From Methylophaga sp. OBS4 (GTDB taxonomy: Bacteria; Pseudomonadota; Gammaproteobacteria; Nitrosococcales; Methylophagaceae): DNA of 45,303 nucleotides. Below, in pieces: positions 1 to 45,303 of the stretch (the stretch's first letter is position 1; every line of letters starts with the position of its first letter). Made by a program: the position numbers and the translations under genes. The notes beneath the pieces were generated by a model. The model saw only the letters and a program-made list of their open reading frames with translations. It ran no database searches and was not told the origin of the DNA. Where the stretch lies: contig NZ_JAPDMV010000026.1 of assembly GCF_026319305.1 (NCBI RefSeq), forward strand, positions 1 through 45,303. The letters run 5' to 3'.

Positions 1-96
1 TTCTCTATTTGCTGTTGAGAGCGTTGTTGGCTAACCGTCTTAAGCGGCCTTGACCAAGGGAATGACAACGGCTGAACAAGCCTTCTACCCTTGACG

Positions 97-292
97 AATC
101 CGCAGATTACGCAGATGGACGCAGATTATTCCAAGAGATAAGCAAATCTATACCATTATCGGCGCGGCAATGACGGTTCATTTCCAATCCTCTAGTCGGA
201 GTAAGCAACTCAAGACTTTCTACTTGGTGTCGGGAAGCTGCAACATAAATACTTGTTCTTAAATCTGCGTCCATCTGCGTAATCTGCGGATT
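97..292. repeat. Inverted-repeat element, perfect 31-bp arms
   Basis: Bases 97-127 are the exact reverse complement of 262-292, with 134 bp between them. The arms are built from the short word CGCAGAT repeated with small changes. A degenerate pair of similar arms occurs at 22545-22744 at almost the same spacing. The whole 1-431 stretch before the first gene holds only this element. The minus-strand reading frame across it has no recognisable protein features and owes part of its length to the repeat. It could be a small non-autonomous mobile element or a folded RNA. Confidence 0.8.
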
Positions 293-431
293 TATGGATT
301 GCCACGGAGACCCGTGAACCCAGGTGAAAATTCTTTGGGATTCAAGGGGCTCCACCAGTCTCTGCCCCATTATTTCCACAAAGGCGTAAGCTTAAGGAGT
401 TTTTCGATTAAGCTGATTTAAAGGTGATTTT

Positions 432-1283
432 ATGGCTGCTGATAATTTCACGATAAGAACAATGACACGTGACGACCTCAATATCGCTGTGAATTGGGCA
501 GCAGCAGAGGGATGGAACCCCGGGCTATACGATGCCGATACCTACTATACCGCTGACCCGAGCGGTTTTTTTATTGGTGAAATCGGTAACAAGCCTGTGG
601 CCACCATTTCTGCCGTCAAATATGGGGGCAGGTTTGGTTTTTTGGGCTTTTTCATCGTCAGCCCGGCATATCGTGGCAATGGATATGGACGCCAAATATG
701 GCACACAGCTATCGATTATCTTGGCGGCATGAACATCGGGCTGGATGGCGTGGTCGCCCAACAGGAAAATTACAAAAAATTCGGCTTCAAGCTGGCCCAC
801 CGTAATATGCGCTATGAAGGACTCAGCGGCGGCGAGCTTCCGGACAATGTCAATCTTGTAAAGCTGGCTGATTTGCCTTTTGACATTGTGGCGAGCTATG
901 ACAGAGCATTCTTCCCTGCCGATCGTTCAACTTTTATCGAACACTGGATTAACCAGCCTGAAAGCCAGGCTTTAGGCATCATGCAAGATGACCAACTTAC
1001 TGCCTATGGGGTGATTCGTAAATGCCTGCGCGGCTATAAAATCGGTCCGTTGTTTGCTGATACGCCTGAGCTCGCCGAACAGCTTTTTCTGGCATTAAAG
1101 GCCAGTGTCACACCAGCAGAGCCGGTTTATCTGGATGTACCGGCAATCAACACGCAAGCTGTCGCTTTGGCTCAGCGTCACCATATGACCATCATGTTCG
1201 AAACCGCACGAATGTATACGATGGAACTGCCGGATATCTCATTAAACCGGACATTTGGTGTAACTTCTTTTGAGTTGGGCTAA
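432..1283 (+). CDS. Two-domain GNAT family N-acetyltransferase
   Basis: This 283-residue protein is predicted to move an acetyl group from acetyl-CoA to an unidentified amine. The N-terminal half is a GNAT fold. Its acetyl-CoA binding motif A is seen around residues 76-90, with R81-G-N-G-Y-G86 forming the pyrophosphate loop. The C-terminal half (about 150-283) resembles the second domain of YitH-type acetyltransferases. The start is supported by AAGGTG six bases upstream. It stands alone, 48 bp before the aldo/keto reductase gene in the same direction. The substrate cannot be read from the sequence. Confidence 0.85.
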   Translation: MAADNFTIRTMTRDDLNIAVNWAAAEGWNPGLYDADTYYTADPSGFFIGEIGNKPVATISAVKYGGRFGFLGFFIVSPAYRGNGYGRQIWHTAIDYLGGMNIGLDGVVAQQENYKKFGFKLAHRNMRYEGLSGGELPDNVNLVKLADLPFDIVASYDRAFFPADRSTFIEHWINQPESQALGIMQDDQLTAYGVIRKCLRGYKIGPLFADTPELAEQLFLALKASVTPAEPVYLDVPAINTQAVALAQRHHMTIMFETARMYTMELPDISLNRTFGVTSFELG

Positions 1284-1331
1284 GCTGCAAAAGTTAATTA
1301 CAAAGAGAGCTTGAAGGAAACGCTTTAAACC

Positions 1332-2150
1332 GTGAAAAATATGCCACTTATCATCTATGGCACTGCCTGGAAAAAAGAACGCACAACGGAGCTGGTCTTA
1401 ACCGCTTTTAATGCCGGGTTTCGTGGCTTCGATACGGCCTGCCAGCCTAAGCATTACGCGGAGCCGCTGGTAGGGGAAGCTTTGAAAACCTTGCATGATC
1501 AAGGTGTCGCCCGCGCCGATTATTACCTGCAGACCAAGTTCACGCCCCTGTCCGGCCAGGATCCCAAGCGGGTTCCTTACGATCCCACTGCACCGATTGC
1601 CACTCAAGTGGCCCAGTCGTTCGCCTGTTCACAACAAAACCTGCATAGCGATTATGTCGATAGTCTGATATTGCACTCGCCTTTGGATACTTACCCCCGA
1701 ACACTGATGGCCTGGCACGCCATGGAACAGATTCAACAGCAAGGCGGTGCCCAACAGCTGGGGATCAGCAATTGTTATCAACTGGACACTGTGAAGGCGT
1801 TATATGCCGACGCCGAGATCAAGCCGACAATCTTGCAAAACCGCTTTGTGCAGGAGACGAACTATGACGCTGAGCTGCGTGCCTGGTGTCGTGAGCATAG
1901 CATCACTTATCAAAGCTTCTGGACGCTTACCGCCAATCCCCATATCCTGCATCACCCCACCATGGCGTCACTGGCCCAGCAGCATAAAGCAACGCCGGAA
2001 CAGATTCTGTTTTGTTACCTGGGTCAAATAGATATCGTGCCGCTGACAGGTACGACTTCTGTGCAACATATGCAACAGGATCTCGCCAGTTTTGATATCA
2101 ACTTGTCAGCCACAGAGCTAGATGCATTAGCGGCATTATTCCACCACTAA
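1332..2150 (+). CDS. Aldo/keto reductase
   Basis: A 272-residue NAD(P)H-dependent oxidoreductase of the (beta/alpha)8 aldo/keto reductase family. Three tetrad positions are clear: Asp in GFDTAC near residue 35, Lys in LQTKF and His in LILHSP. The segment after the Asp reads CQPKHYAEP, so the catalytic Tyr is about three residues further from the Asp than in classic members. This QPKHY form is, from memory, a recurring subgroup. The GTG at 1332 is chosen because AAGGAA lies 12 bases upstream. An ATG at 1341 is the alternative. The physiological substrate is unknown. Confidence 0.85.
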   Translation: MKNMPLIIYGTAWKKERTTELVLTAFNAGFRGFDTACQPKHYAEPLVGEALKTLHDQGVARADYYLQTKFTPLSGQDPKRVPYDPTAPIATQVAQSFACSQQNLHSDYVDSLILHSPLDTYPRTLMAWHAMEQIQQQGGAQQLGISNCYQLDTVKALYADAEIKPTILQNRFVQETNYDAELRAWCREHSITYQSFWTLTANPHILHHPTMASLAQQHKATPEQILFCYLGQIDIVPLTGTTSVQHMQQDLASFDINLSATELDALAALFHH

Positions 2151-2268
2151 GAACCTGTCTACGCCATCACTTATAGAATTTCAGGCATCAACAATTGGTT
2201 AAATAATGCTCAAGTCAGCCCGGAATCAGCCGATACCTGGATATCACTCACGCAACGAGGCCAAACCA

Positions 2269-2847
2269 ATGTCAGTGTCATTTCAACCTTTTGGTCAAAC
2301 AGTCAGTTCTCTCGCCAAAGACCCTGCCAACAAGAGTGATGGCCCCTTCGGGCAAACAATCTCGGCGATGGCTCACGAGAAAAAAAGCACGACTAGTGAA
2401 TTCAACAAATCCATCCTCGATGTTTCGCTGCGTCTTAGCGAAAGCCGCGGCGATGGGGCACTGTCGTTGCTCTACAAAACCGCTCTGGAAGGCATTAATG
2501 AACAGTTGCAAAGCGAATTCGGCAGTGATGCGATTCAGGGCGCTTTTTTCCAGGACACAGATGTTTCCCCCGACGCGACCGCCGAGCGTATTGTGCAGGC
2601 CGGCACCGGTTTTTTTAATTCTTATTACGCCAGTCATCAGGATCTGACGCTTGAAGAAGCACTGACCTCGTTTGCACAAGTCATCAGTAACGGGATTGAT
2701 CAGGGGTTTAGCGAAGCCCGCGAGATTCTCAACAACTTGCAAGTACTGAAAGGCACTGTCGCCACCAATATCGACCACACTTACGATCTGGTTCAACAAG
2801 GCCTGCAAGCCTTTGTCAAAAACTACAGCACTAACCAGCAAGCCTGA
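2269..2847 (+). CDS. DUF5610 domain-containing protein
   Basis: A soluble 192-residue protein of unknown function that I assign to the DUF5610 family from its C-terminal half, which ends in a TYDLVQQGLQAF segment. The N-terminus contains two copies of a PFGQT(V/I)S motif. The ATG at 2269 has GAGG eight bases upstream and is preferred over an in-frame ATG at 2206 that lacks such a site. A second, broken copy lies at 12256-12541, so this is the surviving member of a duplicated pair. No signal peptide or membrane segment is seen. A GC-rich hairpin follows the stop. Confidence 0.75.
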   Translation: MSVSFQPFGQTVSSLAKDPANKSDGPFGQTISAMAHEKKSTTSEFNKSILDVSLRLSESRGDGALSLLYKTALEGINEQLQSEFGSDAIQGAFFQDTDVSPDATAERIVQAGTGFFNSYYASHQDLTLEEALTSFAQVISNGIDQGFSEAREILNNLQVLKGTVATNIDHTYDLVQQGLQAFVKNYSTNQQA

Positions 2848-2871
2848 TAAGTTTTTATCCATTGCCCAAGA

Positions 2872-2898
2872 GCAACCGCGGCGCTCCGTTGCGGTTGC
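2872..2898 (+). terminator. Hairpin after the DUF5610 gene
   Basis: GCAACCGC at 2872-2879 pairs perfectly with GCGGTTGC at 2891-2898 across an 11-nt loop. It starts 25 bp after the stop codon. The downstream bases are not T-rich, so it may not be a classical intrinsic terminator. Its right arm overlaps the start of the direct repeat that borders the transporter block. Confidence 0.4.
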
Positions 2899-2929
2899 AT
2901 CACTATCCCTATCCATGTAAAACAATCCC
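2892..2929 (+). repeat. Direct repeat, left copy bordering the ABC transporter block
   Basis: This segment matches 7219-7249 in the same orientation. CGGTT, then G or A, then CATCACTATCC is followed by GTAAAACAATCC. The left copy has six to seven extra bases (a second CTATCC) in the middle. The two copies bracket the four-gene transporter almost exactly. Confidence 0.65.
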
Positions 2930-2940
2930 TATCAGCTTCT

Positions 2941-2992
2941 AAGTGGTCGAGCAGAGAGATATCTTGCTCCGCTCTCTCGTTCGGCACCACTC
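2941..2992. promoter_or_regulatory. Imperfect palindrome upstream of the sugar transporter operon
   Basis: AGTGGT at 2942-2947 is mirrored by ACCACT at 2986-2991, with further partial pairing of AGAGAGA against TCTCTCG inside. It lies 38 bp before the transporter lipoprotein start, where an operator or leader hairpin would be expected. The 13-base word TTCGGCACCACTC (2980-2992) recurs at 25912-25924. No -35/-10 pair is convincing here. Confidence 0.3.
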
Positions 2993-3029
2993 AAAACAAG
3001 GGTCGTGAATAAAACGGAGAGGCGAACAC

Positions 3030-4340
3030 ATGAGCCCGTTGAAGCGCATCACCTTGACCTTCACTTTGCTGCCAATCCTGCTCGGCGGCGGCTGCAGTGA
3101 CGAGGATACGACAGGTGCCGTCACCACTATTGAGGTGTGGGCGCATGCGGGCCAGCAAAGCGAGCGCCGAACCCTGGGAGCTCAGGTGGCCCGCTTCAAC
3201 GCGCAGCAAGCAGGAACGTTTCGGATTGAACTTACCCTCATTCCTGAAGGCAGCTATAACGATCAAGTGCAGGCCGCAGCAGTAGCCGGCGAATTACCGG
3301 ATCTGCTCGAATTCGACGGACCGTTTCTTTACACCTACGCCTGGCAAGGGCGGCTTCGAACCCTTGACGACCTGTTATCACAGTCACTCCTCGACGATCT
3401 GCTCCCATCCATTCTTGAACAGGGGCGCTACCACGACCGCCTTTGGGCAGTAGGCACTTTCGATTCCGGCCTTGGCCTCTATGCCGACCGCCGGACTTTA
3501 CAGGAAGTTGGCGCCCGTATCCCCAGTCTCGATGCTCCCTGGAGCATCGATGAGTTTGACGCATTGATTGAACAGTTGGCAGCAACAGATCCCGACGCGC
3601 AGGTGCTCGACCTCAAGCTCAACTACGCCGGCGAGTGGTACACCTATGCCATGTCGCCGCTGCTGCAGTCCGCCGGCGGAGATCTTATCGACCGAGATGC
3701 GCAGCAGGCCGCCGGAATACTTGACGGCCCTGCTTCGATCGCCGCCATGACGACTATTCAGAACTGGATAAAAAAGGGCCGGATCGATCCCAACATCGAC
3801 GATGCCGCCTTCACCAGCGGCCGGGTGGCATTGGCATTGGGCGGCCACTGGAACTATCCCCGCTACCACGACAAGTTGGGCGATAACCTGTTGCTGCTGC
3901 CACTGCCAGACTTCGGTGAAGGCCCCAAAAGCGGGCAAGGATCCTGGTGCTGGGCCATGACTGCCGACAGCCGCCATCCCAACGAGGCAGCCGCGTTTCT
4001 CAGCTTCCTGCTCAAAACCGACGAAGTGCTTGCCATGAGCGAGGCTAATAGCGCCGTTCCCGCCAGTTATCGTGCCATCGCCCGCTCTCCCCGTTACCGC
4101 GAGGGTGGCGTGCTGCGCCTTTTCGTCGAGCAGTTGCAGCAGGGCTACAGTGTGCCGCGTCCGCAAACTCCCGCCTATCCGGTCATCACCGCCGAGTTCC
4201 AGAAAGTGGTGGTTCGTATCCGCGCCGGTGCCTCGGTACAGCAATCGCTAACGACAGCAGCGAAGGAGATCGACCGCGAGATAGCGGATAACCGCGGCTA
4301 TCCGCTGGTCGGCCGCGCCAAAGAGGAAGTGGAGCGATGA
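3030..4340 (+). CDS. Carbohydrate ABC transporter substrate-binding lipoprotein
   Basis: A 436-residue extracellular solute-binding protein of the MalE/UgpB type (family 1). It is predicted to capture a sugar or sugar derivative in the periplasm and hand it to the permeases encoded next. The N-terminus is a lipoprotein signal: a basic start, a hydrophobic stretch and LGGGC with Cys22 as the lipid site. Gly at -3 is slightly unusual for a lipobox. The mature protein opens with the IEVWAHAG strand typical of the family. GGAGAGG sits about seven bases before the ATG. The stop overlaps the next start as ATGA, so the genes are translationally coupled. The sugar cannot be named, and no glycosidase gene is adjacent. 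Confidence 0.9.
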   Translation: MSPLKRITLTFTLLPILLGGGCSDEDTTGAVTTIEVWAHAGQQSERRTLGAQVARFNAQQAGTFRIELTLIPEGSYNDQVQAAAVAGELPDLLEFDGPFLYTYAWQGRLRTLDDLLSQSLLDDLLPSILEQGRYHDRLWAVGTFDSGLGLYADRRTLQEVGARIPSLDAPWSIDEFDALIEQLAATDPDAQVLDLKLNYAGEWYTYAMSPLLQSAGGDLIDRDAQQAAGILDGPASIAAMTTIQNWIKKGRIDPNIDDAAFTSGRVALALGGHWNYPRYHDKLGDNLLLLPLPDFGEGPKSGQGSWCWAMTADSRHPNEAAAFLSFLLKTDEVLAMSEANSAVPASYRAIARSPRYREGGVLRLFVEQLQQGYSVPRPQTPAYPVITAEFQKVVVRIRAGASVQQSLTTAAKEIDREIADNRGYPLVGRAKEEVER

Positions 4341-5233
4341 AACAGCGTTTCGGCGATCAAACCGGCGTCGGCCTGTTGTTAGCTGCACCGGCCCTGCTCG
4401 GCCTGATGCTGTTTGTACTGTTGCCGTTCCTGCTGGCACTGCTGCTTGCCTTCACCAATTTGCGTCTCGGCTCACCGCTGCCACTGGAATATGTCGGTTT
4501 GGAGCAGTTTCGCCGGATATTTACTGATCCAGCCTTTCTCCACGCCCTGGGCAACAACTTGCTGTTCGCAGCGATCGTGGTGCCGCTGCAAACGGCGCTG
4601 GCGCTGGGACTGGCTTTGTTGCTCAACCACAGGCTGAAAGGAACCGCTCTGTTCCGCACCTTGTTTTTCATGCCGGTGGTGTTTCCGATGTCACTGGTGG
4701 CAGTGGTCTGGGTACTGATCTACGCGCCCGGTCCGGACGGTATGCTCAACGCCTTTCTCAATCAACTCAGCTTCGGCTACTGGCAGCCTCGCGATTTTTT
4801 GCGCGACGAGCAGTTGGCATTGCCGGCCATCATGCTGCTCTCCATCTGGCAGGGCGCCGGCTTCCAGATGGTGATCCTGCTCGCCGGACTGCAGGCGATC
4901 CCGGGCGAACTTTTTGAAGCGGCAGCACTGGACGGTGCCGGACGCTGGCAGCGCTTTCGTCACATCACGCTGCCGCAACTGCGCAACCCGCTTATCTTCG
5001 TCATGCTGTTCACCACAATACTCGCCTTCCGCCTGTTCGATCAGGTGCAGATCATGACCCGCGGCGGCCCCGACAACGTCACCACCACGGTAATGTACGA
5101 GACCGTGCAGGCGCTGTTCACCCGCCAGGAGGTAGCCCGCGCCAGTGCCATGACCGTGGTGTTTTTCCTGCTGGTACTGATAGTCACGCTACTGCAGCGC
5201 TGGCTGCTACGGCAAGAGCGGGAGGTTAAATGA
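4337..5233 (+). CDS. Sugar ABC transporter permease, MalF/UgpA type
   Basis: A 298-residue inner-membrane permease with six predicted transmembrane helices, the first near residues 13-37. The cytoplasmic EAA loop that docks on the ATPase is visible as EAAALDGAGRWQRF near residue 195. It would pair with the next permease to form the channel. It overlaps its neighbours on both sides by 4 bp (ATGA), which is strong evidence for one operon. The segment is GC-rich compared with the flanking genes, in line with the whole transporter block. Confidence 0.9.
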   Translation: MKQRFGDQTGVGLLLAAPALLGLMLFVLLPFLLALLLAFTNLRLGSPLPLEYVGLEQFRRIFTDPAFLHALGNNLLFAAIVVPLQTALALGLALLLNHRLKGTALFRTLFFMPVVFPMSLVAVVWVLIYAPGPDGMLNAFLNQLSFGYWQPRDFLRDEQLALPAIMLLSIWQGAGFQMVILLAGLQAIPGELFEAAALDGAGRWQRFRHITLPQLRNPLIFVMLFTTILAFRLFDQVQIMTRGGPDNVTTTVMYETVQALFTRQEVARASAMTVVFFLLVLIVTLLQRWLLRQEREVK

Positions 5234-6060
5234 AATATTGGTTACAGCGCAGCTTCAACTATCTGTTTCTCACCCTCGCAGCACTGCTGTTCCTGGCGCC
5301 GGTGGTGATGATGCTGGTCGGCAGCCTCAAGCCGGATCAGCAGGTATTCGTGGAAGCCGGCTCGCTGAGCGCCTTTATCCCCGGCGAGGCTTCGCTGGAC
5401 AATTATGCCGACGTCTTTGCCCGCAGTGACTTCCTGCGCTTTCTGTTCAATTCCCTGTTCATCACCGGCACCATCGTTATCGCCGGTCTGCTCGTCAACT
5501 CACTGGCCGCCTATGCCTTTGCCCGCCTGCAGTGGCGCGGGCGTGATTTGCTGTTCAACCTGGTGCTGGCACTGATGATCCTGCCGCTGGAAGCGATCGC
5601 CGTGCCACTATTCTACCAGGTGGCCGTGCTCGGCCTGCGCGATACCTACACGGCCCAGATCCTGCCGTTTATCGCTAATACCTTTGCCATCTATCTGTTC
5701 TACTCCTTCTTTATCGGCCTGCCGCGGGAACTGGAGGAAGCGGCGCGACTGGACGGCGCATCGACCTTGCGCATCTTCTTCAGCATCATTGTGCCCAACT
5801 CGAAACCGGTGTTCGCCAGTGTGACCATCCTGACCTTCCTGCTCTGGTGGGGTTCCTACCTATGGCCGCTGATGGTCACTATCGGCCCCGAAGTGCGGCC
5901 GTTGCCGGTAGCCATTGCCAGTTTCTACACCCTGCCGCCGCTCCAGTGGGGTGACATCCTCGCTTTCGGCGTGATGATGGTATCGCCGGTACTGCTGATC
6001 TTCCTGCTGTTCCAGCGCTGGTTCGTCCGCGGCGTGGCGGCATCGGCAATCAAGGGATAA
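5230..6060 (+). CDS. Sugar ABC transporter permease, MalG/UgpE type
   Basis: A 276-residue second permease of the carbohydrate uptake (CUT1) class. The EAA loop reads EEAARLDGASTLRIFF near residue 175. A hydrophobic first helix (about 11-32) and five more membrane segments are evident. GGAGGT lies just three bases before the ATG, inside the end of the previous gene. The ATPase gene starts four bases after the stop. It is expected to form a heterodimer with the preceding permease. Confidence 0.9.
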   Translation: MKYWLQRSFNYLFLTLAALLFLAPVVMMLVGSLKPDQQVFVEAGSLSAFIPGEASLDNYADVFARSDFLRFLFNSLFITGTIVIAGLLVNSLAAYAFARLQWRGRDLLFNLVLALMILPLEAIAVPLFYQVAVLGLRDTYTAQILPFIANTFAIYLFYSFFIGLPRELEEAARLDGASTLRIFFSIIVPNSKPVFASVTILTFLLWWGSYLWPLMVTIGPEVRPLPVAIASFYTLPPLQWGDILAFGVMMVSPVLLIFLLFQRWFVRGVAASAIKG

Positions 6061-6064
6061 CGCT

Positions 6065-7201
6065 ATGGCCGAGGTCATATTTGAAAAAGTAAGCAAATCC
6101 TTTGACGGCGGTGAGCAGGTCATTGACTCCCTGGATCTGACGGTTAAGGACGGAGAACTGATGGTGCTGGTGGGCCCTTCCGGTTGCGGCAAGTCAACCG
6201 TGCTGCGCATGGTGGCAGGACTGGAATCGGTCAGTACCGGCTTCATCCGCATCGGGGGGCAAGTCGTCAATAACCTGCCACCACAACAGCGTAAGGTTGC
6301 GATGGTATTCCAGAATTACGCGCTCTACCCGCATATGACGGTGCAGCAAAACCTTGCCTTTCCATTGAAAATGCAGAAACTTCCGCCTGCCGAAATCGAA
6401 AAGCGTGTGCAGGAAACAGCGGCGCGGCTCGATCTCAGCAAACAATTGGAGCGCCGTCCCAAGGCGCTGTCAGGCGGTCAGCAGCAGCGGGTCGCCATGG
6501 GCCGCGCCATCATCCGCGATGCCGATTTGTTCCTGATGGACGAACCGCTTTCTAACCTCGACGCCAAGCTGCGAGTGCAGATCCGCAGCGATATCGCCGC
6601 CCTGCAGGCCCGCCTCGGCATCACCACCCTTTATGTCACGCACGATCAGACCGAGGCAATGACTCTGGGCCAACGGGTCGCGGTGATGCGAGATGGCAAA
6701 CTCCAGCAGGTCGCAGCGCCGCATACACTCTACACCTCACCCGCCAACATCTTCGTCGCCGGTTTCATCGGCAGCCCCGGCATGAACATCATGCGCGCGG
6801 CACTGGAACAGGAAGGTGATAAACATTATCTGCGGCTGGGCGGGCAGCGCCTGATGCTGAACAAGACGGTTGTCGAGCGCCATTCCGGCCTAACCGTCTA
6901 CCCACACGCTGAGCTGCTCACCGGCATCCGTCCCGAACACCTCAGCCTCACCGACAAGACCGGACCTGACACGTTCGCCGTCATCACCAACACTACCGAG
7001 TCCCTCGGCCACGAAACCATTCTTTACGCAGACAGTGAGGTCGCAACCCTCGTCACTGACACCCGCCCGCCGGGCCCACAAGGGCGTCTGGTCAGCGTGC
7101 TTTCCGGGCACCGCCCGCTTGGCCGCGGCGATCCCATCCATCTGCTTCCCGACCTTGATCGGCTGCATCTTTTCGGTCTAGACGGTAACAGCCTGGCCTG
7201 A
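6065..7201 (+). CDS. Sugar ABC transporter ATP-binding protein, MalK/UgpC/MsmX type
   Basis: A 378-residue ATPase that powers the importer from the cytoplasm. Walker A is GPSGCGKST (37-45), the Q-loop Gln is Q83, the signature is LSGGQ (135-139), Walker B ends in D159-E160 and the H-loop is H193. Residues beyond about 240 form the TOBE/OB regulatory domain found in MalK-like subunits, sometimes a site of inducer exclusion. It is the last gene of the four-gene operon. Its closest relatives by motif transport glycerol-3-phosphate, maltose or other oligosaccharides. The specificity rests with the binding protein and is unknown. Confidence 0.9.
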   Translation: MAEVIFEKVSKSFDGGEQVIDSLDLTVKDGELMVLVGPSGCGKSTVLRMVAGLESVSTGFIRIGGQVVNNLPPQQRKVAMVFQNYALYPHMTVQQNLAFPLKMQKLPPAEIEKRVQETAARLDLSKQLERRPKALSGGQQQRVAMGRAIIRDADLFLMDEPLSNLDAKLRVQIRSDIAALQARLGITTLYVTHDQTEAMTLGQRVAVMRDGKLQQVAAPHTLYTSPANIFVAGFIGSPGMNIMRAALEQEGDKHYLRLGGQRLMLNKTVVERHSGLTVYPHAELLTGIRPEHLSLTDKTGPDTFAVITNTTESLGHETILYADSEVATLVTDTRPPGPQGRLVSVLSGHRPLGRGDPIHLLPDLDRLHLFGLDGNSLA

Positions 7202-7516
7202 GTCAAAACTATCCCCTACGGTTACATCACTATCCAGGTAAAACAATCCATAGCTTATTAGCAGCAGTCGTGCAGAAGGTAATACCGTGTTCTGCGACAC
7301 TTTATCTCTCAAGGAAGAAAATTAGGTGGCCAATCAAATCTACAACGCTCAACGGTGAGCAGTCCATGTCACGCTGAAAACGGTTCGTGGCCCGGTCCGG
7401 GGCCAGCTTCCATTTGATTGTCACCGATGTGGGTTTTCTCGATATCACCAGTCAGGGTCAGAGGTCGTTGATCTTACGGTGGCGACCGGAAGTAGCAATA
7501 ATGCCTGAAGGACAGA
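7202..7516. other. Gene-free gap between convergent transporter and kinase genes
   Basis: The 315-bp gap holds the right direct repeat (7219-7249) and a bulged hairpin at 7267-7298 (CAGAA/TTCTG stem extended by GTCG/GAC). The hairpin may end the transporter transcript but lacks a good T-run. A GTG-initiated frame from 7387 runs antisense into the kinase gene and shows no protein motif. I do not call it a gene. Confidence 0.5.
7219..7249 (+). repeat. Direct repeat, right copy bordering the ABC transporter block
   Basis: This copy matches 2892-2929 in the same orientation and begins 17 bp after the ATPase stop. The shared words are CATCACTATCC and GTAAAACAATCC. The pair could be a duplicated target, a recombination scar or a repeated regulatory tail. 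Confidence 0.65.
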
Positions 7517-9202
7517 CTAACTCAACCGCTCTGCTCGCATATGATCCAGCCGGTTGTGATACAGCGGTAACAGGATTTCGAAGGTACTGCTGACACCTAC
7601 CGTACTTTCCACCCTGATTTTACCGTTCATCATTTCAACAATATGCTTGGTGATACTCAGCCCTATGCCCGTTCCTTCGATGTGCGATTTTTCAGCGTTG
7701 AGACGTTGGAAAGGCTCGAATACCTCTTCAACGAATTCTGTAGGAATGCCCTTGCCGGTATCTGTGATGCTGAATAATGCGTGAGTGTCATCAAACTTAT
7801 CGGATTTTATAATAACACTGCCACCCTCCCGGTTGTACTTGATCGCATTGGAAAGCAGGTTAAGCATGACCTGTTTAAAGCGCGTTACATCAACCTTGAT
7901 CACAATACCTGGCGTGGTTTGCTTGATGACATCGACATTCCATTTTCGGGCCAATGGTTTAATCAGCTCAATAGACTCGTCGATTAGATGATCTGCCTCA
8001 ACAGCTTCGAGCTTGAGGCTGAACTTGCCGGATTCAATCTTTGATAGATCCAATAATTCACTGATCAAGGTCAGCAGATGTTTGCCGGCCTTGACGATTT
8101 CCCTAGCGGAACCCCTGTCTTCAGCACCAAGCTTCGGAGCAGATTCCAGCAGTTGCCCAAAACCGAGAATGGCATTTAACGGTGTACGCAGTTCATGGCT
8201 CATATTGGCCAAAAACTGCGATTTAGCCTGATTAGCTGTTTCTGCCTTTTCTTTGGCAATGGTTAATTCGGCTTCAATGAGCCTTCGCCGCTTTATTTCC
8301 TGATTCAGCTTCCAGCCCCAAAATCCGAACATACCGGTCAACATTGTCGCGGCACCCAGGATTAGCAATATCAGTCGATAGTCGGTTTTATGTTCATAAG
8401 TCACCGCTACCCAATTTCTTGAGATAGCATTTTTTTCTTCATCGGTAATAGACTTCAACCCTTTTTCGATGATGGATCTTAACTGAGGCAAATTGTCGCT
8501 TACTGCCATGTGAATTGAGGATCCATAGGGTGTTTCATCTATGACTTTGATATTGCCGAAGCCTAAATTCCGGGCAACGTAATTGATGATAACCAGGTTA
8601 CCGATATAGGCATCGACCTTGCCTGATATCAACGCTGCCAGCGCTTCATCTGCTATATCGACCCGATATAATTGAATTTCAGGATGATTTTTTTCGAGCA
8701 ATCGGGACGCGGCGCCTGCTTTAAATACAGCGACTTTCCTGCCCTTCAGGTCTTGCAGGTTTTGGAGATCATTGGTTTCCTTTCGAACAAAGATGACGAA
8801 AGGCATTTTCATATAGGGATTTTCCAGGGCAATAAATTTAGACTTTGCCAGCGATTGAGGATTGGCCACTGCAGACAGCATGTCAGCCGTTTCTTTTTGT
8901 GGATCTTCGACTGAGTGTACAAATCTGAACTTGATCGAAAGTTTTTTCTCAAGCAGTTTCAGGTAGTCAACCGAAATGCCCCTGAACTTGTGATCTTCAT
9001 TTAGAAACTCAACCGGTGCCCAGCCGTGACTAACAGCAACAGAAACTTCAGGATTTGCCTGTATCCAGTGACGCTCGTCAGCTGTCAACTCAATAGCTGA
9101 TAGCTCAGCGCTGTTCTCGGCACAATAGGCGACGCTGACTTCAGCTACAAGCAAAATCAGAACAAAAAGCAAGGAATGTAAGACTTTATGACAACTGGGC
9201 AT
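7517..9202 (-). CDS. Sensor histidine kinase with periplasmic SBP_bac_3 domain
   Basis: A 561-residue membrane kinase. Residues 1-28 form a signal peptide. About 40-270 is a periplasmic solute-binding domain of family 3 (BvgS-like Venus flytrap), followed by a transmembrane helix at 275-297 and a short coiled segment. The HisKA box has phospho-acceptor H336 (MSHELRTPL). The HATPase domain shows N452, DTGKG (481-485) and GTGIGL (510-515). There is no receiver or Hpt domain, so a separate response regulator is needed and none is adjacent. Family 3 domains usually bind amino acids or other small polar ligands, so a link to the sugar importer next door is not implied. The start lacks a strong ribosome site. 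Confidence 0.9.
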
Positions 9203-9294
9203 TGAAAATAGACTTTACCCCAAATCATGCATTATGCAACTTTTGTTTTACGTGTGATTTTCCTCTGTTTTTAATACTGCCGACTGCAAGATGA

Positions 9295-10356
9295 CTATCG
9301 AAATTCAGCGAAATAGAATTGTGTTCTTTTTGCCAGCATAACCAGTGACAACATCACCGGCACTTCCACCAGCACGCCGACCACAGTCGCCAAAGCGGCA
9401 CCCGAATGCAGGCCGAACAGGCTGATCGCAACGGCCACCGCCAGCTCGAAAAAGTTGGAGGTGCCAATCAAAGCAGCTGGCGCAGCCACATTAAACGGCA
9501 CCCGCCATAAGAATGCCCAGCCATAAGCCACCACAAAGATGCCGTAGCTTTGGATCAGCAGCGGAATCGCAATCAAGGCGATCACCAGCGGTTTATCGAG
9601 AATCGTCTCTGCCTGAAAACCGAACAGCAGCACCACGGTCGCCAGCAAGCCCATGATCGAATAGGGTTTTATCTTGTCTGTAAACTCGACTATTTGGTGA
9701 TGCTCGGTATTGTTATTCAGTTTTTTGCGGGTGATATAACCGGCAACCAGCGGAATCACAACATATAACACTACGGACAGGAGCAGGGTTTCCCACGGCA
9801 CAATAATATTAGTCATGCCCAGCAGTAATGCTGCAATCGGGGCAAAGGCAAATACCATGATGATGTCGTTAATCGACACCTGTACCAAGGTGTAGTTGGC
9901 ATCGCCTTTGACCAGTTGGCTCCAGACAAACACCATCGCCGTACATGGCGCCACACCGAGCAGAATCATACCTGCGATATATTCCTTGGCTGTTTGCGGC
10001 TCAACCAGACCGGCAAACAGATATTCAAAAAACAATATGCCTATCGCCGCCATCGTGAACGGTTTAATCAGCCAGTTCACCACCAGCGTCAGACATAAAC
10101 CTTTTGGTTTTTTGCCGACATCCTTCAAGGATGCAAAATCGACATTGACCATCATCGGGTAAATCATCAGCCAGATAAACACCGCCACCACCAGGTTAAC
10201 GCTGGCATATTCAATCCCGGCAATCATTTCAAACAAGCCGGGAAATACCCAGCCCAGACTGACACCGGTCACGATACACAGGCCGACCCAGACAGTCAGA
10301 TAACGCTCGAAAAAACCTATAGGTGCTGGTGTTTCAACTGCTTCAGCTATGCTCAT
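9295..10356 (-). CDS. acr3: Arsenite efflux transporter, ACR3 family
   Basis: A 353-residue inner-membrane protein with ten predicted helices that exports arsenite using the proton-motive force. The conserved Cys of the family is C138 in [13 protein letters not shown], in the helix needed for transport. It is the last gene of the arsenic operon. Its ATG overlaps the arsC stop as ATGA, so arsenite made by ArsC can be expelled at once. Length and motifs match ACR3 rather than the unrelated ArsB family. Confidence 0.95.
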
Positions 10357-10763
10357 GCCAACTCCTGTTCAATGCGTGATTTCAGCATTTGAAAGGCTTG
10401 GTCAAATGCCTGATCAATCTCTGCCGCGCTGCCCTGGACTTTACTCGGATCGGGCGTACTCCAATGCAGTTTGCGGTATTGCCCTGGAAAAACCGGGCAT
10501 GCTTCGTTGGCCGCCTGATCACATACCGTAATCACATAATCAAACGGCTGACCCGCAAACTCATCCCACGATTTACTGCGTGGCTTACCGGCATCAATAC
10601 CATGACGCTGTAACGTTTCAATCGACTTGGGGTGCACAAAACCTGCCGGAAAACTACCGGCACTGACAGCTTGGTATTCCCCCTGTTTCAGATGATTGAT
10701 CAAGGCCTCCGCCATCACCGAGCGACAAGAATTGCCCGAGCACAATATCAGTACTTTTTTCAT
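10353..10763 (-). CDS. arsC: Arsenate reductase, thioredoxin-coupled LMW phosphatase type
   Basis: A 136-residue cytoplasmic enzyme reducing arsenate to arsenite. The active-site loop C8-SGNSC-R14-S15 is the CX5RS signature. D105 in STPDPS is the general acid. C81 (VTVCDQ-like) and C89 (EACPVF) are the resolving pair of the thioredoxin-linked family. The ATG at 10763 overlaps the previous stop as TAATG and gives the usual MKKVLILC start. An ATG four codons upstream is possible but atypical. It is coupled to acr3 downstream. Confidence 0.93.
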
Positions 10764-11236
10764 TAACCACAACATCCCGTGTTGGTATCAGACGGTTCAC
10801 AACACGCCGTATTATCAACCACTAACGGCACACAACAGGCACTGTCCTGTGACGCTTCTTTAGCAGAAAACATCTGGGCTTCGCCCATGGTTTGGTAAGC
10901 TTCCCAGGCAATGCCGGCCGGATCCAGAACCCAGGATTTATCCGATTCGGCATAACAGCAAACCGTTTCACCCTCATCAATTACCTTAATATCAGCCGCA
11001 TTGATACGTTCTCGAATTTCATCCAGTTCAACATCGCTATCAACCTGAAAACCGAGGTGGTCAACACCTTTTTTGCCAGCGCGGGTTGAAATCGCGAAGT
11101 TGATACGCGGATCATCCAGCATCCACTTGGCATAATCTGGCATGGTCTTGGCCGGTTCGGCACCAAACAAAGCCGTGTAAAACTTGACGCTCTGGGCGAT
11201 ATCCTCAACGCCAACATGTATATGCATTCTTTTCAT
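10763..11236 (-). CDS. arsI: ArsI/CadI-family VOC metalloenzyme, probable C-As lyase
   Basis: A 157-residue vicinal-oxygen-chelate protein. In characterised ArsI the Fe(II)-dependent enzyme cleaves the carbon-arsenic bond of trivalent methylated or aromatic arsenicals. The likely metal ligands are H7, H60 (VDHLGF) and E112 (WEAY). C93-C94 (TVCCYAESDK) is the vicinal cysteine pair that binds As(III) in ArsI. The tail beyond residue 130 is extra and carries three more CC pairs, a possible metal-binding extension. GAGGGG lies upstream of the ATG. It sits between arsR and arsC, so a role in organoarsenical resistance is likely. CadI-type cadmium response is the alternative. Confidence 0.88.
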   Translation of the reverse strand: MKRMHIHVGVEDIAQSVKFYTALFGAEPAKTMPDYAKWMLDDPRINFAISTRAGKKGVDHLGFQVDSDVELDEIRERINAADIKVIDEGETVCCYAESDKSWVLDPAGIAWEAYQTMGEAQMFSAKEASQDSACCVPLVVDNTACCEPSDTNTGCCG

Positions 11237-11248
11237 TTTCAGCCCCTC

Positions 11249-11617
11249 TTATTTCTGAGTTTTATCACTGCAACAACCGGTCAGCTCGATTATCGAACAG
11301 CCACTAACGGCATCTTCACGAATAGTCGCCATGTCCTGACTGCAACAGTCCTTCACCATAAAACCAATCAGCTCGCGCATTTCGTCAAAATTGGCGGCAT
11401 AAATGACAGACCGCCCCACTTTGCGCGAAGTCACTATGCCCGCATTAAATAAATGATTGAGATGAAATGACATCGTGTTATGCGGCGTACTCAACTGCTC
11501 GCTGATGGCACCGGCAGGCAGTCCTTCCGGCCCCGCCGCCACCAGCAATCTGAATGCCCTCAGCCGCGTTTCCTGTGACAGGGCATCAAAAATAATAATC
11601 GCTTGTTGTATTTCCAT
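11249..11617 (-). CDS. arsR: ArsR family metalloregulator
   Basis: A 122-residue winged-helix repressor expected to leave DNA when As(III) or Sb(III) binds. The HTH core (about 10-80) includes the PHNTMSFHLNHLFNAGIV recognition region. Cysteine pairs lie in KDCCSQD and in the C-terminal TGCCSDK, plus a single Cys in SGCS. They are candidates for the arsenite site, as in regulators that sense with C-terminal vicinal cysteines. It is the first gene of the operon, 12 bp before arsI. No ribosome site precedes its ATG, and the promoter spacing suggests a leaderless message. Confidence 0.92.
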   Translation of the reverse strand: MEIQQAIIIFDALSQETRLRAFRLLVAAGPEGLPAGAISEQLSTPHNTMSFHLNHLFNAGIVTSRKVGRSVIYAANFDEMRELIGFMVKDCCSQDMATIREDAVSGCSIIELTGCCSDKTQK

Positions 11618-11623
11618 ACGTCT

Positions 11624-11651
11624 AGAATAATGGACATATTATTTATGTCAA
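11624..11651 (-). promoter_or_regulatory. Promoter of the ars operon
   Basis: On the minus strand a perfect TTGACA (11651-11646) and TATTCT (11629-11624) are separated by 16 bp. The -10 box ends seven bases before the arsR ATG. Transcription would therefore begin at or next to the start codon, which is consistent with the missing ribosome site. Confidence 0.7.
11633..11649. promoter_or_regulatory. Probable ArsR operator
   Basis: GACATA (11633-11638) and TATGTC (11644-11649) form a perfect 6-bp inverted repeat with a 5-bp spacer, inside the -35/-10 spacer of the ars promoter. A further GACATA half-site lies at 11660-11665. ArsR binding here would block RNA polymerase. Confidence 0.7.
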
Positions 11652-11794
11652 CAATTATCGACATATTAAATATTCAACCTATCGGGATCTGAATTTGGTT
11701 TGTCCGTTTATTCGAAGACAGATTGGTAAAACACTTGAAATTTAGCTGATTTAATTTAACGATAGCCTCTTCCACACCGTCAGCGAGGCAAGGG

Positions 11795-12217
11795 ATGAAC
11801 CTGGCACTGCAACCCGGTTTGAAATATCAGCACCGGTTCACCGTACCGGTTTCTAAAACGGTGGCAGCCTTGTATCCCGAAGCTGAAGAATTTATCGCAA
11901 TGCCCGCCGTATTTGCCACCGGCTTTCTGGTCGGTTTTCTCGAGTGGACCTGTATTAAAGCTATCAACCCCTATATCGATTGGCCACGGGAACAAACTCT
12001 CGGCACCCATATCGATATCAGTCATGAAGCTGCTACGCCTGTCGGGCTGGAAGTCACAGCCACGGTAGAGCTGATTGAAATGGATGGACGCAGGTTGGTT
12101 TTTGCAGTTGAAGCCCACGATGGCATAGATCTGATTGCCAAAGGTGTGCATGAACGCTTTATCATCGAACGCAGCCGGTTTGACCAGAAAATCATGCAAA
12201 AACAACTGGCTAAATAA
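11795..12217 (+). CDS. FlK-like hotdog-fold thioesterase
   Basis: A 140-residue single hotdog domain. Residues T42, E50 and H77 sit in the same order and nearly the same positions as the Thr-Glu-His triad of the fluoroacetyl-CoA thioesterase FlK (VFATGFLVGFLEW, then ISHEAATPVG). Many bacteria carry such proteins without any fluoroacetate link, and they may hydrolyse other acyl-CoA esters. GAGG lies six bases before the ATG. It is a stand-alone gene, divergent from arsR. The substrate cannot be read from the sequence. Confidence 0.8.
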   Translation: MNLALQPGLKYQHRFTVPVSKTVAALYPEAEEFIAMPAVFATGFLVGFLEWTCIKAINPYIDWPREQTLGTHIDISHEAATPVGLEVTATVELIEMDGRRLVFAVEAHDGIDLIAKGVHERFIIERSRFDQKIMQKQLAK

Positions 12218-12255
12218 GGCTAAAATCCGCACATAATCAACCAATACAAGGTTGT

Positions 12256-12541
12256 CCCGCCAACAAAAGTGAAGCGCCGTTCGGACAGCAGATCTCAACG
12301 CAGGCTTTTTAATACTTATTACGCCTGCCATGAAGACATGAGTGTTGAAGAAGCACTGCAATCCTTTGTGGCAGTGATTGGCAGCGGTATTAATCATGGG
12401 TTTGCTGAAGCCCGCGATATCCCCAATGATTTACAGGTTTTGGAAGGCGTTATCGCCAGCAATATTGATTAAACCTACGACCTTGTTCAGCAAGGTTTAC
12501 AAACCTTTTTGGAAAACTACAGCGCGCTTCAGGCATCCTGA
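12256..12541 (+). pseudogene. Decayed DUF5610 paralogue
   Basis: This is a broken copy of the gene at 2269-2847. Bases 12256 onward encode PANKSEAPFGQQIS, matching the second PFGQ motif of the intact protein. About 239 bp are then missing and the frame shifts by one. From 12300 the second frame encodes a C-terminal part (FNTYYACHEDM and onward) very close to the intact FNSYYASHQDL segment. An in-frame TAA at 12470-12472 interrupts it before TYDLVQQGLQTF, and a final TGA at 12539-12541 matches the normal end. A deletion, a frameshift and a stop together make a functional product very unlikely. Confidence 0.88.
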
Positions 12542-12728
12542 AGCCGGCATTCCGGGCCTGCTGTCCTCTTGATTTATGGGTATAAGCTTTCCACCAGCCA
12601 TTTATAAAGTGCTGCCTGCATGACGAAAGCCCGTACTTTATTTTTATCCTTATTTACATTTAGGTTGACGCCCGCAGCAACAAGCTATGCAATATAATTA
12701 ATGACAACTGCAAACAAGGAGCAACGCC

Positions 12729-13391
12729 ATGGACAAGACCTTAGTCATCGGCGCTCACGGTCAGATCGGCAAACTGCTGATTAAACTGATGACGCAGCAG
12801 CACCTGCCTGTTAAAGCGATGGTCCGTCGCCCCGAACAAAAAGCCGAAATGGAAAAGCTCGGTGCTGAAGCCGTTATCGGCGATCTGGAACAAGACCTGC
12901 CTGACGAAGCCTTTGCAGACTGCGATAAAGTGGTGTTTACCGCAGGTTCCGGTGGCAAAACCGGTGCCGATAAAACCATTCTGGTTGATCTGTGGGGTGC
13001 CTGCAAAGCCGTCGACAAAGCCAAACAACACCATATCAAACAGTTTGTGATGGTCAGCTCGCGTGATGCCGGTGATCCGGAACAGGGCACACCTGCGATC
13101 AAGCACTACAACATCTGCAAACATTTTGCCGACAAACACCTGCTGGAGAGCGGCCTGCACTACACCATCCTGCGCCCAGGCCGCCTTACTGATGAACCGG
13201 CCACCGGCCTTATCACCACTAAGCGACCGACCAATAAAGACGAACAAATCATTTCCAGATCGGATGTAGCAGCCTGTATTGTGCAATGTCTGGATCACTC
13301 AGAAGCGATTAATCAACTTGATGAAATCTATCAGGGCGATATACCTATTAAAGAAGCTTTTATCAGAGCTATCAAAGGCAGGCTGGGTTAA
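12729..13391 (+). CDS. SDR family NAD(P)-binding oxidoreductase
   Basis: A 220-residue atypical short-chain dehydrogenase of the NAD(P)H-binding (YwnB/SDR_a5-like) type. The Rossmann motif is G8-AHGQI-G14. VSSRDAG and HYNICKHFAD lie where the active-site strand and helix fall, with no classical YxxxK. Such proteins often act as NADPH sensors or reductases of unknown substrate. AAGGAG precedes the ATG by seven bases. It precedes the NYN-domain gene by 44 bp in the same direction. Confidence 0.85.
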   Translation: MDKTLVIGAHGQIGKLLIKLMTQQHLPVKAMVRRPEQKAEMEKLGAEAVIGDLEQDLPDEAFADCDKVVFTAGSGGKTGADKTILVDLWGACKAVDKAKQHHIKQFVMVSSRDAGDPEQGTPAIKHYNICKHFADKHLLESGLHYTILRPGRLTDEPATGLITTKRPTNKDEQIISRSDVAACIVQCLDHSEAINQLDEIYQGDIPIKEAFIRAIKGRLG

Positions 13392-13435
13392 GAAAGCAAA
13401 ACCCTGCACTAACAACACAAGGACATAACCAAGCT

Positions 13436-14170
13436 ATGGATAATACCGATAAATTAGCGGTGCTCATTGATGCCGATAATGCCCAGCCCAGCATTGTGGA
13501 TGATCTGCTGGCAGAAATCGCCAATTACGGCGTCGCCAGCGTTAAGCGGATCTATGGCGACTGGACTTTACCCGGCCTTAAAGGTTGGAAGGAGGTGCTG
13601 CTGGAACATTCTATCCAGCCGATTCAGCAATTCGCCTACACCAAGGGCAAAAACGCCACCGACAGTGCCATGATTATCGATGCCATGGACTTGCTCTACA
13701 CCGGTAATTTCAATGGCTTCTGCATTGTTTCCAGTGATAGCGATTTTACCAAACTGGCATCGCGCATCAGGGAATCAGGGCTGACTGTATATGGCTTTGG
13801 CGAACAAAAAACGCCTTCCCCTTTCGTCTCAGCCTGCGACAAGTTCATCTATACCGAAGTGCTTCGCGCTAAAACGGATGAAAGCCAGGCCATAGAAAGA
13901 AAATCCAGCACGGAATTGCGGCAGGATACCAAACTGGTCAGCCTGTTACGCAACGCTATCGATGCTTCCTCAGATGAAAGCGGCTGGTCACAACTCGGCC
14001 CGGTCGGCAGCACTATTGCCAAACAAGCGCCCGAGTTTGACCCACGCAATTACGGCTACAAAAAATTGGGCGAATTAGTATTGGCGACAAAACTGTTTGA
14101 AGTGGAAGAAAGGCAAATAGGTGACTCGAACACAAAAGTTCTCTACGTAAGAGATAAACGCAGGAAATAA
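13436..14170 (+). CDS. NYN-domain putative ribonuclease with C-terminal OST-HTH/LOTUS domain
   Basis: A 244-residue protein. Residues 5-140 form a NYN (PIN-like) nuclease domain. The acidic metal-binding residues are D12 and D14 (LIDADN), D76 (KNATDSAM) and D101/D103 (SSDSDF). Residues about 165-235 form an OST-HTH/LOTUS domain, a fold that binds RNA, including G-quadruplex RNA. An RNA-cleaving or RNA-processing role is inferred. The sigma factor gene starts only 19 bp after its stop, so the two may be co-transcribed. The target RNA is unknown. Confidence 0.9.
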   Translation: MDNTDKLAVLIDADNAQPSIVDDLLAEIANYGVASVKRIYGDWTLPGLKGWKEVLLEHSIQPIQQFAYTKGKNATDSAMIIDAMDLLYTGNFNGFCIVSSDSDFTKLASRIRESGLTVYGFGEQKTPSPFVSACDKFIYTEVLRAKTDESQAIERKSSTELRQDTKLVSLLRNAIDASSDESGWSQLGPVGSTIAKQAPEFDPRNYGYKKLGELVLATKLFEVEERQIGDSNTKVLYVRDKRRK

Positions 14171-14189
14171 ACATACGCCTTGGTCATTC

Positions 14190-15416
14190 ATGAATGAATA
14201 TCTGGATACGCTCTACCAAACCGACTCCCGCCAGATTCTGGCAACGTTGATTCGGCTATTAGGGGATTTTGAGCTGGCAGAAGAAGCCATGCACGAGGCT
14301 TTTGCAGTGGCATTAACTAAATGGCCGGAACAAGGCATACCCGATAATCCTCGGGCCTGGCTGATTTCCACCGGGCGTTTTAAAGCCATCGATCAGCTCA
14401 GAAAACAAGCACGTTTTGATCATTCTCTGGACACGGTAGCCGATGAACTGGCCGCTGAAGAACCCGAAGTTAATGATGAGAATATTGAAGATGACCGGCT
14501 GCGTCTGATCTTTACCTGCTGTCACCCGGCGTTGTCGGTGGAGGCGCAACTGGCGTTGACCTTGCGTGAAGTCTGCGGCATGACCACAGAAGAAGTCGCC
14601 CATGCCTTTCTGATCAAACCGGCCACGGTGGCGCAGCGCATTGTACGGGCCAAGAACAAGATCCGTGATGCCGGTATTCCCTATGAAGTGCCCGAGCCAT
14701 CCCAATTTGCAGAACGTTTGCAAGCTGTGTTGCAGGTGATTTACCTGGTGTTCAACGAGGGTTATTCCGCTTCCAGCGGCGAAGCACTGACCCGCCATGA
14801 TTTATCAGCCGAAGCGATTCGCCTGGCCCGGCTGTTAATGCAGTTATTGCCGGAAGCTGAAGTGCAGGGTTTGCTGGCTTTATTATTGTTACAGGATTCA
14901 CGCCGCACTGCCCGCACCGATCAAAACGGCGATTTGATTGTATTGGAAGATCAGGACCGCAGCCTGTGGAACCGGGAGCAGATTCGCGAAGGCTGCGATT
15001 TGGTGCTGCAGGCCCTTTCCAGCCATCAGTTCGGACCGTTTACCTTGCAGGCGGCCATTGCCGCCGTACATGCAGAAGCACCTTCATCTGAAAAAACCGA
15101 CTGGCCGCAGATCGCCGGTTTATATAGCGCCTTGATGCAACACACACCTTCCCCCATTGTCGCATTGAACCACGCCGTAGCGCTTGCTATGTATCAGGGA
15201 CCGGAAGTCGGCTTGCAACTGATTGATGAACTTTTATCACGAGGCGAATTACAAAATTATCATCTGATTTATGCTGCCCGTGCCGATTTATGTCGCCGCC
15301 TGAATCGCCTTGATGAGGCCCGCGACGCTTACAAACTGGCACTCAAGCTGACGCAACAGGGAGCCGAGCAGCGTTATCTGCAACATCGTATTGAAGAATT
15401 AGCCGATAAATCATAA
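14190..15416 (+). CDS. ECF sigma factor, ECF42 group (DUF6596)
   Basis: A 408-residue RNA polymerase sigma factor. Region 2 lies at about 5-75 (DFELAEEAMHEAF, then PRAWLISTGRFKAIDQLR). Region 4 lies at about 105-160, preceded by the FTCCHPALS element. A long helical, TPR-like C-terminal extension (about 180-408) is typical of ECF42 and replaces an anti-sigma factor. Four small genes downstream include YCII/DGPF proteins, the known partners of ECF42. The ATG at 14190 has a poor ribosome site, and an in-frame ATG is not available nearby with a better one. Its own promoter is not evident. It may be read through from the NYN gene. Confidence 0.92.
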   Translation: MNEYLDTLYQTDSRQILATLIRLLGDFELAEEAMHEAFAVALTKWPEQGIPDNPRAWLISTGRFKAIDQLRKQARFDHSLDTVADELAAEEPEVNDENIEDDRLRLIFTCCHPALSVEAQLALTLREVCGMTTEEVAHAFLIKPATVAQRIVRAKNKIRDAGIPYEVPEPSQFAERLQAVLQVIYLVFNEGYSASSGEALTRHDLSAEAIRLARLLMQLLPEAEVQGLLALLLLQDSRRTARTDQNGDLIVLEDQDRSLWNREQIREGCDLVLQALSSHQFGPFTLQAAIAAVHAEAPSSEKTDWPQIAGLYSALMQHTPSPIVALNHAVALAMYQGPEVGLQLIDELLSRGELQNYHLIYAARADLCRRLNRLDEARDAYKLALKLTQQGAEQRYLQHRIEELADKS

Positions 15417-15448
15417 TGTTATAAAAAATTAATTTTTTTCGTCCCTCC

Positions 15449-15475
15449 TGTCGATTTTGCTGTTCCCCGTTCGAC
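15449..15475 (+). promoter_or_regulatory. ECF42-type promoter of the DGPF operon
   Basis: TGTCGA at 15449-15454 and CGAC at 15472-15475 are separated by 17 bp. From memory this is the -35/-10 pair reported for ECF42 sigma factors. It lies 35 bp before the first small gene, after the sigma gene stop. A 16-bp A/T palindrome (15423-15438) directly upstream could act as an UP element or as a weak terminator. Confidence 0.75.
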
Positions 15476-15510
15476 TATTTAAAGCCAACCACTTAGATAA
15501 GGAGAACATT

Positions 15511-15933
15511 ATGGACGCAAAAACAAGCATTCAAACTCAACTCGAAGCCTGGGCCCAGGCTGTTATCTCCCAGGACGTCGAACAAATCATGAGCCACTAT
15601 GCCGACCAGGTCCGCGCCTTTGATGCCGTCGGTCCGCTAGAATTCTCCGATCGTGACAGCTACAAGGCGCACTGGCAGAAATGCTTGTCCGGTTGCAGCC
15701 TGACCGCTTTCGAAGTCTCGGCTGTGGAAACTGAAGTCAATGACAATCTTGCAGTCTGCAGTTTTCTCAACCGCTGCGGTGGCAAGGATGAAAACGGCGA
15801 AGAAAAAGCCTGCTGGATGCGCGTCACGCAAGTGTATAAAAACCAGGATGGGCGCTGGCTGATCATTCATGAACACTTCTCACTGCCGTTCGATATGAAC
15901 ACCTGCGAAATTCAGTTCGATCTGCAACCGTAA
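15511..15933 (+). CDS. SnoaL-like / NTF2-fold protein
   Basis: A 140-residue single-domain protein of the SnoaL/DUF4440 type, recognised by its N-terminal helix-loop pattern (LEAWAQAVISQDVEQIMSHY) and the C-terminal strand DGRWLIIHEHFS. Members bind small hydrophobic ligands, and some are isomerases. The ATG at 15511 has AAGGAG six bases upstream. Translation from farther upstream would overlap the promoter. It is the first gene of the ECF42-linked operon. Its role there is unknown. Confidence 0.85.
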   Translation: MDAKTSIQTQLEAWAQAVISQDVEQIMSHYADQVRAFDAVGPLEFSDRDSYKAHWQKCLSGCSLTAFEVSAVETEVNDNLAVCSFLNRCGGKDENGEEKACWMRVTQVYKNQDGRWLIIHEHFSLPFDMNTCEIQFDLQP

Positions 15934-15944
15934 TAGAGGAGCCG

Positions 15945-16763
15945 ATGATGAAATTTATGATTATGCGGAAAGCGGACAGCAACACTGAAGCCGGTGTGAT
16001 GCCGACTAACGAGCAATTGTCCGATATGGCTGACTACAATACCGCCATGGCCGAGGCCGGGGTATTTGTGACCGGTGAAGGCCTTAAACCCAGCAAAAAA
16101 GGTTTCCGTATCAAATTTACCGATGGCAAGCCTGTTATCAGCGACGGCCCGTTTACCGAAACCAAGGAATTATTGGCCGGTTACACCATTATCGAAACCG
16201 GCTCCAAACAAGAAGCTTTGGACTGGGTCAAACGCTGGCCGGAAACCGATGTCGAATTGGAAATGCGCGAGGTATTCGAACTCAGTGACTTTGACGAAGG
16301 CGAAGGCCTGCAAAAGCACGTTGATTTGAATGAGACGCTGAAAAAACGCCCGGTTTCGATGTGTAACTACCTATTGTTCAACGGCAACTGCCGCGAAGCC
16401 TTCGAGTTTTACGCCGACCTGCTGGGCGGCGAAATTATGATGCTGCTGACCGGCGGCGAGTCGCCGATGAAGGACGACATGCCCGCCGAGATGCATGACA
16501 AAGTGATGCATGTCTGCCTTAAAGTCGGTAACTGGATGCTGATGGGATCGGACTGTCCGCCGGACATGTTTGAACAGCCACAGGGTTTTCATGTGCAGAT
16601 CGGCATGAATAACATCGAACAGGCCGAACAAACCTTTGACCGGCTGGCTGAAGGCGGCACGATACAGATGCCTTTCGAAAAAACATTCTGGGCTGAAAGA
16701 TTCGGCATAGTGGTCGATCGTTTCGGCACGCCGTGGATGATTAACTGCGCCCAGTGTATTTAG
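15945..16763 (+). CDS. YCII (DGPF)-VOC fusion protein
   Basis: A 272-residue fusion. Residues 1-115 are a YCII-related DGPF domain with the hallmark SDGPFTETKELLAGY. About 135-272 are a VOC domain of the PhnB-like type (CNYLLFNGNCREAFEFY). GAGGAG lies three bases before the first ATG and six before the second (15948), so either could be used, and the second is better spaced. DGPF proteins are the expected regulon of ECF42 sigma factors. Their chemistry is unknown, although YCII has been linked to dehalogenase or lyase-like folds. Confidence 0.88.
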   Translation: MMKFMIMRKADSNTEAGVMPTNEQLSDMADYNTAMAEAGVFVTGEGLKPSKKGFRIKFTDGKPVISDGPFTETKELLAGYTIIETGSKQEALDWVKRWPETDVELEMREVFELSDFDEGEGLQKHVDLNETLKKRPVSMCNYLLFNGNCREAFEFYADLLGGEIMMLLTGGESPMKDDMPAEMHDKVMHVCLKVGNWMLMGSDCPPDMFEQPQGFHVQIGMNNIEQAEQTFDRLAEGGTIQMPFEKTFWAERFGIVVDRFGTPWMINCAQCI

Positions 16764-16773
16764 GGGAGAAACG

Positions 16774-17157
16774 ATGAAATATCTGGCTCTGGTGTTTTAC
16801 CAGGAAAAAATCATGAACGGCATGTCGCAGCAGCAATGGGACAACTTGAACCAGGAATGCATGGCCTGCGGCGACAAGCTACGCGATAACGGCCATATGT
16901 TGGGCGGTAATGCCTTACAGTCGGTCGACACCGCGACCACCGTGCGGGTCCGCGACGGCAAACTGACGGTCACTGACGGCCCGTTTGCCGAAACCAAGGA
17001 ACAGCTGGCCGGTTATTATCTGCTGGAAGCCCGCGATATCAACGAAGCGATACAACTGGCGGGCAATATTCCGCCCGCCCGTTATGGCAGCATCGAAATA
17101 CGCCCGGTCAGGGAACTGCAGGAAATCGGCAATATCGCCGGTGGACGAGGTGGCTGA
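16774..17157 (+). CDS. YCII-family DGPF protein
   Basis: A 127-residue stand-alone DGPF domain. The signature VTDGPFAETKEQLAGYYLL is near residues 67-85 and closely matches the first half of the preceding fusion. AGGGGAG precedes the ATG. It starts 10 bp after the fusion gene, and the next gene follows after one base, so all are in one operon. Function unknown. Confidence 0.9.
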   Translation: MKYLALVFYQEKIMNGMSQQQWDNLNQECMACGDKLRDNGHMLGGNALQSVDTATTVRVRDGKLTVTDGPFAETKEQLAGYYLLEARDINEAIQLAGNIPPARYGSIEIRPVRELQEIGNIAGGRGG

Positions 17158-17158
17158 G

Positions 17159-17629
17159 ATGCAAAAAATTACCCCGTGTTTATGGTTCGATAATCATGCC
17201 GAACAGGCTGTCGACTTTTACCTGTCGGTATTTAACGATAGCCGCATTATCAGTCAGATGTATTACGGCGAGGTCGGTCCCGGCCCGGACGGCTCGGTAT
17301 TGTCAATTGATTTTCAGCTGGAAGGTCAGGACTTTATCGCCCTAAACGGCGGTCCTTATTTCGAGTTCAATCCGGCCATTTCGCTGTTTGTAAACTGCGA
17401 GACACAGGATGAAATTGACCGGCTTTGGGCTGCACTGCTGACCGGCGGTGGCAAAACCCAACAATGCGGCTGGGTACAGGATCAGTTTGGCGTATCCTGG
17501 CAGATTGTACCTACCGTTCTCGGTGAGATGCTGCGAGACAGCGATAAAGCGCGATCGCAACGGGTCATGGCCGTATTGTTGCAGATGAACAAACTAGATA
17601 TTGCAGCTTTAAAACAAGCATATGGTTAG
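17159..17629 (+). CDS. VOC family protein, PhnB-like
   Basis: A 156-residue VOC (glyoxalase fold) protein of the PhnB/3-demethylubiquinone methyltransferase-like type. It opens with ITPCLWFDNHAEQAVDFY and contains the WQIVPTVLGEML end common to these proteins. GAGG eight bases upstream supports the ATG at 17159. The open frame extends further upstream but runs across the previous gene. It is the last gene of the ECF42-linked operon. Confidence 0.88.
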   Translation: MQKITPCLWFDNHAEQAVDFYLSVFNDSRIISQMYYGEVGPGPDGSVLSIDFQLEGQDFIALNGGPYFEFNPAISLFVNCETQDEIDRLWAALLTGGGKTQQCGWVQDQFGVSWQIVPTVLGEMLRDSDKARSQRVMAVLLQMNKLDIAALKQAYG

Positions 17630-17715
17630 GATCTGTTGACGTTTCATCTTCAGGTAATTGATAAATTAGTCTCAAGCTACAATGCTTATGATTACGGTTG
17701 TGACTGGGAAAAAGA

Positions 17716-18264
17716 ATGTTTGGAAAATCAATAATACCGATCCTGGCTTTATGCTTATTTGTGACAGGCTGTACCAGCTTGGCCAACAAAGGCTCCCCCT
17801 ATCAGGAACAGCAAAACAGGGAAATCAAGGCCCTGTCAGATCTGGAAGTGGCAGGCTATTTAACCGGCAAGGGCATGGGTTACGCTAAAGCTGCCGAGCT
17901 CAATAATTACCCCGGCCCGCGCCATGTGCTGGATCTGGCAAATGAACTTAATCTAAGCCAGGAGCAAACCCGACAGAGCCGGGCCTTGTTGGATGATACG
18001 CAAACGCATGCGGGCCAACTCGGAGAACAGCTGGTAGCCAAAGAACGGGAACTCAATCAGCTGTTTGCCGACAGCATGATAGATGACGATAACCTGGCCC
18101 GCCTGCTGACCGAGATCAGCATTTTGCAGACCAAAATCCGTTATGTACACCTGCGTGCTCACCTGCAACAGAAAGCGGTACTCAATCAGCAGCAGTTGCA
18201 ACGCTATCAACAATTGCGCGGTTATGACAGGCAACAGCCAAACCAACCTCATCATATGCATTGA
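17716..18264 (+). CDS. Spy/CpxP-like periplasmic lipoprotein
   Basis: A 182-residue predicted lipoprotein with lipobox VTGC (Cys19). The mature part is helical and carries the LSQEQ segment and the following coiled helices seen in Spy/CpxP-type periplasmic chaperones and heavy-metal sensors. The segment GMGYAKAAELNNYPGPRHVL is also typical of a subgroup of these proteins. The tail ends in HHMH, which could bind metal. The ribosome site is weak. A role in envelope stress or metal response is inferred. Confidence 0.75.
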   Translation: MFGKSIIPILALCLFVTGCTSLANKGSPYQEQQNREIKALSDLEVAGYLTGKGMGYAKAAELNNYPGPRHVLDLANELNLSQEQTRQSRALLDDTQTHAGQLGEQLVAKERELNQLFADSMIDDDNLARLLTEISILQTKIRYVHLRAHLQQKAVLNQQQLQRYQQLRGYDRQQPNQPHHMH

Positions 18265-18334
18265 ATAAATGGGAAAACCTAGCCGCTGTAATGGGGTCGA
18301 ATGAATAACAGCCTTATTTGTCACTTCTCCCTAT

Positions 18335-19573
18335 ATGAGCCTGATGCCTAAGCATTTCCAGCTTCCCATCCTTGCTGTTACCGGTTTAGTGTTGTTCAAA
18401 CCGGCATTTGCCGAGAATGTTGTCGACACTTCATCAGTGCTGACAACCGCCAGCCATAGCGATGTAATACTGCTTATCATATTTGTATCACTGGCCTTGG
18501 TGGTGTCATTTCTGTGTTCGATAGCAGAGGCGGTGTTGCTGAGCATAACGCCTTCGTATATCGAGGATCTGAAATCGAAACACCCCAAACTTGCAACCCT
18601 GCTAAAAAGACTGAAACAGGATAATGTGGATCAATCTCTGGCCGCGATTTTAACCTTGAACACCATTGCCCATACCGTCGGTGCGCTTGGTGCCGGCGCC
18701 AAAGCCACAGTGGTTTTCGGCAGTGCCTGGTTCGGTGTCTTTTCCGCTGTGATGACGTTGATGATCCTGTTTTTGTCGGAAATCATTCCCAAAACTATCG
18801 GCGCCGTTTATTGGTCGCGGCTGGTCAGGCCGACCGCGTATTTTGTTTATATGCTGACCATACTGCTGTTCCCGATTGTCTGGCTGTCGGAGAAACTCAC
18901 CCGACTGTTTGCTCAGGACCAGAAACTGCACTTTTTCAGCCGTGACGAGCTGGTTGCAATGGCCAGAGTCGGCGAACAAAGCGGCCATATCCACAATAGG
19001 GAAACACGGGCTATCCGTAATCTGCTGCGCTTCGAGTCGTTGAAAATCGTCGATATCATGACCCCGCGCACTGTTATTACCGCCCTGCCCGAAGACATGG
19101 CCATCAAGGACGCGTTGCGTGAAGTGACTCAGTCGCCGTTTTCGCGTCTGCCGGTTTATCAAACCGATATCGATGATATCTGTGGTTTTGTACTTAAGGA
19201 TGATATCTTGCTGGGCAAGGCTCAGGGGCCTGGTGAACAGAAGCTCAAATCACTGAAACGTGATATCCATACCGTGCCCGCGTCGGCATCACTATCCTCT
19301 TTACTGGAGCGCCTGCTCAAAGACCACCAGCATATCGCTGTTGTGGTCGATGAATATGGCGGTACCATCGGTTTAGTCACACTTGAAGATTTAGTGGAAA
19401 CGTTAACCGGCATGGAAATCATGGACGAAACCGACAGCGTCGAAGATATGCGCGCTTTAGCTCGCAAACAATGGATAGAACGTGCCCAAAAGCTGGGGTT
19501 GGACACGAACACCATAGAACGAAAACAGAGCCGAGGGGCAATATCATCAGAAACCGATCCTCAACAACATTAG
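18335..19573 (+). CDS. CNNM/DUF21 and CBS-pair membrane protein
   Basis: A 412-residue inner-membrane protein of the HlyC/CorC (CNNM) family. A first hydrophobic segment (about 10-27) is followed by a DUF21 transmembrane domain (about 44-190). A CBS pair (about 215-345) starts with VDIMTPRTVITALP and ends with VVVDEYGGTIGLVTLEDL. The usual C-terminal CorC_HlyC domain is absent. Relatives are linked to Mg2+ or Co2+ homeostasis. It stands alone. Confidence 0.88.
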   Translation: MSLMPKHFQLPILAVTGLVLFKPAFAENVVDTSSVLTTASHSDVILLIIFVSLALVVSFLCSIAEAVLLSITPSYIEDLKSKHPKLATLLKRLKQDNVDQSLAAILTLNTIAHTVGALGAGAKATVVFGSAWFGVFSAVMTLMILFLSEIIPKTIGAVYWSRLVRPTAYFVYMLTILLFPIVWLSEKLTRLFAQDQKLHFFSRDELVAMARVGEQSGHIHNRETRAIRNLLRFESLKIVDIMTPRTVITALPEDMAIKDALREVTQSPFSRLPVYQTDIDDICGFVLKDDILLGKAQGPGEQKLKSLKRDIHTVPASASLSSLLERLLKDHQHIAVVVDEYGGTIGLVTLEDLVETLTGMEIMDETDSVEDMRALARKQWIERAQKLGLDTNTIERKQSRGAISSETDPQQH

Positions 19574-19634
19574 GGGCTGTTGAATAATTCTCTATCATTA
19601 TTAAGAAAGTAACTCAAACAGTCAGAATAGGCTC

Positions 19635-20033
19635 ATGAAAACAAAATTAATGATTATTTTGGTCTGCCTGCTCATGCTGCTCCCCATAGCGGCAAACTGG
19701 CATATCCAAAACAAAAAAACAGAAGCCGGATATCAACAACTGAAACAACAGGTGCTCGATGACTTGCTGATACTTAACCGAATCTTGATCGGATTTAAAC
19801 TCGATACCGGCCGCTACCCGACTGACGAGGAAGGGGTGCTGGTATTAATTGCTGATAATGGCTACCCCAAGCCAGCCGGAGTTTCTGCGAACGGGTATCT
19901 GAAAGGTATAGCTAAAGATCCCTGGGGCAATCCCTATCACTATACAACCACCCCCAGGCCGCATTTCTTTTCCTATGGCGCCGATGGCAAACAAGGCGGC
20001 ACAGGCCCGAACAGCGATATTTATCCAGAATAA
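19635..20033 (+). CDS. Orphan GspG-like pseudopilin-domain protein
   Basis: A 132-residue protein whose C-terminal part matches the type II secretion major pseudopilin GspG (TGRYPTDEEG, KDPWGNPYHY, FFSYGADGKQGGTGPNSDI). The latter two blocks include the calcium-binding end of GspG. The N-terminus has a hydrophobic helix (about 4-21) but no GFTLIE prepilin-peptidase site. It is therefore probably a membrane-anchored or secreted relative and not a normal pilin. No other secretion genes are nearby. Confidence 0.8.
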   Translation: MKTKLMIILVCLLMLLPIAANWHIQNKKTEAGYQQLKQQVLDDLLILNRILIGFKLDTGRYPTDEEGVLVLIADNGYPKPAGVSANGYLKGIAKDPWGNPYHYTTTPRPHFFSYGADGKQGGTGPNSDIYPE

Positions 20034-20171
20034 TATTTCTGCTGTATAGGCAGCACACCCAATCTCCTTGCGCAGGCTTCGCCACACCTTACATCTATAA
20101 TTCATTATCAAAACAGGCTATTATTCAGTGGACCTGAAAGAAAGTGGACTTTCGATAAGGGATGAACGGAT

Positions 20172-21632
20172 ATGCTCAGGAGTACGGCACAGCTCACAGC
20201 AATTATCGACTCGGTTCCCACCGCCATTGTGATGGTTGATAACCAGGGACACATTGAGTTCATCAATGCGCAAACTGAACGTCTGTTCGGATATCAAGCC
20301 AACGAATTGTTGGGCGAGACGATTGAAATCCTGGTGCCTCACCGCTTCCGTGGCAATCATCCAGCCTTGCGCAACCAGTTCACGAATAATCCGGTAGCCC
20401 GCCCAATGGGCGCAGGCCGTGATCTTTATGGCCTGCGCAAAGACGGCAGCGAATTCCCCATTGAAATCGGCCTCAACCCGATCAGCACCGAGGAAGGTCT
20501 ATTTATTGTCAGCGCGATTGTTGATATTTCCGAACGCAAACGTCTGGAAGCACGTTTCCGGGCCACCATCGAGTCAGCACCGACCGCTATGGTCATGATC
20601 GATCAAACCGGCACTATTGTATTGATCAATCATGAACTGGAAAGGCTGTTTGGTTACAGCCGCGATGAATTGTTGACACAGAAAATAGAGATATTGATAC
20701 CACAACGCTACCGCGCCGCACATCCAGGTCTACGCACCCAATATTTTGTCGCACCGGCAGCACGCCGCATGGGCGCCGGACGTGATTTATCGGGGGTGCG
20801 TAAAGATGGCAGCGAATTTCCGGTTGAAATCGGCCTCAGCCCCGTCAATACTGACGAAGGCCTATTTGTCATAGGCACCATTGTCGACATCAGTGAACGA
20901 ACCCGGCAGGCTAACGAGACCCTGCAACGCCTGAATGAAAACCTGGAACGTAGCAACATCGAGTTACAGCGTTTTGCCTATATTGCCTCCCACGATCTGC
21001 AAACCCCGATGCGCAGCATAGTTGGCTTTATACAACTGCTGCAGTCAACTTATGCCGACAAGCTGGATGACAAAGCCAATGACTGGATCGACCGGGTTGT
21101 CAATGCTACCAAACATCTGCAAACTCTGGTTCAGGATCTGCTCACCTATTCCCGCGTAGACTCCCAGGCCAGCCCTTTCGGGCTTATCAGTATGACTGAG
21201 GTTTTTGATCGGGCTGTCGCCCTGGTCGATACATCGATAACAGAATCAGAGGCCGAAATCAGTCATGATGATTTACCAGACGTCATGGGAGACGATTCCC
21301 AGCTGGTTCAACTCCTACAAAACCTGATCTGTAATGCCATTGTTTATCGCGGTAAAAAAATGCCTCGCATTCATATCTCGGCAGAATACAACAGCAATGA
21401 ATGGATTTTTGCGGTACAAGACAACGGAATAGGTATTCATCCCAAACATCAACAACGGATTTTCGAAATTTTCCAACGTCTGCATGAGCCGCAGGAATAC
21501 CCCGGCACCGGCATCGGCCTCACAATTTGTCGCCGTATCGTGCATCGCCATGGCGGTAGAATGTGGGTCGAATCAGAACCTGAAAAAGGCAGTACTTTTT
21601 ATTTCACTATCGCCAATATCAGGGAGGCGTAA
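20172..21632 (+). CDS. Tandem-PAS sensor histidine kinase
   Basis: A soluble 486-residue kinase. Two PAS domains (about 1-125 and 126-245) are strongly alike, each with MGAGRDL and the RKDGSEFP motif, which shows an internal duplication. The HisKA box contains H274 (ASHDLQTPMRS), the phytochrome-like HPK type. The HATPase domain shows N384/N388, D417-N-G-I and GTGIGL (445-450). No transmembrane helix is seen, so it senses a cytoplasmic signal. The response regulator gene begins 2 bp after its stop. Cofactor binding by the PAS domains cannot be told. Confidence 0.92.
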   Translation: MLRSTAQLTAIIDSVPTAIVMVDNQGHIEFINAQTERLFGYQANELLGETIEILVPHRFRGNHPALRNQFTNNPVARPMGAGRDLYGLRKDGSEFPIEIGLNPISTEEGLFIVSAIVDISERKRLEARFRATIESAPTAMVMIDQTGTIVLINHELERLFGYSRDELLTQKIEILIPQRYRAAHPGLRTQYFVAPAARRMGAGRDLSGVRKDGSEFPVEIGLSPVNTDEGLFVIGTIVDISERTRQANETLQRLNENLERSNIELQRFAYIASHDLQTPMRSIVGFIQLLQSTYADKLDDKANDWIDRVVNATKHLQTLVQDLLTYSRVDSQASPFGLISMTEVFDRAVALVDTSITESEAEISHDDLPDVMGDDSQLVQLLQNLICNAIVYRGKKMPRIHISAEYNSNEWIFAVQDNGIGIHPKHQQRIFEIFQRLHEPQEYPGTGIGLTICRRIVHRHGGRMWVESEPEKGSTFYFTIANIREA

Positions 21633-21634
21633 AA

Positions 21635-22105
21635 ATGACTACAACACAAATATCAAATGGCCGACTTGCAGAAGTGCTGCTGGTCGAAGATAACCCCAAT
21701 GATGTCGAACTCACCCGAATCGGTTTCCGACGAGCGAAATTTTCTGTCAACCTGCACCATGTCGCCAATGGCGAAGAATGCATGAAATTTTTATTTAAGG
21801 AAGACGAGTATGCGGATAAGCCAAGCCCGGATCTGATCCTGCTCGACTTGAATATGCCGAGGATGAACGGGCACGAAGTACTGGAAGAAATCAACCGGCA
21901 TGAAGAGCTAAAACATCTGCCTGTTGTCATCCTGACTTCATCACAAGCAGAAAAAGATATTTTGGCATCATACAAACTGCGTTGTAATGCCTATATGGTC
22001 AAACCGGTCGACTTCGAACAATTCACCAAAGTGATAGATAGCCTGAGCGACTACTGGTTTACCCTGGTTGTGCTGCCTTCGCACACTCCTCCGCAAATGA
22101 CCTGA
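21635..22105 (+). CDS. Single-domain response regulator, Rcp1-like
   Basis: A 156-residue receiver domain with no output domain. E18-D19 form the acidic pocket, D71 (LLDLNMP) is the phosphorylation site, T91-S92 follow and K123 (MVKPVD) completes the site. Extended loops after beta-3 are typical of Rcp1-type regulators that pair with phytochrome-like kinases. Position and spacing indicate that the tandem-PAS kinase is its partner. A VOC gene follows 17 bp later. Confidence 0.92.
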   Translation: MTTTQISNGRLAEVLLVEDNPNDVELTRIGFRRAKFSVNLHHVANGEECMKFLFKEDEYADKPSPDLILLDLNMPRMNGHEVLEEINRHEELKHLPVVILTSSQAEKDILASYKLRCNAYMVKPVDFEQFTKVIDSLSDYWFTLVVLPSHTPPQMT

Positions 22106-22122
22106 CAACAGGGGAAACGGCT

Positions 22123-22476
22123 ATGCCAATCGATCAGAAAATTGATTATATCGAACTTCCCGGCAGCGACTTTGATGCACTGGAGCAATTTTACTCAAAC
22201 ACATTTGGCTGGTCATTTACTGATTACGGCCCTGAATACCGCGCCTTCAGTGATGATAAGCTTGATGGTGGTTTTTTCAAATCAACGCTGAAATCCCGCA
22301 GCGAAAATGGTGCTGCACTGATCATCTTATTTGCTATCGATCTTGAAGCAACACGTGAACAGGTCTTGAAAAACGGGGGCACTATTGCCAAAGACATCTT
22401 TGCCTTCCCCGGCGGACGACGTTTTCACTTTTTCGACCCGCACGGTAATGAACTGGCTGTCTGGTCCGATCATTGA
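22123..22476 (+). CDS. VOC family protein
   Basis: A 117-residue single VOC (glyoxalase/bleomycin resistance fold) protein. Candidate metal ligands are E11 (DYIELPGSD) and the Glu in GNELAVWSD near the end. AGGGGA precedes the ATG. It is probably co-transcribed with the two-component genes. Function unknown. Confidence 0.85.
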   Translation: MPIDQKIDYIELPGSDFDALEQFYSNTFGWSFTDYGPEYRAFSDDKLDGGFFKSTLKSRSENGAALIILFAIDLEATREQVLKNGGTIAKDIFAFPGGRRFHFFDPHGNELAVWSDH

Positions 22477-22544
22477 TAATGAGCCGCCACACGCACTCCG
22501 CTTATGTGATAAATCTGAACTTTGAACATGGCTATTACCCATTT

Positions 22545-22744
22545 ATCCGCAGATTCTCTCAAGTTAAGAAAAGTAGCATTGCATTATTGGAAGGGGCAGC
22601 AAACCCCACGCCACCCGTTTGTATAGAATAAGTCTGGACTGTTTTAACAAGTTATTTGAACCGTTTTTTTTACTGCTTTCATGTCTCAACCCGACCTGCC
22701 CGAATTTCCATTATAATCGGCGTCCATCTGCGTAATTTGCGGAT
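22545..22744. repeat. Degenerate relative of the 97-292 inverted-repeat element
   Basis: ATCCGCAGATT at 22545-22555 and the reverse-oriented block at 22721-22744 (CGTCCATCTGCGTAATTTGC, then GGAT) resemble the arms of the element at 97-292, spanning 200 bp against 196. The interiors show no similarity by eye. It fills most of the 305-bp gap 22477-22781 between two convergent genes. No gene is seen there. Confidence 0.6.
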
Positions 22745-22781
22745 AAAAATGTTATTACGTGCAGCTAGAGTTAATAACGTT

Positions 22782-23528
22782 TTACCAATATTTCTCAATA
22801 CTGATTTGGCCGGGATCACGCCGGCTATGTTTTTTCATACCCCGCTCAGCAATCAAGGTATCCATCGTCTCCTGCACCATATCCGGATTACCGCATAACA
22901 TGACCTGACTATCTTCAGCATTGAAACGGAGTCCGGTTCTCTCTTCCAGCCGGCCATCAAGAATCGCCTGAGGAATCCTGCCGGACAAGGCGAAGTTACA
23001 CTGCTCACGGCTGACAAAAGGCACATAAATGAACTGATCACCATGCTCGGCCAATACTTGCCGAATCGTATCCTGATAAGTCAATTCACTCTCTTCCCTT
23101 ACCGCATGTACCAGCACCACTTTTTCGAACAACTGCCACGGCTGCTCGGTTTTGATAATGGATAAAAACGGTCCGATACCGGTACCAGTAGACAGCAGAT
23201 GCAAATGTCTGGCCGGCGGCAAATGATCCAAGATTAACAGGCCAGCTGCCCGGGGCGCGACGAGTACTTCATCGCCCGGTTTCATATGGGCAAGCGGCAT
23301 TGACAGTTTTCCGTCTAGTACTTCGATAAAATAAAAATCTAATGGCTGTTCGCCGGGGGCATTGACCAACGAAAAGGGTCTACTGACTAGTTCACCATCT
23401 ATTTCGATAGCCAGACGGGTAAACTGCCCTGCCTTGAATGCAGGAAAATCTGCCTGAACCCGTAACGAATGCAGACTATCATTCCATTGCTTGTTCTCAA
23501 CTACCTGCCCCTTAATCCACTTAGTCAT
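22782..23528 (-). CDS. fpr: Ferredoxin--NADP(+) reductase
   Basis: A 248-residue FAD flavoprotein exchanging electrons between NADPH and ferredoxin or flavodoxin. FAD binding is shown by R50-PFSL, NADP binding by STGTGIGP (113-120) and MLCGNPDMV, and the C-terminus ends in IEKYW, with an aromatic residue as in bacterial Fpr. Length fits the compact bacterial type. It stands alone on the minus strand. A soxRS-type link is known in enterics but not visible here. Confidence 0.92.
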   Translation of the reverse strand: MTKWIKGQVVENKQWNDSLHSLRVQADFPAFKAGQFTRLAIEIDGELVSRPFSLVNAPGEQPLDFYFIEVLDGKLSMPLAHMKPGDEVLVAPRAAGLLILDHLPPARHLHLLSTGTGIGPFLSIIKTEQPWQLFEKVVLVHAVREESELTYQDTIRQVLAEHGDQFIYVPFVSREQCNFALSGRIPQAILDGRLEERTGLRFNAEDSQVMLCGNPDMVQETMDTLIAERGMKKHSRRDPGQISIEKYW

Positions 23529-23568
23529 TCAGCCTCCTTATTTCATAGCGTATTTACCGTTGTTACGC

Positions 23569-23723
23569 ACATGTTACTATCAGAATGGCCTCTATTGTTG
23601 TTTCAAGATGATATTGTCGGTTTCAACGTCCATGGCTATGATGCAGCTATTGCAGAGGACTACGGCCATTCGCAGCGAGCGGTGCCTTGTCCTGAGCTGA
23701 CAGACCAACTGAACGAGCACTAA
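23569..23723 (+). CDS. Small open frame of unknown origin
   Basis: A 50-codon ATG frame fills most of the gap between fpr and the GFA gene, with residues such as DDIVGFNVHGYDAAI. I recognise no family. It has no ribosome site, and it may be the remnant of a larger gene or chance. Confidence 0.2.
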
Positions 23724-23744
23724 TACGACTCTGAGAGAATTGAT

Positions 23745-24092
23745 ATGAAATATAAAGGAAGCTGCCACTGCGGCAATATTCAGTTTGAAGTCGAGGGTGA
23801 TCTGGACAGCGCGTTCGCCTGCAATTGCTCTATTTGTTCGCGTAAGGGCACGTTATTATGGTTTGTACCGCATACACAATTTCATTTGCTCACACCGGAA
23901 CAAAACATCAGCACCTATACCTTTAACAAAAAGGTAATTCAGCACCGATTCTGTCCAACCTGCGGCATCCATCCGTTTGAAGAAGGTTCGGATAAAGACG
24001 GTAAGCAGACGGCTGCCATTAATATTCGTTGCCTCGACGATATCGATTTGAACAGTATTACCGTCAAACACTTCAACGGCCACGCCTTATAA
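23745..24092 (+). CDS. GFA family (CENP-V/GFA) zinc protein
   Basis: A 115-residue protein of the glutathione-dependent formaldehyde-activating family fold. Zinc ligands are seen as C7-H-C9, C26-N-C28-SI-C31 and C70-PT-C73. Most members lack the Gfa activity first named, so a formaldehyde role is not implied. First of five small same-strand genes separated by 9-22 bp, which likely form an operon. Confidence 0.9.
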   Translation: MKYKGSCHCGNIQFEVEGDLDSAFACNCSICSRKGTLLWFVPHTQFHLLTPEQNISTYTFNKKVIQHRFCPTCGIHPFEEGSDKDGKQTAAINIRCLDDIDLNSITVKHFNGHAL

Positions 24093-24114
24093 CGCGCAGA
24101 AAGACACCCAAACA

Positions 24115-24567
24115 ATGAACAATATCAGCATATATCCCGCTCAAGCAGAAGATATCTCAGCAATCAGTCATTTGTTGACGATATTGTTCGAACAAGAAGC
24201 CGATTTCAAACCGGATATACACCGCCAGCAACAGGCGGTTGCGATGATTATCGACAATCCCGAATCGGGCCACTTTCTGGTGATGAAACAACACGGTACA
24301 GTTATCGGCACCGTAAACCTGCTTTACCTGACTTCCACCGCGATGGGCGGCAAAGCCGCGATACTGGAAGATATGGTGATCCATCCTGACTGGCGGGCGA
24401 TGGGGCTGGGCAAGCAACTCTTACAACGGGCAGTTGAACATGCCCGTCAGCAAGGCTGTCTGCGCCTGACTTTGCTGACCGACAGCGATAACAAAAAGGC
24501 CCAAACGCTGTATCAAAACTGTGGCTTTCACCTGTCAAAGATGGTACCAATGAGATTAGAGTTTTAA
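24115..24567 (+). CDS. GNAT family N-acetyltransferase
   Basis: A 150-residue single GNAT domain. The acetyl-CoA motif is R94-AMGLG-K100 (VIHPDWRAMGLGKQLL). The C-terminus has the usual beta-bulge pattern (YQNCGF). Second gene of the small-gene run. The substrate is unknown. Confidence 0.9.
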   Translation: MNNISIYPAQAEDISAISHLLTILFEQEADFKPDIHRQQQAVAMIIDNPESGHFLVMKQHGTVIGTVNLLYLTSTAMGGKAAILEDMVIHPDWRAMGLGKQLLQRAVEHARQQGCLRLTLLTDSDNKKAQTLYQNCGFHLSKMVPMRLEF

Positions 24568-24589
24568 ATAAATTCAGTGGATTGAAAAC

Positions 24590-25135
24590 ATGAAAACCAG
24601 TATCTATATTGCGACCAGTGTAGATGGTTTTATCGCCAGGGAAAATGGCGAACTTGACTGGCTGCCTACTCTGGAAGAAGCAATAAACAATGAAGATTAC
24701 GGTTACCATGATTTCATCACTTCCGTAGATGCCCTGGTCATGGGGCGTAATACCTATGAGTCAGTCCGTGCTTTTGGTGCCTGGCCTTATGAGAAGAAAC
24801 CGGTGTTTGTACTCACCAATCAGCCCATTGACATTCCGGACGAGCTGACCGGCATGATCGAGTCGCTGACAGCTTCACCGGAAGAAGTGATCCGGCAACT
24901 GAGCCAGCGCGGCTTTCACCATCTTTATATTGATGGTGGTAAAACTATTCAGAACTTTCTTATCGCTGGTTTAATCAATCAATTGATTATTACCCGGGTG
25001 CCCATCCTGATAGGCAGCGGTATCCCGCTGTTCGGCACATTGCCGGGCGATATCAAACTCCGCAATATCAAAACCAGGCATTTCAGCAACGGCTTGGTTC
25101 AGACTAACTACGAAGTGCTGCGTCCGGCACCGTGA
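24590..25135 (+). CDS. Dihydrofolate reductase-fold protein (RibD C-terminal type)
   Basis: A 181-residue protein of the YyaP/RibD-C group. Characteristic blocks are SVDGFIA near the start, VMGRNTYE, YIDGGKTIQNFL and PILIGSGIPLFG. It has a DHFR fold and probably binds NADPH, but true folate reduction is not indicated. It is the third gene of the run. Function unknown. Confidence 0.88.
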   Translation: MKTSIYIATSVDGFIARENGELDWLPTLEEAINNEDYGYHDFITSVDALVMGRNTYESVRAFGAWPYEKKPVFVLTNQPIDIPDELTGMIESLTASPEEVIRQLSQRGFHHLYIDGGKTIQNFLIAGLINQLIITRVPILIGSGIPLFGTLPGDIKLRNIKTRHFSNGLVQTNYEVLRPAP

Positions 25136-25144
25136 TACCGCATT

Positions 25145-25450
25145 ATGGCAGAGAACAACAAGCATAAATGGTCACAAAAAGTAACCGGGACCAGCGATGC
25201 TTTGGATCTGGAACCGGGCGTATTTACCTGGGAGGATCCCAAACAAATTGCACTGTCGTTACAACGCTCGGCCGAGCAAAGCAAACGCCGCAAGGCTGAT
25301 CCGTTTCGTTCGGCCATGTCGATGCTGACCTTTTATATCAACCGGGCGGGAAGTCAGCTGCCGGAAACACAGAAACAGCGACTGGAACAGGCCAAGGATG
25401 AACTGCGCGAACTCTATGGCAGACCGAGACGAAAACAGAAAGCGGAGTAA
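25145..25450 (+). CDS. DUF3175 domain-containing protein
   Basis: A small basic 101-residue protein of the DUF3175 family, recognised by KWSQKVT near the start and the LSLQRSAEQSKRRKADPFRSAM segment. Function unknown. It starts 9 bp after the RibD-like gene. Confidence 0.85.
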   Translation: MAENNKHKWSQKVTGTSDALDLEPGVFTWEDPKQIALSLQRSAEQSKRRKADPFRSAMSMLTFYINRAGSQLPETQKQRLEQAKDELRELYGRPRRKQKAE

Positions 25451-25459
25451 TAGCAGCCA

Positions 25460-25867
25460 ATGGTGATGGAAAACATTAACGCCCGCCTGTTGTGGGAAAT
25501 CTTCAAACATGTACGCAGCTGGCTGGCGAATCTGAATCGTGCCAGTGAACAGCGGCAGCAGGATTCGGTCAAAGCATTACGGGAGGTGATTATCGCCGCC
25601 AGAGAAACAGCCGTCTATATGCGTCAGATTCAAGATACAGAAAACCGACATCATGCTACCGAAAGTCATCTGGCCAGCCTCTGGACCCGGCTGGGTTTTG
25701 AACTCGAAGATCTGGGGCTGAACAAATTAGCCAAACGCTGCCAGATCACCGGCAAACACTGGGCCGACCCGACCCATTATGATGAAACGTTTCTGCACAA
25801 AGCCGATATCAGTCTGGAGACCATGGAAAAGCTGGCCAATCAAATCCTGCACCATATCAAAAACTGA
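25460..25867 (+). CDS. Hypothetical helical protein
   Basis: A 135-residue, mostly helical protein I do not recognise. It is rich in charged residues, with histidines scattered through the C-terminal half and no signal peptide or membrane helix. ATGs at 25460 and 25466 are both possible, and no clear ribosome site is seen. Its place 9 bp after the DUF3175 gene supports expression with that run. Last gene of the run. Confidence 0.65.
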   Translation: MVMENINARLLWEIFKHVRSWLANLNRASEQRQQDSVKALREVIIAARETAVYMRQIQDTENRHHATESHLASLWTRLGFELEDLGLNKLAKRCQITGKHWADPTHYDETFLHKADISLETMEKLANQILHHIKN

Positions 25868-25986
25868 CAGCCTCGAATGAAAGAAGCACATTGGCTGGTT
25901 TTAGCCCCTCCTTCGGCACCACTCTGAGCAGATGCTGCTCCCCCTGACATGTTCAGTCATACAGCTAGAGCTCCGAACAGGTCTCG

Positions 25987-26019
25987 CTGATATCGTGCAT
26001 TTCCAGGTTGTTTCGGTAT
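25987..26019 (+). repeat. Dispersed 33-bp motif, copy upstream of the DUF2235 gene
   Basis: Matches the copies at 32436-32468 (minus) and 32659-32690 (plus) with about three differences, sharing CATTTCCAGGTTGT and TCGGTAT. It ends 42 bp before the DUF2235 start and is followed by TATATATTT-like bases. It points toward that gene. Confidence 0.75.
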
Positions 26020-26061
26020 ATATTTGACTCAGTAATAACGGATCATGGCGAGGGAGCGGAC

Positions 26062-27078
26062 ATGAAAAGGATTATTATATTTGCCGATGGCACATGGAAC
26101 TCACCGGAACAAGGTGGCGCCACTAACGTTCTGCAAATGGCCCGTGCAGTCAAACCGGAAGCAAACGATAAGGAACAAGTTGTGTTCTATGACTGGGGCG
26201 TCGGCACTGACCGCAAAAAAATGATGGGCGGCATTTCCGGTGCCGGCATCGATAAAAACATTATGGACTGTTACCGCTTTATCGTTCACAACTACCATCC
26301 AAACGATCAGCTGTTTTTCTTCGGTTTCAGCCGCAGCGCTTACACTGTGCGTTCACTGGCAGGGTTTATCCGCAACTGCGGCCTGCTCAAACGCGAACAT
26401 GCCAGCCAGATTCCGGCCGCCTACCAACTCTACCGCAAACGCAGCAAATCCAGCAGTCCCGATGAAGTGATGGCGGTTACCTTCCGGCAAAAATATGCCG
26501 TTGCCGATACTACCCCGATCGAATTTGTCGGTGTCTGGGATACGGTCGGTGCCCTCGGTATTCCGGTGCCCTTCTGGGGCAACCTGGGCAAACAGGAATT
26601 TCTATTTCACGACCTGGAACCCAGCAAGATTATTCAGCATGCGCGTCATGCTGTTTCCATCGATGAAAATCGTCAGGATTTTGAACCGAGCTTATGGGAT
26701 CCCAAAGCCAATATCGATCTGAAACAGGTCTGGTTTGCCGGCGTGCATTGCGATATCGGCGGTGGTTATGAGGAATCCGGCCTGAGTCACTGCGCCGCGC
26801 AATGGATGTTAAATGAAGCTGCAGAATGCAGCCTTGAGTTCGAACCCCATTTCATCAACAGTCTCTCCCCTGATCCCGGCGACAAACAACATAACGAACG
26901 CAAAGGCATCTACCTGGCGCGCCGGGAATATGTCCGTGAAGTCAAAGGTCTTGTGCACCAATCTGTCAAGCAGCGCTGGGACAATAATGCACAAAACTAT
27001 CGCAAGAAAAGCAAAGCGTTAACCCGGTTTTTGGACTTGGTGAACCACGACTGGGCGCAAGTGGAGCTGGTGAACTGA
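26062..27078 (+). CDS. DUF2235 alpha/beta hydrolase
   Basis: A 338-residue protein of the DUF2235 family, which includes T6SS phospholipase effectors and other lipases. FADGTWN opens the domain. The nucleophile elbow is GFSRSAYT with S90, so the last Gly of the common GFSRGA form is Ser. D160 (GVWDT) and H229/D231 (GVHCDIGGG) are likely further active-site residues. The ATG at 26062 has AGGGAG five bases upstream and is preferred over a longer frame from 26008. No secretion system genes are near. Substrate unknown. Confidence 0.85.
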   Translation: MKRIIIFADGTWNSPEQGGATNVLQMARAVKPEANDKEQVVFYDWGVGTDRKKMMGGISGAGIDKNIMDCYRFIVHNYHPNDQLFFFGFSRSAYTVRSLAGFIRNCGLLKREHASQIPAAYQLYRKRSKSSSPDEVMAVTFRQKYAVADTTPIEFVGVWDTVGALGIPVPFWGNLGKQEFLFHDLEPSKIIQHARHAVSIDENRQDFEPSLWDPKANIDLKQVWFAGVHCDIGGGYEESGLSHCAAQWMLNEAAECSLEFEPHFINSLSPDPGDKQHNERKGIYLARREYVREVKGLVHQSVKQRWDNNAQNYRKKSKALTRFLDLVNHDWAQVELVN

Positions 27079-27333
27079 AGTAAACACTCTTGCTCAATCA
27101 ATGAATAGCAATCCTCAGCTGAAACCCGTCCCACTTTCAACCTTCTTATTCCAGCCCGAATTTTTAATCTGGAAGCCAGATTCTTGATCCGGGTTCAAAC
27201 AGGCTTATGCGTTACCTATTTAAGCGCCCCGGACTGTGTAATATGAAATCAAGCCTTACTTTTATGCTTCCGCGGATTCAACTCGTAAGTACAACTCACA
27301 GAGCCGAGCCGATTGCAGAATAATTAGGATCAT

Positions 27334-27364
27334 CGCCCCCCTTTACCCTGGGGAAACGGGGGCG
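27334..27364 (-). terminator. Hairpin at the end of the ribonucleotide reductase gene
   Basis: CGCCCCCCTTT (27334-27344) pairs with AAACGGGGGCG (27354-27364) at ten of eleven positions, with a 9-nt loop. The stem overlaps the TAA stop of the reductase. Downstream on the minus strand the bases are not strongly T-rich, so it is a probable but not certain terminator. Confidence 0.5.
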
Positions 27365-29136
27365 CTCTCGCACGGCGCACAGCCTTGCAGAATCGCACCG
27401 CTCACCGGATTAGGCCGGAATACAGTACAGCCTTTCAGCCCCACGCGGTAAGCGTCCATATAAAGCGATTCAAACATCGCAAAATCACAGTCCTGCGGTA
27501 CATTAACTGTTTTTGAGATCGCATTGTCGACAAAAGGCTGCAACGCCGCTTGCATATCAAGATGCTGTCTGGGGGAAAGTCGGGAAGCATCGGTATAAAA
27601 CGGAGGCAGACCTTCTTCGCCCTTTTGTTGCCACCGCTGCACAGCATAATCCTGCAACTGAACGTCACGTTCCCCTGTTTCGGTCATCACCCGCCGGCTA
27701 TAACTTTGGGCAAAAACCGGCTCGACACCACTGGAAACATTACCGGCCAGCAAGCTAATCGTGCCGGTTGGCGCAATCGCCAGCAGATGACTGTTACGAA
27801 GACCATAACGTTTTATCCCCTGCACAATATCCTTGGGTAATGAAGTTATAAAAGGGGATTGCAGATACGCATCGGCGTCAAACAAGGGAAATACCCCTTT
27901 TTCCTTTGCCAATTCAATAGAACTGCGATAGGCACGATGACAAATTGTTGCCATGATTCGGGCAGCCATCTCACGTCCTGTGTTTTCACCATAAGACAAT
28001 CCCAGCATGATCAACGTATCGGCCAACCCGGTCATCCCCATTCCGATACGACGTGTTGCACTGGCCTGATCTTGCTGTTGCGGTAACGGATATAGTGAAC
28101 ACTCGATTACATTGTCCAGCAGGCGCACTGCTATCTGCACATGCTCCTCAATCGCATGCATATCAATACGGGCTGCTGAAGTGAACGGCTCGCGAACAAA
28201 TCGGGTCAGGTTAATTGAACCCAGATTACAGCAACCATAAGGCTGTAACGGAATTTCACCACAAGGATTGGTCGCGGTGATTTGCTCACAATAATAGAGA
28301 TTGTTCCACTGATTAATGCGATCGATAAACAATACGCCCGGCTCAGCATAATCATAGGCTGCGCTTATGATCTGATGCCATAAGTCACGTGCTTTCAGAC
28401 GCCTGAATACCCGACACCTTACCGCTCCATCATAGCCCGGCCAATGGCTCATTACCGATTCACCGTCGGCCGCTGCCGGATCCGGAAACAATAACGACCA
28501 ATCTTCATCGTTTTCTACAGCTTGTATCAACTTATCACTGACCAATACTGAAAGATTGAAGCGGCGCAAGACATTTTGCTGCTGTTTGGCAGTGATGAAC
28601 GTTTCGATATCAGGATGATCACAACGCAATGTCGCCATCATCGCGCCGCGCCGAAACCCGCTGGATAACACTGTTGCACACATGCTGTCCCAAATATGCA
28701 TAAATGAAACAGGCCCTGAAGCCGTGCTGCCAACCCGGCGAGCCGGCATGCCACGGGGACGCAAAGTCGAAAAATCATAGCCGACGCCGCCGCCCATCTG
28801 CATCGTCACCGCGCCTTCTTTCAACGCCTCGAAGATCCCGTTCATCGAATCCTCAATCTGCCCCATCACAAAGCAATTGAACAAAGTCACATTGCGACCG
28901 GTACCGGCACCAGCCAGAATCCGACCACCGGGCAGAAACTTGCATTCTGACAACAAATATCGAAAACGCTGCGCCCATGATGATTGGGCTACAGGTTCAA
29001 CGGCCGACAGTGCTTCGGCAACACGATCCCAGGTTTCCTGAATGCAGTTATCATCCTTACCGGTACCCCGCAAGCGGTATTTGCTGGCCCATACCAGATT
29101 GGCAATATCGTTCAATGCATACTCATCGCTCATCAT
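27343..29136 (-). CDS. nrdJ: Adenosylcobalamin-dependent ribonucleotide reductase (class II)
   Basis: A 597-residue class II reductase making deoxynucleotides with adenosylcobalamin and no oxygen requirement. The active-site motif N290-P-C292-G-E294 is clear. C88 (LFNCFV) and C303 (GCCNLG) are the candidate redox partners. APTGTISLLAG and GMGMTGLAD are further family blocks. The C-terminus carries CAPC, a likely electron-accepting pair. GAGGG six bases upstream supports the first ATG. No NrdR box or cobalamin riboswitch could be identified upstream. Confidence 0.92.
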   Translation of the reverse strand: MMSDEYALNDIANLVWASKYRLRGTGKDDNCIQETWDRVAEALSAVEPVAQSSWAQRFRYLLSECKFLPGGRILAGAGTGRNVTLFNCFVMGQIEDSMNGIFEALKEGAVTMQMGGGVGYDFSTLRPRGMPARRVGSTASGPVSFMHIWDSMCATVLSSGFRRGAMMATLRCDHPDIETFITAKQQQNVLRRFNLSVLVSDKLIQAVENDEDWSLLFPDPAAADGESVMSHWPGYDGAVRCRVFRRLKARDLWHQIISAAYDYAEPGVLFIDRINQWNNLYYCEQITATNPCGEIPLQPYGCCNLGSINLTRFVREPFTSAARIDMHAIEEHVQIAVRLLDNVIECSLYPLPQQQDQASATRRIGMGMTGLADTLIMLGLSYGENTGREMAARIMATICHRAYRSSIELAKEKGVFPLFDADAYLQSPFITSLPKDIVQGIKRYGLRNSHLLAIAPTGTISLLAGNVSSGVEPVFAQSYSRRVMTETGERDVQLQDYAVQRWQQKGEEGLPPFYTDASRLSPRQHLDMQAALQPFVDNAISKTVNVPQDCDFAMFESLYMDAYRVGLKGCTVFRPNPVSGAILQGCAPCESAPVSPG

Positions 29137-29241
29137 AGATGGCCCTCTTTATCCAGCATTGACCGATGCTACCTTTCACAAAAAGAGTGAAATAACATCA
29201 TTTCTTATAATTCTTATGACTAGTGTAGTACTGTTTCGGTG

Positions 29242-29258
29242 GTACAATAATTTTGTAC
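29242..29258. promoter_or_regulatory. Palindrome in the nrdJ-ybaK divergent region
   Basis: GTACAA (29242-29247) and TTGTAC (29253-29258) form a perfect 6-bp inverted repeat with a 5-bp A/T spacer. It sits about 106 bp upstream of nrdJ on one side and 105 bp upstream of the YbaK gene on the other, so it could serve either as an operator. The binding factor is unknown. Confidence 0.45.
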
Positions 29259-29317
29259 AGGAATCGTTTTAAAACGGTATACCTTGTAATCAGCTAGATC
29301 AATAGCGAAAGAAGAAT

Positions 29318-29348
29318 AAGCCTTTATTTTTATTAGGAAATAAGGCTT
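29318..29348 (+). promoter_or_regulatory. Leader hairpin next to the YbaK ribosome site
   Basis: AAGCCTTTATTT pairs with AAATAAGGCTT (29338-29348) with one bulged T. The right arm abuts the ribosome site AGGAGGG (29349-29355), seven bases before the ATG. The fold could modulate ribosome access or mark the 5' end. Confidence 0.4.
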
Positions 29349-29362
29349 AGGAGGGTAAAGAC

Positions 29363-29836
29363 ATGATTATGTCGGACATTGTCAAAACCTATCTGGATGA
29401 TAAAGGCATTGAATTTCAACTGAGTTCTCACCCCAGAACGAGTTCCAGCCGCCAAACCGCCGCCGCAGCACATGTGAATGAAAATCAGCTCGCCAAAGCC
29501 GTATTACTGAAACATGGTTGGGAATACCTGATGGTCGTGATTCCGGCCGACAGCCGGGTCAAACTTGATAGTATCGCCGCCGAAATGGGCGAACAATACG
29601 AAGTAGCGCCCACTCACAAAGTCGAGTCTCTGCTCGAAGATTGTAAACCGGGCGCTATCCCACCTATCGGTCACGCTTATGGCGTTGAAACGCTGGTCGA
29701 TGAATCGCTGGACCAGTTGTCTGATGTTTATTTCGAAGCCGGCGACCATGAGCATCTGGTACATGTAGACGGGCAAGCTTTTCACAAGATGCTGGGTGAC
29801 TGTCGTCACGGACGGTTCAGCACCCCCGCCAGATAG
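29363..29836 (+). CDS. YbaK/ProX-type aminoacyl-tRNA deacylase domain protein
   Basis: A 157-residue protein with the YbaK/aaRS editing fold that hydrolyses mischarged tRNA in known relatives (Cys-tRNA-Pro or Ala-tRNA-Pro). Conserved K45 lies in QLAKAVLLKHG, and GAIPPIG and the AGDHEHLVHV block match the family. AGGAGGG precedes the ATG by seven bases. It is followed by the HD-domain gene. Which tRNA it edits cannot be told. Confidence 0.85.
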   Translation: MIMSDIVKTYLDDKGIEFQLSSHPRTSSSRQTAAAAHVNENQLAKAVLLKHGWEYLMVVIPADSRVKLDSIAAEMGEQYEVAPTHKVESLLEDCKPGAIPPIGHAYGVETLVDESLDQLSDVYFEAGDHEHLVHVDGQAFHKMLGDCRHGRFSTPAR

Positions 29837-29920
29837 TCCAGGTTAAACTGGCCTGACGCTGAGGTATTCCCCTACCTCAGCGCCGGGAGGTATTTGCCGT
29901 GTAATTTCAAGGAGCCGGTA

Positions 29921-30499
29921 TTGGAAGAAATTCAGCAAGTGTTGGACTTTATTGTCGAAATCGAAAAACTCAAAAATGTACACCGTAAAACCAGGCCGGT
30001 CGGGCTGGAAAGATACGAAAACTCCGCCGAACACAGCTGGCATGTCTGCCTGTCGGCATTAATGCTCAAAGACTACGCCAACGACGATATCGATATCGAT
30101 CGCGTCATTCGTATGCTGCTGATCCACGATCTGGGTGAAATCGATGCCGGCGACACTATTATCTACGCCAGTGAAACACGGGAACAAAAAGACCGGGAAG
30201 CTGCGGGCGTAAACCGGTTATTGGATCTGCTACCGGCAGGTAAAAGCGAACAATATATGGCGCTTTGGTATGAGTTCGAAGCCGGAGAAACTGCTGACGC
30301 CAAATACGCCCGTGCTATCGACCGAGTGCCTCCCCTCTTACATAACCTGTTTGGTAACGGGCACAGCTGGTCTGAACATAATGTCCCGAAAGAAAAGGTA
30401 CTGTCGTTGAACAGCCGTATTGAACTTGGCAGCAAGGCTCTCTGGAACCTCTTGAAAGACAAGCTTGAAAATGCGGTATCACAGGGAATCCTGAAATAA
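29921..30499 (+). CDS. HD-domain hydrolase, YfbR/HDDC2-like
   Basis: A 192-residue HD phosphohydrolase likely acting as a 5'-deoxynucleotidase or related enzyme. Metal-binding motifs are AEHSWH and IHDLGEIDAGD (HD pair at 69-70). The TTG at 29921 is chosen because AAGGAG lies six bases upstream. A TTG at 29894 has none and is less likely. It lies in the same direction as the YbaK gene, with an 84-bp gap. Substrate inferred only by family. Confidence 0.85.
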   Translation: MEEIQQVLDFIVEIEKLKNVHRKTRPVGLERYENSAEHSWHVCLSALMLKDYANDDIDIDRVIRMLLIHDLGEIDAGDTIIYASETREQKDREAAGVNRLLDLLPAGKSEQYMALWYEFEAGETADAKYARAIDRVPPLLHNLFGNGHSWSEHNVPKEKVLSLNSRIELGSKALWNLLKDKLENAVSQGILK

Positions 30500-30699
30500 T
30501 TCCGTCACTTGCGTGAAATTTCCGGCTTACGGGTTTAATATTTGATATGGGAAGTTACCTTTCCTGCTGCTGATATATCACTCACCTGAAAGCGTGAGTT
30601 CGCGCCCGCTGTTGCAGACCTGCTGTATCAAGGCCGCATAACAACGGAATACCGGGGTGCGGCACACTCCGCTCCCCAATAATACTGGGAGATCCAATT

Positions 30700-31191
30700 A
30701 TGAATGTACACAATATAAGAACCAAAGCATTCGTTATCATCACCGCCCTGCTACTGGCCGGACTCCAACCTTTATCCGCTCAAGAGGAACAGACGCAAAC
30801 GCAAGAATCCCTTTATGATCGACTGGGCGGTCTTGCCCCGATCTCAGTTGTCGTCAGCGACTTTCTGGACGCACTGGTACCTGATCCTATCCTTAACGAG
30901 AATCCGGCAATCGATGCCGCCAGGAAAAGTGTGCCGACACCTTATCTCAAATATCATGTGACGGCCCTTGTATGTCAGGCCTCCGGTGGCCCTTGCCAGT
31001 ACCACGGACGTGATATGAAAGAGTCACACGCACACTTGAATATTTCAGAAACGGAATGGGAGCGAATGGTCACCATCTTCAAAGAGCTGCTGGCCAAACA
31101 CCAGGTCCCTGAACAAGAAACGACCGAGTTGCTGGCGATTATCGATTCAACAAAAGCTGACATTGTTATCGCTAAAATGGATATGGAATAA
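30700..31191 (+). CDS. Secreted group I truncated haemoglobin
   Basis: A 163-residue protein with a signal peptide (about 1-27, ending LSAQ) and a truncated haemoglobin domain. SLYDRLGGLAPI opens the fold. The proximal haem ligand is expected at H110 in GRDMKESHAHLN. The usual B10 Tyr is replaced by Leu (VSDFLDAL), which would alter oxygen or NO chemistry. The export of a trHb to the periplasm suggests NO or oxygen sensing or detoxification there. Stand-alone gene with a following hairpin. Confidence 0.85.
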   Translation: MNVHNIRTKAFVIITALLLAGLQPLSAQEEQTQTQESLYDRLGGLAPISVVVSDFLDALVPDPILNENPAIDAARKSVPTPYLKYHVTALVCQASGGPCQYHGRDMKESHAHLNISETEWERMVTIFKELLAKHQVPEQETTELLAIIDSTKADIVIAKMDME

Positions 31192-31200
31192 GGTTATTAG

Positions 31201-31242
31201 CTGACATCAGCAGTGGTAGATAATGCCAACTGCTGATGTCAG
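31201..31242. terminator. Long hairpin after the haemoglobin gene
   Basis: CTGACATCAGCAGT (31201-31214) pairs perfectly with ACTGCTGATGTCAG (31229-31242) over a 14-nt loop, starting 9 bp after the stop. There is no T-run, so it may be a transcript-protecting or attenuating hairpin and not a classical terminator. The rest of the 217-bp gap to ribF shows nothing clear. Confidence 0.5.
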
Positions 31243-31408
31243 TATTAACAACTGCAGCAAATTCGTTCTTCCTGTGCGGCCCTGTCTCTACAGGAATTGA
31301 TCTGCTTTCCTTAACTAAACCAGTCACTATTGAAAGTAAATAACAGGATCTCCGCCTGCGCGGAAAATGCTGGCTTACACTACGTTTCGGCTGCCGGTTA
31401 TTGATGCG

Positions 31409-32344
31409 TTAAAGCGACTCGCTGAAATACGCCCGGGCCTGCTGACAGTCCTGTTCGATCTGGGCCGTTAATGCTTGCAGCCCATCGAATTTTTGTTCAT
31501 CCCGGATCTTATGCAGGAAATGCACCTGCACGTGTTCACCATAAATATCACGGTTAAAATCAAACAAGTGCACTTCCAGCAGGGCCTTGTCCCCCCCGAT
31601 GGTGGGCCTGATGCCGATATTAGCCACGCCATTGACCGGCTCTTCATCGAGACCGAACAATTGCACTGCATAAACGCCGTTGAGCGGGATTTTACAGCGA
31701 TGCAGGTGAATATTCGCAGTGGGGAAACCCATCTTGCGTCCACGCTTATCGCCATGTGCCACCCGGCCGCTCATCCGGTAAGGCCTTCCCAACAATTTTT
31801 CCGCCAGCGATAAATCGCCGTCCCTGAGCGCATCTCGGATACGTGTGCTACTGACCCGCATATGGTCGATGGCAAAAGTGTGCATATTCACCACCTGGAA
31901 ACCATGTTCCCGCCCGGCCTTTTGCAACGAAGAGAAATCACCATTACGATGGCGGCCGAAACGGAAATCATCACCTACGACCAGGTAGCGTACCTTGAGT
32001 CCCTCCACCACCAGTTTCTGAATAAAGTCTTCCGCGGACATACGGGCGAGTTTTTCATCGAAACGCAACACGCACAATGCGTGGATCGAATAACAACGTA
32101 GTGCTTCGACCTTTTCACGGAATCTGGTCAGCCGTGCCGGCGCTTTGTCCGGAACAAAATATTCATACGGTTGCGGTTCAAAAGTAATCACCACAGCGGG
32201 CAAACCGAGCATATCGCCCTTCATGGCAAGCTGCCCGAGCACCGCCTGGTGCCCCAGGTGAACACCATCAAAATTACCAATGGTGGCAACACAACCTTCA
32301 AATGATTTGGGCAGGTTATGAAAACTGCGGATGATTTTCAGCAT
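31409..32344 (-). CDS. ribF: Bifunctional riboflavin kinase / FAD synthetase
   Basis: A 311-residue enzyme making FMN and FAD from riboflavin. The N-terminal FAD synthetase half shows GNFDGVHLGHQ and SSTRIR. The C-terminal kinase half shows GRKMGFPTANI and GVANIG. The ATG at 32344 is preferred over a TTG three codons upstream. The Shine-Dalgarno match is poor. A copy of the dispersed 33-bp motif lies 92 bp upstream, pointing at this gene. Confidence 0.95.
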   Translation of the reverse strand: MLKIIRSFHNLPKSFEGCVATIGNFDGVHLGHQAVLGQLAMKGDMLGLPAVVITFEPQPYEYFVPDKAPARLTRFREKVEALRCYSIHALCVLRFDEKLARMSAEDFIQKLVVEGLKVRYLVVGDDFRFGRHRNGDFSSLQKAGREHGFQVVNMHTFAIDHMRVSSTRIRDALRDGDLSLAEKLLGRPYRMSGRVAHGDKRGRKMGFPTANIHLHRCKIPLNGVYAVQLFGLDEEPVNGVANIGIRPTIGGDKALLEVHLFDFNRDIYGEHVQVHFLHKIRDEQKFDGLQALTAQIEQDCQQARAYFSESL

Positions 32345-32435
32345 AGGTATCAATAACTAGAGTCAAGTCCAACGCAACAGATTAACGGCAATTAAGAAAA
32401 CATTCCAGCAGGCAATGCGCGGATGATTACCTTAA

Positions 32436-32690
32436 ATACCGACACAACCTGGAAATGTGCGATATCAGCAAGACAGGAAGCTTGCCCTTTTCCCGGCATA
32501 ACATCACAGGAATAATTCTTCTCTTGCAAGATATGACAAAGAAGAGGGTAGCTTATCGCCTCGCCCTTGCGGGAGCCTGAAACTGCGCTACAGCCATTGC
32601 CAAGGAAAGAACCCCACTCGCTGCAGGCTGCACCTTGTTCTGGCTGTTTTCATAGGCTCTGATACGCACATTTCCAGGTTGTGTCGGTAT
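32436..32690. repeat. Inverted pair of dispersed 33-bp motifs between ribF and xseB
   Basis: A copy at 32436-32468 (minus) and one at 32659-32690 (plus) are nearly identical over 32-33 bp, with one indel, and face outward. The 190 bp between them hold no gene. This accounts for most of the 384-bp gap 32345-32728. The plus copy is followed by TATACAAT, which is promoter-like, 39 bp before the xseB start. The pair could be the ends of a small element or two divergent regulatory sites. Confidence 0.75.
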
Positions 32691-32728
32691 ACAATGTGCC
32701 GTTGAGTAGATTTTGTTTAGAGGCCCAC

Positions 32729-32974
32729 ATGGTGGCAAAACGAAAAAAACTGGATTATGAAGCAGCCGTAAAAGAACTGGAAGCGCTGGTTGAACGTCTG
32801 GAACAGGGTGATATCAGTCTTGAAGAATCACTGAAACTTTATGAACGCGGGGTGTTACTGACACGCGACTGCCAGGAATCTTTGCAAGCAGCGGAACAAA
32901 AGGTACAAATGCTGTTACAACAATCCGGCCAAACCAATATGGTCGATTTTGATCCTGAATCCGACGAATCGTGA
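32729..32974 (+). CDS. xseB: Exodeoxyribonuclease VII small subunit
   Basis: An 81-residue subunit that binds the large XseA chain of exonuclease VII. The family signature is plain: YEAAVKELEALVERLEQGD, then LEESLKLYERGVLL. The ATG at 32729 has AGAGG six bases upstream. A frame extended to 32681 adds residues with no family match. Its stop overlaps the ispA start. First gene of the xseB-ispA-dxs set common in gammaproteobacteria. Confidence 0.95.
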   Translation: MVAKRKKLDYEAAVKELEALVERLEQGDISLEESLKLYERGVLLTRDCQESLQAAEQKVQMLLQQSGQTNMVDFDPESDES

Positions 32975-33867
32975 ATCCAAAATTTCCCCTGAACGACTGG
33001 ATGCAAGCACATCAGTCTCAGATCGAATTTGTGCTTGCTAAACGTCTGGCAGCGAATAATCAGCACAGTTCAGATCGCTTAATCGAAGCCATGCGCTATG
33101 CCACTTTAAGCAACGGTAAAAGATTACGTGCCTTGCTGGTGTATGCGACGGGCGAAACCTTGGGCGCCGATAAAGCCGCACTGAACGCTGCCGCTTCTGC
33201 TGTAGAGATGATTCATGCTTACTCCCTGGTCCATGATGATATGCCGATCATGGATGACGATGATTTGCGCCGTGGCCGTCCGACCTGTCATAAAGCTTTT
33301 GATGAAGCCACAGCCTTGCTGGTCGGTGACGCATTGCAGACGCTGGCATTTGAGACCCTGTGTGATGATGCTTTGACTCCGCAACAACAAAGTAAGATGG
33401 TTAAACGGCTAGCCCAGGCTTCCGGCGCCTATGGCATGGCTGGCGGTCAAGCCATTGATCTGGAGTCCGTAGGTAAAAAACTGGATATCAATGCCTTGCA
33501 AGCGATGCATAAACTCAAAACTGGCGCATTGATTCGTGCCAGTGTCGCCTTGGGTGCATTAGCCGCTCCCAATTGTAAAGAAGAAACATTAGCGCGTCTG
33601 GATCGCTATGCGGACTGTATCGGACTGGCTTTCCAGGTTCAGGATGATGTGCTGGATGTGATTGCCGACACTGAAACATTAGGCAAAACTCAAGGTGCCG
33701 ATATCGCGTTAAACAAACCGACCTACCCTGCTTTGCTCGGGCTGGAAAAAGCCCAGCAGAAAGCGGTGGCGCTGATTGAAAAAGCGCTTGGCCAGCTTGC
33801 AGAGTTACCCTGTAATACTGAAGTACTGGCAGCTTTGGCCCAGTTCGTTGTGAAACGTTCACACTGA
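32971..33867 (+). CDS. ispA: Farnesyl diphosphate synthase (polyprenyl synthetase)
   Basis: A 298-residue prenyltransferase joining IPP and DMAPP/GPP to make farnesyl diphosphate. The first Asp-rich motif is D89-DMPIMDD96, and the second is D225-DVLD229. The small residues before FARM (YSLVH) fit a C15-type product. The start is GTG at 32971, overlapping the xseB stop as GTGA. Length is normal. dxs follows closely, so isoprenoid supply is co-regulated. Confidence 0.95.
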
Positions 33868-33880
33868 GAACTCAAGATTG

Positions 33881-35704
33881 ATGGAAACCCTACTCGCCCA
33901 AATTAACAGCCCGGATGACCTGCGAATGCTGGATAAAAAACAGTTGCCGCAACTCGCCGAAGAGCTCAGATCGCTGATCGTAGACAGTGTTCAGCAAACA
34001 GGCGGCCATATTTCCTCCAATCTCGGCGTGATAGAACTGACGTTGGCTTTGCATTATGTATTCAACACCCCCGAAGACCGGCTGGTCTGGGATGTCGGCC
34101 ATCAGAGTTATGTGCATAAAATTCTGACCGGACGCCGGGACCGGATGAACAGCATGCGTCAACCCGGTGGCTTGTCCGGCTTTCCCAAGCGTAGCGAAAG
34201 TGAATATGACACCTTCGGAGTGGGCCATTCCAGCACCTCCATCAGCGCCGCTTTAGGTATGGCCATCGCGGCCCAGGCTAATAATGATCCACGTCATGCC
34301 GTCGCTGTGATCGGCGATGGGGCTTTGACCGCAGGCCAGGCTTATGAAGCATTGGCACATGCCGGTGATTTAAATGCCAACCTGCTGGTGGTGCTCAACG
34401 ACAATGAAATGTCTATTTCCAGGAATGTGGGCGGCATGGCCAATTATCTGGCAAAACTGCTCTCCGGCAAGTTTTACGCTTCAGCACGTGAAGGCAGTAA
34501 ACGCGTGCTGGAAAAAATCCCGCCTGCCTGGGAAATCGCCCGCCGCGCTGAAGAACATATGAAAGGCATGGTTGTTCCCGGCACCTTATTCGAAGAAATG
34601 GGCTTCAACTATATCGGCCCGATTGATGGCCATGATCTGGATACCTTGATTGCCACCCTGACCAATCTGCGCGCGCGTAAAGGCCCGCAGTTTCTGCATA
34701 TTGTCACCAAAAAAGGCAAAGGGTATGAACCGGCTGAACAACAGCCCTGCAAGTACCACGGTGTCAGCCCGGCTAACAGCAAGTCATCCGGTCCCAGTTA
34801 TACCCAGGTCTTTGGCCGCTGGCTTTGCGATATGGCAAAACAAGACCCGGATTTGATCGGCATTACTCCCGCCATGTGTGAAGGTTCGGGGCTGAACCGT
34901 TTTGCTGAAGACTACCCGGAACGCTATTTCGATGTCGGTATTGCCGAACAGCATTCGGTCACCCTGGCGGCCGGTCTGGCCTGTGAAGGCAAAAAGCCGG
35001 TAGTGGCGATTTATTCAACTTTTCTGCAACGTGCTTATGATCAGTTAATTCATGATGTTGCGCTGCAAAATCTGCCGGTGTTATTTGCCATTGATCGCGC
35101 CGGCCTGGTCGGTGCTGACGGCCCGACCCATGCAGGCAGCTTCGATCTGAGCTATCTGCGCTGTATTCCCAATATGGTGGTAATGGCACCCGCCGACGAA
35201 AATGAATGCAGGCAAATGCTGACCACCGGTTTTCACCACAACGGCCCCTGTGCCGTACGTTATCCACGCGGCAGCGGTACCGGCAAAGCTATTGAGCCGA
35301 AACTGACAACCATCGAAATAGGTAAAGCCGAGGTAAAACATCAGGGCGAAAAAGTCGCGATTCTGGCCTTCGGCAGTATGGTACCAGCGGCTATTGAAGC
35401 GGCAGCACAAATCAATGCTACCGTGGTCAATATGCGTTTCGTCAAACCGCTGGATACTGAGATCATCAAAATGCTGGCAGACAGCCATGAACTCGTTGTC
35501 ACCATTGAAGAAAACGCGTTGATGGGCGGTGCCGGCAGCGCAGTGAATGAATATCTGCGTGCTATCAACCATCCGGTGCCAATCAGACTGATGGGCCTGC
35601 CTGACAGTTTTATCGATCATGGCGTTCACCAACAGATGCTGAGCGATTGCGGACTCGATGCACCAGGCATTATCCGTACCATTAATCAGTACTTTACGGC
35701 ATAA
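33881..35704 (+). CDS. dxs: 1-deoxy-D-xylulose-5-phosphate synthase
   Basis: A 607-residue TPP enzyme joining pyruvate and glyceraldehyde-3-phosphate, the entry step of the MEP pathway. TPP and metal motifs are GDGALTAGQ and [22 protein letters not shown] is near the N-terminus. [10 protein letters not shown] carries the catalytic Glu. [15 protein letters not shown] is the usual C-terminal block. The ATG at 33881 follows the ispA stop by 13 bp. A TTG directly before it is less likely. The length is normal. Confidence 0.97.
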
Positions 35705-35731
35705 TACCTGTCCTCGAGAACGATTCCTGAG

Positions 35732-35737
35732 TATAAT
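35732..35737 (+). promoter_or_regulatory. -10 box upstream of queD
   Basis: A perfect TATAAT ends 10 bases before the queD ATG. No strong -35 sits 16-17 bp upstream, and no ribosome site lies between. Transcription from here would give a leader of only a few bases. Confidence 0.5.
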
Positions 35738-35747
35738 AGTCAACATT

Positions 35748-36128
35748 ATGAGTGCAACTTACACCCTGAAAATCCTGGCAGATTTTGCGTCGGCCCACAC
35801 CCTGAGAGACTACCCGGGAGATTGCCGGCGGATGCATGGCCACAACTGGAAACTTGAAGTTGAAGTCACGGCAACCGCGTTGAACCAACATGGCATGGGC
35901 ATGGATTTCAAAACCATTAAAACAGCCACCCGGGAACTGGCTAAAACGTTGGATCACCGTTATCTGAATGATATCCCACCATTCGATACCATTAACCCGA
36001 CAGCTGAGAACATTGCTCAATATTTCTACCAGATGCTGAGTGATACGCTCAACAACGATACAGCCAAGATTTCAGGTGTTACCCTGTGGGAAACAGATCG
36101 CGCCTGCGTAAGATATAGCGAGGATTAA
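35748..36128 (+). CDS. queD: 6-carboxytetrahydropterin synthase (QueD family)
   Basis: A 126-residue enzyme of the queuosine branch, converting dihydroneopterin triphosphate to 6-carboxytetrahydropterin. Zinc ligands are H17 (FASAH) and H31/H33. C27 in the CRRMHGH motif marks the QueD type. WETDRACV carries the catalytic Glu. The ATG at 35748 is chosen because upstream frame would run back into dxs. folE2 begins 6 bp after its stop, fitting shared GTP-derived substrate. Confidence 0.9.
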   Translation: MSATYTLKILADFASAHTLRDYPGDCRRMHGHNWKLEVEVTATALNQHGMGMDFKTIKTATRELAKTLDHRYLNDIPPFDTINPTAENIAQYFYQMLSDTLNNDTAKISGVTLWETDRACVRYSED

Positions 36129-36134
36129 TTCAAT

Positions 36135-36947
36135 ATGACCACTAGCCAAGTGAAACCTGAACGTCACAATGAAATTGAAGACGTACAAAATATCGCCGAT
36201 CAGCGCAAAATTGCGATTGATAAAGTCGGCATCAAAGACATTAAACATCCGGTCAAGGTCAGCGACCGTACTACCGGTGAACAGCACACTATTGCTAATT
36301 TCAATATGTATGTGAACCTGCCGCACCAGTTCAAAGGCACACATATGTCACGCTTTGTTGAAATTCTGAATCAGCACGAACGTGAAATCACTGTTAAGTC
36401 TTTCCGTGAAATGATGGGCGAAATGACCGAGCGTCTGGATGCTGAATCCGGCTATATCGAGATGAGTTTCCCCTATTTTGTCAATAAGGCAGCGCCTATC
36501 ACTGGCGTGAGAAGCCTGATGGATTACCAGGTCAGCTTTATCGGCGAAATCATCGGCGAGAAAACGGCTATGTCAGTTAAAGTCATCATACCGGTGACCA
36601 GCCTGTGCCCATGTTCAAAAAATATCTCTGACTATGGCGCTCACAACCAACGCTCTCATGTCACACTGACGGTACGAGTGCACAGCTTTGTCTGGATTGA
36701 AGATCTGATTGATCTGGTGGAAAAACAAGCTTCTTGCGAAATTTTCGGCTTGCTGAAACGCCCGGACGAGAAATATGTCACTGAGCATGCCTACGATAAT
36801 CCGAAATTTGTTGAAGACATGGTGCGTGATATCGCCGCCAAACTGAATGAAGACAAACGTATTGATGCTTATATCGTCGAGTCGGAAAACTTCGAATCAA
36901 TTCATAACCACTCGGCTTATGCGCTGATTTCAAAAGGCTTTGACTGA
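36135..36947 (+). CDS. folE2: GTP cyclohydrolase FolE2 (type IB)
   Basis: A 270-residue enzyme converting GTP to dihydroneopterin triphosphate for folate and queuosine, using metals other than zinc. The catalytic Cys is in [17 protein letters not shown], and [17 protein letters not shown] is a further family block. It follows queD directly, so substrate and next step are encoded together. No type IA folE is in view. A strong terminator follows. Confidence 0.95.
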
Positions 36948-36968
36948 ACAACAAGTTACCGCATTTAA

Positions 36969-37005
36969 CAAAAAATGCCCGCTAGCATTGCTTGCGGGCT
37001 TTTTT
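36969..37005. terminator. Intrinsic terminator between folE2 and the protease gene
   Basis: GCCCGC (36977-36982) pairs with GCGGGC (36994-36999), with AGCA/TGCT pairing inside the loop. It is followed by a T-run (37000-37005) and preceded by an A-run. The symmetric form suits both folE2 and the convergent aspartic protease gene. Confidence 0.9.
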
Positions 37006-37046
37006 ATTTGTGGGTTATATACTCAATCAACCTCAAAATGGCGGTG

Positions 37047-37691
37047 TCAGAATTTCTGTCTTAAATCCAGTCGTTCACCATTGTGCTGCATATCCAGCTG
37101 TCCCAGAAAGGTCATACCCAACAGCGCCGTTGTCGGCTCGGGACCGTCAATAACCATTGCGCCGACGTTGTAGAGCTTGATTTCTTGCAACTGTACATAG
37201 TCCAGCTGGACCTTATAAGCCATTTCTATCCCTGAGGCCGTTTTAACCGCTATGGCCTGACCGCGCAGATAATCCAGTCCCAGTCTTTTAGCTGTCGCTG
37301 CATTCAATGCCACGGCAGAGGCCCCGGTATCAACCAGGAAATCAACCGCGTAACCGTTGATCGTACCAGTCGTGAGATACATACCGTTGGTGGGCCAGAG
37401 GCTGACCTCGGGCTGGGCAGGTGCCGCAGTATAGTTGCTGCCGATATGATTCCCCAGCAGATAGGTTTGTTGTTTGCCATTGACTTCCAGTACGGCACTC
37501 TGACTGTTAGCAGAAATCAGCTTGACCCCTTCAGGTGTTGTTTTGCCTACTTTAAGCAGGTGCTGTTTTTTGTTGATCTCAACCACCGCCTGGTCAGCAA
37601 ATAAGCCAACAACTACAATATCGAGTTCTTCAGCCCATGTCGACGCGGCATTTAACAGTATAATAAGCGCAGTAAGCCAATATTTAGACAT
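37047..37691 (-). CDS. Secreted retropepsin-like aspartic protease (clan AA)
   Basis: A 214-residue protein with a signal peptide (about 1-20). A C-terminal retroviral-type aspartic protease domain has the D121-TGA active-site motif in FLVDTGASAVAL and the ALLGMTFLGQ end block. Such bacterial proteases act as homodimers. N-terminal residues 22-95 form a beta-rich extra domain. The target is unknown. It is divergent from mobAB, with 38 bp between. Confidence 0.88.
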   Translation of the reverse strand: MSKYWLTALIILLNAASTWAEELDIVVVGLFADQAVVEINKKQHLLKVGKTTPEGVKLISANSQSAVLEVNGKQQTYLLGNHIGSNYTAAPAQPEVSLWPTNGMYLTTGTINGYAVDFLVDTGASAVALNAATAKRLGLDYLRGQAIAVKTASGIEMAYKVQLDYVQLQEIKLYNVGAMVIDGPEPTTALLGMTFLGQLDMQHNGERLDLRQKF

Positions 37692-37729
37692 GATTTTTCC
37701 ATTTAATCCAGGTTCTGATACGCAACAAA

Positions 37730-38845
37730 ATGAATATACAACCCTATCCTTCCGTGACCGGTGTCATACTCGCCGGAGGCCAGGCTCGTCGCATGGGGGG
37801 TGAGGATAAAGGCCTGCTCCATTATCAACATAAACCTATGGTCAGCTATGCAATTGAGGCCATGCGTCCACAAGTTGATACCCTCATTATTAACGCTAAT
37901 CGTAATATTGACCAGTACCAGATGTTTGGTTATCCCGTGGTCAGTGATTCCATTGAAGGTTTTCACGGCCCGCTGGCGGGTATGCTGACGGCGATGGAAA
38001 ATACTGACAGTGATTACATTCTGACTGCGCCTTGTGACAGCCCCAGCATTACGCCTAACTTGCGACAACGTATGATGGAAACCTTGCTTCTCTCTCACAG
38101 TGAAGTTGCGGTGGCGAGTGACGGCGACAGAATGCAACCTGTTTTCTGCCTGATTCCCTGTCGCCTCAAACAGGATTTAAAACACTTCCTGCAACAGGGC
38201 GAACGCAAAATTGATCGCTGGCTGGCACAATATAAACTGGCGGAAGTCGATTTTTCGGATCAGTTGCACACCTTTATCAATTGTAATCATCCTGAAGATC
38301 TGCAGCAGATCAATCCAATTAAAGCGCCTTTGCCGATGATAGGTTTTTCCGCGTTCAGCGGCACCGGCAAAACAACGCTGCTGACTCAGTTACTACCCAA
38401 ATTGACTCAGCGCGGCATTCGGGTCGCTGTGATTAAACATGCCCATCACAACTTCGATATCGACAAGCCGGGCAAAGACAGCTACGAAATTCGCGAAGCC
38501 GGTGCCCAACAAATGCTGATTGCCTCGGCCAAAATGATGGCTTTGATAGAAAAAAACAGCGGTGACGATAAAGATCCAAATCTTGCTGAATTACTGCCGA
38601 GACTGGATCACAGCCAGCTGGATTTGATTCTGGTGGAAGGATTCAAACACGAGGTATTTCCCAAGATCGAATTGCATCGTCCGAGCCTTGGCAAACCGTT
38701 GTTATTCAAGGATGATCCGTACATCATAGCTATTGCCAGCGATAGCCAGCTCGCGGAAACAGCCACTATCGATCGGCTGGATCTGAATGATATTGATGCA
38801 ATAGCGGACTATATTGAACTTTTTATGAATACAGGGACTGCTTGA
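37730..38845 (+). CDS. mobAB: MobA-MobB fusion, molybdenum cofactor guanylyltransferase / GTPase
   Basis: A 371-residue fusion. Residues 1-195 are MobA, with LAGGQARRMGGEDKGLL, which links GMP to molybdopterin. Residues 202-371 are MobB, a GTP-binding adaptor with Walker A FSGTGKTT (209-216) and IKHAHHNFDID. The frame is continuous, so it is a true fusion. MoeA overlaps its stop (TGATG), giving a molybdenum cofactor operon. The ribosome site is weak. Confidence 0.93.
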   Translation: MNIQPYPSVTGVILAGGQARRMGGEDKGLLHYQHKPMVSYAIEAMRPQVDTLIINANRNIDQYQMFGYPVVSDSIEGFHGPLAGMLTAMENTDSDYILTAPCDSPSITPNLRQRMMETLLLSHSEVAVASDGDRMQPVFCLIPCRLKQDLKHFLQQGERKIDRWLAQYKLAEVDFSDQLHTFINCNHPEDLQQINPIKAPLPMIGFSAFSGTGKTTLLTQLLPKLTQRGIRVAVIKHAHHNFDIDKPGKDSYEIREAGAQQMLIASAKMMALIEKNSGDDKDPNLAELLPRLDHSQLDLILVEGFKHEVFPKIELHRPSLGKPLLFKDDPYIIAIASDSQLAETATIDRLDLNDIDAIADYIELFMNTGTA

Positions 38846-40107
38846 TGATGGCCGAATTTATTCCACAACCCAGCTGTGCTGATCCACAGGAACAAAATAA
38901 CCTCAGTGTTGAACAAGCCAGAGCCCAGATCAGTCAATTAATCACGCCGATGAATGCCTGGCAGAAATGTGCTCTGCGTGAGGCTTTGGGGCAGATATTA
39001 CACGCGCCTGTGATTTCACCCCTGCAGGTACCACCTCACAACAACTCAGCAATGGACGGTTATGCTGTTCGCAGTGCAGATATGCAGCCCGACGCTTTCA
39101 GTCTCAAACAAGTCGGTATTGCTTATGCCGGCCAACCGTATCAGGGCGATATTAACGCAGGGGAATGTGTGCGGATTATGACCGGCGCAATGATGCCGCC
39201 TGAATGCGACACCGTCATTATGCAGGAACATGTTGAAGTCAAGGATAACCTCATCACCGTACATGGCAAACAAAAGGCCGGCCAAAATGTGCGTATGGCC
39301 GGTGAAGATATCCAGGCCGGCGATGCCGTGTTACCGGCTGGTCACAGAATCACCCCGGCCGATATGGGGCTGATTGCCTCTTTGGGCATTGGCGAAGTGA
39401 TTGTCAAACGTCGTCTGCGTGTGGCGTTTTTTTCCACCGGTGATGAGCTGCGCTCCATTGGTGAACAGCTCGAACCCGGCCAAATCTACGACAGTAACCG
39501 TTACACGCTCTACGGCATGCTGAAACGGCTTGATGTGGAAGTGATGGATATGGGGGTGGTCGCGGACGAAAAAGCCGCACTTAAACAGGCTTTACAGCAG
39601 GCTGCGGCTGAGGCCGATGTGGTGATCACTTCCGGGGGCGTATCGGTAGGTGATGCCGATTATGTTAAGGAAATGCTGGCTGAATTGGGCCAGGTCAATT
39701 TCTGGAAAATTGCGATGAAACCGGGCCGGCCTCTGGCATTTGGTAAAATAGGAACTGCGTCGTTTTTTGGTCTGCCCGGCAACCCGGTTTCAGTGATGGT
39801 CACCTTTTACCAGTTTGTACAACCCGCCTTGAAACAAATGACAGGGGAAAAGACGCATCCGGTACCGTTAATGCAGGTTAAAACTGAGAGTACAATCCGC
39901 AAGCGTCCGGGCCGCTTTGAATTTCAACGTGGCATATTATTCGAAGATGAAAATGGTGAACTCAGGGTTCGTACCACCGGGCAGCAGGGCTCCGGTATTC
40001 TTCGCTCTATGAGTGTGGCGAACTGTTTTATCCTGCTGGATGAAACATCTGACGGTATCGAACCGGGCATGACTGTCACCGTACAACCTTTTGCTGGTTT
40101 CGTTTAA
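38845..40107 (+). CDS. moeA: Molybdopterin molybdenumtransferase MoeA
   Basis: A 420-residue enzyme inserting molybdenum into molybdopterin-AMP. Family motifs are [35 protein letters not shown] and GLPGNPVS. The ATG at 38845 overlaps the mobAB stop. A second ATG follows directly. It is translationally coupled to ttcA by TAATG at its end. Confidence 0.96.
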
Positions 40108-40970
40108 TGAGTGATTTATTAGTAAAACAACAGCGTGAGTTTAATAAACTGCGTAAACGCCTGCGTCGTCAGGTAGGTCAGGCTATCGCTGACTACAATA
40201 TGATTCAGGATGGCGACAAAGTCATGGTCTGTCTGTCAGGCGGCAAAGACAGTTACACCCTGCTCGATATTCTACTGAACCTGCGAGATCATGCACCGGT
40301 TGATTTCGAATTGATCGCAGTCAACCTTGATCAGAAACAACCGGGCTTTCCGGAAGAGGTATTGCCCGAATATTTGTCTTCGATTGGCGTGCCTTACCAT
40401 ATCATTGAAAAAGACACCTACAGCATCGTCAAAGAAGTGGTACCGGAAGGTAAGACTACGTGTGGTATCTGTTCCCGCCTGCGCCGCGGATCTTTATACG
40501 GTTATGCCCGTCAAAACGGCATTACCAAGATTGCGCTGGGCCATCATCGTGACGATATTATCGAAACCCTGTTTCTGAACATGTTTTACGGCAGCAAAAT
40601 AAAAGCGATGCCGCCCAAGCTGCTAAGCGATGACAAAACCAATATCGTCATCCGCCCGCTCAGTTACGCTAAAGAAGCCGATATTGCCCGCTACGCCGAG
40701 GCTATGCAATTCCCCATCATCCCATGCAATCTGTGTGGTTCACAGGAAAACCTGCAACGTCAAATCATCAAAGACATGCTGCAAAACTGGGAAAAACAAC
40801 ATCCGGGCCGGCTGGAAAATATCTTCCGCAGTATCCAGAACCTGTCACCATCCCAACTGGCAGATACCGATCTGTTTAACTTCCATGAGCTGGAATTACA
40901 ACGACAAGCGTCAACCGGTGATGAGGATCCGGTGTTTGATGATATGCAATTTCCGGCACTGGCCCGATAA
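40107..40970 (+). CDS. ttcA: tRNA 2-thiocytidine(32) synthetase
   Basis: A 287-residue PP-loop enzyme placing sulfur on C32 of tRNA. The ATP-binding loop is S44-GGKDS. C119, C122 (TTCGICSR) and C210 (CNLCGS) match the iron-sulfur ligands of TtcA. The link to moeA is by overlapping stop and start. Its long association with molybdenum genes is operonic and not functional by itself. Confidence 0.95.
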
Positions 40971-41162
40971 CAGTTTCCGTCACAAAGTTATCACCAGTTA
41001 AGCTGGATATTACAAGTTAATGATAACAACCGGCGCTAAGTTGTTGAATTCGATAAAAACAAATATAAGTAACTGTTTTTTATATACTTAATTTTGTGGT
41101 CGATTTTTAACCATCACTGAGCGGCTTGTTACAGAATAATGACTTAGCGATTTTCACAACAC

Positions 41163-41202
41163 TTAACCACAGAGTTATCCACAGAAAATGTGGGTAACTC
41201 TG
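41163..41202. other. DnaA-box-like cluster within a near-palindrome
   Basis: In the 335-bp gene-free gap 40971-41305, TTAACCACA (41163-41171), TTATCCACA (41175-41183, the perfect DnaA consensus) and TTACCCACA on the minus strand (41197-41189) fall within 35 bp. The last two form a near-palindrome (41170-41183 against 41189-41202, one mismatch). An A/T-rich tract lies at 41050-41110. No dnaA or dnaN is near. It may be a DnaA titration site, or a terminator-like hairpin. Confidence 0.5.
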
Positions 41203-41305
41203 TAAGTCATTGAAAGCCTGTTAACCCCCCGTTTTTGTGCGCCTTGAATCTAATTGAAAGGTCGTGTAGCCGGTAAAACTCGGTACAGATAACTACTATC
41301 AGTCA

Positions 41306-41695
41306 TTATTTTGTCGGCGGCGTGAAATCTTCGGAGAACTCCAAAGCATTACCATCAGGATCCCGACAGAAAAATGCGGCGCGGCCTGACTTACTGCGCG
41401 AAAATGTTATACCTGCCGCTTCCAGTCTTTCGGCCAGCTTTTCCAAATCATCCACCACCAGTGCCACATGACGATCACGACCACCATGCTGTGGGCGCTC
41501 CGTGGCTGCATCCGGATTGGGCAGCTTCATCAAATGCAACTGCTGGCCATGACTGCCAATATCCAGCCAGGCACCGTCAAAGCCAAAATCAGGACGATTG
41601 GGGTTAAGCGGGATTTGCAGAACATCGCAATAAAATGCCAGTGATCGTTGCACATCTTCCACCAGAAAACTGGCATGGGCAATTGATTTAATCAT
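41306..41695 (-). CDS. VOC family protein (glyoxalase-like)
   Basis: A 129-residue single VOC protein. Likely ligands are H7 (IAHASF), the His in RHVALVV and the Glu in NALEFSE. It resembles lactoylglutathione lyase relatives, but substrate is unknown. It stands alone between ttcA and the EamA gene, with palindromes upstream. Confidence 0.88.
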   Translation of the reverse strand: MIKSIAHASFLVEDVQRSLAFYCDVLQIPLNPNRPDFGFDGAWLDIGSHGQQLHLMKLPNPDAATERPQHGGRDRHVALVVDDLEKLAERLEAAGITFSRSKSGRAAFFCRDPDGNALEFSEDFTPPTK

Positions 41696-41785
41696 GCTTG
41701 AGACCTAAAAGATTGTTGAAGAAAAAGCTGTTTGTTAGACAGCAAAATAAACATCAGCGTCATGGCACTAACACCGTTGATAACA

Positions 41786-41818
41786 GTACTTAGACTTATA
41801 AATTATAAGTTTAAGTAC
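41786..41818. promoter_or_regulatory. 33-bp near-perfect palindrome
   Basis: Sixteen-base arms around a single A, with one mismatch (G against A), starting and ending with GTAC. A second hairpin (GGAGTC 41821-41826, GACTCC 41832-41837) follows at once. It lies downstream of the EamA gene and upstream of the VOC gene, both on the minus strand. It may end the former or control the latter. Confidence 0.5.
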
Positions 41819-41859
41819 CTGGAGTCTGTAGGACTCCTAGTTTAACGCGAAGCAGCTTG

Positions 41860-41877
41860 ATACCGAAACAACCTGGA
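41860..41877 (-). repeat. Dispersed motif, short copy upstream of the VOC gene
   Basis: On the minus strand this gives TCCAGGTTGTTTCGGTAT, the 18-bp core of the copies at 25987-26019 and 32436-32690. It points toward the VOC gene start, about 165 bp away. Confidence 0.65.
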
Positions 41878-41897
41878 TTTAGCCCAAAGCTCAGGCG

Positions 41898-42782
41898 TTA
41901 ACTGTATTTACCACTTCGGGCGATGCCATATGCGGCAATAAAGATCAGGATTCCCCCCACCCACTCAACAGATGACATACGTTCACTGGTCAACCACCAG
42001 GCGGATAACGCCGCGACCAGCAGCTCGAATAACATCAGGATAGCCGCCCGGAAAACCGGCATTCTGGCCAGCCCGTACAGAACAGATACGGTCATGGCAC
42101 TGATACACAAACCACCGATTATCACCACTGTTCCCCACAAGTTCAGGCTCACATCCGGCACGGCCGACTGCTGTGTCAACAACACGGCTACTGCCACCAC
42201 TACCACTCCCCAGTACACCACCGTGGTTTTCACTTCCATCGCTACCAGGGCCAGTTTACGGCTGAGCACGTTGTTTATGGAAAATGCCACGCTGGCAAAA
42301 AGCGCCAGCCAGTCTGCCGGACCGTGTGGCCATGGCCAGCCTATTTGCGGGTGCCACAACATCATGAAAGTGCCAAACATGGCAATCATGATCATCAGCA
42401 TAGAAAAGCGGGAAATTCTTTCCCCCAACCACCAGCGGCCTAATAATACGGACCACAAAGGCGAGAGATAAAATAACAGCATGACCCGTAATACTTCGCC
42501 TTCAATCAACGCGACCAGAAAAGCAATATTAGTGGCCCCTGCTGCCAGCGCCAGAAACCATAAATCTACCGGCCAGCGGGTAGTCAGTTGATGACGAATA
42601 CTCCAAAGTTGGGCGGTAGCCACTATCGCCGCGGTAACATACATCACCAGCGTACTCCACACCACCGGTAATCCGGCCTGTTCCAGCAATCGCATCGGAT
42701 ACCAGATCAGCCCCCACATGGCTGAAGCAAAAAGGATCGCGCTAATGGCTAAATAGTATTCTTTGGTATTAACTGAGGTCAT
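41898..42782 (-). CDS. EamA/DMT-family transporter
   Basis: A 294-residue inner-membrane protein with ten predicted helices, two EamA repeats and a typical SAMWGLIWYP first helix. These exporters move amino acids, metabolites or drugs, and the substrate cannot be inferred here. It is divergent from dapC, with 71 bp between. Confidence 0.88.
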   Translation of the reverse strand: MTSVNTKEYYLAISAILFASAMWGLIWYPMRLLEQAGLPVVWSTLVMYVTAAIVATAQLWSIRHQLTTRWPVDLWFLALAAGATNIAFLVALIEGEVLRVMLLFYLSPLWSVLLGRWWLGERISRFSMLMIMIAMFGTFMMLWHPQIGWPWPHGPADWLALFASVAFSINNVLSRKLALVAMEVKTTVVYWGVVVVAVAVLLTQQSAVPDVSLNLWGTVVIIGGLCISAMTVSVLYGLARMPVFRAAILMLFELLVAALSAWWLTSERMSSVEWVGGILIFIAAYGIARSGKYS

Positions 42783-42853
42783 GGCGACACCTTATAACAC
42801 GAGTAGCACCCAACCCGTTATAATAGTCTGATTTTCATTAAACCCTGGTAGTT

Positions 42854-44047
42854 ATGAATCCGGAACTGGCCAAATTACATCCTTACCCCTTCGAAAAACT
42901 GGCACAGTTGAAACAAGGGTGTGTACCGCCTGAAGATAAATCGCATATCGCGTTGTCAATTGGTGAGCCCAAACATCCGACGCCCGGTTTTATTACTGAG
43001 GAGGTCATCACCCATCTGCATGGCCTGTCCATTTATCCGACCACCGCAGGCACTAATAAGCTGCGCCATGCCATTGCCACCTGGCTGGATCAGCGTTTTC
43101 AGCTAGAGGGTCATATCAATGCGATGACTCAGGTGTTGCCGGTAAATGGCACCCGTGAAGCTTTGTTTGCGTTTGCTCAAACTATTGTCGACGCTAGCCG
43201 AAGACCGCTGGTTCTGATGCCTAATCCGTTTTATCAGATCTATGAAGGTGCAGCGATTCTGGCCGGGGCCGAACCGTATTACCTCAACTGTAATGCGGAA
43301 AATAATTTTATCCCGGACTTTAATGCTGTCAGCAGCGAAGTCTGGCAACGCTGTCAGTTGTTGTATATATGCAGCCCGGGCAATCCCACTGGCGCGGTCA
43401 TCGATCAAAACACGCTGGTCCAGCTTATCGAACTGGCTCATTTGCATGACTTTGTAATCGCCGCAGATGAGTGTTATTCAGAAATTTATAATGAAGAAGG
43501 TGCAGCCCCGGTCGGCTTGTTGCAAGCAGCTTATCAGGCAGGTTACACGGATTTAAGCCGGTGTGTGGTATTCCACAGCCTGTCCAAGCGCTCTAATGCA
43601 CCGGGTTTGCGCAGCGGTTTTGTCGCCGGGGATGCCGGTATTTTGAAACAATTCCTGCGTTATCGCACCTATCACGGTTGTTCGATGCCACCGGCTACCC
43701 AAGCGGCTTCCATCGTTGCCTGGCAGGATGAAGCACATGTTAAACACAACCGCGAGCTCTATCAGGAAAAATTCAAGGCAGTGCTGGAAATCCTGTCACC
43801 GGTTATGAATGTAAATATGCCGCAGGCAGGGTTTTATCTGTGGGCAGAAACGCCGATCGCCGACACCGTATTTGCCCGTCTGCTGTTTGAACAGCAGAAT
43901 GTGACCGTTTTACCCGGCAGCTATCTGGCGCGAGATACTCAACAAGGTAACCCGGGATCCAATCGTGTGCGCATGGCATTGGTGGCGCCGCTGGAAGAAT
44001 GTATTGAAGCTGCGAAGCGAATTCGCAGTCTTATCAAAAGTTTATAA
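42854..44047 (+). CDS. dapC: Succinyldiaminopimelate transaminase
   Basis: A 397-residue class I PLP aminotransferase. The PLP Lys is K245 in HSLSKRSNAPGLRSGF. Other family residues are N179-P (SPGNPTGAV) and ADECYSE. Its position 21 bp before dapD supports the DapC assignment over another aminotransferase of this fold. It makes N-succinyl-LL-diaminopimelate in lysine and cell wall synthesis. The ribosome site is weak. Confidence 0.92.
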   Translation: MNPELAKLHPYPFEKLAQLKQGCVPPEDKSHIALSIGEPKHPTPGFITEEVITHLHGLSIYPTTAGTNKLRHAIATWLDQRFQLEGHINAMTQVLPVNGTREALFAFAQTIVDASRRPLVLMPNPFYQIYEGAAILAGAEPYYLNCNAENNFIPDFNAVSSEVWQRCQLLYICSPGNPTGAVIDQNTLVQLIELAHLHDFVIAADECYSEIYNEEGAAPVGLLQAAYQAGYTDLSRCVVFHSLSKRSNAPGLRSGFVAGDAGILKQFLRYRTYHGCSMPPATQAASIVAWQDEAHVKHNRELYQEKFKAVLEILSPVMNVNMPQAGFYLWAETPIADTVFARLLFEQQNVTVLPGSYLARDTQQGNPGSNRVRMALVAPLEECIEAAKRIRSLIKSL

Positions 44048-44068
44048 ATCAATGGAGACAGTAATATC

Positions 44069-44890
44069 ATGAGCGATATTCAACAGATTATTGAAGAAGC
44101 CTTTGAGCGCCGTGCTGAAATCAACCCGTCCAATGCCGATGCCGACGTCAGAAATGCCGTCAACGAAGCGCTGGCCATGCTGGACAACGGCTCTGCCCGC
44201 GTCGCTGAAAAACAAAATGGTGACTGGATCGTCAATCAGTGGCTGAAAAAAGCCGTATTGCTGTCTTTTCGTCTCAATGACAACAAAATCATGGCTGGCA
44301 GCGAAACTAATTACTTCGATAAAGTTGATCCCAAATTCGCCAGTTTTAACGAAGATGATTTCAATAAAGCCGGTGTACGGGTGGTACCGCCCGCAGCTGT
44401 GCGTCGTGGTTCCTACATTGCGCCAGGCGTTGTATTGATGCCTTCCTACGTCAATATCGGTGCTTATGTCGATTCCGGTACCATGGTCGATACTTGGGCG
44501 ACAGTGGGCAGCTGCGCCCAAATCGGCAAAAACGTGCACTTGTCCGGCGGTGTTGGTATCGGTGGTGTTCTTGAGCCACTGCAAGCAGGTCCAACTATCA
44601 TTGAAGATAACTGCTTTATCGGCGCCCGCTCCGAGGTTGTTGAAGGCGTGATCGTTGAAGAAGGTTCAGTCATTTCAATGGGTGTCTACATCGGCCAAAG
44701 TACCAAGATCTTCAACCGTATGACCGGCGAAATTTCTTACGGTCGTATTCCTGCCGGTTCGGTTGTTGTGTCCGGCAACCTGCCATCCAAAGACGGTACT
44801 TACAGCCTGTATTGCGCAGTGATCGTCAAGCAGGTGGACGAGAAAACCCGCGGCAAAGTTGGCATAAATGAATTACTGCGTGATATTTAA
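44069..44890 (+). CDS. dapD: Tetrahydrodipicolinate N-succinyltransferase
   Basis: A 273-residue trimeric enzyme with a left-handed beta-helix (hexapeptide repeats from about residue 110, such as [20 protein letters not shown]). It adds succinyl from succinyl-CoA, the step before DapC. GGAGA lies upstream of the ATG. Both genes run in the same direction. A YffB-like gene follows, as in E. coli, where yffB precedes dapE. Confidence 0.96.
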
Positions 44891-44931
44891 TACGGTCACG
44901 TTAGGTTTGATATAGCCGAGCCTATTACGCT

Positions 44932-44957
44932 GGTTCCCACGCTCTTGCGTGGGAACC
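44932..44957. repeat. REP-like hairpin
   Basis: GGTTCCCACGC pairs perfectly with GCGTGGGAACC around a 4-nt TCTT loop. This word is, from memory, a very widespread extragenic repeat in gammaproteobacteria. It lies 42 bp after dapD and may also protect or end its mRNA. Confidence 0.75.
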
Positions 44958-44963
44958 TTTATA

Positions 44964-44988
44964 CTGGCTAAAGCCGCTCCTACAAAAG
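44964..44988 (-). repeat. Second REP-like sequence
   Basis: On the minus strand it contains TGTAGGAGCGGCTTTAGCC, another common extragenic repeat word. It sits immediately after the hairpin at 44932-44957. Its identity as a repeat rests on recognition, since only one copy is in this window. Confidence 0.55.
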
Positions 44989-45050
44989 TTCCACAACATC
45001 CGGCACCCGCAATCCTGTGTGGGCGCCATCAGGGACAGAAGCGTATTGAT

Positions 45051-45303
45051 ATGATTTTATTTGGCATCAAAAATTGCGATACCGTGAAAAAGGCCCGCCG
45101 CTGGCTGGATGAAAATAATGTGGCTTATCAATTCCATGACTTTCGTAAAGAGGGGCTGGATCAAGCTACTATCGAAGGCTGGCTCACATCGGTCAGTTGG
45201 GAGACCTTGCTGAACAAACGCGGCACTACCTGGCGTCAACTGGAAGACAGCCGTAAAGAGCATCTCGACCAGCAAACCGCCATAGCGCTGATGCTGAAAA
45301 ACC
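45051..45303 (+). CDS. ArsC/Spx-family reductase, YffB-like (partial)
   Basis: The first 84 codons of an ArsC-fold protein cut by the window edge. The N-terminus MILFGIKNCDTVKKARRWLD has a single Cys (C9) followed by TVKKA, as in YffB/YfgD-like proteins, and lacks the arsenate-type CX3C or RS motif. In E. coli yffB lies upstream of dapE, so dapE may follow. Arsenate reduction is not implied. The ribosome site is weak. Confidence 0.85.
   Translation, partial: MILFGIKNCDTVKKARRWLDENNVAYQFHDFRKEGLDQATIEGWLTSVSWETLLNKRGTTWRQLEDSRKEHLDQQTAIALMLKN

Follow-up and report, generated by a model that had tools for sequence, protein, structure and literature searches.

A probable ECF42 sigma factor of Methylophaga sp. 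OBS4 and a candidate TGTCGA-N17-CGAC promoter before its neighbouring SnoaL, YCII and VOC genes

In the draft genome of Methylophaga sp. OBS4, a sigma factor gene is followed by four closely packed genes, which raises the questions of which sigma class this gene represents and whether its neighbours are its direct targets. We analyzed a window of 45,303 nucleotides (the whole stretch of DNA examined; features in Table 1). Pfam searches with the sigma ORF detected Sigma70_r2 (PF04542, 8e-10), Sigma70_r4_2 (PF08281, 4.4e-9) and, at residues 176–275, DUF6596 (1.8e-37), in agreement with the first-pass annotation, which had described a sigma gene with an ECF42 region 4 and a C-terminal extension. 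A C-terminal extension of about 200 residues with TPR character, an ECF42 trait, is present in this protein: its AlphaFold2 model (pLDDT 83.9) is all-helical over residues 170–407, and the best fold matches of the model have TPR structures at the top, with none reaching E≤0.001, while the TPR matches found by Pfam were under the cut-off. Another ECF42 trait, the presence of YCII/DGPF neighbours, is represented by two YCII domains encoded directly downstream. In an alignment with 48 of 80 related loci, the protein shared 59–70% identity with its relatives; a sigma tree of 55 rows was poorly resolved and contained no named experimental ECF42 reference. Assignment as an ECF42-type factor is supported by the domains, the neighbours, the predicted promoter and this identity. 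Membership of ECF41 (SigJ type) was rejected, as Pfam found no SnoaL match inside the sigma protein (SnoaL is a separate gene here) and the SigJ model scored only 33.6 bits against a cut-off of 271. The TPR-rich extension of ECF42 sigma factors has been reported to be essential for activity (PMC8999054), and published accounts disagree on the effect of a bound partner on these factors, activation in one view and suppression in another.

The first-pass reading of four genes after the sigma gene, two of them with DGPF signatures, was confirmed by ORF and Pfam analysis; the signatures are DGPFTETKE in the YCII-VOC fusion and DGPFAETKE in the stand-alone YCII. The ATG at 15511 was taken as the start of the SnoaL gene; a longer ORF with a TTG start at 15457 overlaps the putative promoter. 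The fusion, which was compared in a 7-row alignment, scored 84.9 bits against the NCBIfam YjdN model, under its cut-off of 122, and its structure model was poor (pLDDT 56.6) and was set aside. The solved structures 1u6l, 1u7i and 1u69 are presumably products of PA-numbered genes, and we take PA1351 to be an ECF42 factor; neither point counts as evidence here. Among 24 genomes of the genus, 8 have a DUF6596 match; 6 of these 8 carry the full fusion gene and one more (G018) only the YCII half of it, while neither was found outside the DUF6596 carriers. The fusion is uncommon, YCII and VOC being adjacent separate genes in 15 of the 16 other loci that hold both. A single origin of the fusion-bearing loci was not shown by the sigma tree (3 changes, weak support).

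Table 1. Features of the sigma factor locus and a second candidate site in the same genome
Feature	Position	Strand	Description or basis
NYN-LOTUS gene	13436..14170	+	Pfam NYN and OST-HTH; 19 nt upstream of sigma gene
ECF42-type sigma factor gene	14190..15416	+	408 aa; sigma2, sigma4, DUF6596, TPR-like C-terminal extension
Putative -35 element TGTCGA	15449..15454	+	Sequence; comparative enrichment; matrix score of whole site
Putative -10 element CGAC, extended CGACTA	15472..15477	+	Sequence; bases after CGAC conserved in 61 sites
Probable ribosome-binding site AGGAG of SnoaL gene	15500..15504	+	Sequence, before ATG 15511
SnoaL_3/NTF2-like gene, first in operon	15511..15933	+	Pfam 1.4e-15; closest solved structure 3f7s, 6.1e-32
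YCII (DGPF) fused to YjdN/PhnB-type VOC domain	15945..16763	+	Pfam; profile matches 1s7i, 1u6l
Stand-alone YCII (DGPF) gene	16774..17157	+	Pfam 3.9e-19; 1s7i, 1.4e-35
3-dmu-9_3-mt gene (VOC fold, PhnB-like)	17159..17629	+	Pfam 2.5e-48; 1u69, 6.9e-36
Second own-genome site TGTCGA-N17-CGACTA	G000:C47:93970-93998 (core 93970-93996)		40 nt before ATG of RibD_C protein gene

A TGTCGA-N17-CGAC pair had been noted by eye at 15449–15475. The motif, TGTCGATTTTGCTGTTCCCCGTTCGAC, is there exactly, with a spacer of exactly 17 followed by TA. Judged alone, the string is only mildly unusual: TGTCGA-N14..20-CGAC occurs twice in the window against 0.42 expected, and 9 of 100 shuffled sequences contained as many. 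It is the comparison across related loci that places the promoter above chance. We searched the regions upstream of target genes in the 80 closest related loci, which come from many phyla and are partly akin, so that their counts are not independent, for the pattern TGTCGN-N16/17-CGWC, with 359 permuted motifs as a control. The motif was detected in 73 of 174 upstream regions and in 63 of the 74 loci having targets, whereas the permuted motifs matched on average 1.68 and at most 13 of the same regions; it was not found in the regions searched in the other 11 loci. When narrower upstream regions were used (174 searched), the spacing was 17 in 54 and 16 in 9 of 63 matching regions, and spacings of 14, 15 and 18 did not occur among them. 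The two bases after CGAC were also conserved (T 0.82 and A 0.97 across 61 sites), giving an extended consensus of TGTCGAWWT ... CCR ... CGACTA. With a matrix built without Methylophaga, the window site scored 37.9 bits (leave-one-out median 31.4, range 15.2–38.2). A scan with the 27-nt matrix from the related loci gave no second match of at least 10 bits in the window. A further 29 loci from a phylum search, which stand outside the 63 of 74, contained a TGTCGA-type string anywhere in 3.3 kb in 14 cases. Among 92 motif-ORF pairs, 20 had no match to the query families; 6 of these 20 were scanned with Pfam, and several of the remainder look like chance matches.

The motif lay within 350 nt before the sigma gene in only 1 of the 80 loci (L064; controls, mean 0.64, maximum 7). 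In 29 of the 63 loci bearing the motif, the targets come ahead of the sigma gene, and in 17 of these 29 the sigma ORF began no more than 60 nt behind the last target, so that it may share the target transcript. The initial proposal that the site drives the four genes and not the sigma gene is thus upheld by the comparison for the present layout, but it does not hold as a rule for all ECF42 loci, and in view of the 17 loci we rejected the broader claim that this promoter never controls an ECF42 sigma gene. Other members of the group may activate themselves, judging from these loci and from Sinorhizobium meliloti, in which a similar motif is reported to overlap the start site of the YCII-rpoE10 transcript (PMC6180224). 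RpoE10 is reported as unable to activate itself.

Several rival readings of the locus were weighed. The products of the YCII, VOC or SnoaL genes might not be pathway enzymes but might instead act in feedback, binding to the TPR-like extension and thereby turning the sigma factor on or off. A role of YCII in ECF42 regulation has been proposed, since YCII is consistently found nearby and some ECF sigma factors carry it as a fusion (PMC8999054), and in the 80 loci we counted a YCII gene near the sigma gene in 74, SnoaL in 29 and YjdN-type VOC in 18. However, the motif also precedes VOC, AHSA1, DUF1428 and DUF1579 genes in other ECF42 loci, which points to a varied enzyme or ligand-binding set and not to one partner, and we consider feedback by these products possible but doubtful.

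Alternatively, the five genes could make up an ordinary operon whose transcription begins at a housekeeping promoter ahead of the NYN or sigma gene, with the motif adding little. The gap between these two genes is only 19 nt, and no terminator-like site was found between the sigma end and the SnoaL start (15417–15510), so that transcription may run on past the sigma gene into the operon. The motif was present before SnoaL or a SnoaL remnant in all 8 genus loci with a DUF6596 match. Against an ordinary operon, in three of these genomes (G007, G017 and G021) 3–4 kb of opposite-strand genes separate the sigma gene from the operon while the motif stays with the operon. A single simple transcript is not expected in those genomes, and the separation indicates that it is the operon to which the predicted promoter belongs. 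G402 has the motif directly before the fusion gene, 2.2 kb past the end of the sigma gene. An ordinary operon seems quite improbable. The NYN-LOTUS gene is a possible source of constitutive sigma transcription.

Scanning the genome for TGTCGA and CGAC strings, which the first-pass annotation had put forward as a way to list the regulon, gave 19 matches against 30 for a reversed control, and a tighter pattern gave 17 matches against 37 in the 24 genus genomes, with 12 of the 37 in one genome. String counts were therefore rejected as proof of the promoter, and with no genome-wide excess it is position and conservation that carry the evidence. Only 2 of the 19 strings lay outside ORFs of at least 100 aa, namely the window site and a site before a RibD_C protein gene. 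That the motif arose by chance or serves a different sigma factor, as the number of strings below the control might suggest, is very unlikely indeed given this placement and given that the site, its spacing and its position are conserved across phyla and in 8 of 8 genus loci.

The RibD site scored 10.0 bits, too weak against the leave-one-out 10% mark of 22.5 for the gene to be accepted as a sure regulon member. RibD-like genes occurred in 3 of the 80 ECF42 loci; a full-length RibD_C counterpart was found in none of the other 23 genus genomes, with a weak partial match in G002. The gene is part of an array in which short genes, all on the same strand, alternate with attC-like repeats, two of which (54 nt, 85% alike) gave single-strand folding z values of -3.75 and -2.62. 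Similar ends were seen by eye at 3510–3553 and 5165–5252 of L191, where the stretch 5177–5296 folded no better than shuffled sequences (z -0.95) and an Rfam search gave no match. Our home-made attC scan was unspecific, and the integron-like array is proposed from the two repeats, their folding and the similar ends. That an integron-type cassette carrying its own ECF42 promoter has joined the regulon and is switched by the resident sigma factor is an unlikely scenario; if true, a mobile cassette would supply its own alternative-sigma promoter.

Several known systems come close to this locus. S. meliloti RpoE10, as reported, drives glyoxalase-like and hydrophobic-ligand-binding genes (SMc01149-SMc01148 and SMb20475-SMb20474) from TGTCGG-N17-CGTC promoters, and such genes went up when RpoE10 was overexpressed, but the YCII gene that shares a transcript with rpoE10 did not (PMC6180224). 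RpoE10 shares with the window factor the TPR extension and a YCII neighbour, and its promoters share the core and spacing; it differs in that the YCII gene precedes rpoE10 and the -10 element is CGTC, whereas the Methylophaga operon of SnoaL, YCII-VOC, YCII and VOC is located behind its sigma gene and has CGAC as the -10 element. When scored with the 27-nt matrix from the related loci, the two S. meliloti promoters reached no more than 2.1 and 5.7 bits, so that the likeness to tested promoters is confined to the core and the spacing and does not extend to the whole site. The ECF42 factors of Streptomyces venezuelae (Sven_0747 and others) likewise have a TPR-rich extension (PMC8999054). YCII genes beside ECF42 sigma factors (PMC8999054) and the RpoE10 promoters (PMC6180224) are in print, and the layout is accordingly not undescribed as a kind, contrary to the first impression. 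The exact four-gene set was not found in the literature searched, the primary ECF42 papers apart, and it may be unreported there. A similar arrangement is that of Candidatus Krumholzibacteriota RA.bin123 (L036), with a 67–68% identical sigma factor and the motif, SnoaL, YCII-VOC fusion and YCII in the same order, but no VOC gene detected behind YCII. Pseudomonas putida NBRC 14671 (L086), which we take to be the locus of the ECF-10 orthologue, has a 63% identical sigma factor, SnoaL and YCII genes and the motif before SnoaL; there the targets are upstream of the sigma gene with a gap of 506 nt, and the stretch retrieved contained neither a VOC gene nor a fusion gene that we could detect.

As a whole, the locus very probably comprises an ECF42 sigma factor with an operon directly controlled from TGTCGA-N17-CGAC. 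Sequence and comparison support what the genes are, the predicted promoter, and its location ahead of the operon and not of the sigma gene; we infer when the system acts, what it senses, how the extension regulates it, where transcription starts and which chemistry results, as follows. The sigma gene would be read without the promoter type that the factor itself recognizes, probably on a transcript shared with the genes immediately upstream, and the C-terminal DUF6596/TPR-like extension would keep the factor idle or tuned while sensing a signal or a partner protein. Once active, the factor would bring RNA polymerase to TGTCGA-N17-CGACTA at 15449–15477, and one short-leader mRNA, predicted to start near 15481–15485, would encode the SnoaL-like, YCII-VOC, YCII and VOC proteins. 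The most likely role of these products is to bind a small molecule, hydrophobic or reactive, or to convert it chemically, and they may constitute a protective or detoxifying set.

A promoter guessed by eye is now backed by comparison across phyla, and its extended consensus is usable in searches for ECF42 targets. YCII and VOC, two widespread families that are still uncharacterised, may act together, as the fusion suggests. The switch itself is an ordinary member of the known ECF42 class, and a methylotroph in which the motif points to a single strong target operon would offer a simple place to study the signal and chemistry of ECF42.

Re-reading of ORFs and domains in the window, which is contig C22 of a draft assembly (2.55 Mb, 83.55% complete), confirmed the first-pass annotation in its coordinates, its DGPF signatures and the 17-nt spacing of the TGTCGA/CGAC pair. 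The sigma gene is followed by genes for a SnoaL-like protein, a YCII-VOC fusion, a YCII protein and a PhnB-like VOC protein, with intergenic gaps of 11, 10 and 1 nt. The C-terminal part of the sigma factor (residues 170–407) was modelled as helical (whole-protein mean pLDDT, 83.9); its fold matches were led by TPR structures, the best with an E value of 1.1e-3, and therefore no match, TPR structures included, passed E 0.001. An NYN nuclease-like protein with a LOTUS domain is encoded immediately 5′ of the sigma gene.

Coordinates of the features discussed (window unless a locus is named)
Feature	Location	Strand	Remarks
ECF42-type sigma gene	14190-15416	+	sigma2, sigma4, DUF6596 domains
Predicted promoter	15449-15477		TGTCGA-N17-CGACTA
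Four-gene operon	15511-17629	+	targets
NYN nuclease-like/LOTUS protein	13436-14170
RibD_C-like stretch	24731-25042
Motif before sigma gene, Pseudomonas guryensis	L064 5888-5914
Motif before AHSA1, Methylophaga	L183 1501-1529
Motif before AHSA1, Methylophaga	L196 1363-1391
Integron-like array, own-genome contig C47	L191 3510-5252		about 93.0-94.75 kb of C47

The promoter string by itself occurred twice in the window (0.42 expected), and a genome-wide scan gave no excess (19 matches versus 30 for reversed controls). Comparison across loci was more informative. Among the best 80 of 593 confirmed sigma relatives, 74 loci carried a recognisable YCII, SnoaL or VOC gene, and TGTCGN-N16/17-CGWC was detected in 73 of the 174 regions preceding these targets, representing 63 of the 74 loci; it was absent from the searched regions of the other 11. 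On the same 174 regions, 359 permuted motifs matched a mean of 1.68 and a maximum of 13 regions. The spacer lengths were confined to 16 and 17, and the 61 sites with a spacer of 17 gave an extended consensus of TGTCGA, T/A-rich positions 7–9, C19 C20 R21, CGAC, T28 (0.82) and A29 (0.97). The window site scored 37.9 bits on a 59-site matrix built without Methylophaga (leave-one-out range, 15.2 to 38.2), and no further site above 10.0 bits was found at the 248,996 positions scanned in overlapping stretches covering part of the own genome. The string alone is thus weak evidence for the predicted promoter, and the cross-locus comparison is strong evidence. Two promoters described for RpoE10, the ECF42 sigma factor of Sinorhizobium meliloti, in PMC6180224 share the core and spacing of the window site, but score only 2.1 and 5.7 bits on a like 27-nt matrix, which is therefore not universal.

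In the same 80 loci, the 350 nt 5′ of the sigma gene contained the motif once (controls: mean 0.64, maximum 7). This sole case, in Pseudomonas guryensis, lies 56 nt ahead of a likely sigma start, and self-activation is possible there. Of the 63 loci with the motif, 34 have the motif-headed targets downstream of the sigma gene, as in the window, and 29 have them upstream; in 17 of these 29 (including L041, L062 and L089) at most 60 nt separate the last target from the start of the sigma ORF, so that in many target-first loci one transcript may cover both the sigma gene and its targets. The earlier proposal that the promoter drives the four genes and not the sigma gene consequently holds for the sigma-first layout, where the predicted promoter would serve the operon alone, but not as a rule for the whole group.

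Within Methylophaga, DUF6596 was matched in 8 of 24 genomes (our own and seven others), and in all eight loci the motif precedes SnoaL or its remnant. The full fusion gene was present in six of the 24 genomes and its YCII half alone in G018, all among these eight. All four targets were found in our own genome, G012, G016, G017 and G020; the set was partial in G018 and G021, and the stretch fetched for G007 stops short of the last target gene. Opposite-strand genes, by eye a large HAMP-like and a pilin-like protein, separate the sigma gene or its remnant from the operon in G007, G017 and G021 (L116, L117 and L120), the motif remaining with the operon. The sigma reading frame is broken in G018, G020 and G021 (L119, L118 and L120), which may reflect decay or assembly error, and the operon promoter is still recognisable. 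The motif also precedes an AHSA1 gene in G001 and G017 (28.5 and 24.6 bits), and for this reason the predicted regulon varies among Methylophaga species. The sigma gene is uninterrupted in G017; no sigma match was found in G001 (55% complete), nor any relative of the AHSA1 gene in our own genome.

Only two of the best 80 loci (L035 and L036) contained the YCII-VOC fusion. In the remaining 16 with a YjdN-type VOC, YCII and VOC were separate ORFs, which in 15 overlapped or lay within 150 nt of each other when ORF starts were set as far upstream as possible. At an E value of 1e-20 or less, the fusion protein had matches in 28 of 369 sampled class genomes; besides the window, G402 has a whole stop-free fusion, with the motif immediately 5′ of it and 2.2 kb past the sigma gene end, and G121 carries YCII and VOC as adjoining genes. 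Judged from these comparisons, the fusion gene is uncommon. Locus L148 of G121 comprises an ECF42-like sigma end, two promoter motifs and then, named by eye, YCII, YCII, YCII, VOC, SRPBCC-like and VOC genes; this run is a split form of the fusion. Motif-headed genes in other loci include those for VOC, AHSA1, DUF1428 and DUF1579 proteins.

Elsewhere in the genome, contig C47 carries an integron-like array. Its members, which share one strand and are set apart by attC-like repeats (two 54-nt copies are 85% alike and fold as single strands), are a gene with a TIR domain, one small gene, a short segment in which no ORF reaches 70 aa, and a RibD_C gene. No integrase was noticed among the ORFs scanned in the 10 kb read around the array. 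The RibD_C-like stretch of the window is weakly similar to the RibD_C protein of C47 (E 3.8e-5).

The ECF42 group with its YCII neighbours (PMC8999054) and the TGTCGG-N17-CGTC promoter type of RpoE10 (PMC6180224) are described in published accounts, and DUF6596 is reported in 30% of 16,854 prokaryotic genomes, sigma70 proteins accounting for 97% of its occurrences (PMC11119718); our phylum sample had it in 91 of 398 genomes. The window system belongs to this known kind, its uncommon part being the fusion gene. In the mechanism that we conclude is most likely, the sigma factor would be produced independently of its own promoter type, would be controlled through its C-terminal extension and would turn on the four genes from the predicted promoter. 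As far as the cited texts go, published accounts agree that the ECF42 extension matters for activity (PMC8999054 for one); on partner binding, one leaves activation versus inactivation undecided and another proposes suppression. All four products have relatives of solved structure (3f7s, 1s7i, 1u6l and 1u69), whose displayed names give no function; 3f7s aligns with 141 residues of the P. putida SnoaL from L086 at 319 bits. Because these product families often bind or convert small molecules, the four-gene chemistry is probably of that type, and we would guess, with moderate support, that the products have a protective role.
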